DNA of 64,000 nucleotides from assembly GCA_024648695.1 (NCBI GenBank), contig JACAVV010000007.1, positions 62,001 through 126,000 of the forward strand. The letters are read 5' to 3'. Positions 1 to 64,000 of the stretch are shown here, one piece after another. Made by a program: the position numbers and the translations under genes. Below the pieces are notes generated by a model. That model searched no databases and was not told the origin of the DNA. It saw nothing but the letters and a program-made list of their open reading frames with translations. How positions within the stretch are numbered: the stretch's first letter is position 1; each line of letters begins with the position of its first letter. The DNA is from Nitrospina sp. Its GTDB lineage: Bacteria > Nitrospinota > Nitrospinia > Nitrospinales > JACRGP01.

Positions 1-206
1 CAGTGGACCTGTAAATTCTGAATTGTAACGATAGCCCTGAAAAGGACAGATATCGACCATAAGAGGATTCCCTGTTAATTTTTATATTGGTGTGATATTA
101 CCCTGTCATTATAACACTGACCCCAGAGGGTTGGAAGCCACCCTGAAAATGGGGAAATGTTTCTCCAAAGTAAGGAATATTTTTTTGACACGTTCCCTGA
201 CATTAC
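1..206. other. Intergenic edge, no gene seen
   Basis: AT-rich sequence at the window edge. Short open frames here have no ribosome binding site and no protein-like composition. It lies downstream of the minus-strand GFA-family gene, so it may hold that gene's 3' end, but I see no clear terminator. Confidence 0.5.
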
Positions 207-620
207 CTATAAATTGCCGGGTAACCCCTCAAACCTTGGAATTTTTTCCAGATTTTCATCCCAATTTGCTTTATCTGCAATAAAAATATGTGCCGTTGGT
301 TTCATTGAGAATGCATTGTCAAGACTCCCCGCTGGAACCATTAGAAGCTTTCCTTCCATTTGGATATTTGGCATGGCAGAACCACAGGTTGAACAAAAGC
401 TCTTGGTGTGCTGTGTTCCAGGAAGGTTAAATGTTTTTCTATTGTCCTGGCCTGAAATCCACTTGAGTTTTGCTGTAGACGAAAATAAATTTGCGGCATG
501 AGCTGAACCACTGTCCTTTCGGCAACGAATGCAATGACAAAGATAGAAACTCTCAAACACTCCTTCTATTTCAAAGGTAATCATTTTGCAAAGGCATGAG
601 CCTGTAACTTTAACGGCCAT
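207..620 (-). CDS. GFA (Mss4-like) family zinc protein
   Basis: A 137-residue protein of the glutathione-dependent formaldehyde-activating enzyme (GFA) fold, a small zinc-binding beta protein. The Cys ligand pattern is complete: CLC near residue 9-11, CHCIRC around 28-33 and CSTCGSAMP around 76-84. Full length for the family. Start ATG at 620 is preceded by CAGGAAA six bases upstream. Most GFA members have no proven substrate, so the formaldehyde role is a family label rather than a prediction. It reads away from the sigma-54 regulator gene downstream and seems to stand alone. Confidence 0.85.
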   Translation of the reverse strand: MAVKVTGSCLCKMITFEIEGVFESFYLCHCIRCRKDSGSAHAANLFSSTAKLKWISGQDNRKTFNLPGTQHTKSFCSTCGSAMPNIQMEGKLLMVPAGSLDNAFSMKPTAHIFIADKANWDENLEKIPRFEGLPGNL

Positions 621-725
621 ATTATTTCCTGACGAATAATGTGATTTGATTAAGCCTCAGATTTATGCGGGTTTTACAACTCTCATTAGCAAAGTATGTT
701 ATCCAAAGTTTAATGGATGCATGTT

Positions 726-2357
726 TTATTTGGGAAGGTATCTTTTTTTCAGGCCCATCGCATGAATGCGCGTAGCTAGAGTGGTCGGTTTGATTCCCAA
801 AAGTTTTGCCGCTCCACCCTCCCCGTAAATTTTCCCGTCACTTTGATCCAGAGCGCGAAGGATATTTTCCTTCTCCCGGCGCTTCATTTCTTTTTCCGTA
901 ATCACTTCGTTGTCAAAACTGTTTGAAGGGGGCTTCTCTTTCGCCACAGGATTTGCTTTATCTGCTTCGGGAAATTCAATGCTTATTCTACCGTTTTGGG
1001 AAATTATGACAGCGCGTTCAATCAGATTTTGAAGCTCTCTGATATTTCCCGGCCAAGGGTAGTTCTGAAGCCTGGACATTTTCCCTGCAGACAACGACTT
1101 GATCGGTTTATTAAATTTTCTGGATGCCAACTCCAAAAAATGGTTTGCTAGAAGGGGTATGTCTTCATTACGCTCATTCAAGGGGGGCAGTTCGATGGGA
1201 AATACATTCAAGCGGTAAAATAGATCCTCCCGAAATGAACCTCTTTTCACCTCTTGCTTTAGATCGCGGTTGGTTGCCGACAGAATTCGCACGTCCGTCT
1301 TGCTGGTTCGCTCGTCACCAATCCTTTCGTATTCCCCTTCCTGAATCACCCGCAACAATTTGCTTTGAACATCCAGGGGAATCTCACCCACCTCATCCAG
1401 AAACAGGGTGCCCCCGTTTGCCAGATCAAACCGTCCTCTTCGATCCTGAATGGCTCCAGTGAATGAGCCCTTCACGTGACCAAAAAACTCACTTTCATAA
1501 AGATCCCTTGGAATCGACGCACAATTCACTTTTATCAAGGGTCTTTTGGACCGGTTGCTTCTCTGATGAATTTCGCGTGCGACCAGTTCTTTTCCAGTGC
1601 CAGATTCCCCGGTGATCAAAACACTGGCATCCGTTCCGGAAACCATCTCAATTTGACGAACCACTGTTTTCAGAGACGGACTCTGACCAAGAATTTCTCC
1701 ATAAGCGGCGGACTCTTCCAGTTCCTGATTCAAGTATTCATTCTCTTCCGCCAATTGCTTGTTGAGTTGCTCGATCTTTTCGAAGGCTTCGGCGTTCGTG
1801 ATGGAAGCGGCAAGATGATCCGCAATCAGTCGACCCCAGAACAAGCCTTCCCCCTTCATGTCCAGATCAACGTCCGGTACAAAACTATTCACCCCAAGCA
1901 CTTTTCCCTGAAACACCACGGGTATGACAGCGAGCCCTAAAGCGTTCACTCGTCGCGCCCAGCGTTTTGAAACCGAAAAATCGAGATCGTCCTCAAACGA
2001 TAAAAAATCTTCTACCTGCCCCGTAGCCGCACTGCGTCCGATCTTTCCGAAACCCAGTGGAATTCGATGGCATTCCTCATCCGCTTCCTCGCCTTCCGTT
2101 TCGCTTCCCTTTCTGTAACTTTGGGCTACCAGATGCAGACATCGGGTCTGATCCAGGCAGTTCTCCCTTAATGGACAAGTCTGGCATTGGTCTCCTGGAC
2201 GGATGAGCCAGATTCGAGTGAGAACAAGCCCTGGCGTTTCGGAATATTTTTCGACCACCCTTTGAAATAAAGAGTCCACACATCGCGCCTGGGACATGGA
2301 CAACAGCAACTCTCGGTGATTTCGAATAGTCTCGGCAAAATAATCGGATTCGGTCAT
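726..2357 (-). CDS. Sigma-54-dependent activator, GAF-AAA+-Fis
   Basis: Bacterial enhancer-binding protein of 543 residues. An N-terminal GAF-like sensor (about 20-205) carries a cysteine cluster (C58, C61, C67, C73, plus C96). A short coiled coil leads to an AAA+ domain with Walker A GESGTGKE (250-257), the sigma-54 contact loop as GSFTGA (297-302, usual form GAFTGA) and Walker B TLFLDE (317-322). A Fis-type helix-turn-helix ends the protein. The family remodels RNA polymerase-sigma-54 at -24/-12 promoters. The gene is divergent from doxX, and the gap holds a sigma-54 promoter facing doxX plus a palindrome, so the likely target is the doxX-dioxygenase unit. The signal is unknown; the cysteines suggest metal or redox sensing (inference). 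Confidence 0.93.
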   Translation of the reverse strand: MTESDYFAETIRNHRELLLSMSQARCVDSLFQRVVEKYSETPGLVLTRIWLIRPGDQCQTCPLRENCLDQTRCLHLVAQSYRKGSETEGEEADEECHRIPLGFGKIGRSAATGQVEDFLSFEDDLDFSVSKRWARRVNALGLAVIPVVFQGKVLGVNSFVPDVDLDMKGEGLFWGRLIADHLAASITNAEAFEKIEQLNKQLAEENEYLNQELEESAAYGEILGQSPSLKTVVRQIEMVSGTDASVLITGESGTGKELVAREIHQRSNRSKRPLIKVNCASIPRDLYESEFFGHVKGSFTGAIQDRRGRFDLANGGTLFLDEVGEIPLDVQSKLLRVIQEGEYERIGDERTSKTDVRILSATNRDLKQEVKRGSFREDLFYRLNVFPIELPPLNERNEDIPLLANHFLELASRKFNKPIKSLSAGKMSRLQNYPWPGNIRELQNLIERAVIISQNGRISIEFPEADKANPVAKEKPPSNSFDNEVITEKEMKRREKENILRALDQSDGKIYGEGGAAKLLGIKPTTLATRIHAMGLKKRYLPK

Positions 2358-2377
2358 GGCTTAATTATAACGAAATT

Positions 2378-2394
2378 CCGTTGTTTGCCAACGG
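2378..2394. promoter_or_regulatory. Candidate upstream activator site (palindrome)
   Basis: Perfect inverted repeat CCGTTG-N5-CAACGG, about 100 bp upstream of the -24 element. This is the usual position and form of an enhancer site for a sigma-54 activator. It is close to the activator's own start, so it could also serve autoregulation. Confidence 0.5.
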
Positions 2395-2490
2395 GTTTTC
2401 ATTATTTAACGCTTTTAAATTTTATCTCTTTGATCCCAGAAATATTTATAACACCTTATAAATTAAATGGTTATTTGATTTTTTGGGGTT

Positions 2491-2506
2491 TGGCATCTCA
2501 TTTGCT
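2491..2506 (+). promoter_or_regulatory. Sigma-54 (-24/-12) promoter for doxX
   Basis: TGGCATCTCATTTGCT matches the sigma-54 pattern TGGCACG-N4-TTGCA, with the GG and GC dinucleotides in the required 12-base register. It faces the doxX gene, whose start lies about 45 bp downstream, and sits beside a divergent sigma-54 activator gene. Confidence 0.75.
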
Positions 2507-2552
2507 CTATCACCAGTAAATTCTTTTTAATTTTTTTACAGAAAGGAGACTT

Positions 2553-3065
2553 GTGGACATGGACTTAATCAAGAAAACATTAGAAACAAAATCCGAATAC
2601 ACACCCGTGGTTCTTCGAGTGATGCTGGGAATGGTGATTTTTCCTCATGGAGCACAAAAAGTTCTGGGTTGGTTTGGAGGCCACGGTTTCGAAGGAACAT
2701 TAAGTTTCTTCACTCAACAAATGGGCATACCCGCGATGATTGCCCTCCTGGTTTTTGCCGGCGAATTTTTGGGAAGCCTGGGATTGATCACCGGTTTCCT
2801 GACCCGTTTCAGCGCGGCGGGTATTGCGGCCATTATGGCAGGAGCCGTTACCACTGTCCATTTGGGAAATGGATTTTTCATGAACTGGTCGGGGAACCAG
2901 GCGGGCGAGGGATTTGAATTCCATTTACTGGTAATAGGAATGGCCATCGCTTTAATGATCACCGGTGGTGGCAAATATTCACTGGACCAATGGATCTCGG
3001 AAACCTGGTTAAAAAAATCCAGGAAGAAATTAAATCCAACGAAGCCGATTAATTCCGTTCAATAA
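2553..3065 (+). CDS. DoxX family membrane protein
   Basis: A 170-residue DoxX-family integral membrane protein with about four hydrophobic helices and the family's hallmark N-terminal segment (RVMLGMVIFPHGAQKVLGWF). A GAGGTxGxF-like stretch appears as GGHGFEGTLSFF. Family members are linked to oxidative or thiol stress and to quinone/thiosulfate metabolism, but the reaction is generally unproven. AGAAAGGAG precedes the start, which is GTG 2553 or ATG 2559. The dioxygenase gene begins 21 bp downstream, so the two are very probably cotranscribed from the sigma-54 promoter. Confidence 0.88.
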   Translation: MDMDLIKKTLETKSEYTPVVLRVMLGMVIFPHGAQKVLGWFGGHGFEGTLSFFTQQMGIPAMIALLVFAGEFLGSLGLITGFLTRFSAAGIAAIMAGAVTTVHLGNGFFMNWSGNQAGEGFEFHLLVIGMAIALMITGGGKYSLDQWISETWLKKSRKKLNPTKPINSVQ

Positions 3066-3086
3066 ACCTGGTTGAGAGAGATTATT

Positions 3087-3905
3087 ATGAAACAGAAAAT
3101 CGAAAACCTATCACGACGAAACTTTATAAAAACCGGTATGGGTGCCTTGGGAACCATCGCCGGAACCCTGGCAACCGGTTCGGCATTCTCCCAGGTCCTG
3201 AGCTTAAAAACTCCAAGACAAACCCTGGGTCCGTTTTTCCCGGATGAGGGTGACCCGGTTCATGAGGTCCGGGAAAACCTTGACTTCCGACTCCCTGTCA
3301 GCGAGGCCAACGACAATGACTTGACCTTTATCAAAGGGCACAGCGGAAAGGCCAGGGGACAAACCGTTTACGTCAAAGGCAAAGTCCTGTTTAAAAGCTC
3401 GAATGGAGCGATGGAGCCACAACGGGGCGCTGTCATCATTATGTGGAATGCATCGGCTTCAGGTCGGTACAACCATCGGGGCGATATTGACACCACCCGA
3501 TTCAAGCATCCCAGGACAGGTGAATGGGTGGAGAGAACTCATGACGAAAACTTTCAATACTGGGGCAGGGCAATTACCGATATAGAGGGCAATTACTGGT
3601 TCAAGACGGTGGTTCCCGGGTTTTATCCTGTAGATATCGAAAAGGGGTGGTACCGTCCCCCGCATTTGCATTTCATGATCATGGCTCCGGGTATTCCACA
3701 ATTGGTAACGCAACTTTACTTTAAGGGCGAGCAAATCGAGAACAACGATTTCCTGAAATCCCTGAATGCAAAGGATTTGATTCTAAGAGACCAGCGTTTA
3801 TCTACGGAAGAACAGGAGAATGTGATCGTGGAATTTCAATCCGATCCAGCAGGAAAGTTCACCGATGGTCTGGTGGGTCAATATGACTTTGTTCTGGGTT
3901 TATAA
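3087..3905 (+). CDS. Tat-exported intradiol ring-cleavage dioxygenase
   Basis: Member of the protocatechuate/catechol intradiol dioxygenase family, Fe(III) enzymes that split catechols between the hydroxyls. The Tat signal is clear: SRRNFIKTG near residue 9, then an Ala/Gly-rich stretch. The family N-terminal mark LGPFFP follows. Putative iron ligands are the Tyr in ASGRYNHRGD, the Tyr in PGFYP and the two His of PPHLHF. I start at ATG 3087, with GAGAG 6-7 bases upstream; an in-frame TTG at 3072 lacks a site. Tat export implies a folded periplasmic enzyme. Paired with doxX. The substrate cannot be told from sequence. Confidence 0.9.
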   Translation: MKQKIENLSRRNFIKTGMGALGTIAGTLATGSAFSQVLSLKTPRQTLGPFFPDEGDPVHEVRENLDFRLPVSEANDNDLTFIKGHSGKARGQTVYVKGKVLFKSSNGAMEPQRGAVIIMWNASASGRYNHRGDIDTTRFKHPRTGEWVERTHDENFQYWGRAITDIEGNYWFKTVVPGFYPVDIEKGWYRPPHLHFMIMAPGIPQLVTQLYFKGEQIENNDFLKSLNAKDLILRDQRLSTEEQENVIVEFQSDPAGKFTDGLVGQYDFVLGL

Positions 3906-4116
3906 AAAATTAATACTTAAAGACTTCATTTTAAGGTAGATCCCAATGAGCTGTTCTCCCTCATCGGCAAATACCTGTACCGGATCACCGCATTCTTTAC
4001 TGTTGGATTTGTCGCCGCTCACGTCACCTTGATATTGCGACGCCATTGTGATTCCAGAGAAAAATTTATAGAGAGAATGTCATTCCTGAAATCAGATCAA
4101 TAATAGAAAGGAATAA
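3906..4116. other. Short intergenic gap, possible gene remnant
   Basis: Between the two dioxygenase genes. A frame on the plus strand, open from about 3922 to 4105, encodes a plausible membrane helix (around LYRITAFFTVGFVAAHVTLI) with basic flanks, but has no usual start codon. It may be the 3' end of a decayed membrane-protein gene. Evidence is thin. Confidence 0.25.
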
Positions 4117-4911
4117 ATGATGAACGCGTTGACGGATCACAAGAAAATACCGGCCCTGTTTCTGGGGCACGGGAGCCCAATGAACGTGATTGAGGACAAC
4201 AAGTTCTCAATGAGCTGGGAAATTTTGGGAAAAAGCCTCCCCAGACCCAGAGCAATTTTGGCCATCTCTGCGCACTGGGAAACCCAGGGGACTTTTGTAA
4301 CCGCCATGGAACATCCGAGAACGATTCATGATTTCGGAAACTTTCCGCAGGCCTTGTTTGACATTCAATATCCCGCGAAAGGGAATCTCGAGCTTGCGGG
4401 AAAAATCCGGTCCCTTATCACCAAAGCCGATGTCAAACCTGATTTCAAATGGGGACTGGATCATGGGACCTGGGGGCTTTTGGCGAGGATGTATCCCAAA
4501 GCAGAGATACCGGTTTTGCAATTGAGTCTGGATCGGAATCTGTCGATTGAAGAGCATTATGCGATTGCCAAAGAGTTGAGACCCCTGCGCAATGAAGGCG
4601 TGTTGATCTTGGGCAGTGGAAACATCGTACACAATTTGGAACATCTCAGTTTAAACCCGAATGAGAAACCGCCAGAATGGGCTATAGCGTTTGATGAAAC
4701 AATTAAGCAATATTTATTGAAAAGCGACCATACAGGAATCCTTCAGTTTGAATCAATGGGAGAGATTGCGCGACTGTCCGTTCCCACCCCCGAGCATTAT
4801 TTGCCCCTGGTTTATATTATCGCCTTGCAGGATGAAAACGAGCAGATCACTTTTCCAGTAGACGGGATCGTATCCAAAGGAGTCTCAATGCGGGGCGTGA
4901 TGATTTCATAG
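4117..4911 (+). CDS. ygiD: YgiD/DODA-type extradiol dioxygenase
   Basis: A 264-residue class III extradiol dioxygenase of the 4,5-DOPA dioxygenase (LigB/YgiD) family, which opens catechol rings next to a hydroxyl. Family marks: FLGHGSPMN near the N-terminus, ISAHWE around residue 52, LDHGTWG near 115 and GSGNIVHNL near 167. The His residues in the first three motifs are the usual Zn/Fe ligands. GAAAGGAA precedes the start, which is ATG 4117 or ATG 4120. It lies 211 bp after the intradiol enzyme on the same strand, so it may share the catechol-related transcription unit. Confidence 0.9.
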   Translation: MMNALTDHKKIPALFLGHGSPMNVIEDNKFSMSWEILGKSLPRPRAILAISAHWETQGTFVTAMEHPRTIHDFGNFPQALFDIQYPAKGNLELAGKIRSLITKADVKPDFKWGLDHGTWGLLARMYPKAEIPVLQLSLDRNLSIEEHYAIAKELRPLRNEGVLILGSGNIVHNLEHLSLNPNEKPPEWAIAFDETIKQYLLKSDHTGILQFESMGEIARLSVPTPEHYLPLVYIIALQDENEQITFPVDGIVSKGVSMRGVMIS

Positions 4912-5100
4912 GTAAAGCAAAGGGCCTGGAAGAAGGTTCCCGAATTCCAACTCCATGGTTTTCCACCTTCTTTTTCTATTTGGTATGCCCAAAAAACAAT
5001 GATGCAAAACCTTTTCTCCTGAACTCCAAAACCCACCCACAACTCCTGCCTGCGCTTGAAGGTTGCTATAAAAATAAGCTTCCGATTGAATGCTAAAGGA

Positions 5101-5129
5101 TTGCTTTATAAGAGGTTATGGATTATAAT
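5101..5129 (+). promoter_or_regulatory. Sigma-70-like promoter for the giant kinase
   Basis: TTGCTT, 17-base spacer, then a perfect TATAAT (5124-5129). Transcription would start near 5136 and give a leader of about 210 nt before the kinase start at 5347. Confidence 0.5.
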
Positions 5130-5264
5130 AGGAACATAAATCAAAAAACCAAAAGATTTCCCGGATGCTGTCAGGGGGAGAAAGTCCTTATTTTCAGGGC
5201 CTTTTGCCGGGAAAACTCTATATTGTGTGGAGAAACCGATACCCTATTGTTTTTTAAAGACTTA

Positions 5265-5308
5265 GGCTCCCATTTGGCGATGGGCCCATAATTTGGGCCA
5301 TTGGAGCC
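5265..5308 (+). promoter_or_regulatory. Two-tier stem-loop in kinase leader
   Basis: An outer stem GGCTCC/GGAGCC encloses an inner hairpin, GCCCA-TAATT-TGGGC, extended by ATG/CAT around a bulge. There is no T-run, so it is not a simple terminator. It may affect translation or mRNA stability. No known riboswitch class recognised. Confidence 0.35.
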
Positions 5309-5346
5309 AGGTCTTTTGGCCTTAGGTATCTATTAAGGAAAGCACC

Positions 5347-8300
5347 ATGGACTCCAATACCACCAAACCCAGTACGCTTCTTGTCGTCACCCTGTCGATT
5401 CTCACTGCTATCTACGCCATCTGGCAGTTCTGGTTGAGCGGGTTTCTAGATAGTTTCTTTTTAGACATGGGACTCCTGCAGGAAGACATTCCTGCCATTA
5501 AATTATCCATTTCCTTATTGCTGTTTGTGACCGCGGGCGCCGTGCCTCCTTTTTACAATGTTTTCAAGAAAAATTCCGAACTGGTGGAACTGGAAAAGAG
5601 TCTTGAGGACGAGCGTAAGGAAGCGGAAGTGTTTCTGGATTTGGCAGAAGTGATTTTTCTGGCCCTTGATGCCAATTTTAATATCGGGCTGATAAATAAA
5701 AAAGGGACGCAGGTGCTGGGTTATTCCAAACAGGTGATTTCCGGAAAAAACTGGTTCACCACATTTATCCCGGAAAAATACCGCAGTCAGGCCAAGAAGG
5801 ATTTTCAGGACCTTGTTAAAGGCAATGCCAATAGCAAAATGATCAGCTATCCCATCCTGACGAAGGATGGCAAGGAGCTGATATACGATTGGCACATTTC
5901 GCAAATGAAGGATCAGGAGGGCATCGTTTACGCCTTTTTGTGTTCCGGTTCAGACAAACAAATGGCGCGGGATCTTCAGGAAACGCGAAAGCGCTACGAT
6001 AACCAAATCAAAATTCTGTCCTCGGACTTGTTAGCGAATAATAAAAAGCTTCAATCTCAAAAGAACCAGTTTGATCTGGTCCAGGCCCAGTTGGCGCATT
6101 GGGTGGAACTGGAAAAGATTCTGTCTCCCTGCTTGACCCATTTACCGGATCTGAGCTCTCGCGAAATCGATGAAATTATTGAGAAGGCTCTGGCTCTTAT
6201 AGGAAATTACTCCCAGGCCGACCAGGGTTATGTGTTTCTGTTCTCGGACGATGTGACCGAAATGGACAACTCACATATGTGGTCGGCCACCCTGGCTCCT
6301 GAGCATATCGAAAAAACGAAAGATATTCCTTTAAACGACTTTCCCTGGTTCAAGAAAAAGATTCTGGCGCAGGAAATTATTCTGGTCTCTTCGGTCGATA
6401 AAATGCCCGAAGAGGCCTCTGTTGAAAAGCATGTATTCAAATCTCAGGGGATCGTTTCTTTCCTGAATATTCCTATGGTCTTTGAAGGTAAATCCATCGG
6501 TTACCTGGGGTTTGAGTCGATGAAAAACATCGATTGGCGTGATGAAGAAATTTCCCAGATAAAAATGATGGGAGAGGTATTCTCCAACGCTTTGATGCGG
6601 GGTAAAGAGACGTCCTCCGTCGGCATTGATCCCTTGCACAGTGCTTTGTCTTCCGGGTTTTTACAGGTTTCCAAAGCGGGTATTTTTTCATTCGATCATG
6701 AATTACTGCTCACGCAGTGGAATCCCGTCATGGAAAATCTGACGGGTGTGGATACCCAATCCGCCCTGGGGAAAAATGTGTTTGAATTGCTACCCGGTCT
6801 CACCGGTTCCGACGAAGAAGAGGCTATTCGAAAAACACTGGACGGTAGCAGTCGGCAGTTTTCGGATCGCAGTTTGCCTTTCACCGTATCGGGGGGCAAG
6901 GAAATTTTCGAAATCACCTGTTCTCCCCTCAGGGATGAAAACCAGGGTTTGATGGGCGGCATGGTCGTGTTGCAGGATTTCACGGAATCCAGATTGGCCC
7001 AACAGGATTTGATTCAAGCACGCCAGGAACTCGAACAACAGGTCAAGTCGCTTGAAGAAAAACTCCAGAGCGAGCAAGAGAAAATGGAGCGGGAGTTGGC
7101 TATGCGGGAACAGGCCGAAAAGGAAATCCGAGAAAAACGGGAAGTGCTTGAAACGGAAGTGGAAACTTTAAACAAACAGTTGGCCGATGAAAAGGAAAAA
7201 CTGGAAAAGGAAATTAACTCGAGAGAGCAGGCGGAAATCAATTTGAAGCTCACCCGGAAAACTCTTGAAACCCAGGTAAGCGAATTGTCCCAGCGTATTC
7301 AGGAGGAACAGGAAAGCTATCAGCAAAAAGTAGAATCGAAAAAATCTGAAGAGTCGGAACTCGAGGCATCCCGCAAGGAGATGGAGGACAAAATCGAACG
7401 GCTCACCGGTGAACTTGAATCAGAGCGCGAAAAACTGAAAAACGAAATTGAAACCCGCTCTTCCAAAGAGGAGGAAGCTCGTGAATCACGTCTGGATCTG
7501 GAAGATACGGTCCAGCGCCTGACGGCTGAACTGGATGAGGAACGGTCCAAAATGCAGTTTGAGATCGATGCTCGTGACCAGGCGGAAGAGGAGGTTCGCG
7601 ACATTCGACTGCAACTGGAACACCAGTTGAAGAACCTGTCCCAGGATGAAAAGGAAAAACAAGCCCAGCTGGAACAGGAAATCGAGGAAAGAAAAAAAGC
7701 GGAAGAGGATCTGCGGGCCATTCGGCTCAACCTGGAAAATCAGGTTCAGGAATTAAACAAGCGCCTGGAACAGGACCAGAATCGTTTGCAGGCCGAAATT
7801 GAAGCTCGCGAAAGGGATGAGGCTCTTCTGCGCGAGAACCGGGAACGGTTTGAACGCCAGATCGAGGATTTGAGTAATGAACTGGAAGCGGAACGGATTC
7901 GCCTGCAACCCGAGATTGAAAAACGTCAGCAGGCGGAAAATGAATCGAAACAGTTGCGCCAGGACATGGAAGTGAAGATCAATGATCTCACAAAAGAACT
8001 GGAAGCGGAACGGGCCAGGCTCGAAGCGGAAATCGTGAACCAGAAACAGGACGAAGAACAGTTGCACGAAATGCGGTCGACTCTGGAGAACCGTGTTGAA
8101 GAACTCAACCGGGAACTGGAGGAAGAACGCAATCGACTGAGAACCGAAATCGATTCCAGAAGAAAGGCCGAGGAAGAAATTCAGGAGTCGAGACGTTTCC
8201 TTGAAAATCAGGCGCAATTAAAAACGCAGGAACTGGAAAAGGAAGCGGAACAGCTCAATCAGGAAATCGAGCAATACAAGGAAAAGGAAGAAACGTATCG

Positions 8301-11300
8301 CGAAATTCATGAGCGCTACCGCTCTCTTTCGGAGAACTCGGGACTCATCATTGTTAGCCTTTCAGAGAAAAACAAGATCGCCGATTTCAATCCTCAAGCT
8401 GAAAAAACCCTGGGTTGGAACAAGGAAAATACCCTTGATGCCGATTTCCTGGAACTGGTTCTACCGAAGGAGATCCGCGAGCCCGTTGCGGCACAAGTGG
8501 CGGAAGAACTTGCGATGAAACCGTGCGGCAGTTTTGAAAGCGCCCTCAAGGTACCCGATGGGTCCCGGCGATTGTTTCACTGGAACGTGATTTCGCAAAA
8601 GGACGCGAAAAACCATTCGATGGGTGCCCTGGTTGTGGGGCACGATATCACCGAAACCAAACACGCCCAAAAAGCCATAAAAGAAAATAAGCTGTTCATT
8701 CACACGGTGATCGATAACGCCATTGACGGATTCGTCACCATGGACGAAAACGGTACGGTGTTGTCCTTAAACCCCGCCGCAGAACGGATATTCGGGTTCA
8801 GTAGCCGCGAGGTGGAGGGACAGAATGTCAATCTGCTGATGCCGGAATCGCATCTCAGCGACCATGAAAGCATCATCAACCATTATCTGCTGTCGGGAAG
8901 AACCCTCGACTCATCCGCCGAAACCCGCGAGGTGATTGGACGCCACAAAAACGGATCATCCTTCCCCATCGACATCACTCTGGGGGAAATGTATCAGGAC
9001 AGCCAAAGGCAGTTTCTCTGTATCGTTCGGGACATCACCGTTCGCAAGCGGCTGGAACGGCAATTGATCGACAGTGAAGAAAAGTACCGCCTGCTGGTGA
9101 CTGCGGAATCGGATGCGGTGATCGTAACCGACGCTGTTTCGCGACGCTGTCTGGAAGCCAACGATGCCGCATTGAATCTGTATGGGCATACCCGCGACGA
9201 ATTCGGCAAATTGTCTCTGGGTGACATTTCGGCTGAGCCGGAAAAAATGATCGAATCTCTGGTCGAACTCAGTCCTGGAAAGTTCAATAAAATTCCCCTC
9301 ATTTATCATAAGAAACGCGACGGCACAATATTCCTGGCTGAAATCACACATGGCATGTACCGCTCGCAGAACCAATCTAAAGTGATTTGGTTGATCCGGG
9401 ATATCACCGAAAACAAACGCGTGGAAGAATTGCTCCGCGACAGTGAAAAACAATTGCAGGTCATCCTCAACCACATCAATGGATTCGTGTATTTGAAGGA
9501 TACTGAGGAACGCTATCAAATGGTGAATAAAACCTTTGAATCGCTTTTCGAGGTTTCCGGTGACGACATTCGCGGCAAAACAGACCAGGAAATTTTTCCG
9601 CCCGAATTGGCAGAGGCCTTTGAAACGCGTGACCGCCAGGCTTTACAGGCCGAGGCTCTCCAGGAAAACGAGCAAGTGGTATCGTTGAAGGATGGCACGC
9701 ATGTGTTTCAAACGGTGCAATTCCCATTGCGAAACTCTTCCGGCGACTTGTATGCCATTTGTGGCATCGCCTGCGACGTGACCGAGCGCAAACGCGACCA
9801 TGAAGAATTGTTGAGATTGCGCGAACGCCTGAGAAACGCAGACATTCATTTGCGCGATTCGCAAGAAGAGATGGTGTCCATTTTAAATCAGCTGGACCGC
9901 GTGGTTTATATCAAGGACCGGGAAGGCCGTTACCGAACGGTCAACTCCAGGTTTGAATCGCTTTTCAACGTACATTCCAAAGATGTTCTGGGTAAAGCCG
10001 ATGTGGATATTTTTTCCAGGGAAATCATCGAAGAGTTCGATGGCCAGGATCAGAAGGTGATAGAAACCGGAGTGTCCCTCGAAACGGAAGAAACAGTAAT
10101 CCATGAAGACGGGCCGCATATTTACCATTCGATCAAGTTTCCCCTGCGGGACGTCTCCGGCCAACTCTATGGCGTGTGCGGCATATCCACGGATATCACC
10201 GAACGCAAACGCATGCAGGACGATTTAAACAAACATAAGGACCGATTGAACGAGGCCCAGGGCGCTATCGAACGAGCCCGGGAAGAATTATCCAAGGTGG
10301 TGAGCCGATTCGATGCCGCCGTCGCTATTAAGGATCTCGATGGCCGCTACCGGCTCATCAACAAACTCTATGAAGACTTGTACCATCAGGCGGGCGGGAG
10401 CATGACCGGCAAATCCGATTATGAAATTTTCGCTCCGGACCTGGCGGAACAATTCACCAAGCTGGATAAATCTCTGATCAAGTCCGGGAAAATTCAGAAC
10501 ATTCGAGAAGAAATTTCTCTGGGCGAGGAAACGCGAATCGTCCAGTCGACCCGTTTCGTGTTGAAAGACAGTGCCGGTGAACCCTACGCCATCTGCAATC
10601 TCATTCGTGACGAAACGGAAGCCGAACGCAGTAAACTGGAACTGCTGGAATTCCGCCAGGAGATGGAACAACGTGTGGAACGGCGAACGGCATATTTGAA
10701 AGCGCAACACGAAAAACAATTGCGTCATGAAAAAATGAGCGCCATCGGCGAGTTGTCCAACACCATTTCGCATAAGGTGAACCATCCCATTCAGGGAATC
10801 AGCAATATCCTCCAGCAATTGGGCGACCGCGTGCCCTTTGAAGATTTTGACAAGGGTCTTGTGGATCTCGCGATCAAGGAATGCGGGCGGGTAACAGGCC
10901 TTATCAAGAGGCTGGAAAACTGTTACCGGCTGGGTCTGGATCAGACTACCGGCATAGACATACATGCTCTGGCTGACCAGGTTTTATTGGAACTGGCTCC
11001 GACCTTTGAAGAAAGAAAAATTGAGACCGAGAGCCATTACGCCTCGGACATGCCCCAGTTGGAGGGCGATGTGTCCCAAATCAAGGAAGCCATTCAAAAC
11101 ATTCTGTGTAATGCGGAAGAGTCAATCGAGAAAGGCAAGCTGGGTAAGCTGAGGGTTTCGACCGAAGTGTTGAACGCGGAAGTCATCCTACACATCGAAG
11201 ACAACGGTTGCGGGATTCCGCCGGAAAATTTGAAATCCATTTTCAATCCTTTTTACACCACCAAATCGGGGATGAAAAAATCGGGCATGGGACTGGCATT

Positions 11301-11448
11301 CAGTTACGGAATCATCAAGCGCCACGGCGGAGACATTCTGGTGAAAAGCACACCCACCAAAGGGTCCACCTTTTCCATAGTTCTGCCCCGTGATTTTAAA
11401 AAGAATGCACCCAAAGCGGCAGGTGGTAAGGAAATCAGTGAAGCGTAA
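5347..11448 (+). CDS. Giant multi-PAS membrane sensor histidine kinase
   Basis: A 2033-residue kinase. Order: two N-terminal membrane helices (about 10-65), PAS (95-200), GAF (245-415), PAS (440-550), a coiled coil containing ten exact 39-residue repeats (587-976), then six PAS domains (about 985-1760), the HisKA dimerisation domain and the ATPase. Phosphoacceptor His is H1809 in ISHKVNHPI. The ATPase N-box is around ILCNAEES, with G boxes DNGCGIPPEN and GMGLAFSYG. The fourth PAS resembles oxygen sensor FixL and keeps a candidate heme-ligand His (H1173) and an Arg (R1194). There is no receiver domain and no adjacent response regulator, so the partner is unknown. GGAAAG lies about 5 bases before ATG 5347. 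Confidence 0.93.
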   Translation: MDSNTTKPSTLLVVTLSILTAIYAIWQFWLSGFLDSFFLDMGLLQEDIPAIKLSISLLLFVTAGAVPPFYNVFKKNSELVELEKSLEDERKEAEVFLDLAEVIFLALDANFNIGLINKKGTQVLGYSKQVISGKNWFTTFIPEKYRSQAKKDFQDLVKGNANSKMISYPILTKDGKELIYDWHISQMKDQEGIVYAFLCSGSDKQMARDLQETRKRYDNQIKILSSDLLANNKKLQSQKNQFDLVQAQLAHWVELEKILSPCLTHLPDLSSREIDEIIEKALALIGNYSQADQGYVFLFSDDVTEMDNSHMWSATLAPEHIEKTKDIPLNDFPWFKKKILAQEIILVSSVDKMPEEASVEKHVFKSQGIVSFLNIPMVFEGKSIGYLGFESMKNIDWRDEEISQIKMMGEVFSNALMRGKETSSVGIDPLHSALSSGFLQVSKAGIFSFDHELLLTQWNPVMENLTGVDTQSALGKNVFELLPGLTGSDEEEAIRKTLDGSSRQFSDRSLPFTVSGGKEIFEITCSPLRDENQGLMGGMVVLQDFTESRLAQQDLIQARQELEQQVKSLEEKLQSEQEKMERELAMREQAEKEIREKREVLETEVETLNKQLADEKEKLEKEINSREQAEINLKLTRKTLETQVSELSQRIQEEQESYQQKVESKKSEESELEASRKEMEDKIERLTGELESEREKLKNEIETRSSKEEEARESRLDLEDTVQRLTAELDEERSKMQFEIDARDQAEEEVRDIRLQLEHQLKNLSQDEKEKQAQLEQEIEERKKAEEDLRAIRLNLENQVQELNKRLEQDQNRLQAEIEARERDEALLRENRERFERQIEDLSNELEAERIRLQPEIEKRQQAENESKQLRQDMEVKINDLTKELEAERARLEAEIVNQKQDEEQLHEMRSTLENRVEELNRELEEERNRLRTEIDSRRKAEEEIQESRRFLENQAQLKTQELEKEAEQLNQEIEQYKEKEETYREIHERYRSLSENSGLIIVSLSEKNKIADFNPQAEKTLGWNKENTLDADFLELVLPKEIREPVAAQVAEELAMKPCGSFESALKVPDGSRRLFHWNVISQKDAKNHSMGALVVGHDITETKHAQKAIKENKLFIHTVIDNAIDGFVTMDENGTVLSLNPAAERIFGFSSREVEGQNVNLLMPESHLSDHESIINHYLLSGRTLDSSAETREVIGRHKNGSSFPIDITLGEMYQDSQRQFLCIVRDITVRKRLERQLIDSEEKYRLLVTAESDAVIVTDAVSRRCLEANDAALNLYGHTRDEFGKLSLGDISAEPEKMIESLVELSPGKFNKIPLIYHKKRDGTIFLAEITHGMYRSQNQSKVIWLIRDITENKRVEELLRDSEKQLQVILNHINGFVYLKDTEERYQMVNKTFESLFEVSGDDIRGKTDQEIFPPELAEAFETRDRQALQAEALQENEQVVSLKDGTHVFQTVQFPLRNSSGDLYAICGIACDVTERKRDHEELLRLRERLRNADIHLRDSQEEMVSILNQLDRVVYIKDREGRYRTVNSRFESLFNVHSKDVLGKADVDIFSREIIEEFDGQDQKVIETGVSLETEETVIHEDGPHIYHSIKFPLRDVSGQLYGVCGISTDITERKRMQDDLNKHKDRLNEAQGAIERAREELSKVVSRFDAAVAIKDLDGRYRLINKLYEDLYHQAGGSMTGKSDYEIFAPDLAEQFTKLDKSLIKSGKIQNIREEISLGEETRIVQSTRFVLKDSAGEPYAICNLIRDETEAERSKLELLEFRQEMEQRVERRTAYLKAQHEKQLRHEKMSAIGELSNTISHKVNHPIQGISNILQQLGDRVPFEDFDKGLVDLAIKECGRVTGLIKRLENCYRLGLDQTTGIDIHALADQVLLELAPTFEERKIETESHYASDMPQLEGDVSQIKEAIQNILCNAEESIEKGKLGKLRVSTEVLNAEVILHIEDNGCGIPPENLKSIFNPFYTTKSGMKKSGMGLAFSYGIIKRHGGDILVKSTPTKGSTFSIVLPRDFKKNAPKAAGGKEISEA

Positions 11449-11667
11449 AGATTTTCCAGACAATTCCTTGCCAGGGAAATCGTCACGCCATTGAGAGAAT
11501 GTTGAAAAGGATGGGATATGGAATAAACGCCAAGAGAGAAACTAAGGAGTTGACCAAGCCTTTTTCTTAAAATTATTTCAATAACGGTTCGGAACAACAT
11601 TGGCTTCATACTACTTTTTCTTCATTGCCTGGACCGCATTTTAATGGGGTTCATAAGGGTTCTTCCC

Positions 11668-12279
11668 TTATTGTTGAGCTTGTTTTATGTCTCTGACCGC
11701 CCGGATCCCCCCATTGTTACAAAGCTCAAAATGTCTCATTTGAATCATTCCATTTACAAAATAAAAAGTTTTTGCACAACATTCCGTTAAATCGGTCGTT
11801 CCGCAATCTGAAGACCAATTCCAATACGCCGCGCCTTTTTCAAATTTGCTGTCCAGAGCCAAGGGATATTCGGGGTCCGCGTCCCAAGCCAAAACATTTT
11901 CGTGCCTGTGGTCATAAAGGGTCGATAATTCTAAAATAGTTGGGATCCTCCAGTCAGTATACCCTCCGGTTCCCAGGTTTTTCACATATTCTTCAGAATC
12001 CTTCCAGTTCAAACATTTATTCAGGTCGGCATAGCTGTCCTTTTTGGTCCACATCAATCCTGTAGCAGGGTCAGAAATCGTACCATCAGAATTGTCAATT
12101 AGACGCGACTCCAAAGGTTCAGCTTTCGGGGGCGGAATGTATTGCGGGGCCTCATAAGGCTGTCTGGGTTGACAAGGGCTTTCCTGCCCTGACACAAAAT
12201 TGGAATGTGTCAGCATTAAACAAGAGACCAACACCATTTGCTTAAAACCAATCAAGCTATTTTTAAATACAAAATTCAT
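11668..12279 (-). CDS. Exported Lcl/DUF1566 domain protein
   Basis: A 203-residue protein with an N-terminal signal peptide (hydrophobic about 12-30) and a Lcl_C (DUF1566) domain. Marks are DNSDGTISDPATGLMW around 65-80, YTDWRIPTILEL around 112 and the closing GGIRAVRD. The family is common in exported and cell-surface proteins and is related in fold to formylglycine-generating-enzyme or C-type lectin modules. Its function here is unknown. Six Cys in the mature part suggest disulfides, fitting a periplasmic or surface site. Confidence 0.82.
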   Translation of the reverse strand: MNFVFKNSLIGFKQMVLVSCLMLTHSNFVSGQESPCQPRQPYEAPQYIPPPKAEPLESRLIDNSDGTISDPATGLMWTKKDSYADLNKCLNWKDSEEYVKNLGTGGYTDWRIPTILELSTLYDHRHENVLAWDADPEYPLALDSKFEKGAAYWNWSSDCGTTDLTECCAKTFYFVNGMIQMRHFELCNNGGIRAVRDIKQAQQ

Positions 12280-12417
12280 TGAAACTCATTTCATCAAAAA
12301 AAACAGGCTCCCCAAAGAGGCTCCAATTCTTTTTCGATCCAATTTTGATGACAAAAACTATTATCCTAAAATGGACTTTACAAATGATTTATATAAAGTA
12401 TACAAAAACCTAATATC

Positions 12418-12852
12418 TTACTTAACATTTATCACAATTGTATCGGTAACAGGCGGATCGTAAGGAACATGATTTCCCTTTGCAAACAAGGTACGAACAA
12501 AATGCTGGCCCGTACTCAGAGTCAACGTTTTACAAGCAGACCCATCACCCATATGAATGTACCGGGAATCCTTTGCCAGAGCTTTAGCCATTCCAAAACT
12601 TGCTGGAATATCAACATCTACCAACAAATGATGATGTCCCTTGCCATCGCGTACCCCTTCCTTTGCGGGCTCCACTTCCAATCCATACACTTCCATACAA
12701 ATTTCAACTGGGTTTGAAACAGTAGATTTGTGAGTCGGTTTAATAATTTTCACAGCCCTTTGTACAGAATCAGCAAAAACCGATTGGCAAAACATAAAAG
12801 AAATTAATATCGAAAAACATATAGCCCATTGATAATTAAACAGTCGGTTCAT
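12418..12852 (-). CDS. Exported DUF4399 protein
   Basis: A 144-residue protein with a signal peptide ending near SVFA-DS (about residue 28) and a DUF4399 domain. Typical features are VKIIKPTHKSTVSNPVEICM, the HHHLLVD turn and the closing THRT/VRTLFAKGNHVPYDPP-like segment. The family is periplasmic and of unknown function. ATG 12852 follows GGAGGG by six bases, a clear start. It lies downstream of nothing on its strand, so it is probably monocistronic. Confidence 0.85.
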   Translation of the reverse strand: MNRLFNYQWAICFSILISFMFCQSVFADSVQRAVKIIKPTHKSTVSNPVEICMEVYGLEVEPAKEGVRDGKGHHHLLVDVDIPASFGMAKALAKDSRYIHMGDGSACKTLTLSTGQHFVRTLFAKGNHVPYDPPVTDTIVINVK

Positions 12853-13003
12853 TTTATCCCTCCATTAAACTAAGTGGTAAAGATTTCTACATCTATCTTA
12901 TAAGGAAGTTAAAATTTCAATCATGTAAAATGAAACACCGTGCCAGGTAAATTCCAGGAAATACCAGCAATAACATAATGAGGCCCCACTAACCCCTCAC
13001 AAA

Positions 13004-13261
13004 TTAAGATTTCTTGATGAAAGCTTTATTCCACAAATTCAACAGAAGAAATGGAGGAATGAACCCCAAAATAATAGATGTCGCGTTAACATTACGGCTT
13101 GCATCTGTTTTTTGAAAATGATTGCAAACGATTTTGCCGGGTTCGGGTTTTCTGGGAGGCTTTTTTTTTGGATACGCAGAGGATTTCCTGAGTTGATTCT
13201 TTTCTGCTTTTGACACCGTTGGGGTTCCGTACAGGCTCTTCCTCAAGCAGGGGGATTCCAA
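13004..13261 (-). CDS. Possible small tail-anchored protein
   Basis: An open frame of 85 residues that starts 13 bases after the stop of the pseudo-receiver kinase. It has a basic N-terminal two thirds and one hydrophobic stretch close to the C-terminus (SIILGFIPPFLLLNLW), as in tail-anchored proteins. The start would be TTG at 13261 with no good ribosome site, so it depends on coupling with the kinase gene. No family recognised. It could be chance. Confidence 0.3.
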   Translation of the reverse strand: MESPCLRKSLYGTPTVSKAEKNQLRKSSAYPKKKPPRKPEPGKIVCNHFQKTDASRNVNATSIILGFIPPFLLLNLWNKAFIKKS

Positions 13262-13274
13262 TTAGAGTTTAACT

Positions 13275-15278
13275 TTATTCTGATTCCTGATTGGAAGGAG
13301 CAGATGATAGCGTTTCGGAGGTTTTCTGAAAATTTTCGAACAGGGCGATATCAAAACGGGTTCCTTTGCCGGGTTCACTTTCCACTTTTATAGTCCCGCC
13401 ATGTCGATTTACGATTTTATGGCAAATTGCAAGACCTATTCCCGTTCCCTCATATTCGCTACGATTGACCAGCCGTTCAAATGGCCGGAAAATTTTATCT
13501 GAGTCTTCCGCATTGAATCCGATACCGTTATCTTCCACAGTAAATATCCAAGAACCGTTTTGCCGGTTTTCGGCGCGCACAGAAATCCTGGGAGGAACAC
13601 CCGGTCGATTGAATTTCAAGGCATTTCCCAGCAGGTTTTGAAACAACTGGTTCATTTGAAAAGCATCCACCACCAAAGTAGGTAATGGGTCCAGTTTCAA
13701 TTGGGCATTGGTTTTCTCAACCCGGGTGGAAAGGGAACTCAAAACCTCTTCCACCACCTGGTTCAAGTCTGTGGGTTCAAAATAAGATTTAGTCGTCACC
13801 TTTGAATATTCCAGCAGGTCAATAATAAACCGTTGCATGCGTTGTGTCGAATTTTGAATCCGATCCAGAAAATAGTATTGGTTGGGATCCCATTTGGCTT
13901 TGGACTGTAAGAGCCGTTGACCAAAGGTGATGATTTTTCTTAAAGGTTCCTGCAGATCATGGGAAGTAATAGAAGCAAAGTCCTGGAGATCGTCATTACT
14001 TCGTTCCAACTCCTGCGCATAGCGCTTCAGTTTTTCTTCTGACTGATGTTGATCGCTGATATCAATCGCCATCTTCACAATATAATCCGACCCATCCTGG
14101 CTTATGAATGGGGAATCAATGGTCAGGTAGGTTTTACCGTCAGGAGAATTCCAATAGGACTTTGTTCCCTCAATCCTTTTTTTTGGCGGTTGATTATCAG
14201 ACTGCGTCTTCAGGAAATGCCCCAGGGGACCCGAGGGATCGGTGGGCTGATAGGACTCACCAAACTTTTGTCGATACAGCCGGTTGGTCAGTGGGTAGGA
14301 ACCGTTAGGGGTTTGTAGAAAAAACAGTGCGGGCAAATGGTCCAGAATATTCAGAAAATCATTTTTCTCAGATACCAGGCGGTTCTGTATTTGATGAAAT
14401 TGAAACGCCATTCCGGCAATTTTGCTTCCGGAATCCAGGAATCTCTTTTCCGGAACCGTGGGCCAGCGAGAATCCGCTGAGGTCAACGAAATTACTCCTA
14501 TTTGTTGCCCTCCTGAATAGATGGGAACGGACCAAAAAGCCTTAACATCTTTAAGTGGTTTATTGCAAATCAGGTTTTTCCATTCCGGATCTGTTGTGAT
14601 GTCTGCCACAAAATAAGGGTTTTCATAAAACAAAAATGCATCATGGGATTTGATTCCCGATGGATTACCAGAAAAGTTCAATGATTCCCAATGTTCCGGA
14701 AAGTAAGCAGGAGAAAAAACTGTATTCGGACTCGAATCGTTTTCAATCGTGATAATCGACGCGTTCATTGGAGGAATATGTTCTTCAAAAAGGCATTGCA
14801 ACCCCTCGATAATTTCATCAAAGGACCGCATGCCATCCATTAATTCCAGAAGTTTGTAGTGGCCGGTCATTAATGAATTTGTTTGCTTGCCCTTGTTTAA
14901 CAGATACCATTCCCGGAGCCATCTTCTTACCCAATGAGGGAGATCCTTGCTGACCAATCTTGTTTTAAACCGGTAATCCAAAGCACCCAGACGGATCCAT
15001 TGCTCGGCAGAGGAGTTCTCTTTTTCCTGCACAAACATGATGGTGGGAAAGCTGTCGTTAGATACCAGTGCCCTGAAAAAGGACATGTGGTTCCCATGAC
15101 ATAATTCAGAATTTACCAAGACCAGGTGAGGTTCGATTTCTTCGAGAATAATGGGGACCTCTTTTATGTCTTCCACCACATAAACTTCGATCAGTAAGTC
15201 TGGAATATCCAGGCTTCCTTTCACAAATTCCGAAAAAGCACAATCATCTTCAACTAAAAGCACTCTAATCAAATCCAT
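13275..15278 (-). CDS. Histidine kinase with degenerate receiver, GAF and PAS
   Basis: A 667-residue soluble kinase. An N-terminal receiver-like domain (1-125) keeps the acidic pair in LLVEDD (D11, D12), but Asn (N56, in LVLVNSEL) stands where the phosphorylated Asp should be, so it is a pseudo-receiver. A GAF domain follows (about 150-310), a PAS (320-415), then HisKA with SHDLQEPLRK, the H-box type common in phytochrome-like and light/redox kinases, and an HATPase with DNGIGF and GTGIGLAICHKI. It has no transmembrane helix, so it is probably cytoplasmic and driven by a partner or bound ligand. A 61-residue acidic gene lies just upstream and is likely cotranscribed. Confidence 0.9.
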   Translation of the reverse strand: MDLIRVLLVEDDCAFSEFVKGSLDIPDLLIEVYVVEDIKEVPIILEEIEPHLVLVNSELCHGNHMSFFRALVSNDSFPTIMFVQEKENSSAEQWIRLGALDYRFKTRLVSKDLPHWVRRWLREWYLLNKGKQTNSLMTGHYKLLELMDGMRSFDEIIEGLQCLFEEHIPPMNASIITIENDSSPNTVFSPAYFPEHWESLNFSGNPSGIKSHDAFLFYENPYFVADITTDPEWKNLICNKPLKDVKAFWSVPIYSGGQQIGVISLTSADSRWPTVPEKRFLDSGSKIAGMAFQFHQIQNRLVSEKNDFLNILDHLPALFFLQTPNGSYPLTNRLYRQKFGESYQPTDPSGPLGHFLKTQSDNQPPKKRIEGTKSYWNSPDGKTYLTIDSPFISQDGSDYIVKMAIDISDQHQSEEKLKRYAQELERSNDDLQDFASITSHDLQEPLRKIITFGQRLLQSKAKWDPNQYYFLDRIQNSTQRMQRFIIDLLEYSKVTTKSYFEPTDLNQVVEEVLSSLSTRVEKTNAQLKLDPLPTLVVDAFQMNQLFQNLLGNALKFNRPGVPPRISVRAENRQNGSWIFTVEDNGIGFNAEDSDKIFRPFERLVNRSEYEGTGIGLAICHKIVNRHGGTIKVESEPGKGTRFDIALFENFQKTSETLSSAPSNQESE

Positions 15279-15299
15279 AAAAATTCCTTTATTTATTTG

Positions 15300-15485
15300 T
15301 TAGAGTTTTCCGGGAGAACTGTAGATCGATTTCCAATCCCAAAGTTCCATAGAAAAAGAGGGTAAAGAAGAGGTTTTTTCAGGTTTAAAGGAAGGAACTT
15401 TTTCACCATCAAATTCGGACATCAGGAGAACCAATTCTTCGTAATCGACTTCAGGATCGTAGTAGTCATAATTTTGGTTTTTCAT
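15300..15485 (-). CDS. Small acidic protein, unknown
   Basis: A 61-residue frame, strongly acidic in the first half (DYYDPEVDYEEL near residue 6-17). ATG 15485 is preceded by GAGG four bases upstream. It ends 21 bases before the pseudo-receiver kinase start, so the two probably share an mRNA. No family recognised. An acidic partner for the kinase is possible but unsupported. Confidence 0.5.
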   Translation of the reverse strand: MKNQNYDYYDPEVDYEELVLLMSEFDGEKVPSFKPEKTSSLPSFSMELWDWKSIYSSPGKL

Positions 15486-15646
15486 GCTTCCTCGTCATTT
15501 TTGCCCAGCATCAGGATACAAACTGAAAGCCATAAAAATTATATCGACTGTAATTGTAAAGTAATGTAATTCTATTGTCAAGTATTTCGAATAAAAAATC
15601 ATAAAATTTATGACAAAGAAAATTAAAAGTACTATCTGGAAATCGT

Positions 15647-16459
15647 TTATTGGATAGATTGTGCACAGCGAAACCCTTGCCACACTTTGATGGATTCCGG
15701 TTTGTCGTTAAAGCGGTAGGTGGTCCTCATGTAATAAGCTTTGTAATACCAGTTGCCACCTCGCATCACCCGGGTGGTTCCGGATTCCGGACCTTTGGGG
15801 TTTTGCCGGGGAGAAACCTCGTAATAATCATCGCGATACCAATCCGCGACCCATTCCCACACATTGCCGGCCATGAAATGCAGGCCGTATGGGGATCGGC
15901 CTTGTGGCATTGAATCCACAGGCTCCATGGCCTGGAAGCCATTTTTGGCGAAGGGCCGCCGATAGGTGGTGTAATCATTATCAGGATGCTGGTCGCCCCA
16001 GGGGAAAATGCGTTGATCAGTTCCACGTGCGGCTTTTTCCCATTCAGCTTCGGTAGGTAAGCGTTTTCCTTTCCATCGGCAATAGGCGTCCGCACCATAC
16101 CAGGAAACCCGGTTGGCAGGATAGCGTTCCAGTCCGGGCCGCGGTCGATATATCCCATCTTTAAACTCGATCGTTACCGCGTTACCCAACTGAAAAAAGC
16201 GTTTGGCTTGATCCTTATGTTCGTTCAGGAACGAAGAGAATTCTGCACTGGTCACCTCGTAACGGTCAATCTGAAACTCATCGAGAAAAACTTCATGTAC
16301 GGGTTCTTCATCGGTATCGCCCCATTCCATATCGTTGTCGATAACGAATCCCATGTGAAAAGAACCTTCAGGGACCTTTACCATTTCGGTCGATTGGCAG
16401 GCCATAAGAAACTGCAGAAAAAAATATAACAGGAAAAGTGATTTATGCTTGGTTGACAT
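15647..16459 (-). CDS. Formylglycine-generating-enzyme-like lipoprotein
   Basis: A SUMF1/FGE-sulfatase-family protein anchored as a lipoprotein. From ATG 16459 the lipobox is FLMAC with Cys21. The family core follows: MVKVPEGSFHMG, RYEVT, NRVSWYGADAYCRWKGKRLPTEAEWEKAARG-type segment, FPWGDQ, GNVWEWVADWY and RVMRGGNWY. True FGEs convert a sulfatase Cys to formylglycine, but most bacterial relatives are other enzymes or binding modules, and no sulfatase gene is near. An earlier in-frame TTG (16486) would put residues ahead of the signal peptide, so I prefer 16459. Divergent from the gene at 16519. Confidence 0.85.
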   Translation of the reverse strand: MSTKHKSLFLLYFFLQFLMACQSTEMVKVPEGSFHMGFVIDNDMEWGDTDEEPVHEVFLDEFQIDRYEVTSAEFSSFLNEHKDQAKRFFQLGNAVTIEFKDGIYRPRPGLERYPANRVSWYGADAYCRWKGKRLPTEAEWEKAARGTDQRIFPWGDQHPDNDYTTYRRPFAKNGFQAMEPVDSMPQGRSPYGLHFMAGNVWEWVADWYRDDYYEVSPRQNPKGPESGTTRVMRGGNWYYKAYYMRTTYRFNDKPESIKVWQGFRCAQSIQ

Positions 16460-16518
16460 GTTCAAAACCCGATTGATACAATTCAAAATTAATTGGAACT
16501 CAAGGAGAAAAATTCAAA

Positions 16519-16941
16519 GTGATTATAATGCAAACCCGGCGGATGTCCAGAGCCTGTCAGTTTTTACCTGTTTTGGCGATTGCACTGGGACTGATCTTGT
16601 TTTCAGCGTCCCAAACGAACGCCAAAACCGTTCAAAGGAAGGCCGATTGTTTAAAAGATTCGGTTTGTATCGATGCCTACAACAAATTGAAATCAGAATG
16701 GGACACGTGTTTGGTAGAGGCGGGGCTCTCAGAAAAAAAACGCAAGAAACTGGGATTAAAGGTGGAGCAAATGGGGATCCGCAATCTCAGAAAACAGGAG
16801 TTTCTGATTTTCAATTCCAAACGCAAACGCTGTCATAAGGAGTTTTACAGGCAGATTTCAGAACTTGAAGTGCATAAGGAAACTGATCCCCGAACCAAAC
16901 CCCCTCCTCTCGATTTCCTGGAGAAAAAACTGGATCCATGA
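16519..16941 (+). CDS. Small exported Cys-containing protein, unknown
   Basis: A 140-residue protein with a signal peptide (hydrophobic about 13-32, cleavage likely after TNA). The mature part is Lys-rich and helical, with four Cys (ADC, SVC, DTC, KRC), a pattern suited to two disulfides. It starts at GTG 16519 with AAGGAG about 11 bases upstream; ATG 16528 is too far from that site. No family recognised. Divergent from the FGE-like lipoprotein gene. Confidence 0.6.
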   Translation: MIIMQTRRMSRACQFLPVLAIALGLILFSASQTNAKTVQRKADCLKDSVCIDAYNKLKSEWDTCLVEAGLSEKKRKKLGLKVEQMGIRNLRKQEFLIFNSKRKRCHKEFYRQISELEVHKETDPRTKPPPLDFLEKKLDP

Positions 16942-16972
16942 GGGATTGTAATCGGCCATATAAACCCCCTGC

Positions 16973-17206
16973 TCAAGATTCAGCAGGTTTATCATTATGC
17001 GACCCATCGCAAAACGGGCGGTTTTTTGATTTAAAGCATCCGCAAAATAAATACGTTTTTGATTTGTCCAGTTTGATTATTTCAGGTGTCTTGTTGGACA
17101 GCGTGTGATGGCTTCCATCGCATAAAGGCCAGTGGTTCGATTGCATGCACTGGCAAATGGCCAACTCATCAGCATCGCTTATTTTTATCGGACCGTTTCG
17201 TTCCAA
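16973..17206 (-). CDS. Double CDGSH iron-sulfur protein
   Basis: A 77-residue protein with two CDGSH-type motifs: CQCMQSNHWPLCDGSH (about 18-33) and CGCFKSKNRPFCDGSH (about 55-70). Each has the C-x-C-(x)9-C-(x)3-H ligand set for a redox-active [2Fe-2S] cluster. Tandem-motif bacterial members are soluble electron-transfer or cluster-transfer proteins. The start is TTG 17206 with AAGGA eight bases upstream; there is no in-frame ATG upstream. Convergent with the preceding small exported gene. Confidence 0.9.
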   Translation of the reverse strand: MERNGPIKISDADELAICQCMQSNHWPLCDGSHHTLSNKTPEIIKLDKSKTYLFCGCFKSKNRPFCDGSHNDKPAES

Positions 17207-17387
17207 GGGTGAATTCCTTTATTTGTCCCCTCATTAGCAGAGGTCGGTTGATGTTCCTGTTTGGGCTATTGTGAATCAAAAAAATCAGCCTGTCCAACCG
17301 TTTTCACTTTTTGTTGAACACTTTTTAGGAAATGCATTTTCTCCATTTGGAATTTTAATTTTTCCGGGGATTTGTTAAAGTGACGCA

Positions 17388-18293
17388 ATGACTACGGGAC
17401 AAAACCTTCGCGACGTTAAGAAAGCGACCATCCAAAGGTTCCATGAACTTTGGAAGAGAAATTTTCAAATCAATCTCCCCGACCTCCAAAAAAATCGCGG
17501 AGTGGGTGCCTTGCGTAAAAAGTTCCGCGACATTCCGGGTCTGGTCATTGGCGCGGGACCCTCACTGGATAAAAATATTCAGCTGGTAAACAAGGCTCAG
17601 GAAAGCTCCATCCTGTTCGCAAGCGATGCGGCTTTCAAACCACTGGTTCATCATGGGGTCGAACCCCATTTTGTGGTGTGCCTCGACCCGCAGGAAGACA
17701 TCGCCCGTTTTTTTACCGATGTTCCGCATAAGGGTATCACGCTGGTCGCTCCATCCATAGTGCATCCACGGATACTGGATCTTTGGGAAGGCCATGTGGT
17801 GTTCTACCATAAGCACGCACCGGACATCCCCATCCTCACCCAAATACAAAACCAGGTAAAATTGGGATTGTTGACTCCAGGCGGAACGGTCTTGTCCGTA
17901 ACATACGACCTGGCGTTTCAGGCGGGATGCAACCCGATCCTGTTTTTAGGACAAGACCTGTCGTATTCGGAAAAAATCACCCACAGCCGAAGCAGTGAGA
18001 CACCGGATGCTTCGCGCGATAATACCCTGTCCCATCAAAAAGAAAACGTGGTGTTCGAAACCGATGGCTTTGGTGCCATCTTGCCGACTTTAAAATCCAT
18101 GTCGGTATCAAAGCAATGGTTTGAATGGGCATTTACCAGTTGGAAGCGGGAGTCCGGAGTGGGCATCTTCAATTGCAGTGAAGCGGGCATCCTGACCGAA
18201 CATTGCACCTGGATGCCGCTCAGGGAGGCACTCCTCAAATTTTGCGTGCGCACGGTCAATGTGCCGTGGATGATCAAGAAAGCGTTGAGATAG
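17388..18293 (+). CDS. DUF115 / MptE-like protein
   Basis: A 301-residue protein with the DUF115 (6-hydroxymethylpterin pyrophosphokinase MptE-like) core: LVIGAGPSLDKNI around 52-64, SDAAFKPLVHHGVEPHFVVCLDP around 79-101 and LFLGQDLSYS around 186. In bacteria this domain is found in motility-accessory (Maf-type) glycosyltransferases that modify flagellin, while archaeal members make folate-like pterins. This copy is short, with only the DUF115 core, and no flagellar gene is nearby. The specific role is open. Confidence 0.8.
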   Translation: MTTGQNLRDVKKATIQRFHELWKRNFQINLPDLQKNRGVGALRKKFRDIPGLVIGAGPSLDKNIQLVNKAQESSILFASDAAFKPLVHHGVEPHFVVCLDPQEDIARFFTDVPHKGITLVAPSIVHPRILDLWEGHVVFYHKHAPDIPILTQIQNQVKLGLLTPGGTVLSVTYDLAFQAGCNPILFLGQDLSYSEKITHSRSSETPDASRDNTLSHQKENVVFETDGFGAILPTLKSMSVSKQWFEWAFTSWKRESGVGIFNCSEAGILTEHCTWMPLREALLKFCVRTVNVPWMIKKALR

Positions 18294-18333
18294 TAACCAG
18301 CCGGAGTTGGAGGGTCCAAATCTTACGTACAAA

Positions 18334-18370
18334 GGAAGGTCCGAGGACCTAATGGGTCTTCGGACCTTCC
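18334..18370 (-). terminator. Long hairpin, probable terminator
   Basis: An 11-bp stem (GGAAGGTCCGA/TCGGACCTTCC) extended by GACC/GGTC with one mismatch and a short loop. Read on the minus strand it is followed by TTT, so it most likely ends transcription of the small gene at 18391-18558. It may also serve the DUF115 gene. Confidence 0.55.
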
Positions 18371-18390
18371 AAAACTGTTAACAGAAAAGT

Positions 18391-18558
18391 CTAGTCTTCA
18401 GGTTGCAGAATCACATCAAGTTTAATATCGTTTTCATCATTGTTCGATAGCGCTGTAATATCTGGAATCTCCTCCGGAGCTTCGGTGAAATAAATTCTGG
18501 CATCTACCAAAGCTTTATCGTCCGGCGAAGTTATTCGAGCTCGTAGAATGGTAGACAT
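18391..18558 (-). CDS. 55-residue acidic orphan
   Basis: An open frame of 55 residues, beginning MSTILRARITSPDDKALVD and ending in an acidic tail. Its ATG is three bases after the stop of the broken V8-like protease, as expected for a coupled downstream gene, and a hairpin follows it. No family recognised; the start resembles an immunoglobulin-like or carboxypeptidase-regulatory strand pattern. It may be a relic partner of the protease. Confidence 0.4.
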   Translation of the reverse strand: MSTILRARITSPDDKALVDARIYFTEAPEEIPDITALSNNDENDIKLDVILQPED

Positions 18559-18561
18559 TTA

Positions 18562-18871
18562 TTAACTGGGCCTGTTCCACGCTTCAAGGTTCTGGAAGCG
18601 GCGCTGGTTAATCCTCGTGGCCGAGTTCGCACTGATTCCCCCATAGGCATGAATTCCAACGCCGAAGCGATTGCCATCAATAATACGATAAGCGGCGCTT
18701 TTACCCACCGGCTGTGTCAATTTCATAAAACACTTTGCGTTCTGTCACAGAATCCGTTTTGCGAAGATCATACCACTGGGTACCCTCAGGCTTATCGCCC
18801 GGGTAGCCAGAGATATTAAGATGAGCCGCCAATAGTTCGGCGTCGGAATTTGCGGCAAAGCCTACGCTTAA
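18562..18871 (-). pseudogene. V8-like (S1B) glutamyl endopeptidase remnant
   Basis: Only the C-terminal third of a trypsin-fold V8/glutamyl endopeptidase remains. The first part reads with NISGYPGDKPEGTQWYD and ends at a stop right after IDTAGG. A one-base shift resumes the family sequence with YRIIDGNRFGVGIHAYGG and NSATRINQRRF. The active-site stretch (normally GGxSGxPV) is destroyed: the shift falls in it, and the nearest in-frame residues are KSAAY. The His and Asp parts of the triad are absent. Clearly inactive. Confidence 0.75.
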
Positions 18872-19007
18872 TCAATATTTATAGTAAAAGAAAAAAAGTC
18901 GGAATGCTTGGAGACGTATAGCGGGGAGAATAAAATTATTAGGTCGAAGGGAGTTATGTAATGGTAAGACTGTAAAACCTGGTTCTGACCAGGACCAAGA
19001 TAGCAAT

Positions 19008-19037
19008 TTGACTCCCTGGAGCAAAGCGTGCTAATTT
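19008..19037 (+). promoter_or_regulatory. Candidate promoter of tRNA-Lys
   Basis: TTGACT, 18-base spacer, TAATTT. The expected start falls about 10 bases before the tRNA. The -35 is good and the -10 is weak. Confidence 0.35.
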
Positions 19038-19052
19038 AGGGAAAAGCAAAAA

Positions 19053-19128
<76 letters not shown>

Positions 19129-20008
19129 ATAAAATCAATGGGTTACGGGTTTTCTCGTAGCCCATTTTTAATTAATAGGCCTATAATAGGCAAGCGGGAT
19201 CAAAGATCTGCGTATTCCTTCATATTTTTTACAAGTCCACTTAGTCAAATTTCTGATTCCTTTCCAACAGAATTCGAGAGATTTTGCATTTTTCTCAGTC
19301 TCCCAAATCAATAGCTTCTACGCTCCCGATACCTCGATAATCGAAATGTACTAGTTTCCAATCCTACCAATCTCCTCTCTTTGAAATGAGGTTTTCAGAC
19401 TAATTTCAAATTCCGCCATACGCGGTCCGAGTTCGCCTTCAACATTGGAACAGTTATTCGCCGGACATAGGAAAAGAGCTTCTAATTGTCCCTCCTTATA
19501 TGAAATTCTTCTGGAAATAAACTGGAACTTGGGGTCAAAGAAAAAAGGAGGTTTAATCCCACAAGATATAGGAGGCAGGCGGGCAAGTTTGCGTTTTTAT
19601 TTGGATTTGATGCCCAAGCATAGGTTAGAGGAAAGACCCTTATTCCTTTCGCTAAAGAATCGTTAACTGCAATAGAGATCCCGTATTTTTTATTACAATG
19701 TAACGGGTTTTGAAAGCTCTTTGGTATGTATCCTGGCCTGATGGGGAATGGATGGGTTGATCAGGTTGGCTTTAACCTTGAATGAAAAGGGCGGGGAGCC
19801 CCCAAGGGGGGGTGGTTGTGCTCGGTATGTAGCCTCTCTCTATGCGTCACCAAATTTTAAATTTTTCCTAATAGAACAATTTTACTCCGCCACGACGGTA
19901 CATTTTCTCTCCGTCCTTGACAATGTGGCGTTACCAACAAAAAAGAAAAGGGTTGCTAGGGAGGTCAGGCCCGGCAACCCTTTTACTTTTGATAGTAGGA
20001 GGTCAAGT
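19129..20008. other. Gene-poor islet after tRNA-Lys
   Basis: Several short frames without good start sites; none resembles a known family. Present are a GC-rich inverted segment near 19795-19812 (GGGGAGCCCCC) and the 11-bp hairpin at 19946-19984. It looks like decayed accessory DNA. Confidence 0.45.
19946..19984 (+). terminator. Perfect hairpin with T-run ahead of small gene
   Basis: Stem AAAAGGGTTGC/GCAACCCTTTT, 11 perfect pairs, with a 17-nt loop rich in G and C. It is followed by TTTT and a further T-rich stretch. It lies 24 bases upstream of the ATG at 20009 and just before its ribosome site. It could be an ordinary terminator of an upstream transcript or an attenuator of the small gene. 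Confidence 0.55.
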
Positions 20009-20302
20009 ATGATTTATTCTAATCAGGCATTAGGATGTGAGTTGAAGGAGGAGGACAACCCGTTTCCCTCACCTGTTGATAACAATATAGATGTCCCGTT
20101 TTACAAATTTAATAAGAGCAAGTCACAGCTCAGTCACGTAATCGACCTCGAGCAAAACTTGTATGAAGCTGAGCGGGTTGTAATTTATTTAGAAAGCAAC
20201 GCTATTAACTGGTTTCATTTTGTGAATCAGTTTATCTCAATGAATATGGGTTGCTTCATGGCACGCGAATCCTGTATTAAAGAGATAAACTCAATACCGT
20301 AA
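20009..20302 (+). CDS. 97-residue orphan protein
   Basis: An AT-rich gene whose ATG is preceded by a perfect AGGAGGT five bases upstream, the strongest ribosome site in this islet. The product is 97 residues, with no membrane helix and no signal peptide, starting MIYSNQALGCELKEED. I recognise no family. Open frame continues upstream to 19748 but without protein-like features, so 20009 is the start. Base composition is unlike the neighbouring operons, suggesting acquired DNA. Confidence 0.55.
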   Translation: MIYSNQALGCELKEEDNPFPSPVDNNIDVPFYKFNKSKSQLSHVIDLEQNLYEAERVVIYLESNAINWFHFVNQFISMNMGCFMARESCIKEINSIP

Positions 20303-20313
20303 AGCAGTATACG

Positions 20314-21553
20314 CTAATCTGGTAGAGAAGATTTTACATCCGTAACCAAGGCACTTTGCCGAAGGTATTTGAGGAGTTTTAGATTATCTAAAGCTAAGGG
20401 TGATAACCAATTCCCTATCCGTTTACGTTTCCAGTAGACATCGGGTTCACTATTGGGAGGGGGTAGCTGATATTCATAGGTATCGACCTTGATGAATTTA
20501 GGCGGCTGGTCTGGAAAAGGATTATTGGCAATTAGACTTAATGTAGAACGGTCATTATGGAGGAGATTCCAAATCATTTTTATCAGCCAGGGCTGGTTGG
20601 ATGGAGTCGATTGAACTGCAAACCAAATTTGATAATCAATCCGATGGTTGTAGGGGGAAACCAGGGGATGTGGTTTTTTTGGATGACCTGGTTTGGATTT
20701 AAATTCATAAGGTTTCCATACAGTTTTTTGCGTAATTATTTTATCTGAGGTGCCCAACATGATGAGTTCCTTGCGTACCTTGCTTACCTGGCTAAAGGCG
20801 CCATAGCTATTCACCAAGGTGATTCCATAATACCCCAAATTTTAGTATTACTTTGGGCAGGGAATGAAACCAGGGGGAAAGCGGATTGGGCAGGATCTGG
20901 GTCTCAAAATGGTAGAGCAAACAAGTTAGGTCGCTCCAGCATTCGTCTCCGCGCAGTTTGATCAATCCCGCACCCAGGTAAATCCTGAACGTTAACCAGC
21001 GTAAAAGCCAGATGACCTGAATTGGTGGCGGCGTTTTAGGGAAAGGTCGCAAATCCCAAAGGGGTGCCAGAAAGATGGCTAGGAAACCGGTCTCCAACAG
21101 TTGCAGGTCCAAGCCGACCCCACGCCATACTTTTTCGATATTGACAAAGGACAGATAGAGCGCCCAAATTAGAGTCAATAATGGTGCGTTGGCAAAGCCG
21201 AATAGAACCACTAATGAAAGCCCTACGCCCAAGCAGGCCAATCCAAAAATCCAATCGTCCGAGATGCCAAGCAAAAAGATTGTCGGATTTCCCATGACAG
21301 CTTGCAGGGGTGAGCCCGATCTCGATTGTACCCAATCCAGATAAGGTTTTGCCGGAAGCAAACCGTTCTCTCCAAACAAGGGAACACCTTGATGAGCCAG
21401 TGTCAAAAAACCGAATATGTACACCAACCCAAGGAGCCTCAAAATCAGGAAGCGAGTGATTTGGTACTCTTCGCCCAACTCAGGGACTTTTTTTAAGGCA
21501 TTTTCAAAACGGCTCTCGCTCGTAGTTTGAGGTTCAGGCTCCATCGATATCAC
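20314..21553 (-). pseudogene. Lipase maturation factor family, internal deletion
   Basis: Two frames make up a broken LMF-family membrane protein (the family related to human LMF1, which folds lipases). The N-terminal part (20807-21553) has FLILRLLGLVYIFGF, GENGLLPA, the GLDLQLLETGF segment and a helix with GAGLIKLRGDECW, ending at FGVLWNHL. The C-terminal part (20314-20838) begins LVNSYGAF and continues with YEFKSKPG and PYNHRIDYQIWF. In intact members these two motifs are separated by well over 100 residues of membrane segment. Here they are fused, with a frame change at about 20815-20825. Probably non-functional. Confidence 0.8.
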
Positions 21554-21638
21554 TTTGGAAAAGCGGATTAATATACCTGTTCAGGGTCAGTGGGTATTTG
21601 AACAGAACCCTTTCAATCCTCTCAATAATTATCGAAGT

Positions 21639-24383
21639 TTAATTTATACCGCTAAATATAGGTTGACTCACCGCCCTAGAATCCTGATTATCGCCTATAA
21701 ATTGCATTGCAAATCCGGTGTTAGTGTGTTGAACGATCACAGCTCCCCATATGGAAAGTTGGCTTAAGTCAAGAAATCCGCAATGGTTTTCGACACTGGT
21801 TGCGCAGGTGTTTGGGTTGGCCAAAGGATTATAGAATAGTAACTGTCCCGAAACAGGGGAGGGTGTCCCCACAAGAAGTAATTCAACCCGATCCGGAACG
21901 TTCTCGGGTTGGAAAAAGAAGTGGTTGGTCCCCACGATAAATACTTTTTGTATATCATTCGCATTGATCGTGAACTGAACTCTTCCCGTAGCATCCGAGT
22001 TGCCCTGGGCCTGAAAAATTCTGGAATCGTCGACATCGCCTAAAACGGCCTGCATGATGACACCGATTTGGGTATTCATACCGGAAAGAGAGGGATGCGC
22101 TATCGATATAAAACTGAAGGACTCTGCGTTGGCTTGCCAGTAAGGGGAAATGATTTCGATGGGTAGTCCTGTAACATCAATGGTCAATTCGTTTTTCCGC
22201 AAATCGATCTTGGAAACAAACCCTTCACTACTGTCCTTATTTAGCATAATGGGATTTTTCAATGGAAAATTAATGGATTGTGTTTCACCCGTTATATAAA
22301 TATTTTTGTCTGGGCCGATTGCTATGGATCGGGCAAAATCGTCCTCGGTGCCTCCCATGAGGGTAGAAAACAGTAGATTCCCACCACTGGCATCGAGCTT
22401 TCCGACAAATACATTATTGAGACTACCGGTGGTGTTGAGTAATGGATCTTGCGTGGGAAAATCGTCCGATTTCGTAACCCCAACAAAATAGGCATTCCCT
22501 TCCGAGTCCACAGTGATTTTCTTCCCCAAATCGATACTCGACCCCCCCAGATACGTAGAGTATAGTAATGTGCTTCCGGCGGAATCCAGTTTGGAAATAA
22601 ATGCGTCCGAGGAATTTTTAAGTTGGTTTTGGAAAGCATTTTTAGTTGGGAAATCTTCCGATGTGGTTGTTCCCGTTACAAACAAATTATTATTGCTATC
22701 CACACTGACTCCTTCCACAACACCTCCAAAAAAGGTGGAATACAATATAGTGCCGGCGCTTGGATCCAGCTTTGTGATAAACCCTTCTGAGGCCTGACTT
22801 TGGAAAGCGTTTATAATGGGGAAATCGATCGATTCAGTTTGTCCCACCACATATACTTTTCCCTCCGAGTCCACAGCAATATCTTTGGGCCGATCTCTGC
22901 CGACTCCTCCCAAATAAGTAGAAAATAATAGGGTGTTGCCCATAGGATCGAGCTTGAAAACAAAGGCATCATTCACCCCTCCGAAAGTTTGCTGAGTGGC
23001 GTTAGCCAATGGTATGTCAGACGAATTGGTATTGGCTACAACATAAGCGTTGCCTTCTGCATCTATATCGATACCGCCTAAAAATATGATCTGCTCAAAA
23101 CTGGATCCTCCAAAGTAGGTTGAATACAACAAGGTACTGCCTTGGGAATCCAACTTGCTCACAAAAACATCTGAAGTCCCGTTTAAGTTAGCCTGGAATG
23201 GATTCAAAGTCGGGAAGTCAAGGGATCTGGTGTAACCTGAGATGAATACATTTTCTTGTTCGTCGACGGCGATACCGAATACAGTGTCATAACTTGTTCC
23301 ACCCAAAAAAGTAGAAAACAATATTTGAGTTCCCGAGGCATTTAACTTTGTTACATGAGCACTTCTTGAGGATACTTGCGCAGAGGTTTGGATGGGATTG
23401 ACGGTCGAAAAATCCATCGACTCAGTAGCGCATGCAATATAAATGTCGCCTTCAGCATCGACGGCGATACCATGGCAATTATCTGCAGACGACCCACTCA
23501 GATAGGTAGAAAACTCCAGGAGGGGATCTATTATAAGAGGAACATTATGATCGTATTCAGCCACCTCATAGCCTACCCTGTTGTCTCCCAGCAAAAGGAA
23601 GTTGCCGGTCACTTTGGTTTTTTTATCGTTGATCTGTTGGTAGATTTTGGGAGCGTGTTGGATTACTTTTCCATTGCTGGTTTTTAAAACCAGATTACCC
23701 TCGCTATCCAATTCTAACGACTGCGCCCCATCGAATTCCATTTCAATAACTTTTGGATCGGCACCTGGGAAAACGATGAAATCGTATTCGAGCGAGTTGC
23801 TATTTCCGTAGTAGACCAAGTCGATACCCGGATAGGCGTCTTTATAAAGCACCTTGCTGTAATTGGGGACGTTGCTTCGCCATTTCGATGGGTCATTGCC
23901 AATCAGATAATTGGTTTTAGTGACGATTTGATTCTTTCCCAAAACTTCCAGGTCGGGATTGGCGTCAATCAAACTCATTCGAATAGTCGCCGTCTCACCT
24001 TCTCCATTAGATTTAAGTATTAGGATCGTCTCCTCCGGTGCGAAATACATACCGTATCCCCTCCCGCGTGACAGGTAGCGGACGGGTTCGTTGCTCTGAC
24101 CTCGATTGGCTTCAAAACGTAATGGCAGATTGTTGAAATTATTTACAGCACGATTTTTTTTAGCGAGAGAGCTATTTAAGGCGGTCTTTATTATTTGCGA
24201 AGAAGAGGGTGGGTTTTTTTCGGTATTTAACCCAGGTTCTACAGTAAAAGTATTGAAGCGGATAGGGATTGGGAACAATCCATTTTTTTGAGAATATATT
24301 GAGGAGTCGTATCCCGATATAGCGAGTGTGGTAATAAGGGCTATGAAAAGACCTCCAACCCATATTTTATTTGTCATTTTCAT
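21639..24383 (-). CDS. Exported SBBP-repeat protein with shared C-terminal module
   Basis: A 914-residue protein. An N-terminal hydrophobic segment (about 8-24) acts as signal or anchor. Next is the domain that usually precedes SBBP repeats (FEANRGQSNEPVRYLSRGRG near 108-127), through about residue 290. About eight beta-propeller SBBP repeats follow (about 290-720), each with a GIAVDxEGNxY-type turn and LLxSTYLGG. The last ~170 residues (from about 743, beginning ISPYWQA) closely match the C-terminus of the 3252-residue protein next door. They include a WGAxxVQ-T-TGFAM-FIGD pattern and end SGIN. The protein is probably secreted or surface-bound. The upstream gap holds repeated TGTCCGG motifs. 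Confidence 0.87.
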   Translation of the reverse strand: MKMTNKIWVGGLFIALITTLAISGYDSSIYSQKNGLFPIPIRFNTFTVEPGLNTEKNPPSSSQIIKTALNSSLAKKNRAVNNFNNLPLRFEANRGQSNEPVRYLSRGRGYGMYFAPEETILILKSNGEGETATIRMSLIDANPDLEVLGKNQIVTKTNYLIGNDPSKWRSNVPNYSKVLYKDAYPGIDLVYYGNSNSLEYDFIVFPGADPKVIEMEFDGAQSLELDSEGNLVLKTSNGKVIQHAPKIYQQINDKKTKVTGNFLLLGDNRVGYEVAEYDHNVPLIIDPLLEFSTYLSGSSADNCHGIAVDAEGDIYIACATESMDFSTVNPIQTSAQVSSRSAHVTKLNASGTQILFSTFLGGTSYDTVFGIAVDEQENVFISGYTRSLDFPTLNPFQANLNGTSDVFVSKLDSQGSTLLYSTYFGGSSFEQIIFLGGIDIDAEGNAYVVANTNSSDIPLANATQQTFGGVNDAFVFKLDPMGNTLLFSTYLGGVGRDRPKDIAVDSEGKVYVVGQTESIDFPIINAFQSQASEGFITKLDPSAGTILYSTFFGGVVEGVSVDSNNNLFVTGTTTSEDFPTKNAFQNQLKNSSDAFISKLDSAGSTLLYSTYLGGSSIDLGKKITVDSEGNAYFVGVTKSDDFPTQDPLLNTTGSLNNVFVGKLDASGGNLLFSTLMGGTEDDFARSIAIGPDKNIYITGETQSINFPLKNPIMLNKDSSEGFVSKIDLRKNELTIDVTGLPIEIISPYWQANAESFSFISIAHPSLSGMNTQIGVIMQAVLGDVDDSRIFQAQGNSDATGRVQFTINANDIQKVFIVGTNHFFFQPENVPDRVELLLVGTPSPVSGQLLFYNPLANPNTCATSVENHCGFLDLSQLSIWGAVIVQHTNTGFAMQFIGDNQDSRAVSQPIFSGIN

Positions 24384-24905
24384 TCTCCCAAAAAAGTTAT
24401 CAGGACACGTTGAAAGGCTAAACAGGTATTAGAAAAATCTCATTTCATTAATTCATTTTTAGGGATTTTGGGAAATCAATGCGCTCCTGGTATTTATATT
24501 ATGTTTTTAAATAAATCACTACTGTCCGGGGAAATATTTAACATTGGGTTGATAGTCCAGTATTAAAAAATATTTCATTGTTTTTTAAGGAGTTACCTGT
24601 TTTCGATCCATGCTGTCCGGGAAAACCTGAATCTACATCCCCTGAAAGAGTTTTCTGAGATCGCTGAAAATCCTTATCAGTGTGGGAACAGGCATTTACA
24701 GCCATTTTAGGAGCTTATTCGTGCTGTCCGGTTAAAAAACAGCCCAATTAAGCCTCACGTTTTCAAAGAATATTTTGATTTTCCCCGGACACTAGTGTAA
24801 ATAAATGGGAATTTTACTCATCTCAATAACCATTTCCAAAATTAACCGCCAAAGCTTTCTTTTAAACTTTAATTAACCCCGCTAACTTGAGTTTAAAAAC
24901 TATGC
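24384..24905. repeat. Intergenic region with repeated TGTCCGG motifs
   Basis: No gene. Three direct copies of CTGTCCGG followed by A-rich sequence begin at 24522, 24613 and 24724. A fourth copy is inverted at 24780-24791 and pairs perfectly over 12 bases with 24523-24534 (TGTCCGGGGAAA). The outer pair encloses 269 bp, the size of a small non-autonomous element. The region is also the promoter region of the SBBP-repeat gene. Confidence 0.5.
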
Positions 24906-27900
24906 TCAGTTAATGCCACTAACCAAAGGTTGATTCATCGCACTGGAATCATGCATATCTCCGATGAACTCCATAGCGAAACCTGTACTTGTAGCTTGGA
25001 CGACGATAGCTCCCCAGAAGTTCAGCATGGTGATGTCGGGATAGCCGCTTCCAGTATCTGTCTTGGGATGGGAGGCTTTGGGTCCAATGACAAGCTGGCC
25101 GTGTTTTCCAGAGGTGGTTCCTACGATGAATCCGGCATCGGGAATGAACGTATCGTTAATAAAAGGATTATTGGTGGAGACGATGAATACCCGTTTGGTG
25201 CTGTTCGCGGATACCGTAAACTCCAGGGTCGGACCATATGGAGCCAGGTCTGATTGAACAGCATTTATCACCACACCCACGTCAGCATTGATGTCCTGCA
25301 AGCCAGGATGCGATACAGCGATAAAGGTATAAGTTTGCGTGTCAGCCTGCCAGTAGGGCGAGATTACGCGCTGGGATTTGTCGACATCGAAGGGATCTTC
25401 CACTAAAATCAGTAGAATGTCGAAAGAGCCCAGGGGATTGCCCTCTTCGTCTTCCAACAGGATCTGCGCCTCGTCGTTTCCTGTTTCAATGGACGCGCCG
25501 TTGGTGTTGACGGTAGCCGTAAAGGTAGCGGTTTGTCCGGGATCGAGAGTCACCGACGTTTCAGTGACTTGAGGAATCGCCATATCGTGGCGGATTGGAA
25601 TGTTCAACTCAGGTACAAAATCAGAGAGCACCGGGTTGTCGTCAATGTCCAACCAATTCCGGCTGGATTTTAATTTATATATTTTTGCCACTTCGTTATT
25701 GTTGGTAATGCTGAATTTGGTCTGGGCCTGATTGCAAAATCTGCCATAGCAGACGGGTTGAAAAGGAACATGCCCCAGGTTTGAGTTGATTGTAGTTCCA
25801 GCCACGATCACCCCCTGCACGAAGGTGGGTGTGGAGGTCACCCCGTTCCCATCGTCAATGACCACCGAAATGGTGCAGATGGAAGGCAATCCGGTTGCAT
25901 TCTCCGGAGCCGCCCAAACAGGGGTACGAAGGGTGTTATTGTTAAAGCTACCATTATTTGCCAATCCGGAACAGGTTGAAGACCAGTTGAATGACAGGTC
26001 GTGACCAAAAGTATCGAAGGCTTCCACTTCCATTGCTACCTGTTTTCCCGACTCAACAGGATTGGGTTTGCCTTTGGCGTCTCTAACAAACTTGATAGCA
26101 TGCTCCGCATTGCTGTCCTGCACGTTGAGGGTCCACGATTCCGTCACTTCGCCGGCATCATTCTCGGCTTTTAGCTTAACGATGTGCTGACCAGGAATTG
26201 GGTTGCTCCAAGTGACAATGCCTTTGGCATTGTCTACCACCATACCGGCTGGGCCTTGTTGCAGGATCCATTCGACAGGTAAGGTACCGCCTTCAATTTT
26301 GGCTCCTTGTACATAGATGTCGTTGGATTGTAATGAAATATCGGCTATGGAGGCGATCTGTGGTGTTTCGGCGGCCTCTACCGTGAGTACCCAGGCGACA
26401 TCGGAAAATCGGTTTTTATCATCGGTGATTCTCAAATTGATCAGGTAGGGGCTTGCGTCGCTTGTCGGGCTTTCCCAGGTTACTTTGCAATGCTCGCTGA
26501 ACCCCAATCCGGCGCGGAAAAACTCGGAGGTCATGCCCTCCGGAGCATCGGTCAGTTTGCAAGTGAATGGAGAATCGCCATCCTGAACGGGAACGTCCAG
26601 ACTGAATTTTTCTCCGATTTCTACCTTCAAGCTGTCTACTTCCGAAAACACCGGCGAATCCAAAAGCGGTTCTACTTCCAAAATCCAACTCAGCGAATCA
26701 GCGCCTTCGGCATTAGCCGCCTGTACCGTAACGGTATGCGGACTGCCCGCGGAGGTGGGCTTTTCCCAAACGATGGAGCCGTTGTTTGAGTCGATGGTCA
26801 TGCCCGAAGGGGCTTCTAACAGGGACCAGGATATGGGTTCGACGCCGGTGACGGAGAAGTTGGGCCCTTTATATGTCTCTCCTTCCCTAATTCGAATGGT
26901 GATTACAAGATTGAGGTCTGCATTATCCGGAACGGTATTGCTGTCCTCCACCAGCAGAGAGGGCGGGATAATAACCGGTCCGATGCCCGTACCCGTGACT
27001 ACCACTTCCCAGCTTTCGGTGTTGGTGCCCGCGTCGTTTTCTGCCTGAATGACCACCTTGTGGGGACTACCCACTGTGGTAGGATTTGCCCATGTCACTT
27101 CACCCGTTGCCGCATTAATGGTCATTCCCCCAGGACCACTCACCAGCGACCATGTGATCGGTTTGATTCCTGTAACAATGGGTATCGGTCCTACATAGGT
27201 TTCGCCTGGTTTGGCGAATTGGTTGGAGATGGATGATATGATGGGCAAGGCCTTCACCACCGTCAATACAAACGATAGATCTTCCAACGCCGTATTTTGT
27301 TCGTCGGAAACTTGAAAGCTGACCAAGTGAGGACTGCCTTCGGATTTGGGAGCGCTCCAAATCACCACACAGAACAGGTTCTCATTAATATTGACCGTTT
27401 GGGGGAGAATGCTCAAACCCTGTGGGAAATCCTGTAATTCACAAGATTCACCATCCGCAATGGCAACGACATCAATATAGGGCTCATCTTCAACAATTGT
27501 GAAATTGTCCAAGTCGTCAAGCGAAGGGTTGACGGTTAAGGTCCAGGACTCATCGTCGAATCCGACTTCGTTGAGCACCAAAATAGAAACCAAATGCGGA
27601 CTTCCAGCAACTTTCGGATTATTCCAAGCGATGACACCCGTAGCCTCATTGATCGTCATCCCATCCGGACCTGTAGCCAAAATCCAGGTCATCGGGTGAG
27701 TTCCGGCAAATACCGGGGTCTTGCGGTAGGATTGAGTGTTTAAAATCACCTCGTCGTCGATGGAATCGATATCCGGCGCAATGGCATTTTCCACAACGAT
27801 CAACTCCCAGGATTCCCGATCGAATCCCTCATTATTCAGTGCCTGAATGGTTACCGTATGGGGGCTTCCAACTGTTGTCGAAACGGGCCAGGTGACCTGC

Positions 27901-30900
27901 CCGGTGTCGGCATCGATCGTCATTCCAGCAGGGTTGTTGACCAGTGACCAAACGAAGGGAACGGTTCCCGTCACCTCCGGAATCGGCCCCAGGTATTCCT
28001 GGTTTGTTACAATGGTTTGATTCTCGATGGAAAAAATGTTCGGAGGATTGGCAGAGGCTTCCACATTAATTGTCCAGCTCTCGGTATCAGTGCCTTCCAC
28101 ACTGGATGCCTGGATAATGATTGAGTGAGACCCCAGGACTGCTGGATCCCAGGCCACTACCCCGGTACCCGTATTGATAGTCATCCCTTCGGGTCCTGTG
28201 ATCAACGACCATACAATAGGCTCGGTTCCCGGATACACTGGCACGGGACCGGTATAAGGTTCGCCTTGAATAGTGCTTTGGTCGGGGATCGCTTCGATAT
28301 CGATGGGCGATGTATCGTTGTTTTCAAAAACCCGATTCGCGCCTTCATTAGCAAGAAAAGCGTCTAAATCCTGATCTCCATCAATATCAGCCAAGGAGAC
28401 GGCACGGGTGTTGGAAGAGCCAGCGGTGTTTCCGGCCAAAGTAAAATCGCCCTCACCATCGTTGACCCAAATGGTACTGGCGGATCCGGTACCGTTTGCT
28501 ACGAAGGCATCCAGGTCACCGTCACCATCTAGATCACCAAGAGACACCCCTTGGCTCACCACGTTCCCTAAATTCTGAAAGGTATCGAAAAAACTGCCGG
28601 TTCCGGTATTGCCCCAAACCTTATTTGCTTGACTGTTCCCATTGGCGATAAAAGCATCTACATCCGAGTCGTTTTCCAGAGTACCTAGAGCCACTCCATA
28701 GCTGTCCGAACTCCCTAAGGATTGTTCGCTATTTGAAAAATTGCCCAAGCCGTCATTGAACCAAACGGTGTTCGCTATCCCGTTACTATTGCCGATAAAG
28801 GCATCGATAAATGTGTCGCCGTTTAAGTCCGCTAGAGCGACAGAACGGCTATCACCCGTTCCAAGACTTTGCCCACTGTCTGCAAAGGAACCCGAACCGT
28901 TATTAAGCCAAACCTTGTTAGCTTGACCGTTTCCGTTAGCCACAAAGGCATCCAGGTCCATATCCCCATCAAGATCCATCAACGCCACATCGAAACTGTC
29001 GAAACTGCCCAGTGATTGCAGGCTGTCGGAAAAATTCCCGGCACCAGCGTTCAACCAGACCTTGTTGGCCTCGCCATTGTTGTTGGCAATGAAGGCGTCC
29101 TTATCACCGTCGCCATCCAGGTCTCCCAGGACCACTGAATGACTGGTGGAACTTCCCAAGCTCTGGCCGCTATTTGAAAAAGTGCCGCTCCCGTCATTGA
29201 ACCAGACGGTGTTGGGACTGGCATTGGCGACAAAAGCGTCGATATCTTCGTCACCATCCAGGTCTTCCAAAGCGACATCATTACTATCTCCGCTTCCCAA
29301 CAATTGTCCACTGTCTACAAAGTTCAAGTCGGAAGCCTCTATAACCGCTAATACATTCAAGTCTACCGAGCGCGTGGTGTTGCCTTCGCCATCCGTTGTG
29401 TTTGTGAAGGTGATCGTGTCCGAATAGTTTCCATTGGTAAGGCTGTTGGCGGTGGGGTTTATAGTAACCTCTACCATGGTATCAGCTCCGGAGCCCAGAG
29501 TACCCATACCATTGTCCGTCACGGTCACCCAGTCCTGAGTTTTGGATACCGTATAGTCGATGGATGTTCCCCCGGTGTTTGTGAGCGTGTAAGTTTTTGA
29601 ATTGGGAGTGAAGGGTCCACCTTCGTTTCCGCTGGAGGTTAAATCTTCCAGAGGAGAAACCAAAAGCCCTTCAAAATCATCATCAAGAATAGTCAGTGTA
29701 TGGGATTGATTAGTACCCAGTCCCGCATTATCAGGATTGGAAATAGTGATGATTATTGTTTTATCGGGTTCATCATTCGCGTTGTTCACCAAAGCGACAG
29801 AGATATTTTGCGTGGTTTCTCCGGGGGTAAAGGTCAATGTTCCATTGGCAAGGGTGTAATCCGTTCCTCCACCAATGGCGGTGCCTCCGGTCACGGAATA
29901 TTCCACCGTTGTGGTGCCGTTGACTTTATTCAACGAAACAGGAATGTTGACAGTGCCTGAATTTTCCAAAACACTGGAAGTGGATTGGTCGAATCCTGCG
30001 GTAACATCCTTGTTCATAAAAAAGGCCTGGCCACCGATTCCATTGAAATCAAGGTCCGACACCTCTCCTATAACAATGTTTATATCCGAACCAAAATCAC
30101 CAGTGGAAGAGATCACCAAGCCCCCATTGGGTGCCGAAATATCTATTTCCTCCTCACCTGTAGCACCGATACCGCCGCTTTTGGATTCAATTGAAACCGC
30201 AGTCGCGCTTGAACTTTGGGTGACTAATGAGCCCATACCCAATGATTCGTCGGAACTTAAAGTAATAGAAGAAAACCCTGCATCAATTACAGTGCCGAAA
30301 ACCAGATCCAAAATTCCACCTGAACCTGCATCGCTATTGGAATCTGCATCTGCAATTATTGATACAGCCCCTGTAGCTGTCATGTCCGCCTGCGAAGTGG
30401 TTATAATGTCCTGGTCAGCACTCAAGCTGATAGATGTCCCTGTAATTGGCCCGTTGAAGTTTATATTTGAGGTGTTGCAGGCGGAGTCCACTAGAATATT
30501 TGCTGCGTTAATCGTTTGCAAAGTCACTGAACCGCAATCGGTGAATTCATGGTTGTCTCCCTCCCGCATTTCGATGTTTAAATCTCCGGTTCCCAGGTCG
30601 ATGGCTGTTGCCGCATCCATAGTGACCTGGGCCTCACCCACATCACGAAACAGGGAATCGACTCCATTGGCCGGAGTTTCATTGGCGATAAGAGTAAGGT
30701 CACCATCTTCAAAAGTAATATTACTTTTTATAAGAATGCTTCTTCCTGATTGCATTGTCAGTGAACCATCCGTTCCCGAAGGATTGTCCACGGTTAGTGG
30801 AGAAGAAACGGTAATGTCGTTATTGGCTTGAAGCGTTACATTATTTCCAGATGACAAAGTTTCAGCGAGCAACGAACTAGAAACGCAGGAATCTTGACCG

Positions 30901-33900
30901 GGGAAAGTAGAAAAGGTGGCATTACTGATAGAATTGGATGAGTCGATCAATGGGGAGAAGCTGTCGTCCGAAAATCGGTACAAATAGACGATGCCACTTC
31001 CCACCAGAGAATCACTCTCGCCATCATCGAAAATGGCGCCCACTGCTAATCGATTGTTGTCAAGAGAAACGGAACTTCCAAATTCGTCCGAGGAGCCTAA
31101 AGGCTGATTTATGTTTTTACCATCGGTATAGTCATCTCCAATGATGGTTTCCAGGTTTCCACCCGAAAAAGTGCTGTCGGTGAAGTTGTATAAATACACG
31201 GCTCCTTTATTATTGCTTCCGGAAAGGCCTTGGCCGTCATCAAATTGGGACCCCACAGCCAATTGGTTTCCGTCCAGTGAGACACTTTCGCCGAAGGAGT
31301 CGCTATCCAAATCCTGTTCGATGTTTTTGCCGCCGGAATAGCCGTCGCCAATAATGGCTTCCAGGTTACCTCCAGAAAACACACTATCCGTAAAGCTGTA
31401 TAAATACACGGCACCGGAACCCGGTTCGTTATTTTGGCTTCCATCATCCGAATCAGCACTCACCGCCAAACGGTTGCCATTCAGAGAAACGGAATGTCCA
31501 AACCTGTCTGAACCTTCCAGACTTTGGTTGTTGATGTTCTTTCCTCCGGAATAACCCACCCCAATTTGTGCTTCCAGGTTACCGCCCGAAAAAGAACTAT
31601 CCGAAAAAGTGTATAAATATACGGTGCCACTATTTCCAATTACATTTCCTGCGCCGTTATCAAAATCGGCTCCTACAGCCAAACGATCTCCATCCAGAGA
31701 GACTCCTATTCCGAAAAAATCGGAAAGTTCCAAAGTTTGATTTATGTCTTTAGGCCCTGAATAGCCATTCCCAATAATGGCTTCCAGGTTTCCACCAGAA
31801 AACGAGCTGTCTGAAAAAGTGTATAAGTACACAGCCCCCATATTTGTAATAAAATTTCCATCTCCATCATCTCTATAGGCCCCAACGGCTAAGCGATTAG
31901 CATCTAAAGAAATCGCTCTTCCAAAGGCATCAGAAGAATCCAGGCTTTGATTGACATTTTTACCTCCGGTATAACCGGAACCAATAATAGCTTCCAGAGC
32001 GCCACCGAAATAGGAATTGTCCGTGAACGTGTATAAATAGACGGCCCCTGCACCCGACACAGCATCTCCCTGGCCACCGTCATTGGATGCCCCGATAGCT
32101 AATTGATTGCCATTCAGAGAAACTGATCTACCGGAATTATCGTTAGCCCCTAGTGCAAGGCTCAGGTTTTTCCCACCTGAATAACCTGAGCCAATGGTGG
32201 CTTCCAAAGTACCACCGGTAAAGGTGTCGTCCGTGAAGGTATAAAGGTAAACGGCTCCGCTTCCATCTTTAGAATCTCCTTTGCCGTCATCTCCAAAGGC
32301 CCCTACCGCTAATCGATTGCCATCAAGGGAGATGGAACTTCCAAACCAATCGCCATTATCTAAATCTAGGACAATATCGTCTATATTGGTACCTATTGTG
32401 GCCTCCAGGGTTCCTCCTGAAAAAATACTGTCCGTGAAACTATATAAATACACCGCTCCTTGAAAAAAAGTAAATCCCGTCCCATCATTATCTCCAACTG
32501 CACCCACGGCTAAGCGATTACCATCCAGGGAGAGAGAATACCCAAAAAAATTGCTAGCACCCAAAGTCTGGTCTATATTTTTACCACCCGAATAACCGTC
32601 ACCGATAGTCGCCTCCAGGTTACCTTCGGAAAAGACGCCATCTGTAAAACTGTATAAATATACGGCGCCATTTTCCCCACCTGAATTCCCGAACTCATCA
32701 TCCCCATAGGCTCCCACGGCCAAGCGATTACCATCTAAGGAGACGGAACCCCCAAAAAAATCGGAACCATCCAAAGTCTGGTCTATATTTTTGCCACCCG
32801 AATAACCAAAACCAATAGTCGCCTCCAGATTTCCTCCAGAAAAGGCGCCATCTGAAAAACTATATAAATATACGGCTCCAGCACTGGATGTCGAATTTCC
32901 TGTCCCATCATCTAATCTAGCGCCCACGGCCAAGCGATTGCTATTTAGAGAGACGGAACTTCCAAAAACATCGAAACTATCCAAAGTCTGGTCTATATTT
33001 TTGCCACCCGAATAACCAAAACCAATAGTCGCCTCCAGATTTCCTCCGGAAAAGGCGCCATCTGAAAAACTATATAAATATACGGCTCCATTCCCGCCTC
33101 CCGAATTCCCAAAACCATCATCTCCTTCTGCTCCTACGGCCAAGCGATTGCCATCTAGAGAGACGGAACTTCCAAAAAAATCTTCAATATCTAATACTTG
33201 ATTAATATTTTTTCCCCCTGTATAGCCGGATCCTATAGTAGCTTCCAGGGTTCCACCTGTAAAAGATTCGCCCTTAAAGGTATACAAGTACACAGAACCG
33301 CTAGAGCTTTTAGAATTATTAAAACCATTATCTTCATTTGTCCCCACAGCCAAGCGATTCCCATCTAATGAAACCGAGTCGCCGAAATTATCATCCTCCT
33401 CCAGAGATTGGCTTCCGGCATTTAAAGCATCGTATCCGGAACCAATGATAATGGCTTGCTGATTGACCTCGTTAATTTCTTTAATCTCGATATTTTTAGG
33501 ATCCATAAGGAATTCGCCCGCACGGTCATTCATTCCCGCTAAGGTTTTTCCTGCAAATATGAGACGATCCGCAGAAGAAGTTTCTACGAAACCGCCTTTT
33601 CCGGAATGCGCTCCGGGCCGGGCAGAAAGGGTTCCAAGAACTGTGCTTTTCTTTTCCGACCAGACGATAATGGTCCCGCCGGGACCATCCGGACCTAAAG
33701 AGTCTGCAATTATATTGGTACCATCAGTCATGGATAGCAGTTGGGCGTTGGGCAGTTCGTCAAGATCGAGATCCTTGCCGCCTTTCAATTCACCACCCAA
33801 GCGGATTTGTCCCCCACCAGTTTGACCCGAAGCGTTGATTTGTGTGGACAGGAATTTTAGTGCAGGAGCAGTGATATCGATACTGCCACCGATTCCGTCT

Positions 33901-34664
33901 TCACCTAGCGCCAGGTATTTTCCTGAAGTGGTAATTTGCTGATCGGTGATGTGTCGGACTCTCCCGCCTGTCGCGCCGGACACGTCCAAATAGGCCGACG
34001 TGTTTTCCCAGGATTTGCGTTTTGTTTTTAAATCAATACTTCCACCTGGACCCGTATTTCCCATAGCAAACACAGATCCCGCGATGTTGAGTCCGCCAGC
34101 AGAAACTTCGATGTGTCCACCAGTCGAGCCCGAAACATCAACTTTTCCACCCAGGCTTACCCATTGGCTTCCATTGATAATTACCGTGCCACCTGGTTTA
34201 TTTTTATGGGATGCATCTACTTCTCCACCATCCAGGACCACCGAATCGGCGGTCAACTCTATTTGATTGCCGCTTGCAATCAGTTTTCCTTTGAGTTTTA
34301 TTTTTTTTGCGGAGAGTTTAAGGTTGGCAGGTGTGGAAATGCTTCCAGGAATCTCGAAAGTTTCACTTCCGGAAAATTTAAGGTAGGTGGTGGAGTCTGC
34401 AGAGACAGGTTCAATACTGAGAGTATCATTTGCTCCCAAACTAAATGAAGATACATCAACAGCAAGTTCAGGAGAGGTTTGCTTTAATGTCCAAATTAAA
34501 TCGGAGGTTTTCTGGAGGGAGCCTTCACCAGACCCAATATCAAATTCAATTCCTTGAGCAAAGGCGGGGGAACAATATATCAGAAGGACGGTCAGGGTAA
34601 GGAACACCGTATACCCACATCGGTGGGTTTCGTTCCGTAGTTTTGAATGGAGGATGCCTGACAT
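24906..34664 (-). CDS. Giant (3252-residue) exported multi-repeat surface protein
   Basis: Signal peptide 1-36, cleavage likely at AFA-QG. Residues 40-400 form a beta-helix-like, filamentous-hemagglutinin-type region (many VDVSGSTGGHIEV-like turns). Twelve copies of a 70-residue FG-GAP-like repeat follow (about 420-1245; core NRLAVGAxxDDG and GAVYLYSF). Then come a Calx-beta domain (about 1560-1660), a BACON-like domain (1670-1778), seven VCBS/FG-GAP repeats with Ca-binding DLDGDGD loops (1778-2118), about eight Ig-like He_PIG repeats (2118-2850) and a terminal module (3098-3252) shared with the SBBP protein. It is likely a secreted or surface adhesin or matrix protein. No TpsB or type I partner is in view. 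Weak ribosome site AGGG. Confidence 0.88.
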   Translation of the reverse strand: MSGILHSKLRNETHRCGYTVFLTLTVLLIYCSPAFAQGIEFDIGSGEGSLQKTSDLIWTLKQTSPELAVDVSSFSLGANDTLSIEPVSADSTTYLKFSGSETFEIPGSISTPANLKLSAKKIKLKGKLIASGNQIELTADSVVLDGGEVDASHKNKPGGTVIINGSQWVSLGGKVDVSGSTGGHIEVSAGGLNIAGSVFAMGNTGPGGSIDLKTKRKSWENTSAYLDVSGATGGRVRHITDQQITTSGKYLALGEDGIGGSIDITAPALKFLSTQINASGQTGGGQIRLGGELKGGKDLDLDELPNAQLLSMTDGTNIIADSLGPDGPGGTIIVWSEKKSTVLGTLSARPGAHSGKGGFVETSSADRLIFAGKTLAGMNDRAGEFLMDPKNIEIKEINEVNQQAIIIGSGYDALNAGSQSLEEDDNFGDSVSLDGNRLAVGTNEDNGFNNSKSSSGSVYLYTFKGESFTGGTLEATIGSGYTGGKNINQVLDIEDFFGSSVSLDGNRLAVGAEGDDGFGNSGGGNGAVYLYSFSDGAFSGGNLEATIGFGYSGGKNIDQTLDSFDVFGSSVSLNSNRLAVGARLDDGTGNSTSSAGAVYLYSFSDGAFSGGNLEATIGFGYSGGKNIDQTLDGSDFFGGSVSLDGNRLAVGAYGDDEFGNSGGENGAVYLYSFTDGVFSEGNLEATIGDGYSGGKNIDQTLGASNFFGYSLSLDGNRLAVGAVGDNDGTGFTFFQGAVYLYSFTDSIFSGGTLEATIGTNIDDIVLDLDNGDWFGSSISLDGNRLAVGAFGDDGKGDSKDGSGAVYLYTFTDDTFTGGTLEATIGSGYSGGKNLSLALGANDNSGRSVSLNGNQLAIGASNDGGQGDAVSGAGAVYLYTFTDNSYFGGALEAIIGSGYTGGKNVNQSLDSSDAFGRAISLDANRLAVGAYRDDGDGNFITNMGAVYLYTFSDSSFSGGNLEAIIGNGYSGPKDINQTLELSDFFGIGVSLDGDRLAVGADFDNGAGNVIGNSGTVYLYTFSDSSFSGGNLEAQIGVGYSGGKNINNQSLEGSDRFGHSVSLNGNRLAVSADSDDGSQNNEPGSGAVYLYSFTDSVFSGGNLEAIIGDGYSGGKNIEQDLDSDSFGESVSLDGNQLAVGSQFDDGQGLSGSNNKGAVYLYNFTDSTFSGGNLETIIGDDYTDGKNINQPLGSSDEFGSSVSLDNNRLAVGAIFDDGESDSLVGSGIVYLYRFSDDSFSPLIDSSNSISNATFSTFPGQDSCVSSSLLAETLSSGNNVTLQANNDITVSSPLTVDNPSGTDGSLTMQSGRSILIKSNITFEDGDLTLIANETPANGVDSLFRDVGEAQVTMDAATAIDLGTGDLNIEMREGDNHEFTDCGSVTLQTINAANILVDSACNTSNINFNGPITGTSISLSADQDIITTSQADMTATGAVSIIADADSNSDAGSGGILDLVFGTVIDAGFSSITLSSDESLGMGSLVTQSSSATAVSIESKSGGIGATGEEEIDISAPNGGLVISSTGDFGSDINIVIGEVSDLDFNGIGGQAFFMNKDVTAGFDQSTSSVLENSGTVNIPVSLNKVNGTTTVEYSVTGGTAIGGGTDYTLANGTLTFTPGETTQNISVALVNNANDEPDKTIIITISNPDNAGLGTNQSHTLTILDDDFEGLLVSPLEDLTSSGNEGGPFTPNSKTYTLTNTGGTSIDYTVSKTQDWVTVTDNGMGTLGSGADTMVEVTINPTANSLTNGNYSDTITFTNTTDGEGNTTRSVDLNVLAVIEASDLNFVDSGQLLGSGDSNDVALEDLDGDEDIDAFVANASPNTVWFNDGSGTFSNSGQSLGSSTSHSVVLGDLDGDGDKDAFIANNNGEANKVWLNAGAGNFSDSLQSLGSFDSFDVALMDLDGDMDLDAFVANGNGQANKVWLNNGSGSFADSGQSLGTGDSRSVALADLNGDTFIDAFIGNSNGIANTVWFNDGLGNFSNSEQSLGSSDSYGVALGTLENDSDVDAFIANGNSQANKVWGNTGTGSFFDTFQNLGNVVSQGVSLGDLDGDGDLDAFVANGTGSASTIWVNDGEGDFTLAGNTAGSSNTRAVSLADIDGDQDLDAFLANEGANRVFENNDTSPIDIEAIPDQSTIQGEPYTGPVPVYPGTEPIVWSLITGPEGMTINTGTGVVAWDPAVLGSHSIIIQASSVEGTDTESWTINVEASANPPNIFSIENQTIVTNQEYLGPIPEVTGTVPFVWSLVNNPAGMTIDADTGQVTWPVSTTVGSPHTVTIQALNNEGFDRESWELIVVENAIAPDIDSIDDEVILNTQSYRKTPVFAGTHPMTWILATGPDGMTINEATGVIAWNNPKVAGSPHLVSILVLNEVGFDDESWTLTVNPSLDDLDNFTIVEDEPYIDVVAIADGESCELQDFPQGLSILPQTVNINENLFCVVIWSAPKSEGSPHLVSFQVSDEQNTALEDLSFVLTVVKALPIISSISNQFAKPGETYVGPIPIVTGIKPITWSLVSGPGGMTINAATGEVTWANPTTVGSPHKVVIQAENDAGTNTESWEVVVTGTGIGPVIIPPSLLVEDSNTVPDNADLNLVITIRIREGETYKGPNFSVTGVEPISWSLLEAPSGMTIDSNNGSIVWEKPTSAGSPHTVTVQAANAEGADSLSWILEVEPLLDSPVFSEVDSLKVEIGEKFSLDVPVQDGDSPFTCKLTDAPEGMTSEFFRAGLGFSEHCKVTWESPTSDASPYLINLRITDDKNRFSDVAWVLTVEAAETPQIASIADISLQSNDIYVQGAKIEGGTLPVEWILQQGPAGMVVDNAKGIVTWSNPIPGQHIVKLKAENDAGEVTESWTLNVQDSNAEHAIKFVRDAKGKPNPVESGKQVAMEVEAFDTFGHDLSFNWSSTCSGLANNGSFNNNTLRTPVWAAPENATGLPSICTISVVIDDGNGVTSTPTFVQGVIVAGTTINSNLGHVPFQPVCYGRFCNQAQTKFSITNNNEVAKIYKLKSSRNWLDIDDNPVLSDFVPELNIPIRHDMAIPQVTETSVTLDPGQTATFTATVNTNGASIETGNDEAQILLEDEEGNPLGSFDILLILVEDPFDVDKSQRVISPYWQADTQTYTFIAVSHPGLQDINADVGVVINAVQSDLAPYGPTLEFTVSANSTKRVFIVSTNNPFINDTFIPDAGFIVGTTSGKHGQLVIGPKASHPKTDTGSGYPDITMLNFWGAIVVQATSTGFAMEFIGDMHDSSAMNQPLVSGIN
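30940..33440 (-). repeat. Twelve tandem 210-bp coding repeats
   Basis: The DNA of the 70-residue repeats is tandem at about 210 bp. The copies around 32760-32880 and 32975-33090 are nearly identical over 100 bp, which points to recent duplication or gene conversion. Other copies have diverged. Confidence 0.8.
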
Positions 34665-35159
34665 TAGGCTTACCCTGGTTATACCAATGGTTTTCTAAAA
34701 ATTCATTTGTATCCTTCAAAGTAAAAAGTTGGGACTTCCATATGAGAAGGAACGGTTCCAATCAGATTGAATTAGATGTGTTTCCCCACAAAATTTTATA
34801 ACAGAACAAAACCAATTCCTATGACTTAATCAGGGTAATTTGCCCTTCCTCCACAAGCCCTTTAATTACAAAGGCTTTTTGGGCATGTTTTTTTATGTAC
34901 GATATATAAAAATATCAGAGTTATGAAACTGGAAAGAGGTTTTAATTCAAAAGGGAAAGAAGCTTTTCATATCGATCGTAAGCTCAACTTGTTTTATAGC
35001 GGACAGGCCAATTTGTGATGACATTTGCCAGTAAATTTAAAAGTTAAATGAAGGGAAAATTGGCGAGACTCTAAATCCGTTTTCGAGCTTAAAAGTTTGT
35101 CCAAATTTGTGCATTAAATCCAAAATAACGTCATTGGAAAAGTATTTTGAAATCGCCTG
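34665..35159. other. Intergenic, upstream of the giant gene
   Basis: AT-rich, with no convincing gene. It should hold the promoter of the 3252-residue gene (minus strand), but I cannot pick a clear -35/-10 pair. Confidence 0.4.
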
Positions 35160-35815
35160 TCAATCTTTTATCCCATCTTTCTCAGGAACCAGTCCATAAG
35201 GTACGTCCCATGGCCACTCCTCCTTGGAAGGCCTCCATCCCTTTGGAGCGCCTTTTGGTATAATCACAATACGCGGAATCCACTTGAGAGGGATCCTCTT
35301 CCTATCCTCATTGGATCCGACTTCTTCTGCAAGCTTGTTCTAACCTCTTCTTGAATTTCTGCATTGTTCCTCCTTGAGGCGCTCTTCAACTTCAGTGAGT
35401 CTGGTTCGATGGACTTTCTTTGTGTTTCTAAGGATGCCCGCAACCTTACTTGCTTGGTCGGGATCCAACTCACCATTACTTACAGACTCCACAATCTTCG
35501 CAAGAGCGGTGAGAATATCCTGAAACTTTTTGACTACAGGGTTGTCAATGTTAATAGGGCGATCCCGACGAGGAGGAAGGAGTCGATCGAAGACCATCTT
35601 CAGGACTTTCCCGTTACCTTGTAAAGCCAATTCGACTGCCTTCTGAACCATAATAACTCCCCCTGATCATGGGCCAACATGGTGACCTTGTTAGTGAAGC
35701 CCTTCTTTCGACCGGTGGGGTTGCCGGATTGATCAGGTTTCCACTTGTAATCCTTCTTAGGTCCTGCGTCTGCAGATTTATTACAGCCTCTTTCTTTCAT
35801 TGAAGCCCTTGACAT
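35160..35815 (-). pseudogene. DUF5681-type gene remnant, frameshifted
   Basis: The first frame (35600-35815) has the DUF5681 mark WKPDQSGNPTGRKKG. A frame change near 35650 leads to the rest of the domain in 35340-35651 (VQKAVELALQGNGKVLK and LLPPRRDRP). After a stop at 35340 the same frame stays open to 35160 and encodes a protein-like C-terminus with PRIVIIPKGAPKGWRPS. It may belong to the same gene or to a second, frameshifted one. DUF5681 genes often travel on phages and other mobile DNA. No functional product expected. Confidence 0.65.
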
Positions 35816-36635
35816 CTCGTTATTATCTAATCAATTTAGTCTCGGCGGTAATAGTAGCAAGCCGCCGTCCTGGGGCCTGAATCGACCAAAATCTCCGCTG
35901 TAAAAGCGACAACAGACTTGGAGGTCAATTGGGCCACCCTTGAGGCACCTTAACAGAGAATTGGCTTTTGAAATCAAAAGTTTCAAGAAAAACCTCAACT
36001 CACCTTTGGTCAGGGCAGACAGCCATTCGTCTATATAGAGTGGGGATGGCAAGTCGCGAACTGATTATTTTCTAAGGGGAGCTAACTTCTGTCCCTTACA
36101 TTTGATTTTTGTACATTTTTCATAAAATGAAAAAATGGATCAAGCTTAACTTCAAAATACAGGTAGAGACTGAAATTGGATGGATTGCAATTTCGTCATT
36201 TTCAAATTCCTCAGGGTTGCTAAGAGTGGAGCTGTTTCGCAGAGGAGGATCGTACCAATTATTTTTCATTATTGCGTCGTCCTTATCAGCGTTTTTTTTA
36301 TTCTTGAAATTCGGTGATGTGAAGTTATTTTATTTTTTTGGAAAACTATCTTCCAAACAATTGAATTTAAAGGCTTTAATTTCTAATCCAAATTACCTCA
36401 ATTGAGGTATTGAATTATGGCTGTGCTGAGCCGATACTTAGGTTATTCGAGGGATAGAATAGTTTAAAGGGATCTGGTGCCTGGTTTTATGTAAGGCATT
36501 TAAATGCTTCATTATTTAACCTGTTTCAAGCCGGATCGGGTTTGGATATTGGGGATTTCGGGCTTTGCCTTTGCGCCGCTTGGAAATCCAAAGCCGTCCG
36601 GTTCCTTGAAGCAGGATGCAATAGGAGGTGGGCTC
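35816..36635. other. Gene-poor region
   Basis: Frames at 35831-36052 (minus) and 36109-36405 (plus, with one hydrophobic stretch) lack ribosome sites and family features. I call no gene. Together with the DUF5681 remnant this looks like decayed mobile DNA. Confidence 0.4.
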
Positions 36636-36770
36636 ATGTCCGAACGTTTCTCTAATTATATTTCTATTCGAATGATCAGCTTGTTGGCGATGACGGGTAA
36701 ATATCCGTTCATGCATTGGGCGGCTTTGATGACGCGTCGTTTATCGTGCAAGCTTGGGGCACGTATTTAA
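36636..36770 (+). CDS. Possible 44-residue protein
   Basis: ATG 36636 is preceded by AGGAGGTG, five bases upstream, a near-perfect ribosome site. The product is 44 residues, Met- and Arg-rich (starts MSERFSNYISIRM), with a weakly amphipathic or hydrophobic middle. No family recognised. The strong site is the only real support. Confidence 0.35.
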   Translation: MSERFSNYISIRMISLLAMTGKYPFMHWAALMTRRLSCKLGARI

Positions 36771-36936
36771 ATCAGCCCGGTTTTTTTCGTATTCAACACG
36801 AGTTATCGGTTAAAAGGAAAGTATCATCCACCCTCACCTTAAATCTTTTCCTTCCAGGAAAGAGGGCATCTTTTTAACCATAACCCGGCATATTAAGATA
36901 ATCCACGCATAGGGGGGCTTTACGACCCCAGGATCA

Positions 36937-36987
36937 GGCGTGAAAGTGGGTGGGACCTCCTCCCCCTCTCTCTTTCACGCCTTTTTT
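36937..36987 (+). terminator. Strong intrinsic terminator
   Basis: A perfect 10-bp stem GGCGTGAAAG/CTTTCACGCC, a 25-nt loop, then six T. No protein gene is close upstream on this strand except the doubtful 44-residue frame, so it may end a small RNA. Confidence 0.7.
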
Positions 36988-37031
36988 CATTCCCTTACAT
37001 TGATTTCCCAGGAATATTTTATTATTGAGAA

Positions 37032-37051
37032 TTACCCTTAAAATAGGGTAA
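37032..37051. promoter_or_regulatory. Inverted repeat upstream of csgE
   Basis: TTACCCT-N6-AGGGTAA, perfect 7-bp arms, about 40 bp before the csgE start. Size and place fit an operator for a dimeric regulator of the curli export genes. Confidence 0.4.
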
Positions 37052-37090
37052 AATGCCTTGTTTTTTTTATAGATACCATTTTTCAGGTTT

Positions 37091-37873
37091 ATGTTTAAAC
37101 AATACCAAAAAGTCTTTTGCGCGATAGGTATTGGGGCTTTATTGTCTTTAGCTTCAAGTTGGGAACTATCCGCTGAGGAAAACCCGGGTGATCAATTAAA
37201 GCAACCGCCTGTTTCAAATGAAGTTATTAAAAAGAAAACCGCGGTAAAAAAGACTAAACCGGTAGCGAAAAAAAGAAAGCCGCTTCCTGAAGGAAAGGTT
37301 TCTGCTGATCAGGTATCAAAACCGACTGTTAAAAAGTCAAGGCCCAGGGTCAATAAATCGAATTCGCCTCAAAGGCGGGTCAGGCCCAAAGTTAATGTTC
37401 CTGAATCGGCAAGAAAACAAAGAAACCCGGGAGCGAGAAGGTCTCAAAAACTAAAAAAATCTGCGCGCAAACCTGCCAGGGTTGAAGATGATGTTTTGGA
37501 AAAAGGTGAAATCCTGGAAAATGACGATGCGCTGGAAAGTGATAGTAACAAGGATTACGAAACCGATGATTTCGAGATTTCGGGTTTAGTGATGGATTCG
37601 ACGGTCACCAAAGCGGGTCGTGATTTTTACGATTTTTTCAACACATTTTGGCAGGCACCCGATGGGCTTTCTTTTACTATTAATATATCGGAAAGGGCGG
37701 ATGGTTTTCGGGGAAGTTACATTTGGGTATATGTAGATGAAAGAATTGTATTTCAGGGGGCTTTGAATCCAAGGTCTGATTTAATCGAAGGTAACGCGCA
37801 GAATGCGGCGAAGCGGGCAAGGTCATTTATTATCAACCGCAAAAATACCGCTGATCAGTTAGAGTTGTATTGA
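37091..37873 (+). CDS. csgE: Curli assembly protein CsgE with basic extension
   Basis: A 260-residue protein, about twice the usual CsgE length (~130). It has a signal peptide (1-28). A Lys/Arg/Pro-rich low-complexity linker (about 40-130) and an acidic patch (130-152) lead to the CsgE domain (about 155-255), with FEISGLVMDSTVTKAGRDFY, then WQAPDGLSFTINI and the SYIWVYVDERIVFQ strand. CsgE caps the periplasmic face of the CsgG channel and selects substrate. The gene is first in csgE-csgF-csgG, with a 67-bp gap to csgF. The long basic linker is unusual and might bind peptidoglycan, nucleic acid or acidic substrate (inference). Confidence 0.87.
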   Translation: MFKQYQKVFCAIGIGALLSLASSWELSAEENPGDQLKQPPVSNEVIKKKTAVKKTKPVAKKRKPLPEGKVSADQVSKPTVKKSRPRVNKSNSPQRRVRPKVNVPESARKQRNPGARRSQKLKKSARKPARVEDDVLEKGEILENDDALESDSNKDYETDDFEISGLVMDSTVTKAGRDFYDFFNTFWQAPDGLSFTINISERADGFRGSYIWVYVDERIVFQGALNPRSDLIEGNAQNAAKRARSFIINRKNTADQLELY

Positions 37874-37940
37874 AAAAACAGTTTTTTATTTATGGATTAT
37901 CTGTTATTTTACCCGCGTTCCTTTTTGTTGAGGTAAAACC

Positions 37941-38363
37941 ATGAAAATTATTAAATCATTAGTTCCATTTGCTTTTTTTATAGCTACGCTGTTTTTTATG
38001 AGTCAGGTTTCTGCTGGAGAACTGACCTTTAAATTTATCAACCCCAACTTTGGCGGCAGTCCCTTCAATGGGACGCCTTTATTGAATAATGCCCTGGCTC
38101 AGGATGAGTTTGAAGACCCCGATGAACAGGATGATGAATCCTCTGCGGAGGAATTTGCGGATCGACTGGACCGGCAGATATTAAGTCGTTTATCCCGAAG
38201 GTTGGTGGATAACGCCTTTGGTGAAGAGGGTGAAATTGTAGAGGGGACCATTGAGACGGGAATCAACACGATTAATATTGAAGAGACTCCAGAGTCCACA
38301 ATTGTAACGATTACCAATCCTTCAACAGGGGAAACCACCGTGGTAGAGGTGCCCTTTTTCTAA
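37941..38363 (+). CDS. csgF: Curli assembly protein CsgF
   Basis: A 140-residue exported protein. The signal peptide ends at VSA-GE (about 25-26). The mature N-terminus carries the CsgF signature LTFKFINPNFGGSPFNG, the part that inserts into the CsgG pore and forms a second constriction. An acidic middle (DEFEDPDEQDDE) follows, then a C-terminal strand-rich part with TIVTITNPSTGET. GAGGT lies six bases before the ATG. 22 bp separate it from csgG. CsgF normally couples secreted CsgB nucleator to the channel, yet no csgB is seen here. Confidence 0.92.
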   Translation: MKIIKSLVPFAFFIATLFFMSQVSAGELTFKFINPNFGGSPFNGTPLLNNALAQDEFEDPDEQDDESSAEEFADRLDRQILSRLSRRLVDNAFGEEGEIVEGTIETGINTINIEETPESTIVTITNPSTGETTVVEVPFF

Positions 38364-38385
38364 AAAAGGAAACGGAAAGCTGAGG

Positions 38386-39339
38386 ATGATAAAACTGACG
38401 GGTATTCTTAAACCAATTTTATGTCTACTTATAATCATTCCGTTTTTTGGCTGTTCTGCCAAGGTGAAACCGTTTCGTTCCACCAAAGCCCAAATCGGAT
38501 ATGAAACTCAGGTGAGTAAGGACCTGAGATCGTTGCCTCCGCCCAAAGAGAAAATCGTCGTTTCCGTATACAAGTTTCGCGACCAGACGGGTCAGTATAA
38601 GCCTGGAGGCTCTGTGGTTACCTATTCGACAGCGGTAACCCAGGGTGCGACTTCCATGTTGATCAAAGCCTTGTCCGATGCGGGCAGGGGGGAATGGTTC
38701 ACGGTTCTGGAACGGGAATCCTTGTCCAATTTGCTAAACGAACGGAAGATCATTCGTCAAACTCGTAAACAATATCTTTCGAAAAAAAATCAAAGGAAAT
38801 CTCCGGCCCTGCCTCCATTGCTGTTTGCGCCGATCATGCTGGATGGCGGTATTATCGCTTATGAAAGCAATTTGCTGACCGGTGGTCTGGGCGCGCGTTA
38901 TTTAGGCATCGGAGGGTTCACGGAATTTGCCCGCGATACCGTCACCATCTATTTAAGGGCGGTTTCGGTTAAGAACGGACGGGTATTGAAATCGGTCGAT
39001 ACCAGCAAAACGATCTTTTCCGTCCAGTTGGATACCGGCGTGTTCAAGTTTGTCAGCTTCAAGGATCTGCTGGAAGTCGAAACCGGTTTTGCTACGAACG
39101 AACCGCCACAGATGGCCGTTCTGGAAGCGATCGAAAAAGGCGTTTACAGCATGATCATGGAAGGGTTGATGGATGGTTTGTGGTCGTTACAAGATCCCTC
39201 GCTGAACAAATCCTACATTAGCAGTTACCTTAGAGATAAAAGAGCCGAGGTGATGGCGGTTTTCGATGACCGGGGCAACCTTACTGGATTTAAACCAGTT
39301 CCTAAGAAAAAATGGTTCCGCCGTACCAAATCGCAATAA
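38386..39339 (+). CDS. csgG: Curli export channel lipoprotein CsgG
   Basis: A 317-residue outer-membrane lipoprotein that forms the nonameric curli secretion pore. The lipobox is FFGC with Cys23. The family core is complete: YKFRDQTGQYKP, GATSMLIKALSDAG, WFTVLERESLSNLLNERKI, the transmembrane hairpin regions with DGGIIAYESNLLTGGLGARYLG, TVTIYLRAVSVKNGRVL and the second hairpin around SVQLDTGVFKFV. Length is near the usual ~280 plus a short basic C-tail. It ends the csgEFG operon and is followed by a terminator. Substrate genes (csgA/csgB) are missing from the window. Confidence 0.94.
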   Translation: MIKLTGILKPILCLLIIIPFFGCSAKVKPFRSTKAQIGYETQVSKDLRSLPPPKEKIVVSVYKFRDQTGQYKPGGSVVTYSTAVTQGATSMLIKALSDAGRGEWFTVLERESLSNLLNERKIIRQTRKQYLSKKNQRKSPALPPLLFAPIMLDGGIIAYESNLLTGGLGARYLGIGGFTEFARDTVTIYLRAVSVKNGRVLKSVDTSKTIFSVQLDTGVFKFVSFKDLLEVETGFATNEPPQMAVLEAIEKGVYSMIMEGLMDGLWSLQDPSLNKSYISSYLRDKRAEVMAVFDDRGNLTGFKPVPKKKWFRRTKSQ

Positions 39340-39369
39340 ATTCTTTGTCCGAAATTTAAAAATATTAAT

Positions 39370-39405
39370 AACCGCTTTTCCCTTGATTAAAGGGAAAGCG
39401 GTTTT
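39370..39405. terminator. Bidirectional terminator csgG / metalloprotease
   Basis: A 14-15 bp stem AACCGCTTTCCCTT-type with a four-base loop, T-run on the plus side and A-run on the other. It lies between two convergent genes and serves both. Confidence 0.85.
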
Positions 39406-39406
39406 T

Positions 39407-40267
39407 TTATGAAATAATATCGAGGAGATTACCCGTGGTGGCCGGTGCGCCAGTGAACTGGGAAATGATGCGCTGGTTTTGAGGGTTTGCCGTGTTGGAC
39501 CCGGAGCCTGACCCTTCAGTACCGGAAGATTCGCTTTTTCCTGGAGATTCGGATCCTTCAGTGCTTACAACGGAGTTTTCCTCTTCAGAATCCGATTCCC
39601 GGCTTTCCTCCAGTTCTTCCCTTTTTTGGGCGGCCAATTCCTGACGGGCCTTGGTTTCCAACGCCCGGGCCTTGGCCGCTACCTGAACATCCTGACCCGA
39701 AGGTTCAGCGGGAGCCAGGGCGGCTCGACGAATGGTCTGCGCTTTTTGAATGGTCGCTTGCGGATCGTTGGGTACCTCGGAGGTATCGATGGAAACCTCA
39801 CCCCCTATGGCATAACGTCTTCCATCAGGCCCAGTCTGGTAAGTATAGGTTGGACCGCCACGGGCATGGGGACCAGCTGCCGCTTTATGGGCCTGCTCGT
39901 GGGCACGCACTTCCCGATCACGAGCTTGCAGTTCTTCGACAATTTGCTGTTCTTCTTCTGTTAATTCGCCTCCGGGAACTGGATTGCCTCCGCCATCCGT
40001 AGCTTCTCCGGACCCGGAACTTTCTTCCGATTCTGTTCTTTGCTCATCTAACGCGACTTTTTGAGCTTCCGCTTCTTCCCGAGCCTCCTCTTCACATTCT
40101 TCACAATCCTCTCCTTGAACGAATATGAACTCAGTACTCGTGCGGATCGTTACACGGTCCTGAACCGCATTTGGATCCTGCGTTTGAGCAGGAACCATCG
40201 ATGGCGAAGAGTTCGACAGGTTGCGGGTACCAGGAACAATGGAATTTGGATGGAAATCGATTTCCAT
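39407..40267 (-). CDS. CJM1_0395/SprA-related putative metalloprotease
   Basis: A 286-residue protein of the SprA-related (putative metalloprotease CJM1_0395) family. The conserved core spans about 110-205. It includes REVRAHEQAHKAAAG with an HExxH-type zinc motif (HEQAH), GPTYTYQTGPDGRRYAIGGEV and the helix with KAQTIRRAALAPAEPSGQD. The flanks are low-complexity Glu/Ser/Gly regions. No signal peptide seen. Activity in this family has not been clearly shown. It is convergent with csgG and shares its terminator, so a link to curli export is only positional. Confidence 0.85.
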   Translation of the reverse strand: MEIDFHPNSIVPGTRNLSNSSPSMVPAQTQDPNAVQDRVTIRTSTEFIFVQGEDCEECEEEAREEAEAQKVALDEQRTESEESSGSGEATDGGGNPVPGGELTEEEQQIVEELQARDREVRAHEQAHKAAAGPHARGGPTYTYQTGPDGRRYAIGGEVSIDTSEVPNDPQATIQKAQTIRRAALAPAEPSGQDVQVAAKARALETKARQELAAQKREELEESRESDSEEENSVVSTEGSESPGKSESSGTEGSGSGSNTANPQNQRIISQFTGAPATTGNLLDIIS

Positions 40268-40504
40268 AAAATAAGCAAATCCCCAAAAAAAGAAAACAAG
40301 TCACTTTAGATAAAAAAGACGCTATCTTCTTTTTCGGCGAAAAAGTCCAAAACTTGAGGGTGTGCATGTAATTTTATGGGCTGGCAGTAGAGAGGAGAAA
40401 TATAAGGAGGAAATTTAAATCACGAAATTCTAATACAACCCAAACGAACTTCCAATTTGAATGGCATAGGATTATAATGTTATTAATTCTTTTAAGAGGT
40501 TCGT

Positions 40505-41200
40505 ATGGCAAAGGAAAATATATTGGTGGTAGAGGATGAAGAGGATATTCAGGAGCTTCTTCAATACAATCTCACCAAGGAAAATTATCGTGTGACCTGT
40601 GTGAGTTCCGGTGAAGAAACTTTGAAGGTGGCAAAAGCGGATACCCCGGATTTGATGCTTCTGGATCTCATGCTCCCGGGTATCGACGGATTGGAAGTCT
40701 GCAAATCCCTGAAGGGCGATCCCAAAACATCCAAAATTCCTATCTTGATGGTAAGCGCCAAAGGAGAGGAAGCAGATGTGGTAACAGGCCTCGAACTGGG
40801 GGCAGATGACTATGTAACCAAACCTTTCAGTCCGCGTATCCTTCTCAGCCGGATCAAGGCAGTCTTACGAAGGAAGCAGGGGGATGACGAGGAAAAGGAT
40901 AAGAACAACGAAACCATTGAAATCGGTGATATGGTTATTCATCCCGGAAGGCATGAGGTTCTGGTGAAAAATAATCCGGTCAAACTCACCTTCACCGAAT
41001 TCCGGATTCTTGAAGTGTTAGCCACCCGCCCGGGCTGGGTATTCACACGTAACCAGATTGTTGAAGCGGTCCGAAAAGAAAACTTCGCAGTCACTGACCG
41101 GTCGGTCGACTTTCAAATTGTTGGTTTGAGGCGAAAGTTGGGCGAATGTGCCCAATATATCGAAACCGTTCGGGGCGTTGGTTACCGTTGTAAAGAGTAA
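40505..41200 (+). CDS. phoB: PhoB-type response regulator
   Basis: A 231-residue OmpR/PhoB-family regulator. The receiver domain (1-120) has the acidic pocket VVEDEED and phosphoacceptor D54 in LLDLMLPG, with the Lys in DDYVTKPF. The winged-helix DNA-binding domain (about 135-230) has LTFTEFRIL and the TVRGVGYR wing. It is cotranscribed with a PhoR-like kinase two bases downstream. The phosphate role is inferred from similarity to PhoB/PhoR. No pst or phoU genes are in view, so the signal could differ. AGAGG lies five bases before ATG. Confidence 0.88.
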   Translation: MAKENILVVEDEEDIQELLQYNLTKENYRVTCVSSGEETLKVAKADTPDLMLLDLMLPGIDGLEVCKSLKGDPKTSKIPILMVSAKGEEADVVTGLELGADDYVTKPFSPRILLSRIKAVLRRKQGDDEEKDKNNETIEIGDMVIHPGRHEVLVKNNPVKLTFTEFRILEVLATRPGWVFTRNQIVEAVRKENFAVTDRSVDFQIVGLRRKLGECAQYIETVRGVGYRCKE

Positions 41201-41202
41201 GA

Positions 41203-42969
41203 ATGCAGAAGAAATGGCAGTTCTGGCAATTCCTTTCCTTCCCGCTTCTTGCTATCCCCTTTGGAATTGCCTTATTTGGCCTGATCGTTTTATACCAGTT
41301 TAAAGAATGGTATGACGAAAAGGCCCAAACGGGCCTTGAGTCCAATGTCCACCAGATACTCCCCTTGCTGGATTTTAACCTCACCTCAGAGTCCTATGCC
41401 CGGCTGGATAAACTCACAAAACGCCTCAAAGGAATGCCTCATCGTTACACCGTCATTCTGGCGAACGGAAAAGTGGTTGGCGACTCCAAAGACCTGCTCG
41501 AACGTTTGGACAATCATTCAGACCGGCCCGAATTTAAAACAGCGCTCCAGGGGAAAACCGGGATCGTAAAAAGGGTGAGCCGGCATCTGGACATACCCAT
41601 GGTATTTTGTGCGGTCCCGGTATTTAAAGAGGGTGAGGTTGTTGCTGTTGTCCGGTCTGCCTTGCCGGAAGAAGCTTTCTATTTTGAGTGGCGCGAATTC
41701 CGCAAACAGGTCCTCTTCACCAGCCTTGTTTTTATTGCCGTCTTTACGGCAATGGGTTTGGGATTGTTTTCACAAATTCTGAAATGTTTAGGGACCTTGA
41801 GGCAAGCGATAGTCAAACTGGCTAGAGGAGACCATGACTGGACCTTGCCGCCTGCCAATTACCGTGAACTGATCGACCTTTCCAAAGGAATCAAAACCTT
41901 GTCCGAACATTGGGCCCGAAAAATTCATCGGCTGGAATCGCAAAGGAATGAGCAACAAGCGGTTTTGTCCAGCATGGTGGAAGGAGTGTTCGCCGTCGAT
42001 AAAAACGAACGCTTGTTGAGCATGAACAGCGCCGCGTTTGATCTGTTGGGTATCCTTCCGGGAACGGTGCAGGGGCGGTCCATCCAGGAAATGATCCGGG
42101 TTACCGACCTCCAGCATTTTATTCGCAAGGTCCTGCAGGGGAATCAAAAGCTGGAAGACGATCTGGTGATCCACATCCGGGGAGAGGAACGTTTCATACA
42201 GGTCCATGGCACGGTATTGATTGATTCAAAGAATGAAGATATCGGCGCATTGATCGTATTGAACGACGTCACTCGTTTGCGTCGCCTGGAAAATATTCGC
42301 AAGGATTTCGTAGCCAATGTGTCGCATGAACTGAAAACACCCATCACTTCCATCAAAGGCTGGGTGGAAACCTTGCTGGGGGGCGGTGTGGAAGATGCGG
42401 AGGAATCGGCCCGGTTCCTGAAAATCATTTCCAAACAGGCGGATCGACTGCACGCGATTATTGAAGATTTGTTGAGCCTTTCAAGAATCGAACAGGGTGC
42501 CGAAAAGCAGGAGATAGAGCTGACCCGAGAATCTTTGAACAATGTGATTCAATCGGCGCTCATTTCATGCAACGGCAAGGCGGCGGAGAAAAAACTTTAT
42601 TTGGAAGTTGAATGCGATAAAGCCTTAAAATGGAATTTAAATTTTCCTTTAATAGAGCAGGCTCTGATCAACCTGATCGACAATGCGGTCAAATACTCCA
42701 ACCCTGAAAAAACCATATGGATTCGTGCCAGGGAGGAATCCGGAAAGCTTTATATCGAAGTAGAGGATGAAGGTTGTGGAATTCCCTCAAATCATTTGTC
42801 CCGATTGTTCGAACGGTTTTACCGGGTAGATCCGGCAAGAAGCCGAAAACTGGGAGGAACCGGTTTGGGGTTGGCAATTGTCAAACACATTGCCCAGGCG
42901 CATCGGGGTGAAGTTCAGGTAAAGAGTACCCACGGCGAAGGTTCCAGGTTCACTATCAAAGTACCCTGA
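41203..42969 (+). CDS. phoR: PhoR-type membrane sensor kinase
   Basis: A 588-residue kinase. Membrane helix about 5-30, extracytoplasmic domain (30-165), second helix (about 168-190), HAMP-like linker, PAS (about 250-360), HisKA with H375 in NVSHELKTPITSIKGW, and HATPase with NLIDNAVKYS, DEGCGIP and GTGLGLAIVKH. It phosphorylates the PhoB-like regulator encoded just upstream. The presence of a real periplasmic sensing domain separates it from E. coli PhoR, where sensing goes through PstSCAB-PhoU, and is closer to the Gram-positive type. Confidence 0.88.
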   Translation: MQKKWQFWQFLSFPLLAIPFGIALFGLIVLYQFKEWYDEKAQTGLESNVHQILPLLDFNLTSESYARLDKLTKRLKGMPHRYTVILANGKVVGDSKDLLERLDNHSDRPEFKTALQGKTGIVKRVSRHLDIPMVFCAVPVFKEGEVVAVVRSALPEEAFYFEWREFRKQVLFTSLVFIAVFTAMGLGLFSQILKCLGTLRQAIVKLARGDHDWTLPPANYRELIDLSKGIKTLSEHWARKIHRLESQRNEQQAVLSSMVEGVFAVDKNERLLSMNSAAFDLLGILPGTVQGRSIQEMIRVTDLQHFIRKVLQGNQKLEDDLVIHIRGEERFIQVHGTVLIDSKNEDIGALIVLNDVTRLRRLENIRKDFVANVSHELKTPITSIKGWVETLLGGGVEDAEESARFLKIISKQADRLHAIIEDLLSLSRIEQGAEKQEIELTRESLNNVIQSALISCNGKAAEKKLYLEVECDKALKWNLNFPLIEQALINLIDNAVKYSNPEKTIWIRAREESGKLYIEVEDEGCGIPSNHLSRLFERFYRVDPARSRKLGGTGLGLAIVKHIAQAHRGEVQVKSTHGEGSRFTIKVP

Positions 42970-43030
42970 GATAAGCCTCCGTTTTTTCTTCACAATAATG
43001 AGGAATGCAACAAGCCTGACTTTTAATTCG

Positions 43031-44044
43031 CTAGTCAGGATATCGGGAAGCTTTTTCAGATGCCTGTTCAGGCATAGGCCTGGTTTTCGGGCTTATGGTT
43101 TGAAGAATGTTTTTCAGAATCCGTTCGTCAAAGGAACCCCCCATATCATTTTTCATCATCGATAACGCGCGGGCCGGTGCAAACCTCGGGCGGTAAGACC
43201 GGTCGGAGGTCAGGGCGTCGAACACATCTATAATCGAGCAGATCCTCGCGTGCAGGGGAATTTCATCGCCCTCCAGACCAAAGGGGTAACCGGTGCCATC
43301 GAATTTTTCATGGTGGTGACCCGCCATTTCTAAAACTGTTTGGGAGTAACATTTCATATCGGAGAGAATTTTTTTTCCGGCGGCGGGATGCCTGCGAATG
43401 TGTTTGAATTCTTTCGGAGTCAGTTTCTCCGGTTTGCTGATCAGATCAAAACCCACTTGCTTTTTTCCTAAATCGAACAACATACCTCCCAGTCCCAATT
43501 CCCTTAAAGCGTTCTCATTCATTTTGAACGTCACACCAAGCGCCATGCAATACATTCCGACGTTGGCGCAATGAGTGTAGGTGTGATTCTCTTTGACCGT
43601 CATTTTAAAAACATCAGTGAAACCCGCTTGCAGATCCATCAGGTTTTGCTTCATCAATTCCACAACCGGATCCAGAACACGGAGCATGCGGTTGGTGGTC
43701 ATGTTGTCAAAATATTCCTGCAAGACTTTACAAGCCACCGTATAAACGCGTTTCAAAAGATCCAGGCTGGCTCCCCGTCGCTCCATTTCCTCCTGGATCG
43801 GCGCAATCAAACCTTCTTTGTAATAACGGATGAGATCGGTTTCATGGACATAAAAATCCTGCGCATCTTCCTTGTTCATCTCACTCGCAATCGTTTCGTG
43901 AAACGCAGGATCATAATGCGTGAAAAAGATATATTTGTCCTCATTATTGGCTCGGGTTTTGTAATAAATGTCAAAACCCTGGATCCAGTTGCGGTCCAGA
44001 AAGCGGTGAGTTATTTTTTTATAAAATTGATTGATTTCGCTCAT
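43031..44044 (-). CDS. HD-GYP-like protein with degenerate HD motif
   Basis: A 337-residue protein whose C-terminal half is an HD-GYP domain (about 150-315), the c-di-GMP phosphodiesterase fold. The GYP part is intact: HHHEKFDGTGYP (243-254), then HARICSIIDVFDALTSDR. The HD pair itself reads FD (F190-D191) rather than HD, so one metal ligand is lost. It may have altered metal use, reduced activity or only a binding role. The N-terminal half (1-140) is a helical domain I do not recognise. Confidence 0.82.
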   Translation of the reverse strand: MSEINQFYKKITHRFLDRNWIQGFDIYYKTRANNEDKYIFFTHYDPAFHETIASEMNKEDAQDFYVHETDLIRYYKEGLIAPIQEEMERRGASLDLLKRVYTVACKVLQEYFDNMTTNRMLRVLDPVVELMKQNLMDLQAGFTDVFKMTVKENHTYTHCANVGMYCMALGVTFKMNENALRELGLGGMLFDLGKKQVGFDLISKPEKLTPKEFKHIRRHPAAGKKILSDMKCYSQTVLEMAGHHHEKFDGTGYPFGLEGDEIPLHARICSIIDVFDALTSDRSYRPRFAPARALSMMKNDMGGSFDERILKNILQTISPKTRPMPEQASEKASRYPD

Positions 44045-44308
44045 AGTTTAAACAGGGCAGGCCAAACAGACAATGATTTTGAAATCTTATCATATTCCAG
44101 GGATTGATTTATAGACTGGGATCGTCTTTGATTTTTTTTAATTTGTAGCAAACCGGAGAAAATTGATTCATTCCATACAGAAAGGCCTTCCTGTCTTATC
44201 AAATGCCCACTTTCTTGTTACAATACCGCACAAATAATGGAAACAGGGTTGCACCCGGGTAATCTGAATTCAACCCGGAAACAACGTATCTTTTTTTGGA
44301 GATCTGGC

Positions 44309-45055
44309 ATGCATAAGTTGGTATTGCTTCGTCACGGACAAAGCGTTTGGAATCAGGAAAACCGTTTCACCGGATGGAAAGACGTCGACCTCACCGATCA
44401 AGGCCGGGAAGAGGCCCGCACCGGAGCGCGATTATTAAAAAGCGAAGGTTTCACATTTGACCTGGCATACACGTCCTTATTGAAACGCGCCATTCGAACC
44501 TTATGGATCACCCTCGACGAAATGGACTTGATGTGGATCCCGGTAACACGGTCCTGGCGCCTGAACGAACGCCATTATGGAGCGTTGCAAGGTCTGAACA
44601 AAACCGAGACGGTGGAAAAACACGGAACCGATCAAGTTAAAATCTGGCGCCGTAGTTACGAGACGCCTCCACCCGCACTGGAAATAGAGGATGATCGCCA
44701 TCCTTCCAAAGATCCGAGGTACGCGAATGTGGATCCCAAAGATCTGCCGGCGTCCGAAGCTTTAAAGCATACCGTGGACCGGTTTCTTCCGTTCTGGTTC
44801 GAAGAGATCGTACCGAAAATTGAAGACAATAAAAAGGTTCTCATTTGCGCACACGGCAACAGTCTGCGAGCACTTGTGAAACACCTGGACCAAATCAGCG
44901 ATCAGGATATCGCGGAGGTAAACATTCCGACCGGAATTCCCCTGGTCTATGAACTGGACGATCAATTGAAACCTATCCGGAATTATTATCTGGGGGATCC
45001 CGAAGCCGCCAAAAAAGCCGCCGAAGCGGTGGCCCAACAAGCGGGTGGAAAATAA
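44309..45055 (+). CDS. gpmA: 2,3-bisphosphoglycerate-dependent phosphoglycerate mutase
   Basis: A 248-residue dPGM, which interconverts 3- and 2-phosphoglycerate in glycolysis and gluconeogenesis. The catalytic phospho-His lies in [10 protein letters not shown] near the N-terminus. The general acid Glu is in ERHYGALQG and the second His is in [15 protein letters not shown] start at ATG 44309 with TTGGAG seven bases upstream. An in-frame ATG at 44237 would add 24 residues unlike the family. Cytoplasmic. A short Ala/Lys tail follows the family core. Confidence 0.94.
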
Positions 45056-45081
45056 GGGTGAGTTCCTGTAACCCCAGTTCG

Positions 45082-45116
45082 GAAAAAAACCTCCTCTCTC
45101 GTTAAGGGAGAGGAGG
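45082..45116 (-). terminator. Terminator of the recN-DUF4124 operon
   Basis: Stem CCTCCTCTC/GAGAGGAGG with an eight- to nine-base loop, followed on the minus strand by seven T. It lies just downstream of the last DUF4124 gene and is convergent with gpmA. Confidence 0.8.
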
Positions 45117-45129
45117 ATTGTCTGAATAA

Positions 45130-46116
45130 TCACCACATAATTTCATAAGGATACTTATTCCCCTGATACTTGATAGGTTCGCCCGTATCAAAGTGCTCGG
45201 TTTTATTGTTGATCTTCCCGTCTTTATTCAGGTCTATGTTGATCCCGTTATTGGTCGGATCGGCATCATTGTCCACCGAGTCGGCAAGATAAAAAGTAAA
45301 TTCCCGCCCCGCCAGGCGGATCGTTCCTTTCCACTGGGTGCGACTGTAATAGGTCACTTCGCGTTTTTTCCACATGGAATCATTGGTGAAGAACCAGGCC
45401 TTGTAATCGTCTTCTATGCCAGCTTTTTCAAATAGTTGGTCGAACGGAATCCTGATTTCTGCGGCATACACTCCGTTCCCCTGATTCTTTACAGGTGGAC
45501 CGTCGTCGGATAAATCCTGGTTGTGATTGAAATCGAAATACAGTTGTACGGCGTCGTTATCGAGGATATCCAAAGCAAACCAGTATTCGCGCGGTTCTCG
45601 AGTGCCTAGTTTTATAAAGCCGAAACCCTGTTCCGACCCTTCAAATTCTGGGGTTCCTGTCAAATTTTTCGGAGCTTTGGAAGACAACTTGACGCGATCA
45701 TTCCAACGCGCTCCTAATTTGAACCCGATGTTTTCCGCATCCAGGGAAACAGATATAACTTTCACTCCGGCAATTTGCTTGCGAAACTTTTTAATGGCCG
45801 GTTTCGGAGGGTTCGATTTATCAGACGTTATTTCCTGCTCAGTCTTTGGAGGAGCAACCGGGACCATCGGTGTCGCTTCGGGTTTCACTTTGCGCGGTTG
45901 ACGGGGGAAACGGTGAGGCCTATCGGATTCCATTCCCGGTATTTTGGATTTTTCCCGGTATTTCGGCGGGATTTTATGGGGCGAATCGGTAAAATGAAAT
46001 TTTCCCTTTTCATCCTTCCATTTGTAAACCGCGGTCTCCGCGCTACCGGGATAAAACAGAACCAAGGTCGTCATCAAAATAAATCTGGTACACTTGCTTG
46101 TAAAGTTACCTCTCAT
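45130..46116 (-). CDS. Exported DUF4124 protein (paralogue B)
   Basis: A 328-residue protein with a signal peptide (about 1-28), an N-terminal DUF4124 domain (AVYKWKDEKGKFHFTDSP) and a Pro/Lys-rich linker. A beta-rich C-terminal part carries three Asp-rich loops resembling Ca-binding sites (DFNHNQDLSDDG, DNDADPTNNG, IDLNKDGKIN). It is a close paralogue of the gene upstream (46135-47040), 18 bp away in the same operon with recN. Function unknown; probably periplasmic or cell-surface. Confidence 0.75.
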   Translation of the reverse strand: MRGNFTSKCTRFILMTTLVLFYPGSAETAVYKWKDEKGKFHFTDSPHKIPPKYREKSKIPGMESDRPHRFPRQPRKVKPEATPMVPVAPPKTEQEITSDKSNPPKPAIKKFRKQIAGVKVISVSLDAENIGFKLGARWNDRVKLSSKAPKNLTGTPEFEGSEQGFGFIKLGTREPREYWFALDILDNDAVQLYFDFNHNQDLSDDGPPVKNQGNGVYAAEIRIPFDQLFEKAGIEDDYKAWFFTNDSMWKKREVTYYSRTQWKGTIRLAGREFTFYLADSVDNDADPTNNGINIDLNKDGKINNKTEHFDTGEPIKYQGNKYPYEIMW

Positions 46117-46134
46117 CAGGTCCTCCTTGGTGAA

Positions 46135-47040
46135 CTACCAAGTCACCTTGAATTCGTATTTGTTGCCGTCCAGTTGAAGCAAATCCTGCGGCATAAAATA
46201 TTCTCCATCCGGATCGATCTGACCATTGGAATCGACGTCAATGCTGATTCCATCGTTTGTGAAATCGGCATCGTTATTGCGGGTATCGACCAGGAAGGCG
46301 ATGTATTCCCTGCCTTCGATCCAGACGCGGCCTTTCAACTGGGTATGACTGTAAAAATTATAACCTTTCTTTTCCCAGAGTTCCTGATTGATGTAGACCC
46401 AGGCATAATAATTTCCCTCGAAAGAAACGTCTTTCAGCAATTGCCGAAGGGGAACCTGTATGAGGGTTCCGAAAAGCCCATTGCCCATGTTCTTCAAGGG
46501 ACCGCCATCGTCTTTCAGATTTCCGTTCTGATTGCTGTCGAAATACAATTGAATGGTTTTGTCCTCCTGCACATCGAACACAAGGGGAAACCGGTTGTTT
46601 TTTCGCGTGCCCAGAAACAACACGCCGTACTTTTGAAACGCGCCCTGATAGTCCGGTTCAACTTTTATTTCCGCAGGCCGGGTTTTGTAAAAAGGAAACC
46701 CCTTATAGGCATAGGCCGCCAAAGTCATTCGCACCGGATAAAACCCGTTTTTGGAAATGGAAACATTGATCGGCATGGGAAAATCCGGCGGAAACGGAAA
46801 GTGGGGCATGGGTTCCAGCTTGTTATCCAGGGGCTCAATAGGTGGCGGTTCCGGTTTTTTTACCGGGGGTTTCTCACGAAACTGCTCGGGAATTTTCATG
46901 GGCGAGTCGGTAAAATGCCACACCCCCTTGTCATCCTGGTACTTGTAAATTTTTGCGTAAGCTGATCCGCCCGGCAGTCCATTCGCCGCAATTACGGCCA
47001 TGAGCGCCCAAACTGCCGGGACCCATCGGCGATCCTTCAT
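46135..47040 (-). CDS. Exported DUF4124 protein (paralogue A)
   Basis: A 301-residue protein built like its downstream paralogue: signal peptide, DUF4124 (KIYKYQDDKGVWHFTDSPMKIP), Pro-rich linker, and a C-terminal beta domain with Asp-rich loops (DSNQNGNLKDDGG, DVDSNGQIDPDG). Its ATG overlaps the recN stop as ATGA, so translation is coupled to recN. Tandem duplication is the simplest origin. Function unknown. Confidence 0.75.
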   Translation of the reverse strand: MKDRRWVPAVWALMAVIAANGLPGGSAYAKIYKYQDDKGVWHFTDSPMKIPEQFREKPPVKKPEPPPIEPLDNKLEPMPHFPFPPDFPMPINVSISKNGFYPVRMTLAAYAYKGFPFYKTRPAEIKVEPDYQGAFQKYGVLFLGTRKNNRFPLVFDVQEDKTIQLYFDSNQNGNLKDDGGPLKNMGNGLFGTLIQVPLRQLLKDVSFEGNYYAWVYINQELWEKKGYNFYSHTQLKGRVWIEGREYIAFLVDTRNNDADFTNDGISIDVDSNGQIDPDGEYFMPQDLLQLDGNKYEFKVTW

Positions 47041-48728
47041 TTGATCATTTCCCGTGCATGCTGGCGCGTGGCTTCGGTGATGTTCACCCCAGCGGACATG
47101 CGGGCTATTTCCTCAACGCGCTGGTTGGAATCGAGATGAATGACTTTGGTATGCGTGCGTTTTCCCTCCACCTCTTTGAGCACACGAAAATGCGCATTCC
47201 CCATTCCCGCAATTTGGGGAAGGTGCGTGATGCAAAATATCTGTTTAGAACTAGCCAGCTTTTTCAGTTTCGTGCCTACGATCTCCGCAACCTTGCCTCC
47301 GATCCCGGTATCGACCTCGTCGAACACCAGCACAGGAATTGTGTCCTGGCGGTTCAATAAAGTTTTTAATGCCAGCATCACCCGGGACAACTCGCCGCCG
47401 GAGGCTATTTTTGCAAGGGACCGCAGACTTTCTCCCGGATTGCTGGAAAATACAAACTCCAAAGATCCCAATCCTTCTGCGCCCAAACGGACGCTCCTTC
47501 CTTGGTAGTGCAGGAAACTTTCCGGATCCTCAAGGTAATCAAACTGAACGCCAAACTGGGCGAACTTCATATCAAGTTCCTTCAACTCCTTTTCGGCGTT
47601 TTTCTTTAAAAGCTTGGCCGATTTCTCACGGCTCTCGGCCAGCTTGACGGCTTCTTGCCCCACTTTTTCCTGCAAGGCCTTGATTTCCGCATCGAGTTGT
47701 TCCAAACGATCTTGGTCCCCTCCCAGGCTTTCCAGTTCGGCACCTATTTTTTCGCGGTAGGTTAAAACAGACTCAACATCGGGACCGTATTTGCGTTGCA
47801 ATCCCTTGATCTCAGCCAGGCGGTCCTCCAGCTCCTCAAGACGGCCCGGCTCGAAGTTGAGTCCTTGCCGGTAGGTTTTCAAACTTTCCGCCAATTCCTC
47901 AATTTCGTAATACAGCCGTTCACCGGTTTCCACTTGCGGCTTGAGGGACTCGTCTACCGAAGGTAAATCGCGCAGTTCGTGGTTGACCTTGCCCAGTTGA
48001 TCCAGGATCGATCCACTTTCCTCCCGCAACCAGTTTAAGGAGTTGTCGAGTGACTGAAACAATTTTTCTGCATGGCGAAACTGGTTCCTTTCAGCGGTGA
48101 GGGTTTCTTCCTCACCCGGCGACAGTTGGGCCTGATCGATTTCGCCAATCTGGAATTTTAGCAAATCCTCGCGTTGCAAACGGTCCTGTTCATTTTGAAT
48201 CAACTTCTTTTGCTGGCGTGTCAGGTCCTGGTACTGGTTCCAGAATTTGCGGAATCTTTCCAGTCCGGGGACACATTTTCCATAAAGATCGAGCAGGGGC
48301 CGATGACATTCCGACCGCATCAGGGTTTGATGCGCATGCTGACCATGAATGTCGACCAGGCGGTCGCCCAAGCGGGCTAAGATCGAAACGGAAACCGCGC
48401 TTCCATTGATGTGACACCGGGTTTTCCCGTTAGGCGACAAGGTGCGCTTGATGATGATTTCATCCTCTTCCGGCTCCAGGCCCATCTCATCCAGCTGTTC
48501 GACAAGGGTTTGTTCTCTCGCTTCAAAAACACCTTCCACTGTCGCTTTGGATTCGCCACTCCTCACTACATCCGCATCGGCACGCCCACCCAGCAATAGA
48601 GTCAGGGCACCGATGATGATCGATTTACCGGCACCTGTTTCTCCGGTGAGCACGTTCAATCCCGGTTCAAATTCCAGGTCCAGGTGATCGATAGTAGCGA
48701 AATGACGGATCCTCAGTTCTTTAAGCAT
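47037..48728 (-). CDS. recN: DNA repair protein RecN
   Basis: A 563-residue SMC-like ATPase that acts early in double-strand-break repair. Walker A is GETGAGKS (about 31-38). Two coiled-coil arms cover roughly 155-380. The signature ASGGELSRVMLALK precedes Walker B VLVFDEVDTGIGG, and CITHLPQIAGM lies in the H-loop region. Full length for the family. First gene of an operon with two DUF4124 genes. The TPR-protein gene starts upstream on the same strand and ends 13 bases before, so it probably belongs to the same unit. Confidence 0.95.
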   Translation of the reverse strand: MLKELRIRHFATIDHLDLEFEPGLNVLTGETGAGKSIIIGALTLLLGGRADADVVRSGESKATVEGVFEAREQTLVEQLDEMGLEPEEDEIIIKRTLSPNGKTRCHINGSAVSVSILARLGDRLVDIHGQHAHQTLMRSECHRPLLDLYGKCVPGLERFRKFWNQYQDLTRQQKKLIQNEQDRLQREDLLKFQIGEIDQAQLSPGEEETLTAERNQFRHAEKLFQSLDNSLNWLREESGSILDQLGKVNHELRDLPSVDESLKPQVETGERLYYEIEELAESLKTYRQGLNFEPGRLEELEDRLAEIKGLQRKYGPDVESVLTYREKIGAELESLGGDQDRLEQLDAEIKALQEKVGQEAVKLAESREKSAKLLKKNAEKELKELDMKFAQFGVQFDYLEDPESFLHYQGRSVRLGAEGLGSLEFVFSSNPGESLRSLAKIASGGELSRVMLALKTLLNRQDTIPVLVFDEVDTGIGGKVAEIVGTKLKKLASSKQIFCITHLPQIAGMGNAHFRVLKEVEGKRTHTKVIHLDSNQRVEEIARMSAGVNITEATRQHAREMIK

Positions 48729-48741
48729 GCCGTTTCAGGAG

Positions 48742-49521
48742 TCAGGTATTGTCTTCGGGGGGTGGTACGGATTTCAATTGTTTGATCGCGTCCTTGCGGG
48801 CCTTTTGGTATTTGGGTGAGTCCGGCCAGGTTTTAATATTCTCGATGAGCTTGAGCAGAGTGTCCCGGCCCAGATCGGCCTGACCCAGTTCCATATACGC
48901 TTCCGCCAAAAACAGATAGTTGTCGGGATGTTTGGGGCCAAGCTGTAAAGCCTCCTTCAAATAGTTTATGGCCAGATCCCCGTCGCCTCCCAACCAAAGC
49001 GGGAGTTCCAGATAGAGTTTGCCCAGGGCTCGGCAAGGCGCTCCTTCCTCCATAGCGGGATCGAGTTTTTTGGCTTTTTTCAGATCTTCCTTTAAAGGTT
49101 CGATCAACATGAGGCTTTGCAGGATTCCTTGCAACCGGCCGATCTCGCCGTTACACAAACCTCTGAAGAAATAACCTTGCGGCTGTTCCGGTAGAAATTC
49201 GACAGATCGTTCCGCCCGTTCGATACAACGCTGGTAATAATCCGCCTGCTTGCCTTCTGGAGCCCGCTCACCCAATGCATGGTAAACACGCGCCAAACGC
49301 CAATCAAGTCCCCGGGACCGGAACTGTTTCTCATCCAGTGAGACCAGATCCTTTTCCAGGGCATTCATCTCGGAAAAATGATAGCTTTCTTTAAAGCGCT
49401 GGTCGAAAGCTTGCATGGAATCGGCGAAAGCGGAATTTATGGTTAACAAAAAAACTATTAGGGAGATTGCTGGAATTTTTATCATAATCATCGGTGGGAG
49501 AAAAATTTCTTTGGAACGCAT
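48742..49521 (-). CDS. Exported TPR protein
   Basis: A 259-residue protein with a signal peptide ending near SAFA-DS. It has several helical repeats of the tetratricopeptide type (YHALGERAPEG, GKLYLELPLWLGGDGDLAINYLKEALQLGPKHPDNYLFLAEAYMELGQ-like units). ATG 49521 or internal ATGs at 49491/49485 could start it; none has a clear ribosome site, and the later ones give a more typical signal peptide. Likely a periplasmic scaffold protein. Directly upstream of recN. Confidence 0.75.
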   Translation of the reverse strand: MRSKEIFLPPMIMIKIPAISLIVFLLTINSAFADSMQAFDQRFKESYHFSEMNALEKDLVSLDEKQFRSRGLDWRLARVYHALGERAPEGKQADYYQRCIERAERSVEFLPEQPQGYFFRGLCNGEIGRLQGILQSLMLIEPLKEDLKKAKKLDPAMEEGAPCRALGKLYLELPLWLGGDGDLAINYLKEALQLGPKHPDNYLFLAEAYMELGQADLGRDTLLKLIENIKTWPDSPKYQKARKDAIKQLKSVPPPEDNT

Positions 49522-49620
49522 GGCTAATGATAATACACTAAGGAAACAACTAGGCTTGAATCGCCTGGGGGAATCCCCGGTCTTGGAAAAACATCTATCA
49601 ATCAGGATAATGTATCAAAA

Positions 49621-50235
49621 ATGACCTCAATTAATAAGCGTATTTTTACAGTTTTTGTTTTTGTGACCCTGTTTTTGGTGAATCCTGTTTCAGCGGAACA
49701 GATTTCCCCCCAAAAAACCGTCAGTAATCTGTTGACGGCCATCAAAGGATTGAAAAAGGGAGAGGCTCTCACTGCCGAAGAAAAAAAAACCAACGAGACT
49801 TTGAAAGACGAGGCTTTAGCCATCTTGGATGTAGGATTCGTAAGCCGTAAAGCTCTCGGCAAGCACTGGAAAAAAAGAACGCCCAAAGAGCAAAAAGAAT
49901 TCGTCGCCTTGCTCGGACAGCTGTTTCGGAGTATAGCCTTTCCCAATTCCTCAAAGTTTTTCGCAGAACTGGAAATCCAGTACGGCGAATCCGTGATCGA
50001 AGACGACAAAGCCATAGTTCCCATAACCGTAGTGCATCAAGATGAGGGAGAGATCGAAATCGATTTCAAACTGCATCACAACAGTTCGCCCTGGACGGTT
50101 TACGATGTGATCCTGGACGGCGTCAGCATGCGAAATAATTTGCGGACACAGTTCTACAAAGTGATCAAATCCAAAGATTACGCAGACCTCTACCAACGCA
50201 TGGAAACCAAACTGAAGGAAGCGGTTGACGAGTAG
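49621..50235 (+). CDS. mlaC: MlaC/Ttg2D-like phospholipid-binding protein
   Basis: A 204-residue exported protein of the MlaC (toluene-tolerance Ttg2) family, periplasmic lipid carriers between the outer membrane and the MlaFEDB transporter. The signal peptide ends near VSA-EQ. Family marks are ILDVGFVSRKALGKHW, EFVALLGQLF and the strand WTVYDVILDGVSMRNNLRTQF. Full length. No mlaFED genes are near, so it may be an orphan copy. Divergent from the TPR gene. Its ribosome site is weak. Confidence 0.87.
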   Translation: MTSINKRIFTVFVFVTLFLVNPVSAEQISPQKTVSNLLTAIKGLKKGEALTAEEKKTNETLKDEALAILDVGFVSRKALGKHWKKRTPKEQKEFVALLGQLFRSIAFPNSSKFFAELEIQYGESVIEDDKAIVPITVVHQDEGEIEIDFKLHHNSSPWTVYDVILDGVSMRNNLRTQFYKVIKSKDYADLYQRMETKLKEAVDE

Positions 50236-50525
50236 CGGGTTTGTTTTTAATTCTAATCATATTATGAAGACACCAATTAAGTGCTCAACAATAAAAAACC
50301 ATTGAAAATTATAAATAAATCCCGAATAAAGCCCCATGATTTTCATTGCATTTTAAATTTTTCACGCAAAAAAATAATTGAATAAACGTCAACATCAGGT
50401 ACTATGCAACAAGTGATGTTGACCTGCCTGCTATTTTCCGGAAACGGTTTCCTAGTGGGACCTCCCTTATAGAGAAAGGGAAACGCCTTTTTCTCTCCTT
50501 CACTCTCTTACCTCATTCGATATCT

Positions 50526-51407
50526 ATGAAAAAAGAAACAATAAAAATCAATTCCAGCGTCCTTCTGGAACGGGGCTTGCTCGCCTTCAATCAGGGACGG
50601 ATGAACGACGCGTACAATGATTTTTGTGCCGTCATCGACATGCCGGATGCGCAAAAGGAACACATCGCCGACGCCCTGTTTCAACGCGCTTTGCTCAATG
50701 AAGATGAGGAACAAACGGAAGAGGCTATTGAAGACTACAGCACTTTGCTGAACCTTCCCGACCTCGATGCGCACCGTGCGGGAATGGCTTTGTTCAACCG
50801 CGCCCTCCTGCATGAGGACGAAGGCGATTCCCGATCGGCACTGGAGGATTACAATCGGCTCATCACCTGGCCTTTTGCAGAAGCGGAACTGGTTGCCAAG
50901 GCGTTGTACAATCGCGGCCTTTTGCATGAGGACGAAGGGCAGACCGACAAAGCTTTTGCGGACTATCAGTCCCTGATAGACCTCAACGATGCGCCCGAGG
51001 AACAGATCGGCAATGCCTTGCTTAGCCTGGGCGCCTTGCATGACGATAAAAATAAGCCCGAGCAGGCAATATCGAATTTCGCAGATTTAATCGCATTGAA
51101 GTCCGCTACGGATGAGCAAAAAGCGAAGGGCTATTTGTATCGTGGCGTTTTGTATCAGGAAGCGGGAAATTTCGAGCTGGCGCTGTCTGATTTCAACCAT
51201 CTGGTAGACGATGATAAAGTAGTGGAGGAGTTGAAGGTTCAGGCGCTTGTCCTGCGCGCAAAACTGAATGCCGGTGCCCATGATTTCAAAAAGGCGGTGC
51301 AGGATATAGAATCGGCGCTAAAAAGTCCGGGATTAATGGAAGAGGATAGAGAGGATATCTTACCCCTTTTAGAGGACTATGAGCGGGAAAAGCAGGCTTT
51401 AGCTTGA
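50526..51407 (+). CDS. Cytoplasmic TPR-like repeat protein
   Basis: A 293-residue protein with no signal peptide, made of about seven 34-38-residue helical repeats. Each has a core like ALFNRALLHEDEGDSRSALEDYNRLI, with strong Leu/Ala spacing as in TPR/Sel1 units. Such repeats bind partner proteins, and the partner is unknown here. It is very acidic overall. It stands alone between the MlaC-like gene and the cold-shock gene. Confidence 0.8.
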   Translation: MKKETIKINSSVLLERGLLAFNQGRMNDAYNDFCAVIDMPDAQKEHIADALFQRALLNEDEEQTEEAIEDYSTLLNLPDLDAHRAGMALFNRALLHEDEGDSRSALEDYNRLITWPFAEAELVAKALYNRGLLHEDEGQTDKAFADYQSLIDLNDAPEEQIGNALLSLGALHDDKNKPEQAISNFADLIALKSATDEQKAKGYLYRGVLYQEAGNFELALSDFNHLVDDDKVVEELKVQALVLRAKLNAGAHDFKKAVQDIESALKSPGLMEEDREDILPLLEDYEREKQALA

Positions 51408-51491
51408 GAAAAACGCGAAATAAGCTCTAAGGGTATTTCTGACGGGGACCCGGCCGGCCCCCGCCCAGCATGGCGGTTTGAACAGCGACAC

Positions 51492-51523
51492 AAAAAAATC
51501 CGGCAGAGCGGACTCTGCCGGAT
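51492..51523 (-). terminator. Terminator of the cold-shock gene
   Basis: A perfect 11-bp stem ATCCGGCAGAG/CTCTGCCGGAT with a four-base loop, then seven T on the minus strand, 20 bases after the csp stop. Confidence 0.92.
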
Positions 51524-51542
51524 ACCTTTGGATGGGTCGCTT

Positions 51543-51743
51543 TTATTTAGGGACTACTTTAGAAGCCTGGGGACCTTTTTGACCCATAGATCGCTCGAAC
51601 TCGACCAATTGGCCTTCGCTCAAAGTTTTGAAACCATCCGACTGAATCTCCGAGAAATGCACAAAGCAATCTTCACCTTCTTCAGACTCAATAAAACCAA
51701 ACCCTTTTTTTTCGTTGAACCACTTTACTCTACCAACTGCCAT
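51543..51743 (-). CDS. csp: CspA-family cold-shock protein
   Basis: A 66-residue single-stranded nucleic-acid-binding OB-fold protein, an RNA chaperone. RNP1 is KGFGFIE and RNP2 is CFVHFSEI. The family start [14 protein letters not shown] is intact. AGAGGAG lies about nine bases before the ATG. A strong terminator follows directly, so it is monocistronic. Its upstream gap is long, as is common for cold-shock genes with structured leaders. Confidence 0.95.
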
Positions 51744-52336
51744 GCCGAAATTCTCCTCTTAATTGGGCGCAACACCCTTAACAAAACAATACAACACTGC
51801 AAAATAATAAGGGCTGGTGTACTACGAGAGGTGAACCAAAAAACTTTTCCTGAAGATGAAGGGTTCCAATCAGTATGTTTACCCAACATAAGGGTCGTTT
51901 AAAAATTCAAAATTGCAAAACCTCTATCAACCCAAATTTGCGACATTAACATATCACAACCACAGCCATTTTCCTAATGGTTTTAATCAATTTTTTGGGT
52001 CAAAAGAATAGCCCATTCGGGGGTAGGATTCCCTACATTTGCCATTTTTCGAGGCCCTTCAACCCGATTCCAACTGAACCCATATCCTTTTCCAGCTTCT
52101 TTTCAGTGCAGGTTACGCTAAATCAAAGAGTTTCAGGAGCTTTGGGATCGACATTCCGCTAAAATTCATTCTGATTTTGGCCGAGATAAATCTATTCGTC
52201 AGGTTTCGAAAATTCATTAAATAATGATTGCAGGAAAATTTTTTTTTCATCCCCCGCTTTTCCTAATGAATTTTTTTATAATGCATGAACAGATCAATCA
52301 TTTGTCAAACCAAATCAGAAGGAGCAGGGGAACACA
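51744..52336. other. Divergent gap, csp / FAD oxidoreductase
   Basis: No gene. It should hold the csp promoter and leader (minus) and the oxidoreductase promoter (plus). I find no convincing -35/-10 pair and no recognisable cold-box. Confidence 0.4.
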
Positions 52337-53749
52337 ATGATGCGGCATCGAAGTTGTCATGGAAAACCCAGAATCGCAATCATCGGGGCGGGCCCCGCCG
52401 GATTATCTGCGGCTTATTTTTTGAAGAAGCTGGAATTCGATAACGTTCTGGTACTGGAAAAACTGGGTCGTGTGGGAGGCATGTGCCGGACGCTCACCGA
52501 AGATTATCAATCCTTCGACCTGGGCGCAAACTATCTGACCCCCGCTTACCGCGAAACGCTACGCCTGGCGCGTGAATACAAAATGAAAACTTACGGCGAA
52601 CGGTCACCTACGGCTCTCGATCTTAGAGAACCGGAAGGTTACAAGATTCGAAGCATATGGAAAGCCGCCCGAGAAAACGCGTCGCTTAAAGATCTGGTTT
52701 GTGCTGGCTTACGTTACACCTGGCTGAGGTTCAAGTTGTCCCGGATTATTGACCGTCCCGGATTCAAAAATATCTCTACATATAACGAAGGCGAACTCTG
52801 TATCGATTTCGAAGCGTGGTTGGAAAAACATGATTTGGGGGTGTTAAAACCGTTATTCGAAATTCCCATCACCATCATGGGCTACGGATACCTGCACAAG
52901 ATCGCGGCCCCCTATGCACTCAAGTACATGAGCTTGATGACTTTTGTGCCCATGATGTTCAAGGTCTTTCCGCTCACCGCTTGCCTGCCCTGGCCGAAAC
53001 GTTTCATTAAAGGCTATCAACGATTGTGGCAAGCGGTGTCCTGGGACCTGAACGTGCGTAACAATATCGAGATCACGGGTATCGAACGTAAGGAAAACGA
53101 GCCGATCAAAATCCATTTCAATTACAAATACCAATACCTGAATGAAATCAAAACAAAGGAGGACACCTTTAAATTCGATATAATCATCGTGGCCTGTCCT
53201 CTGGACCCGCAACTATTGGGCGTTTTGCTGGACCAGGACGAAGCGGAACAAAATGCGTTCAAAGGAGTTGATTACTATAGTTACTGCCTGACATCTTACA
53301 ACGTCGACTTTCCAGACATCCCCTGGGAGGACCAATTATTTGCCCTCATGCCTCTGACACCTTTTAAGACGCCCTGGGCCATCACCCGGCAAATGCAGGA
53401 CAGTAACTTATTGCAATTTTATACCAGGGTGCCGAAGAATGAAAATGACCGTCTGGTGGAGGAGGAAGTGGACCAGAACATTCACGATTTCATCGAACGC
53501 CTGGGCGGCACGATCGACCATGAGGAATGGCATACCTATGACCGCTGGCCTTACTTTCAACACGTCAGCCCGGAAAAGATGAAGTCAGGTTTTTATGATA
53601 CCCTGGAAAACCTGCAAGGTCACCGCAACACCTATTACACTGGTGGACTGATGAACTTCGAACTCGTCGAACAAATCATCGCCTACAACCGCGATCTCGT
53701 AAACAGGATTTGTCGGGATTTGAAGGATGGTAATCGCGAAAATGAATAA
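52337..53749 (+). CDS. FAD-dependent amine-oxidase-like oxidoreductase
   Basis: A 470-residue flavoprotein. The dinucleotide-binding motif is IAIIGAGPAGLSAAY (about 12-26), followed by VLEKLGRVGGMCRTL, typical of the NAD(P)-binding Rossmann/amine oxidase (protoporphyrinogen oxidase, desaturase, UDP-galactopyranose mutase-like) superfamily. The C-terminus has the FAD-closing YYTGGLMNFE. The substrate is not evident. AAGGAG lies about 11-15 bases before the ATG pair at 52337/52340. It is convergent with pafA and not linked to the proteasome operon by direction. Confidence 0.83.
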   Translation: MMRHRSCHGKPRIAIIGAGPAGLSAAYFLKKLEFDNVLVLEKLGRVGGMCRTLTEDYQSFDLGANYLTPAYRETLRLAREYKMKTYGERSPTALDLREPEGYKIRSIWKAARENASLKDLVCAGLRYTWLRFKLSRIIDRPGFKNISTYNEGELCIDFEAWLEKHDLGVLKPLFEIPITIMGYGYLHKIAAPYALKYMSLMTFVPMMFKVFPLTACLPWPKRFIKGYQRLWQAVSWDLNVRNNIEITGIERKENEPIKIHFNYKYQYLNEIKTKEDTFKFDIIIVACPLDPQLLGVLLDQDEAEQNAFKGVDYYSYCLTSYNVDFPDIPWEDQLFALMPLTPFKTPWAITRQMQDSNLLQFYTRVPKNENDRLVEEEVDQNIHDFIERLGGTIDHEEWHTYDRWPYFQHVSPEKMKSGFYDTLENLQGHRNTYYTGGLMNFELVEQIIAYNRDLVNRICRDLKDGNRENE

Positions 53750-53921
53750 TTAAGGGTACCCGAGTTATGGATAAGAAGAGGGAAAGCCATAAAGACGTTG
53801 TTATTGATCAAAGAACTTATTGAGGACTCTGATTTGTGGGGCTTTGGCCTCATTATTCCATCACCCCGGCATCAGGGGGTATTCTTTTTTATTACTGAGG
53901 TTGAATAACTGGACACAACGA

Positions 53922-55379
53922 TTATCTCAAAAAATGCTCTTCATCGGCTCGTTCTTCCGGATTCATGCCTTTGAGGTATTCCTTGATTTCTGCTTTATAG
54001 GATACGAAAGGATCCAGCATCAGGAACGGTTCATCTTTGTTCAAGCGGAAACCGATCCAGTCGATGAGGTAGGCGGCCTGACTGTTCATCAGTGATTTGA
54101 CCAACTCGCCGCGTCCGTCAGCGCGGGTACCGCGGGGTGGGTGCGTTTTGGCGTGGTTGACGGCTTCGTCTGAGGTTTTACGGAAAGCGTCTCCGGTTTC
54201 TTCCAGGCCCCAAAACAAACCGTCTTCCTTGTTGAGGTTGTGGAATTCCAGGTCTTGGCTCTTGATCCACGGATCTTTCCAGTCCAGGTTTTCCGCTTTC
54301 ATGAATTCGGTGATCATCCACAACTTGCTGGCCCAGTCCACTCTTCCCAGAACCGCTTCGGGTCCTTTGGCAAGATCGGTCAACACCGACTCCCACACGT
54401 CCAGAATCCAGTTGGTTTCCTGATTGAAATCGGTGAGATGTTTTTTCGCTGTGGTGAGGATATCCCATTGCAGTTCCATCGCTGTAGTCGGCCTGCCGTT
54501 TGCCAGAAGGATTTCCCATTTGAACTCCGGGTCACGCGAAATAGAACGCATGCTGTCGACGGTGTTGTCCAGAATCCATTCATTTTTATCGACGCCCATC
54601 TCGATCATTTCCATCATCAGCGCCGTGGTGCCCATCTTGAGCGCGGTGGAATATTCGCTCATGTTAGAATCGCCGACCAGCAAATGAATGCGCCGATATT
54701 TGCTCGGATCCGATAAAGGTTCGTCCCGGGTATTGACGATAGCGCGGTTGTATTGCACCCAGCGATAGGTTTCGTTCGGAATGTGGTCTGCGCGTTGCGA
54801 AATCTGAAAATTGACGCCAGCCGTTTCCTCGTCGTCCTGAGTGTAACCGTCCCAATCTCTAAACGGATGTGGGTTGCAGGCACCAATGCGACCGGCGCCA
54901 CAAAAGATTTGCCGGGTCGATAAAAAGGAAGCCAGAATCTTTAATTTTTCCCGGTTCTCGAACGGAAAAGAGCGGCTCACCAGATAGTTCTCGTGGCATC
55001 CGAAGGTAGCGTTGGTTTCGAGGTCGACGTTGTTCTTGATGATGGCCACATCCTGATCATAACCCAACGCCTGCAAGGCGTCCTGAATGAGCATATCCCC
55101 AGCACGGTCGAAAGTGATCAGGTCGACCAGATTCGAGCATTCCGGAGACGCGTATTCGAGGTGGCCCATATCGAGATAAATCCTGCCGCCGTTTTTCAGA
55201 AATCCACCGTTGCCCGGGGGCTCGTCATTGGCGCGGTAATGCAGGTCCAGCACGCCCAGGTCTCTGGAAAAAATGTGATTCTTGATGCGGGCGGCAACGT
55301 CCACCGGACTCATCTTGAAGTCGGTGTTCTTGATGAGCATCCCGTATTCGGTTTCGATTCCGTAAATTCGTTTTCTCAT
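53922..55379 (-). CDS. pafA: Pup/UBact ligase PafA
   Basis: A 485-residue carboxylate-amine ligase of the PafA/Dop (glutamine-synthetase-like) fold. It phosphorylates the C-terminal Glu of the ubiquitin-like tag and joins it to substrate lysines. Marks are GIETEYG (7-13), catalytic Asp D70 in RIYLDMG, FGCHENYL, FQISQRADHI, VNTRDEP and RIHLLVGDSNMSE. I call it PafA rather than Dop because of the YLD form at the catalytic Asp and its place after prcA. The usual HPEY reads HLEY here. ATG 55379 overlaps the prcA stop as ATGA; an earlier in-frame start would lie inside prcA. Confidence 0.87.
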   Translation of the reverse strand: MRKRIYGIETEYGMLIKNTDFKMSPVDVAARIKNHIFSRDLGVLDLHYRANDEPPGNGGFLKNGGRIYLDMGHLEYASPECSNLVDLITFDRAGDMLIQDALQALGYDQDVAIIKNNVDLETNATFGCHENYLVSRSFPFENREKLKILASFLSTRQIFCGAGRIGACNPHPFRDWDGYTQDDEETAGVNFQISQRADHIPNETYRWVQYNRAIVNTRDEPLSDPSKYRRIHLLVGDSNMSEYSTALKMGTTALMMEMIEMGVDKNEWILDNTVDSMRSISRDPEFKWEILLANGRPTTAMELQWDILTTAKKHLTDFNQETNWILDVWESVLTDLAKGPEAVLGRVDWASKLWMITEFMKAENLDWKDPWIKSQDLEFHNLNKEDGLFWGLEETGDAFRKTSDEAVNHAKTHPPRGTRADGRGELVKSLMNSQAAYLIDWIGFRLNKDEPFLMLDPFVSYKAEIKEYLKGMNPEERADEEHFLR

Positions 55380-56128
55380 GGAGACACCAACGCCGATTTC
55401 AGTTGCTCGATTTCCTGGTTCGATATCGCCCGGAACAGGCATTTGCGGGGAATGGAACGGGAGAGCACCGCCGCTTCCAGATTCCATTCCTCAAAAGCTT
55501 CTTTTAGCGATTTGCTTTCTGGATCTTTATCTTCATCCTCTCCTTCGCCCTGGTTATTGCCTTCTTCCCACAGCTTGCAGATTTCTTCCAGAGCTTTTTC
55601 CAAAGCAAAAGTTTCGAACGGCGTTTTTTTGATACGGTCCTGAATCCAATCGGCTTTTTTGGTGGTGCCGGCAATGACCGTCCCCTTATTGAATTGTTCC
55701 CAATGACCATCGTAATTGAGCCGGAAAAAATTAGGCTGTCCGTCCAGGTCAAGTTCGGCAAGAATGAGTTGCACAAGGTAAGGCGCTCGCTGTACTTCTT
55801 CAAAATTTTGTTTCAGTGCCGGGGCGATCCCGAATTGCAACATCCGTGATAAGGTGACATCTTCCGCCGAGCGGTTGAATCCTTCCAGATGAGACATATC
55901 CAACAGCGACATGCGCAAACGCTCGACATCTGCCGGGTGGCCCAGTCCGCCGAGGGCGATGCGGTCGTAAATTTCGAAAATCTTGCCTTTTTGTGCGGAA
56001 AAGCCGAGCAAAACTGCGCCATCATTATAGGGCACGGCAATGACCGGCAGTCCTTTGCGAAGTTTTTCCTGAACATAACTGTGGCGGGTGGAGATGGCCT
56101 CCATCCAACGAAAGGGTTCTTCAAACAT
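55376..56128 (-). CDS. prcA: 20S proteasome alpha subunit
   Basis: A 250-residue non-catalytic alpha subunit, forming the outer rings and gate of the 20S core. The family start is seen in PFRWMEAISTRHSYVQEKLRKG and in VIAVPYNDGAVLLGF. KIFEIYDRIALGGLGHPADVERLR is the conserved helix-1 region. There is no Thr at the mature N-terminus. An unusual very acidic insert (about 191-205, EEGNNQGEGEDEDKD) lies near the C-terminal helix. It is 21 bases downstream of prcB and overlaps pafA by four bases. Confidence 0.9.
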   Translation of the reverse strand: MFEEPFRWMEAISTRHSYVQEKLRKGLPVIAVPYNDGAVLLGFSAQKGKIFEIYDRIALGGLGHPADVERLRMSLLDMSHLEGFNRSAEDVTLSRMLQFGIAPALKQNFEEVQRAPYLVQLILAELDLDGQPNFFRLNYDGHWEQFNKGTVIAGTTKKADWIQDRIKKTPFETFALEKALEEICKLWEEGNNQGEGEDEDKDPESKSLKEAFEEWNLEAAVLSRSIPRKCLFRAISNQEIEQLKSALVSP

Positions 56129-56149
56129 GTGTGATGGTTGTTATAGGGT

Positions 56150-56953
56150 TCATTGGGTTCGCTTCATGGAAGAACGGTACAACTCTTCCATATCCGCCTC
56201 AGGTATGTATTCGTATCCAGTGTGATCGATCTTTGCGATAATGGGAAAAATATTGTCATCGGGCCGCGCTTGCCCGGTCGCCGAATCGAATTGAGCGGCT
56301 GTTTCCAGCAGACGGATCGCCAATACCGCGGCCTGTTTGAAATCGCGTCCAGCAAGGGGCTGTTCTCCCCAAAGGTCCTCATGTTCCATGATTCCCCGAA
56401 TCACCGGCGAACCGGATCCGGTTGCGGTGTGCGTCAGAATCTGAAACTGCGCGCCTAACAAATCGTAAAAATAGATCGCGGGTTTTTCGGAACGAAGATC
56501 GTAGGTGGCGAAGATTGGACTGACCGCTCCCACGCCCTGAATCGCCATCCCCATGTTTTCCTTGAGCAGATTGGACAGCGCACGAATTTTACCCTCGGCG
56601 CTCAAAGGTTGCAGTTGCGAGCGCCGGAAATATTCGAAATTGTGAGACAGCACACGCGCCATTTCAAAAGCGGTGGCAGGCACTCCGGCGATGGCCATCA
56701 GGGAATAATCGTCGATGGGAATGACTTTGTCGCACCGTTCGTACATGATAGCGTTGCCTGCTGTCGCACGCCTGTCTCCTGCTACCAGTACACCGCCCTT
56801 GTAATGAAAGGCGAGCACAGTGGTCCCCTGCGGCACTTGATCACGTTCCAGTTTCAAGGAATCGTTCGCGCTTCCCTGGAGTTTGTATCCAGAACGCTTG
56901 AGTAATTCAAAAAAATCTCCAGAGCTACCGGAGGTATCGATCTCAGATATCAT
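56150..56953 (-). CDS. prcB: 20S proteasome beta subunit (protease)
   Basis: A 267-residue catalytic beta subunit with a 43-residue propeptide. Cleavage before Thr44 (PQG-TTVLAF) frees the nucleophile. Mature features are the Asp in VAGDRRAT, the Lys in CDKVIPIDD (Lys33 equivalent), GVPATAFEMARVL and the SGS motif within TATGSGSPVIRG. Its ATG overlaps the pup stop as ATGA. It forms the inner rings of the 20S core with PrcA. Confidence 0.95.
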   Translation of the reverse strand: MISEIDTSGSSGDFFELLKRSGYKLQGSANDSLKLERDQVPQGTTVLAFHYKGGVLVAGDRRATAGNAIMYERCDKVIPIDDYSLMAIAGVPATAFEMARVLSHNFEYFRRSQLQPLSAEGKIRALSNLLKENMGMAIQGVGAVSPIFATYDLRSEKPAIYFYDLLGAQFQILTHTATGSGSPVIRGIMEHEDLWGEQPLAGRDFKQAAVLAIRLLETAAQFDSATGQARPDDNIFPIIAKIDHTGYEYIPEADMEELYRSSMKRTQ

Positions 56954-57126
56954 TGGCCGGTGCGCTGTTTGTATTTTTCCGATTGCTTGGGATCTACTTT
57001 TTTCATTCGTTTCAAAATACTATCTTTACCCGGACGCGAGGTGTCGGGCCCGGAAGGGCCAGCTTCCTTGCGGTCTGGGGACGAGTCTTTCTTTTCTTCC
57101 CTTCTCACGGGATCATTCATTTCCAT
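56950..57126 (-). CDS. pup: Ubiquitin-like protein Pup, UBact type
   Basis: A 58-residue, highly charged, disordered-looking protein between dop and prcB, the canonical pup position. ATG 57126 has AAGGAG eight bases upstream, and the stop overlaps prcB as ATGA. The C-terminal third is the conserved part (LKRMKKVDPKQSEKYKQRTG then Gln58). It matches the UBact pattern of Gram-negative bacteria, with an R-[TS]-G-[QE] end in place of Pup's GGQ/GGE. A terminal Gln means Dop must deamidate it to Glu before PafA can use it. The N-terminal half is variable and rich in Pro, Ser and charged residues. Confidence 0.9.
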   Translation of the reverse strand: MEMNDPVRREEKKDSSPDRKEAGPSGPDTSRPGKDSILKRMKKVDPKQSEKYKQRTGQ

Positions 57127-57138
57127 ACCAGCGACTCC

Positions 57139-58602
57139 TTAAATTTTATTTAACGCTTCTTCCACATCGGACGTGGAAATTATATCACTCAAATCGACCG
57201 TATCCCCATTTTCGAATTCGATTCCAGTCCAGTGAATTCGTTTAATACGCGCCGACTGCTTTTCAACATACTTTCCGCGGATGCGGGCACGGGATCCTTC
57301 GGGACCTTGTTTGCGCGCGCAAGCCACGTCTTCCTCATTCATAAACCGGTAAATTTCGTTTTCCTGTTCGAGTCCATAATACAGTCCGCGTTCGGGATCC
57401 AGATTATGGTACTCCAGATCCACACTTTTCAACCAGGGGTCTTCCCAGGTAAGTCCTTCGGTTTTTATAAACTGCTCGAACAGTTTTTTCTTGATCGCCC
57501 AGTCGATACGGTCGGCCAGTTTGGCGGGATCGGTTTTCAACTCGGTCAGGGTGCGTTCCCATTCCTTCAGGACCCAGTCCCAATCATCGTTTTGTCCCTG
57601 GTATTGCTTGGCGGCCTGCTCCAGATAGATCGCCTGAATGTCCAGGGAGCTGAGTTTCCCTGCATCGCTTGTTATTGTTCGTGTCCCGGTGAGATCATAA
57701 GAAATTTCTTTAATCGCCGCCACAGGATCCTGCACCATCGGGACCTTGCCCAGTTTTTCTTCACCGATCAGGGACAGGACCATTTGCGTGGTTCCCACTT
57801 TTAGCGCAGTGGCGTAGGGTGACATATTAGCGTCGCCTAAAATCAGGTGCAGTCGGCGGTATTTTCGCTCGCTCGCATGGGCCTCATCGCGGGTGTTGAT
57901 GATGGGACGATTCGTCATGGTCTCGATGCTGAGTTGCGATTCGATAAAGTCTGCTCTTTGCGACAACTGCAAGCCATAATGCGGCATGCCAAGTCGCGCT
58001 TCCGATCCCACCTTCCCTGCGCCGGCATACAACTGACGCGTGATGAGAAAGGGAATCAGGCCCTCCACCCAGGTGTCAAATGAAAGCTCACGCGGAATCA
58101 GGTAATTGTCATGAGTGCCGTAACTGTGGCCGCTGTAGTCCGTATTGTTCTTGAATACCTGCAGTCCGTCGTTACCAAGCTCTTTATTCCGAATGCGGAC
58201 ACAATCCTGCACAATTCGATCACCTGCCAGATCATGCGCCACCAACTGAAACACGCTCCTGCATTCCGGGGTGGCGTATTCGGGATGCGTGTGGTCGTTA
58301 TAAAAACGCGCACCATTGACCAGCACCCGGTCGCTTTTCATTTCCAGGTAGGAGAAGGGACGCTTCTCATCTTCAGCACAAAATTCGTCTTCCTCTTCAT
58401 CCTGCGCCAGGCGTCTCACCGTATAGCCACGCTGGTCCTTATGTGCCTGCTCGCGGGAATAGGCCCAGGACCCAAACGCGCTGGTGAACGGACAGCATTT
58501 CAGTAAAGCCATCGATTCGTCAACCGGGTCAGACTTTTCCAGGTCCTCCCGGATGATTCCGTATTCAGTTTCCAATCCCATCAAGGGAACAACAGGAGTC
58601 AT
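57139..58602 (-). CDS. dop: Deamidase/depupylase Dop
   Basis: A 487-residue protein homologous to PafA. Dop converts the tag's C-terminal Gln to Glu and also removes the tag from substrates. Marks are MGLETEYG (8-15), catalytic Asp D103 in FYNDHTHPEY, YGTHDNYLIPRE, LQLSQRADFIE, INTRDEAH and RLHLILGDANMSPYATALKVGT. The long insert between about residues 36 and 92 is in the place of the Dop-specific loop. The NDHTHPEY form also favours Dop over PafA. Its ATG overlaps the mpa stop by four bases. Confidence 0.88.
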   Translation of the reverse strand: MTPVVPLMGLETEYGIIREDLEKSDPVDESMALLKCCPFTSAFGSWAYSREQAHKDQRGYTVRRLAQDEEEDEFCAEDEKRPFSYLEMKSDRVLVNGARFYNDHTHPEYATPECRSVFQLVAHDLAGDRIVQDCVRIRNKELGNDGLQVFKNNTDYSGHSYGTHDNYLIPRELSFDTWVEGLIPFLITRQLYAGAGKVGSEARLGMPHYGLQLSQRADFIESQLSIETMTNRPIINTRDEAHASERKYRRLHLILGDANMSPYATALKVGTTQMVLSLIGEEKLGKVPMVQDPVAAIKEISYDLTGTRTITSDAGKLSSLDIQAIYLEQAAKQYQGQNDDWDWVLKEWERTLTELKTDPAKLADRIDWAIKKKLFEQFIKTEGLTWEDPWLKSVDLEYHNLDPERGLYYGLEQENEIYRFMNEEDVACARKQGPEGSRARIRGKYVEKQSARIKRIHWTGIEFENGDTVDLSDIISTSDVEEALNKI

Positions 58603-60230
58603 ATAATTGATCGGCTGATAGTCTGAGTGGTGGCGTGGTCAGATTGATTGGCTTTTCGGACACGAACCACGTTTCGCGGATCGTGGTCGAGCAGTTGCAA
58701 CCAGTCATCCATGTTGGAATCTGCGGGCAGAACCGTATTCTCACTGAATTCGTTTTCCAGAGCTTTTAACAAATCATCTACTTTAATAGAAAGGTCTTCT
58801 CCCTTAATAGCCCGTTCGATGGCCCTTTCTTTGGCACGGCGTGCAACGCTTTCCAGAATAGCGCCGGAAACGAAATCTTTCCAATACAGCTTCTGCATTT
58901 CTCCGCTTCGAAGAGTCAGGTTCAGTAAATGCTGATCCCTGGATTTATCAAAGAGTTTTTCCAATACCGGGTCAAGCATTTTGGATACCGGACTCAATTC
59001 CATCGGCAGGTTTTCTTTCAGGTAGACCTTGAGAATCGCCGCACAATCTTCACGGTTAGGGCGGCTCACCTTGATTTTTTTGTCAATTCGACCCGGCCGC
59101 AATACCGCAGGGTCAATCAGGTCGGGACGGTTGGTAGCTAAAATGACAACCGTATCGCGAAGCGACTGAATGCCATCCATTTCCGCACAGAACATGGGGA
59201 CCAGCGTGTTGGAAATATTATTGCCGCGCCATCCGCCGCGTGTGCCCAAAACAGACTCGGCCTCATCGATAAAAATGAAGGGGACCTGGTTATTTTCTTT
59301 ATATTCACGGGCTTTCTGGAAAATTTCCCGCACTTTGCGCTCGGATTCCCCCAACCACATATTGAGAATTTCGGGTCCTTTAACATGAATAAAACGACCC
59401 CGCAGTTCCTTACCCTCTTCTTCAGAAAGTTTTTTAATGAGGTCCGAAAGGATAGCCTTGCCAATAAGGGTTTTACCGCATCCCGGAGGACCGTAAAACA
59501 GGAAACCTTTAGGCAACTGGAACTCCATGGTTTTCATGATTTCCCCATGCAATATGGGGTATTCAATGACCTTGCGTACCTCTTCAATGACCTTTTCCTG
59601 TCCACCCACTTGATTCCAGCCGGTCTCAATGAAGTCGTCGTCGACCACCCGTTTGGCCTCCCGTTTGGGAAGCGTTCGTATGATAACTTTCTGACAGGGG
59701 TCCAGAATCACTTCCTCGCCCTCTTTAAGGGAACCGGGATCGATGTCCGGATGCAGGAAGACCATTGTTTCGCCACTGGGGGTCGTGTTCGTTCCACCAC
59801 CACTGCCCACCATCCATTGGCCGTTCATCAGGCGAGTGGTGATTCTCATCACCGGACCTTGATCGGGAAGCGGGAGTTTGGCGATGGCAACAAAACCTTC
59901 GTTCAGGGCAACCTGATCACCAATCTTTAAAGGTCCTTCTTCTAATACTTCCGGAGAGACCGCCGCCTGGTATTCCGTACCCGAAGTCACCACACGATAC
60001 AAATCGTTCAAGCCTTGTCCGACGATGGTGCCGATACGATGGGCCGGGGCTTGCAGAGTTTCAATGGTGTCCTCAAGGGTTTTTACCTTTTGGGCATATT
60101 GTTGGGCGATCTGCTGGGTTTGCAGGAGCGCATCCCGAAGATCAAAAATTTTATCCTGCAAATAAGGTTGACCGTCGGTTTCTTCCAGAATCTGATCGAT
60201 GAGTTCTATAATATGTGTTGGATCTCCCAT
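58599..60230 (-). CDS. mpa: Proteasomal ATPase Mpa/ARC
   Basis: A 543-residue AAA+ unfoldase that binds the tag and feeds substrates to the 20S core. An N-terminal coiled coil (about 28-62) is the Pup-binding part. A double OB region (about 65-190) follows, then one AAA+ domain with Walker A GPPGCGKT (247-254), Walker B FIFIDEAES (about 318-326), pore-loop segment NMWLGESE and Arg finger segment LRPGRID. The C-terminus ends SRSII, without the GQYL tail that docks actinobacterial Mpa into the 20S ring. AAGGA lies six bases before ATG 60230. First gene of the proteasome operon. Confidence 0.92.
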   Translation of the reverse strand: MGDPTHIIELIDQILEETDGQPYLQDKIFDLRDALLQTQQIAQQYAQKVKTLEDTIETLQAPAHRIGTIVGQGLNDLYRVVTSGTEYQAAVSPEVLEEGPLKIGDQVALNEGFVAIAKLPLPDQGPVMRITTRLMNGQWMVGSGGGTNTTPSGETMVFLHPDIDPGSLKEGEEVILDPCQKVIIRTLPKREAKRVVDDDFIETGWNQVGGQEKVIEEVRKVIEYPILHGEIMKTMEFQLPKGFLFYGPPGCGKTLIGKAILSDLIKKLSEEEGKELRGRFIHVKGPEILNMWLGESERKVREIFQKAREYKENNQVPFIFIDEAESVLGTRGGWRGNNISNTLVPMFCAEMDGIQSLRDTVVILATNRPDLIDPAVLRPGRIDKKIKVSRPNREDCAAILKVYLKENLPMELSPVSKMLDPVLEKLFDKSRDQHLLNLTLRSGEMQKLYWKDFVSGAILESVARRAKERAIERAIKGEDLSIKVDDLLKALENEFSENTVLPADSNMDDWLQLLDHDPRNVVRVRKANQSDHATTQTISRSII

Positions 60231-60605
60231 TGGGTATCCTTAAATTTCAGGTTCGAAATAACAACAAGGAATTCAAAGATTAAAACAGAAATCACAAAAA
60301 AACAAAGGCGCAGGGAAATGGCCCATGAAATGCGAACTGAATATCGTTGAGGTCCCTTATTGAATATTGTAATTATAAACAAATTAATACTCAAGGGAAT
60401 TCCCCGAAACAAATTTTTGGGGTTTTGCCAAAAATCACATCGATTTCAATAAAGCTTGCACTTTGAAACGGTGTATCAATTGTTATATACTTAGGACTTC
60501 GTTTTAAGAGGAATCGTTTCTAATAAATTCGTTATTTCTACTCGACCAGTAATTAGCGAATTTACCCAATCCGGGTTTATTCCAAGGTTTCATTTAAAAT
60601 AAATC
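60231..60605. other. Divergent promoter region of the proteasome operon
   Basis: No gene. AT-rich. It should carry the promoter of mpa (minus) and of the gene at 60606 (plus). No clear promoter picked. Confidence 0.4.
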
Positions 60606-61904
60606 ATGCCGTCAGCACAAAACAAGCCTTACATCGATAAATGCATTGTCAGCTTCAGCCATAATTGTTTCGAAAACCGGCGGGAGGCTGACCAGTTGAG
60701 CCTGGAGAAGGCCCGGCGTGAAATTGCGCAGGGCAAAAACGGCATCAGCCACCTCATCCTCAGGGCATGGGACGACGATGTGGACCGGTTGAAGTTTCTA
60801 TTCCTCTTAAACGGCATCCCGGTTATGTGTTATTCCCTGGCCAATTTACTGCTTTCTTCCTTGTCGGAAGTTGTGGTGGTAGGATCACCAGAGGTGGGGC
60901 AGGTTCTGGAAGCTTTTCTCAAAAGTGTGGGGACCCTGGGCAAGCGAATTGAATTCGTGCCGGAAAACCGGGATCAATTGACGATGGTGAGCACTCTGAA
61001 TCTGGGCCGGAAGCCGCTTTCCTTGCGATCAAACGAGTTGGTTCTGTTCCAGCCGGGCGATTTGCCATTCATGTACGATGTGGAAAAGGTGTTGAAGGAC
61101 GCGGACATTGAGAAAAACAACCTTGTGCTGTGGCTCAATTCCCGGCAGGAGATGTTCCCGGATTTTACCAGCGAGCCCGAATCCGAATTCGTGCAAAGAA
61201 ATTACCATTACCGCCTGATTGACGATGAGAAAAAGTGCCTGCACGACGTGAAGGAACCCAATACCTATCCGATCAATCTGGAAACTTTGGAAACGGACAT
61301 TATCGAACTGGTGCATGCACAGAGAAAAGACGGACAACTTATAAACGCCTTGTTCAGTAAAGCCCTGACTTTGCCGCATCGTTTCTTGCGTATGTTCCCG
61401 GTGCTCGCTAACCATTTGATGTACTTTCGTTCGAACCTGAATCAATTTCGGCCCAATGACACCTATCAGTTCGGGATGCATTTAAACAATTTCAACAGAG
61501 GCGCGGAAATTTTGCTGAACACCCCGTTTCGGGCCAAAGTCCACAACGACCCTGCCTTCGTCTCCGACGTGGACGCTCTGGAAGACTGGGAAGATTTCGA
61601 AGCGCTGATTCATCATGCCACCAAAGAGTTCGGTGAAGACGGATTGTGCAGAATCCATCCCGGTGGCGACCTTCTGTTAAAATTCAGAGAAGATGCCATG
61701 CCCGCCTTGCGTGAAAGCTTGCCGATGTATAAGGATTTCCCCGGTTACCTCAATCACATTTACGAAAGCCTGGAAATGGGACACGTGCCTTACGATTCGA
61801 AAGGCCGCTATCAAAACTCAGCCATCCCTAAAAGCCTGATCCAAAGTGCCAGCAACTGGTATCAGGATAAAGCCGCCACCCACCCCAAAACTTTGACTGC
61901 CTGA
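60606..61904 (+). CDS. Nucleotidyltransferase-like protein, unknown
   Basis: A 432-residue soluble protein. Residues about 45-170 have the strand/helix rhythm of a MobA/GlmU-type sugar-nucleotidyltransferase fold. LILRAWDDDVDRLKFLF stands where the NTP-binding loop is expected, followed by NGIPVMCYSLANLLLSSLSEVVVVG and LVLFQPGDLPFMYDV, with an acidic pair as in metal-binding sites. The Gly-rich GXGTRMG loop of active enzymes is absent, so it may have lost that activity. The C-terminal half is not recognised. Divergent from mpa; any link to the proteasome is positional only. Confidence 0.55.
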   Translation: MPSAQNKPYIDKCIVSFSHNCFENRREADQLSLEKARREIAQGKNGISHLILRAWDDDVDRLKFLFLLNGIPVMCYSLANLLLSSLSEVVVVGSPEVGQVLEAFLKSVGTLGKRIEFVPENRDQLTMVSTLNLGRKPLSLRSNELVLFQPGDLPFMYDVEKVLKDADIEKNNLVLWLNSRQEMFPDFTSEPESEFVQRNYHYRLIDDEKKCLHDVKEPNTYPINLETLETDIIELVHAQRKDGQLINALFSKALTLPHRFLRMFPVLANHLMYFRSNLNQFRPNDTYQFGMHLNNFNRGAEILLNTPFRAKVHNDPAFVSDVDALEDWEDFEALIHHATKEFGEDGLCRIHPGGDLLLKFREDAMPALRESLPMYKDFPGYLNHIYESLEMGHVPYDSKGRYQNSAIPKSLIQSASNWYQDKAATHPKTLTA

Positions 61905-62373
61905 GCTTTTAAACCTTGATTCCGAAATTGGGATTTAAATTTTTGTGAAAACTTGGTTTAATCTGCATATTTAATGAGGATGGCCTTTTGGCCTTATATT
62001 TCTCCCTCATCATGCCTGTATTTCCTGTTTTGGGGCTCGCGATTGTTCACCAACTCGGTAGGAATTATTCTGGATATTGAATAATTTGCGTCCGACAGGA
62101 GCTTATTCTTTCCGAATCAACTCGTGTATGACCCCAAACTGATTTTCACGATTCCAACCGTTCAACAATATTTTGAATTCTCAGACAGAATAATGCGGTT
62201 TGACAACAGTGGGCTGAACAGTGTTTCTATGACTTCAGAAGCGAGGATTAACTGGGAAAGAAAAAAATAAAATTCATTCAAGAAAATGAATTTCCAATTG
62301 TGCTTAAAATTCCTTGGGCAGTTAGGTTGTGGAACTTTGCGGCTCTCTAGCAAACTATCCCAACGGCGAGTAG
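61905..62373. other. Intergenic, nothing found
   Basis: No frame with a ribosome site and no RNA motif recognised before the tRNA-Ser cluster. Confidence 0.45.
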
Positions 62374-62464
<91 letters not shown>

Positions 62465-62644
62465 AGAATTCCGTCCGGTTTTTCCAATGGGGAATTGGAA
62501 AAACTTCCAATCTGTAACAGTTCCAAAATAAGGAACCTTAAAAATCATTATTCCCTGCCAATTTGAAAGGCAGGGGTTAACAGCGAATCGTCGAACCTAA
62601 AAGACCATTGCATCACGCCAGCAAATAGCCCCTACGGCGAGTAG

Positions 62645-62736
<92 letters not shown>

Positions 62737-62839
62737 GTTCTTGTATTTTTTAATCTTCTCTTCAGGAGAAGATTCTATTGAATTGTTCTTGCTTATAAAC
62801 AACTTTGCAATTTTGACCTTGGCATCGACACTTGGCCGG

Positions 62840-62925
62840 TGGCGGAGGGAGTAGGATTCGAACCCACGGAACTTTCGTTCAACGGTTTTCAAGACCGCCG
62901 CCTTAAACCACTCGGCCATCCCTCC
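62840..62925 (-). tRNA. tRNA-Ser(UGA)
   Basis: 86 nt with CCA encoded. Acceptor GGAGGGA pairs with the 3' strand with one weak pair, and the anticodon loop CTTGAAA gives UGA. It has a long variable arm (TTGAACGAAAGTTC hairpin) and T-arm GTGGG-TTCGAAT-CCTAC. Confidence 0.93.
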
Positions 62926-63315
62926 GAATGACCGCCAAGTCTAAAATTTTTCTTAATCTACCTCATAAAATGTCTTTGGTTTTAAAGGCAGTCCTAGTTT
63001 TAAACACTTCTGAAAAAAAGTCAAGAAGCCAGTTGAATCAATTTGTAAATCCTCTTCCTCATTGCTCGAATCACGGTAAATATCATTGCTTCACCCTAAA
63101 CTTTTATCTATTCCCGGGAGAATCGGATAGTAGAACTACTACAAGACAATTCGAAAAACAACCTCACACCTTTCGTAGTCCGCGCGATTTCTTCCTTCTC
63201 CCGCATTATATATATTGAAAACATCGAGACCGGAAATGTATCTACCTGGTTTCCTTATTAAAACAAAATCCCCGTCAGGGAATTTAAACAATTTTTAAAA
63301 CTATAGATTGGGAGA
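62926..63315. other. Intergenic, nothing found
   Basis: AT-rich DNA between the tRNA-Ser cluster and the DUF1264 gene. A 96-codon frame from 62928 has no ribosome site and starts inside the tRNA edge, so I do not call it. Confidence 0.4.
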
Positions 63316-63852
63316 ATGGATATGAAAACGAATCGAAAATTGGGATTTGGAATGCTGGTGTTGGCAAGCTTTATTTTTACCGGATCTGTTGGCTGGGCCG
63401 ATGAGGCGCCTCCTAATCCTCTAAGCGGCTACACCATTCATGTGTCGGCACCGCATATGATGAATGGCGAAGTGGTTGGCCCTTTCCATCACTATTGCAA
63501 GCCAATCAACAAAGACATCATTCAATGCATCCTGTTTGAGTCCACAGACCCCAATGCCCGGATGACGGAAGTGGAGTACATGGTGTCGAAAGAACTGGCG
63601 CGAAAAGTCATTCCCAAATGGTCTCACGATCAATTTTGGCACGACCACGATGAAGAAATCAAAACCGGCCGTGTCGCTATCCATAATCCCACAGACCCGG
63701 AAGAGCAAAAGAAACTGGCGGACTACGTGGCGAAAACCGATGGCATCATCTTCCATCTCTGGCCCCACGACGCACCTATTCCCGATGGAACCGTCGCAAT
63801 TCCACAATCAGTGGGCCACTGGGAAGCCAAGCATGGGAAGGTTAATAAATAA
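63316..63852 (+). CDS. Exported DUF1264 (OBAP-like) protein
   Basis: A 178-residue protein with a signal peptide ending near GWA-DE (about 28). A DUF1264 domain follows, the family of plant oil-body-associated proteins and bacterial relatives. Marks are HHYCKPINKDIIQCILFES, TEVEYMVS, FWHDHDEEIKTGRV and a His/Trp-rich end (FHLWPHD, GHWEAKHGK). Function unknown; the many His could bind metal. GGGAGAA lies before the start, which is ATG 63316 or ATG 63322. The next gene begins 32 bp downstream. Confidence 0.87.
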   Translation: MDMKTNRKLGFGMLVLASFIFTGSVGWADEAPPNPLSGYTIHVSAPHMMNGEVVGPFHHYCKPINKDIIQCILFESTDPNARMTEVEYMVSKELARKVIPKWSHDQFWHDHDEEIKTGRVAIHNPTDPEEQKKLADYVAKTDGIIFHLWPHDAPIPDGTVAIPQSVGHWEAKHGKVNK

Positions 63853-63884
63853 GTGCTACCAACTTTAATATCAAAGGAACTGTT

Positions 63885-64000
63885 ATGTGTCGAAACAAAA
63901 ATTTTAAATTTTGTGTTTTATTGACGATCGGGTTTTTATTGGCGGGCAGTGATGTTGCGTTTGCTCTCGGGGGATCAGTCAGTGCCGAGCAGGAACTTGA
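63885..64000 (+). CDS. Partial exported protein at window end
   Basis: The first 38 codons of a gene running out of the window. AAAGGAAC precedes ATG 63885 by about five bases. A signal peptide is clear (CVLLTIGFLLAGSDVAFA). Too short to name. Probably cotranscribed with the DUF1264 gene. Confidence 0.6.
   Translation, partial: MCRNKNFKFCVLLTIGFLLAGSDVAFALGGSVSAEQEL

Follow-up and report, generated by a model that had tools for sequence, protein, structure and literature searches.

The closest described relatives of the locus considered here are the UBact and Pup systems. The name UBact dates from 2017 (Lehmann et al., 2017, doi 10.1016/j.bbrc.2017.01.037, as cited in PMC12751074), Pup was noted in Nitrospirae by Iyer in 2008 (PMC2588565), and the pathway in Nitrospinae has been described as horizontally acquired (PMC7947786). 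Pup of Actinobacteria and Nitrospirota (PF05639) shares with UBact the gene neighbourhood, including homologous Dop, PafA, Mpa, PrcA, and PrcB, and its C-terminus, Y-x-Q-[KR]-x-G-[E/Q], is in register with that of UBact. The 2017 paper reportedly lists Nitrospinae and gives R-[T/S]-G-[E/Q] as the defining C-terminus of UBact. Both the UBact family with its gene neighbourhood and the occurrence of the pathway in Nitrospinota are already known. Judging by the open literature searched, UBact is catalogued and hardly studied at the bench; neither UBact biochemistry nor experiments on any Nitrospinota UBact were found there, most subscription journals lying outside the search. The new details that sequence comparison appears to add concern the switching between terminal Gln and Glu, the co-occurrence with Pup in Nitrospirota, the separate clades of the enzymes, and the C-terminal tail of Mpa.

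The window, a stretch of 64,000 nucleotides from a Nitrospina sp. genome, contains on its minus strand six genes in the order mpa, dop, UBact, prcB, prcA, and pafA (Table 1). These are very probably a true operon for UBact conjugation and the proteasome, belonging to a Nitrospinota bacterium; conjugation, deamidation, and degradation are predicted for it. A preliminary description had placed a 58-residue protein ending in Arg-Thr-Gly-Gln between dop and prcB, within an mpa-dop-pup-prcB-prcA-pafA set on one strand. Its coordinates proved exact, the Pfam and NCBIfam matches bear out the whole set, and the small gene in it is UBact. The described coupling to prcB is also evident, the TGA of UBact overlapping the prcB ATG as ATGA; such overlaps are found at mpa/dop and prcA/pafA as well, that is, at three of the five junctions. 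The dop stop codon is separated from the UBact start by a gap of 12 nt, and the Shine-Dalgarno-like sequence lies 8 nt upstream of the ATG. Scans for promoters and terminators around the operon gave nothing better than shuffled sequences.

Table 1. Genes and signals of the UBact locus and its flanks (window coordinates).
Feature	Position	Strand	Supporting details
FAD oxidoreductase-like flanking gene	52337-53749	plus	outside operon
pafA, predicted UBact ligase	53922..55379	minus	PF03136 429 bits; without Dop-loop; ATG at 55379 overlaps prcA stop as ATGA
prcA, divergent 20S proteasome alpha subunit	55376..56128	minus	PF00227 30 bits; TIGR03691 67 bits; Rhodococcus alpha 1q5q E 2.4e-12
prcB, 20S proteasome beta subunit	56150..56953	minus	TIGR03690 162 bits; TTVLAF after 43-residue propeptide
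UBact, 58-aa ubiquitin-like modifier	56950..57126	minus	ATG at 57126, TGA 56952-56950; ends Y-K-Q-R-T-G-Q
dop stop codon and short gap before UBact	57127..57141	minus	Shine-Dalgarno-like AAGGAG; sequence read ...AAATTTAAGGAGTCGCTGGTATGG
dop, predicted UBact deamidase and de-conjugase	57139..58602	minus	Dop-loop and catalytic Asp (FYNDHTHPEYA); TIGR03688 best
mpa, proteasomal AAA ATPase	58599..60230	minus	TIGR03689 381 bits; Mtb Mpa 7px9 E 3.1e-84; C-terminus SRSII
nucleotidyltransferase-like flanking gene	60606-61904	plus	outside operon

The assignment of the small protein, MEMNDPVRREEKKDSSPDRKEAGPSGPDTSRPGKDSILKRMKKVDPKQSEKYKQRTGQ (58 aa, C-terminus YKQRTGQ), to the UBact family is supported by its matches to Pfam UBact (PF20513; 70.2 bits, E 1.3e-19, cut-off 27.8) and to NCBIfam ubiq_like_UBact (NF033388; 69.1 bits, cut-off 35), by its RTGQ end, and by the presence of PafA, Dop, Mpa, and 20S homologues in one operon. 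It resembles the catalogued UBact proteins in length, in the variable N-terminal half, in the R-T-G-[E/Q] end, and in having mpa, dop, prcB, prcA, and pafA as neighbours, and differs from them only by ordinary divergence; RTG[EQ] terminates every complete UBact gene read in Nitrospinota and Nitrospirota. A PDB search using this sequence returned no match. In the AF2 model built from a 21-sequence alignment, the N-terminal half has low confidence and helices are placed at residues 34-44 and 46-56, in a block with pLDDT of 70-89. The fold as predicted suits, as expected, a Pup-like modifier that would be mostly disordered alone.

The partner genes allow the following pathway to be proposed. UBact would be translated with a C-terminal Gln, the side-chain amide of which would be hydrolysed by Dop to give Glu; PafA would then use ATP to phosphorylate the Glu side-chain carboxylate and join UBact to a target lysine. 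Mpa would capture the disordered tag and thread the tagged protein into the PrcA/PrcB 20S proteasome, and Dop could also strip the tag. The window Dop is similar to solved Dop (5lrt/4b0r; phmmer E 3.4e-89), and its best-ranking NCBIfam family is TIGR03688, matched over the full length at 410 bits, under the cut-off of 492 bits; both features expected of a Dop are present, namely the Dop-loop and, within NGARFYNDHTHPEYATPE, the catalytic Asp. The PafA protein has its catalytic Asp in NGGRIYLDMGHLEYASPE (YLDMGHLEYA) and lacks the Dop-loop; TIGR03686 ranks best for it, at 341 bits and below its cut-off, and its similarity to solved PafA and to solved Dop is about equal. The alpha-loop, DHIPNETYRWVQYNRAIVN, carries residues neither of actinobacterial PafA nor of Dop, as is also the case for UBact-type PafA. 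Since this loop fits neither enzyme and the score is below the cut-off, the ligase role of PafA rests on the absent Dop-loop, the tree discussed below, and the profile ranks. PrcA is divergent yet recognisable as an alpha subunit, and Thr44 of PrcB corresponds to Thr1 of the solved beta subunits when the Rhodococcus and Mtb proteins are aligned from Thr1, so the catalytic threonine is in place.

The terminal residue deserves separate consideration. Gln ends 57 of the 58 Nitrospinota UBact proteins, always encoded by CAA, and the only Glu (L049, in genome G008) is encoded by GAG; in Nitrospirota, Glu was found in 74 and Gln in 15 of the 89 genes read. Mapped on a tree of Dop from 136 loci, these states change between Gln and Glu at least 14 times by parsimony, and well-supported branches by themselves force 12 changes. 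The CAA codon of Nitrospinota accompanies the ATGA overlap; this overlap determines the third base of the last codon but leaves both Gln and Glu possible. Nearly all loci that extend far enough have Dop adjoining UBact, and each of the 80 UBact-bearing Nitrospirota genomes tested carries two or more PF03136 genes. A link of terminal Gln with the presence of Dop was looked for and not found, Dop-type genes being present with either residue. By analogy with Pup biochemistry, a terminal Gln would require deamidation by Dop, which fits a Dop with the catalytic Asp and the Dop-loop. Gln ends may be tolerated because Dop is able to deamidate them, and Dop may be retained for more than deamidation. 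With Dop constant and the terminal residue switching repeatedly between Gln and Glu, these loci offer a natural experiment on whether the deamidase or the de-conjugase role keeps dop. That Dop-type genes are found even with a UBact that ends in Glu, for which deamidation is unneeded, could also be taken to mean that UBact is conjugated and serves mainly as a reversible regulatory mark, with degradation a lesser function, and a precedent is provided by Corynebacterium, in which Pup persists without a proteasome. However, prcB, prcA, and mpa belong to the same operon in nearly all relatives read and the catalytic Thr of PrcB is kept, which makes such a role improbable, albeit one that retains some weight, when compared with conjugation coupled to the proteasome.

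It is much harder to regard the small protein as canonical Pup, gained from Actinobacteria together with the operon. The homologous enzymes, the common Y-x-Q-[KR]-x-G-[EQ] end, and the reported horizontal acquisition of the Nitrospinae pathway (PMC7947786) would agree with such an origin, but the Pup family PF05639 matches neither the window protein, up to E 1 and E 10, nor any of 61 Nitrospinota genomes, the window's own included. A comparison of UBact and Pup profiles gave a probability of 0.5%, which is not significant and, with only four Pup sequences, is a weak negative. The window UBact is also shorter than Pup and, as noted in the preliminary description, has Thr-Gly in place of Gly-Gly: YKQRTGQ aligns with YVQKGGE of Pup, so the Gly-Gly-[E/Q] end of Pup is not found. 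The enzymes point in the same direction. When 64 enzymes were placed in one tree, those of UBact type formed groups of their own (Dop, SH-aLRT 96; PafA, 100), apart from the Pup-type and actinobacterial enzymes, and the window Dop and PafA fall into these respective clades; in this tree, the grouping of Nitrospirota UBact-Dop as one has low support (22), and actinobacterial PafA is represented by one sequence on a long branch. An origin as canonical Pup is therefore very unlikely, and the UBact-type modifier proposed in the preliminary description, which had named a match to Pup or UBact profiles as a test, finds its support in scores well over both UBact cut-offs. A complete, compact, single-copy UBact operon in a genome with no detected Pup gives an uncomplicated setting in which to test UBact conjugation.

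A different situation is found in Nitrospirota. UBact was detected in 134 of 396 sampled genomes of this phylum, and among 80 UBact-bearing genomes sampled, 72 also have Pup; most have four PF03136 genes. Six second loci were read (L232-L237), and in each of them an Mpa ending in G-H-Y-[LF] occurs with Dop and PafA. A Pup ending in GG[EQ] adjoins the second locus in four of the six and lies elsewhere in the other genomes, and proteasome genes are present in two second loci, prcB with prcA in L234 and prcA in L233. The tail of Mpa follows the type of the system: Pup-type Mpa ends in G[QH]YL (GQYL in Actinobacteria), in contrast to SRSII of the window Mpa (mpa 3' end at 58599-58640). All 25 Nitrospinota Mpa read end in RS[IVM][IL], and the tails of Nitrospirota UBact-type Mpa are more variable, most ending in ..II and a subset in R[ATQ]IE. 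The GQYL tail of mycobacterial Mpa is required for gate opening (PMC8142254), so its absence here is a point against the proposed pathway, and the different tail would imply that Mpa docks on PrcA through another contact. It can be tentatively suggested, with somewhat more doubt than confidence, that most UBact-bearing Nitrospirota run UBact and Pup in parallel as orthogonal systems, with a separate ligase, de-conjugase, ATPase, and docking tail for each (Pup, G[HQ]YL; UBact, tails such as RS[IVM]I or NQII), and that Nitrospinota such as this one keep UBact alone. In Nitrospirota with both systems, it should be possible to test directly whether two bacterial ubiquitin-like tags are orthogonal. 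No paper on UBact-Pup co-occurrence was found in the open literature, in a search that misses most subscription journals. A second, weak UBact match in genome G217 (26.1 bits, under the cut-off) was rejected as spurious, for it is antisense to a transporter-like gene of 421 aa.

The preliminary description had also set conservation of the small frame in related genomes as a test, and UBact is indeed present in 58 of 77 Nitrospinota genomes, all of one order; it was found in three of the four other genomes of the window's own family and is absent from the 12 genomes that represent the class outside this order. Across the phylum, the last 14 residues, DPKQ[ST]E[KRN]YKQRTG[QE], are near-invariant and residues 10-30 are variable, and UBact is coupled to the next gene by ATGA in 56 of the 58 loci. 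A chance ORF or degenerate relic, which 58 codons with a low-complexity, variable first half might suggest, can be practically dismissed, since the frame is conserved in this way and matches two curated families. UBact lies inside the proteasome operon in the 58 Nitrospinota genomes, and its place in the operon varies: the window has dop-UBact-prcB-prcA-pafA, and two other genera have dop-prcA-UBact-prcB-pafA. A few loci could not be read for order, as their prcB open frame runs on over UBact. Three UBact-less genomes, G049 (95% complete), G026 (90%), and G004 (79%), have no PF03136 gene either, and in these three the UBact system seems, from gene content, to have been lost as a unit, Dop and PafA included. 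Two further genomes without UBact do carry PF03136 genes, in fragments on short contigs.

It is also worth noting that the layout departs from this pattern in two genomes of one genus, where neither prcA nor pafA was found next to prcB (G045, loci L060 and L074; G046, locus L055); in G045, a second PF03136 gene is carried on another contig (C21), and PrcA was not located. In one Nitrospinota genus, an extra, diverged PrcB gene lies upstream of prcA (L034:4656-5459, L046:5236-6060, and L035:736-1515); the L035 copy is in pieces, and the catalytic TT is retained in the copies of L034 and L046.
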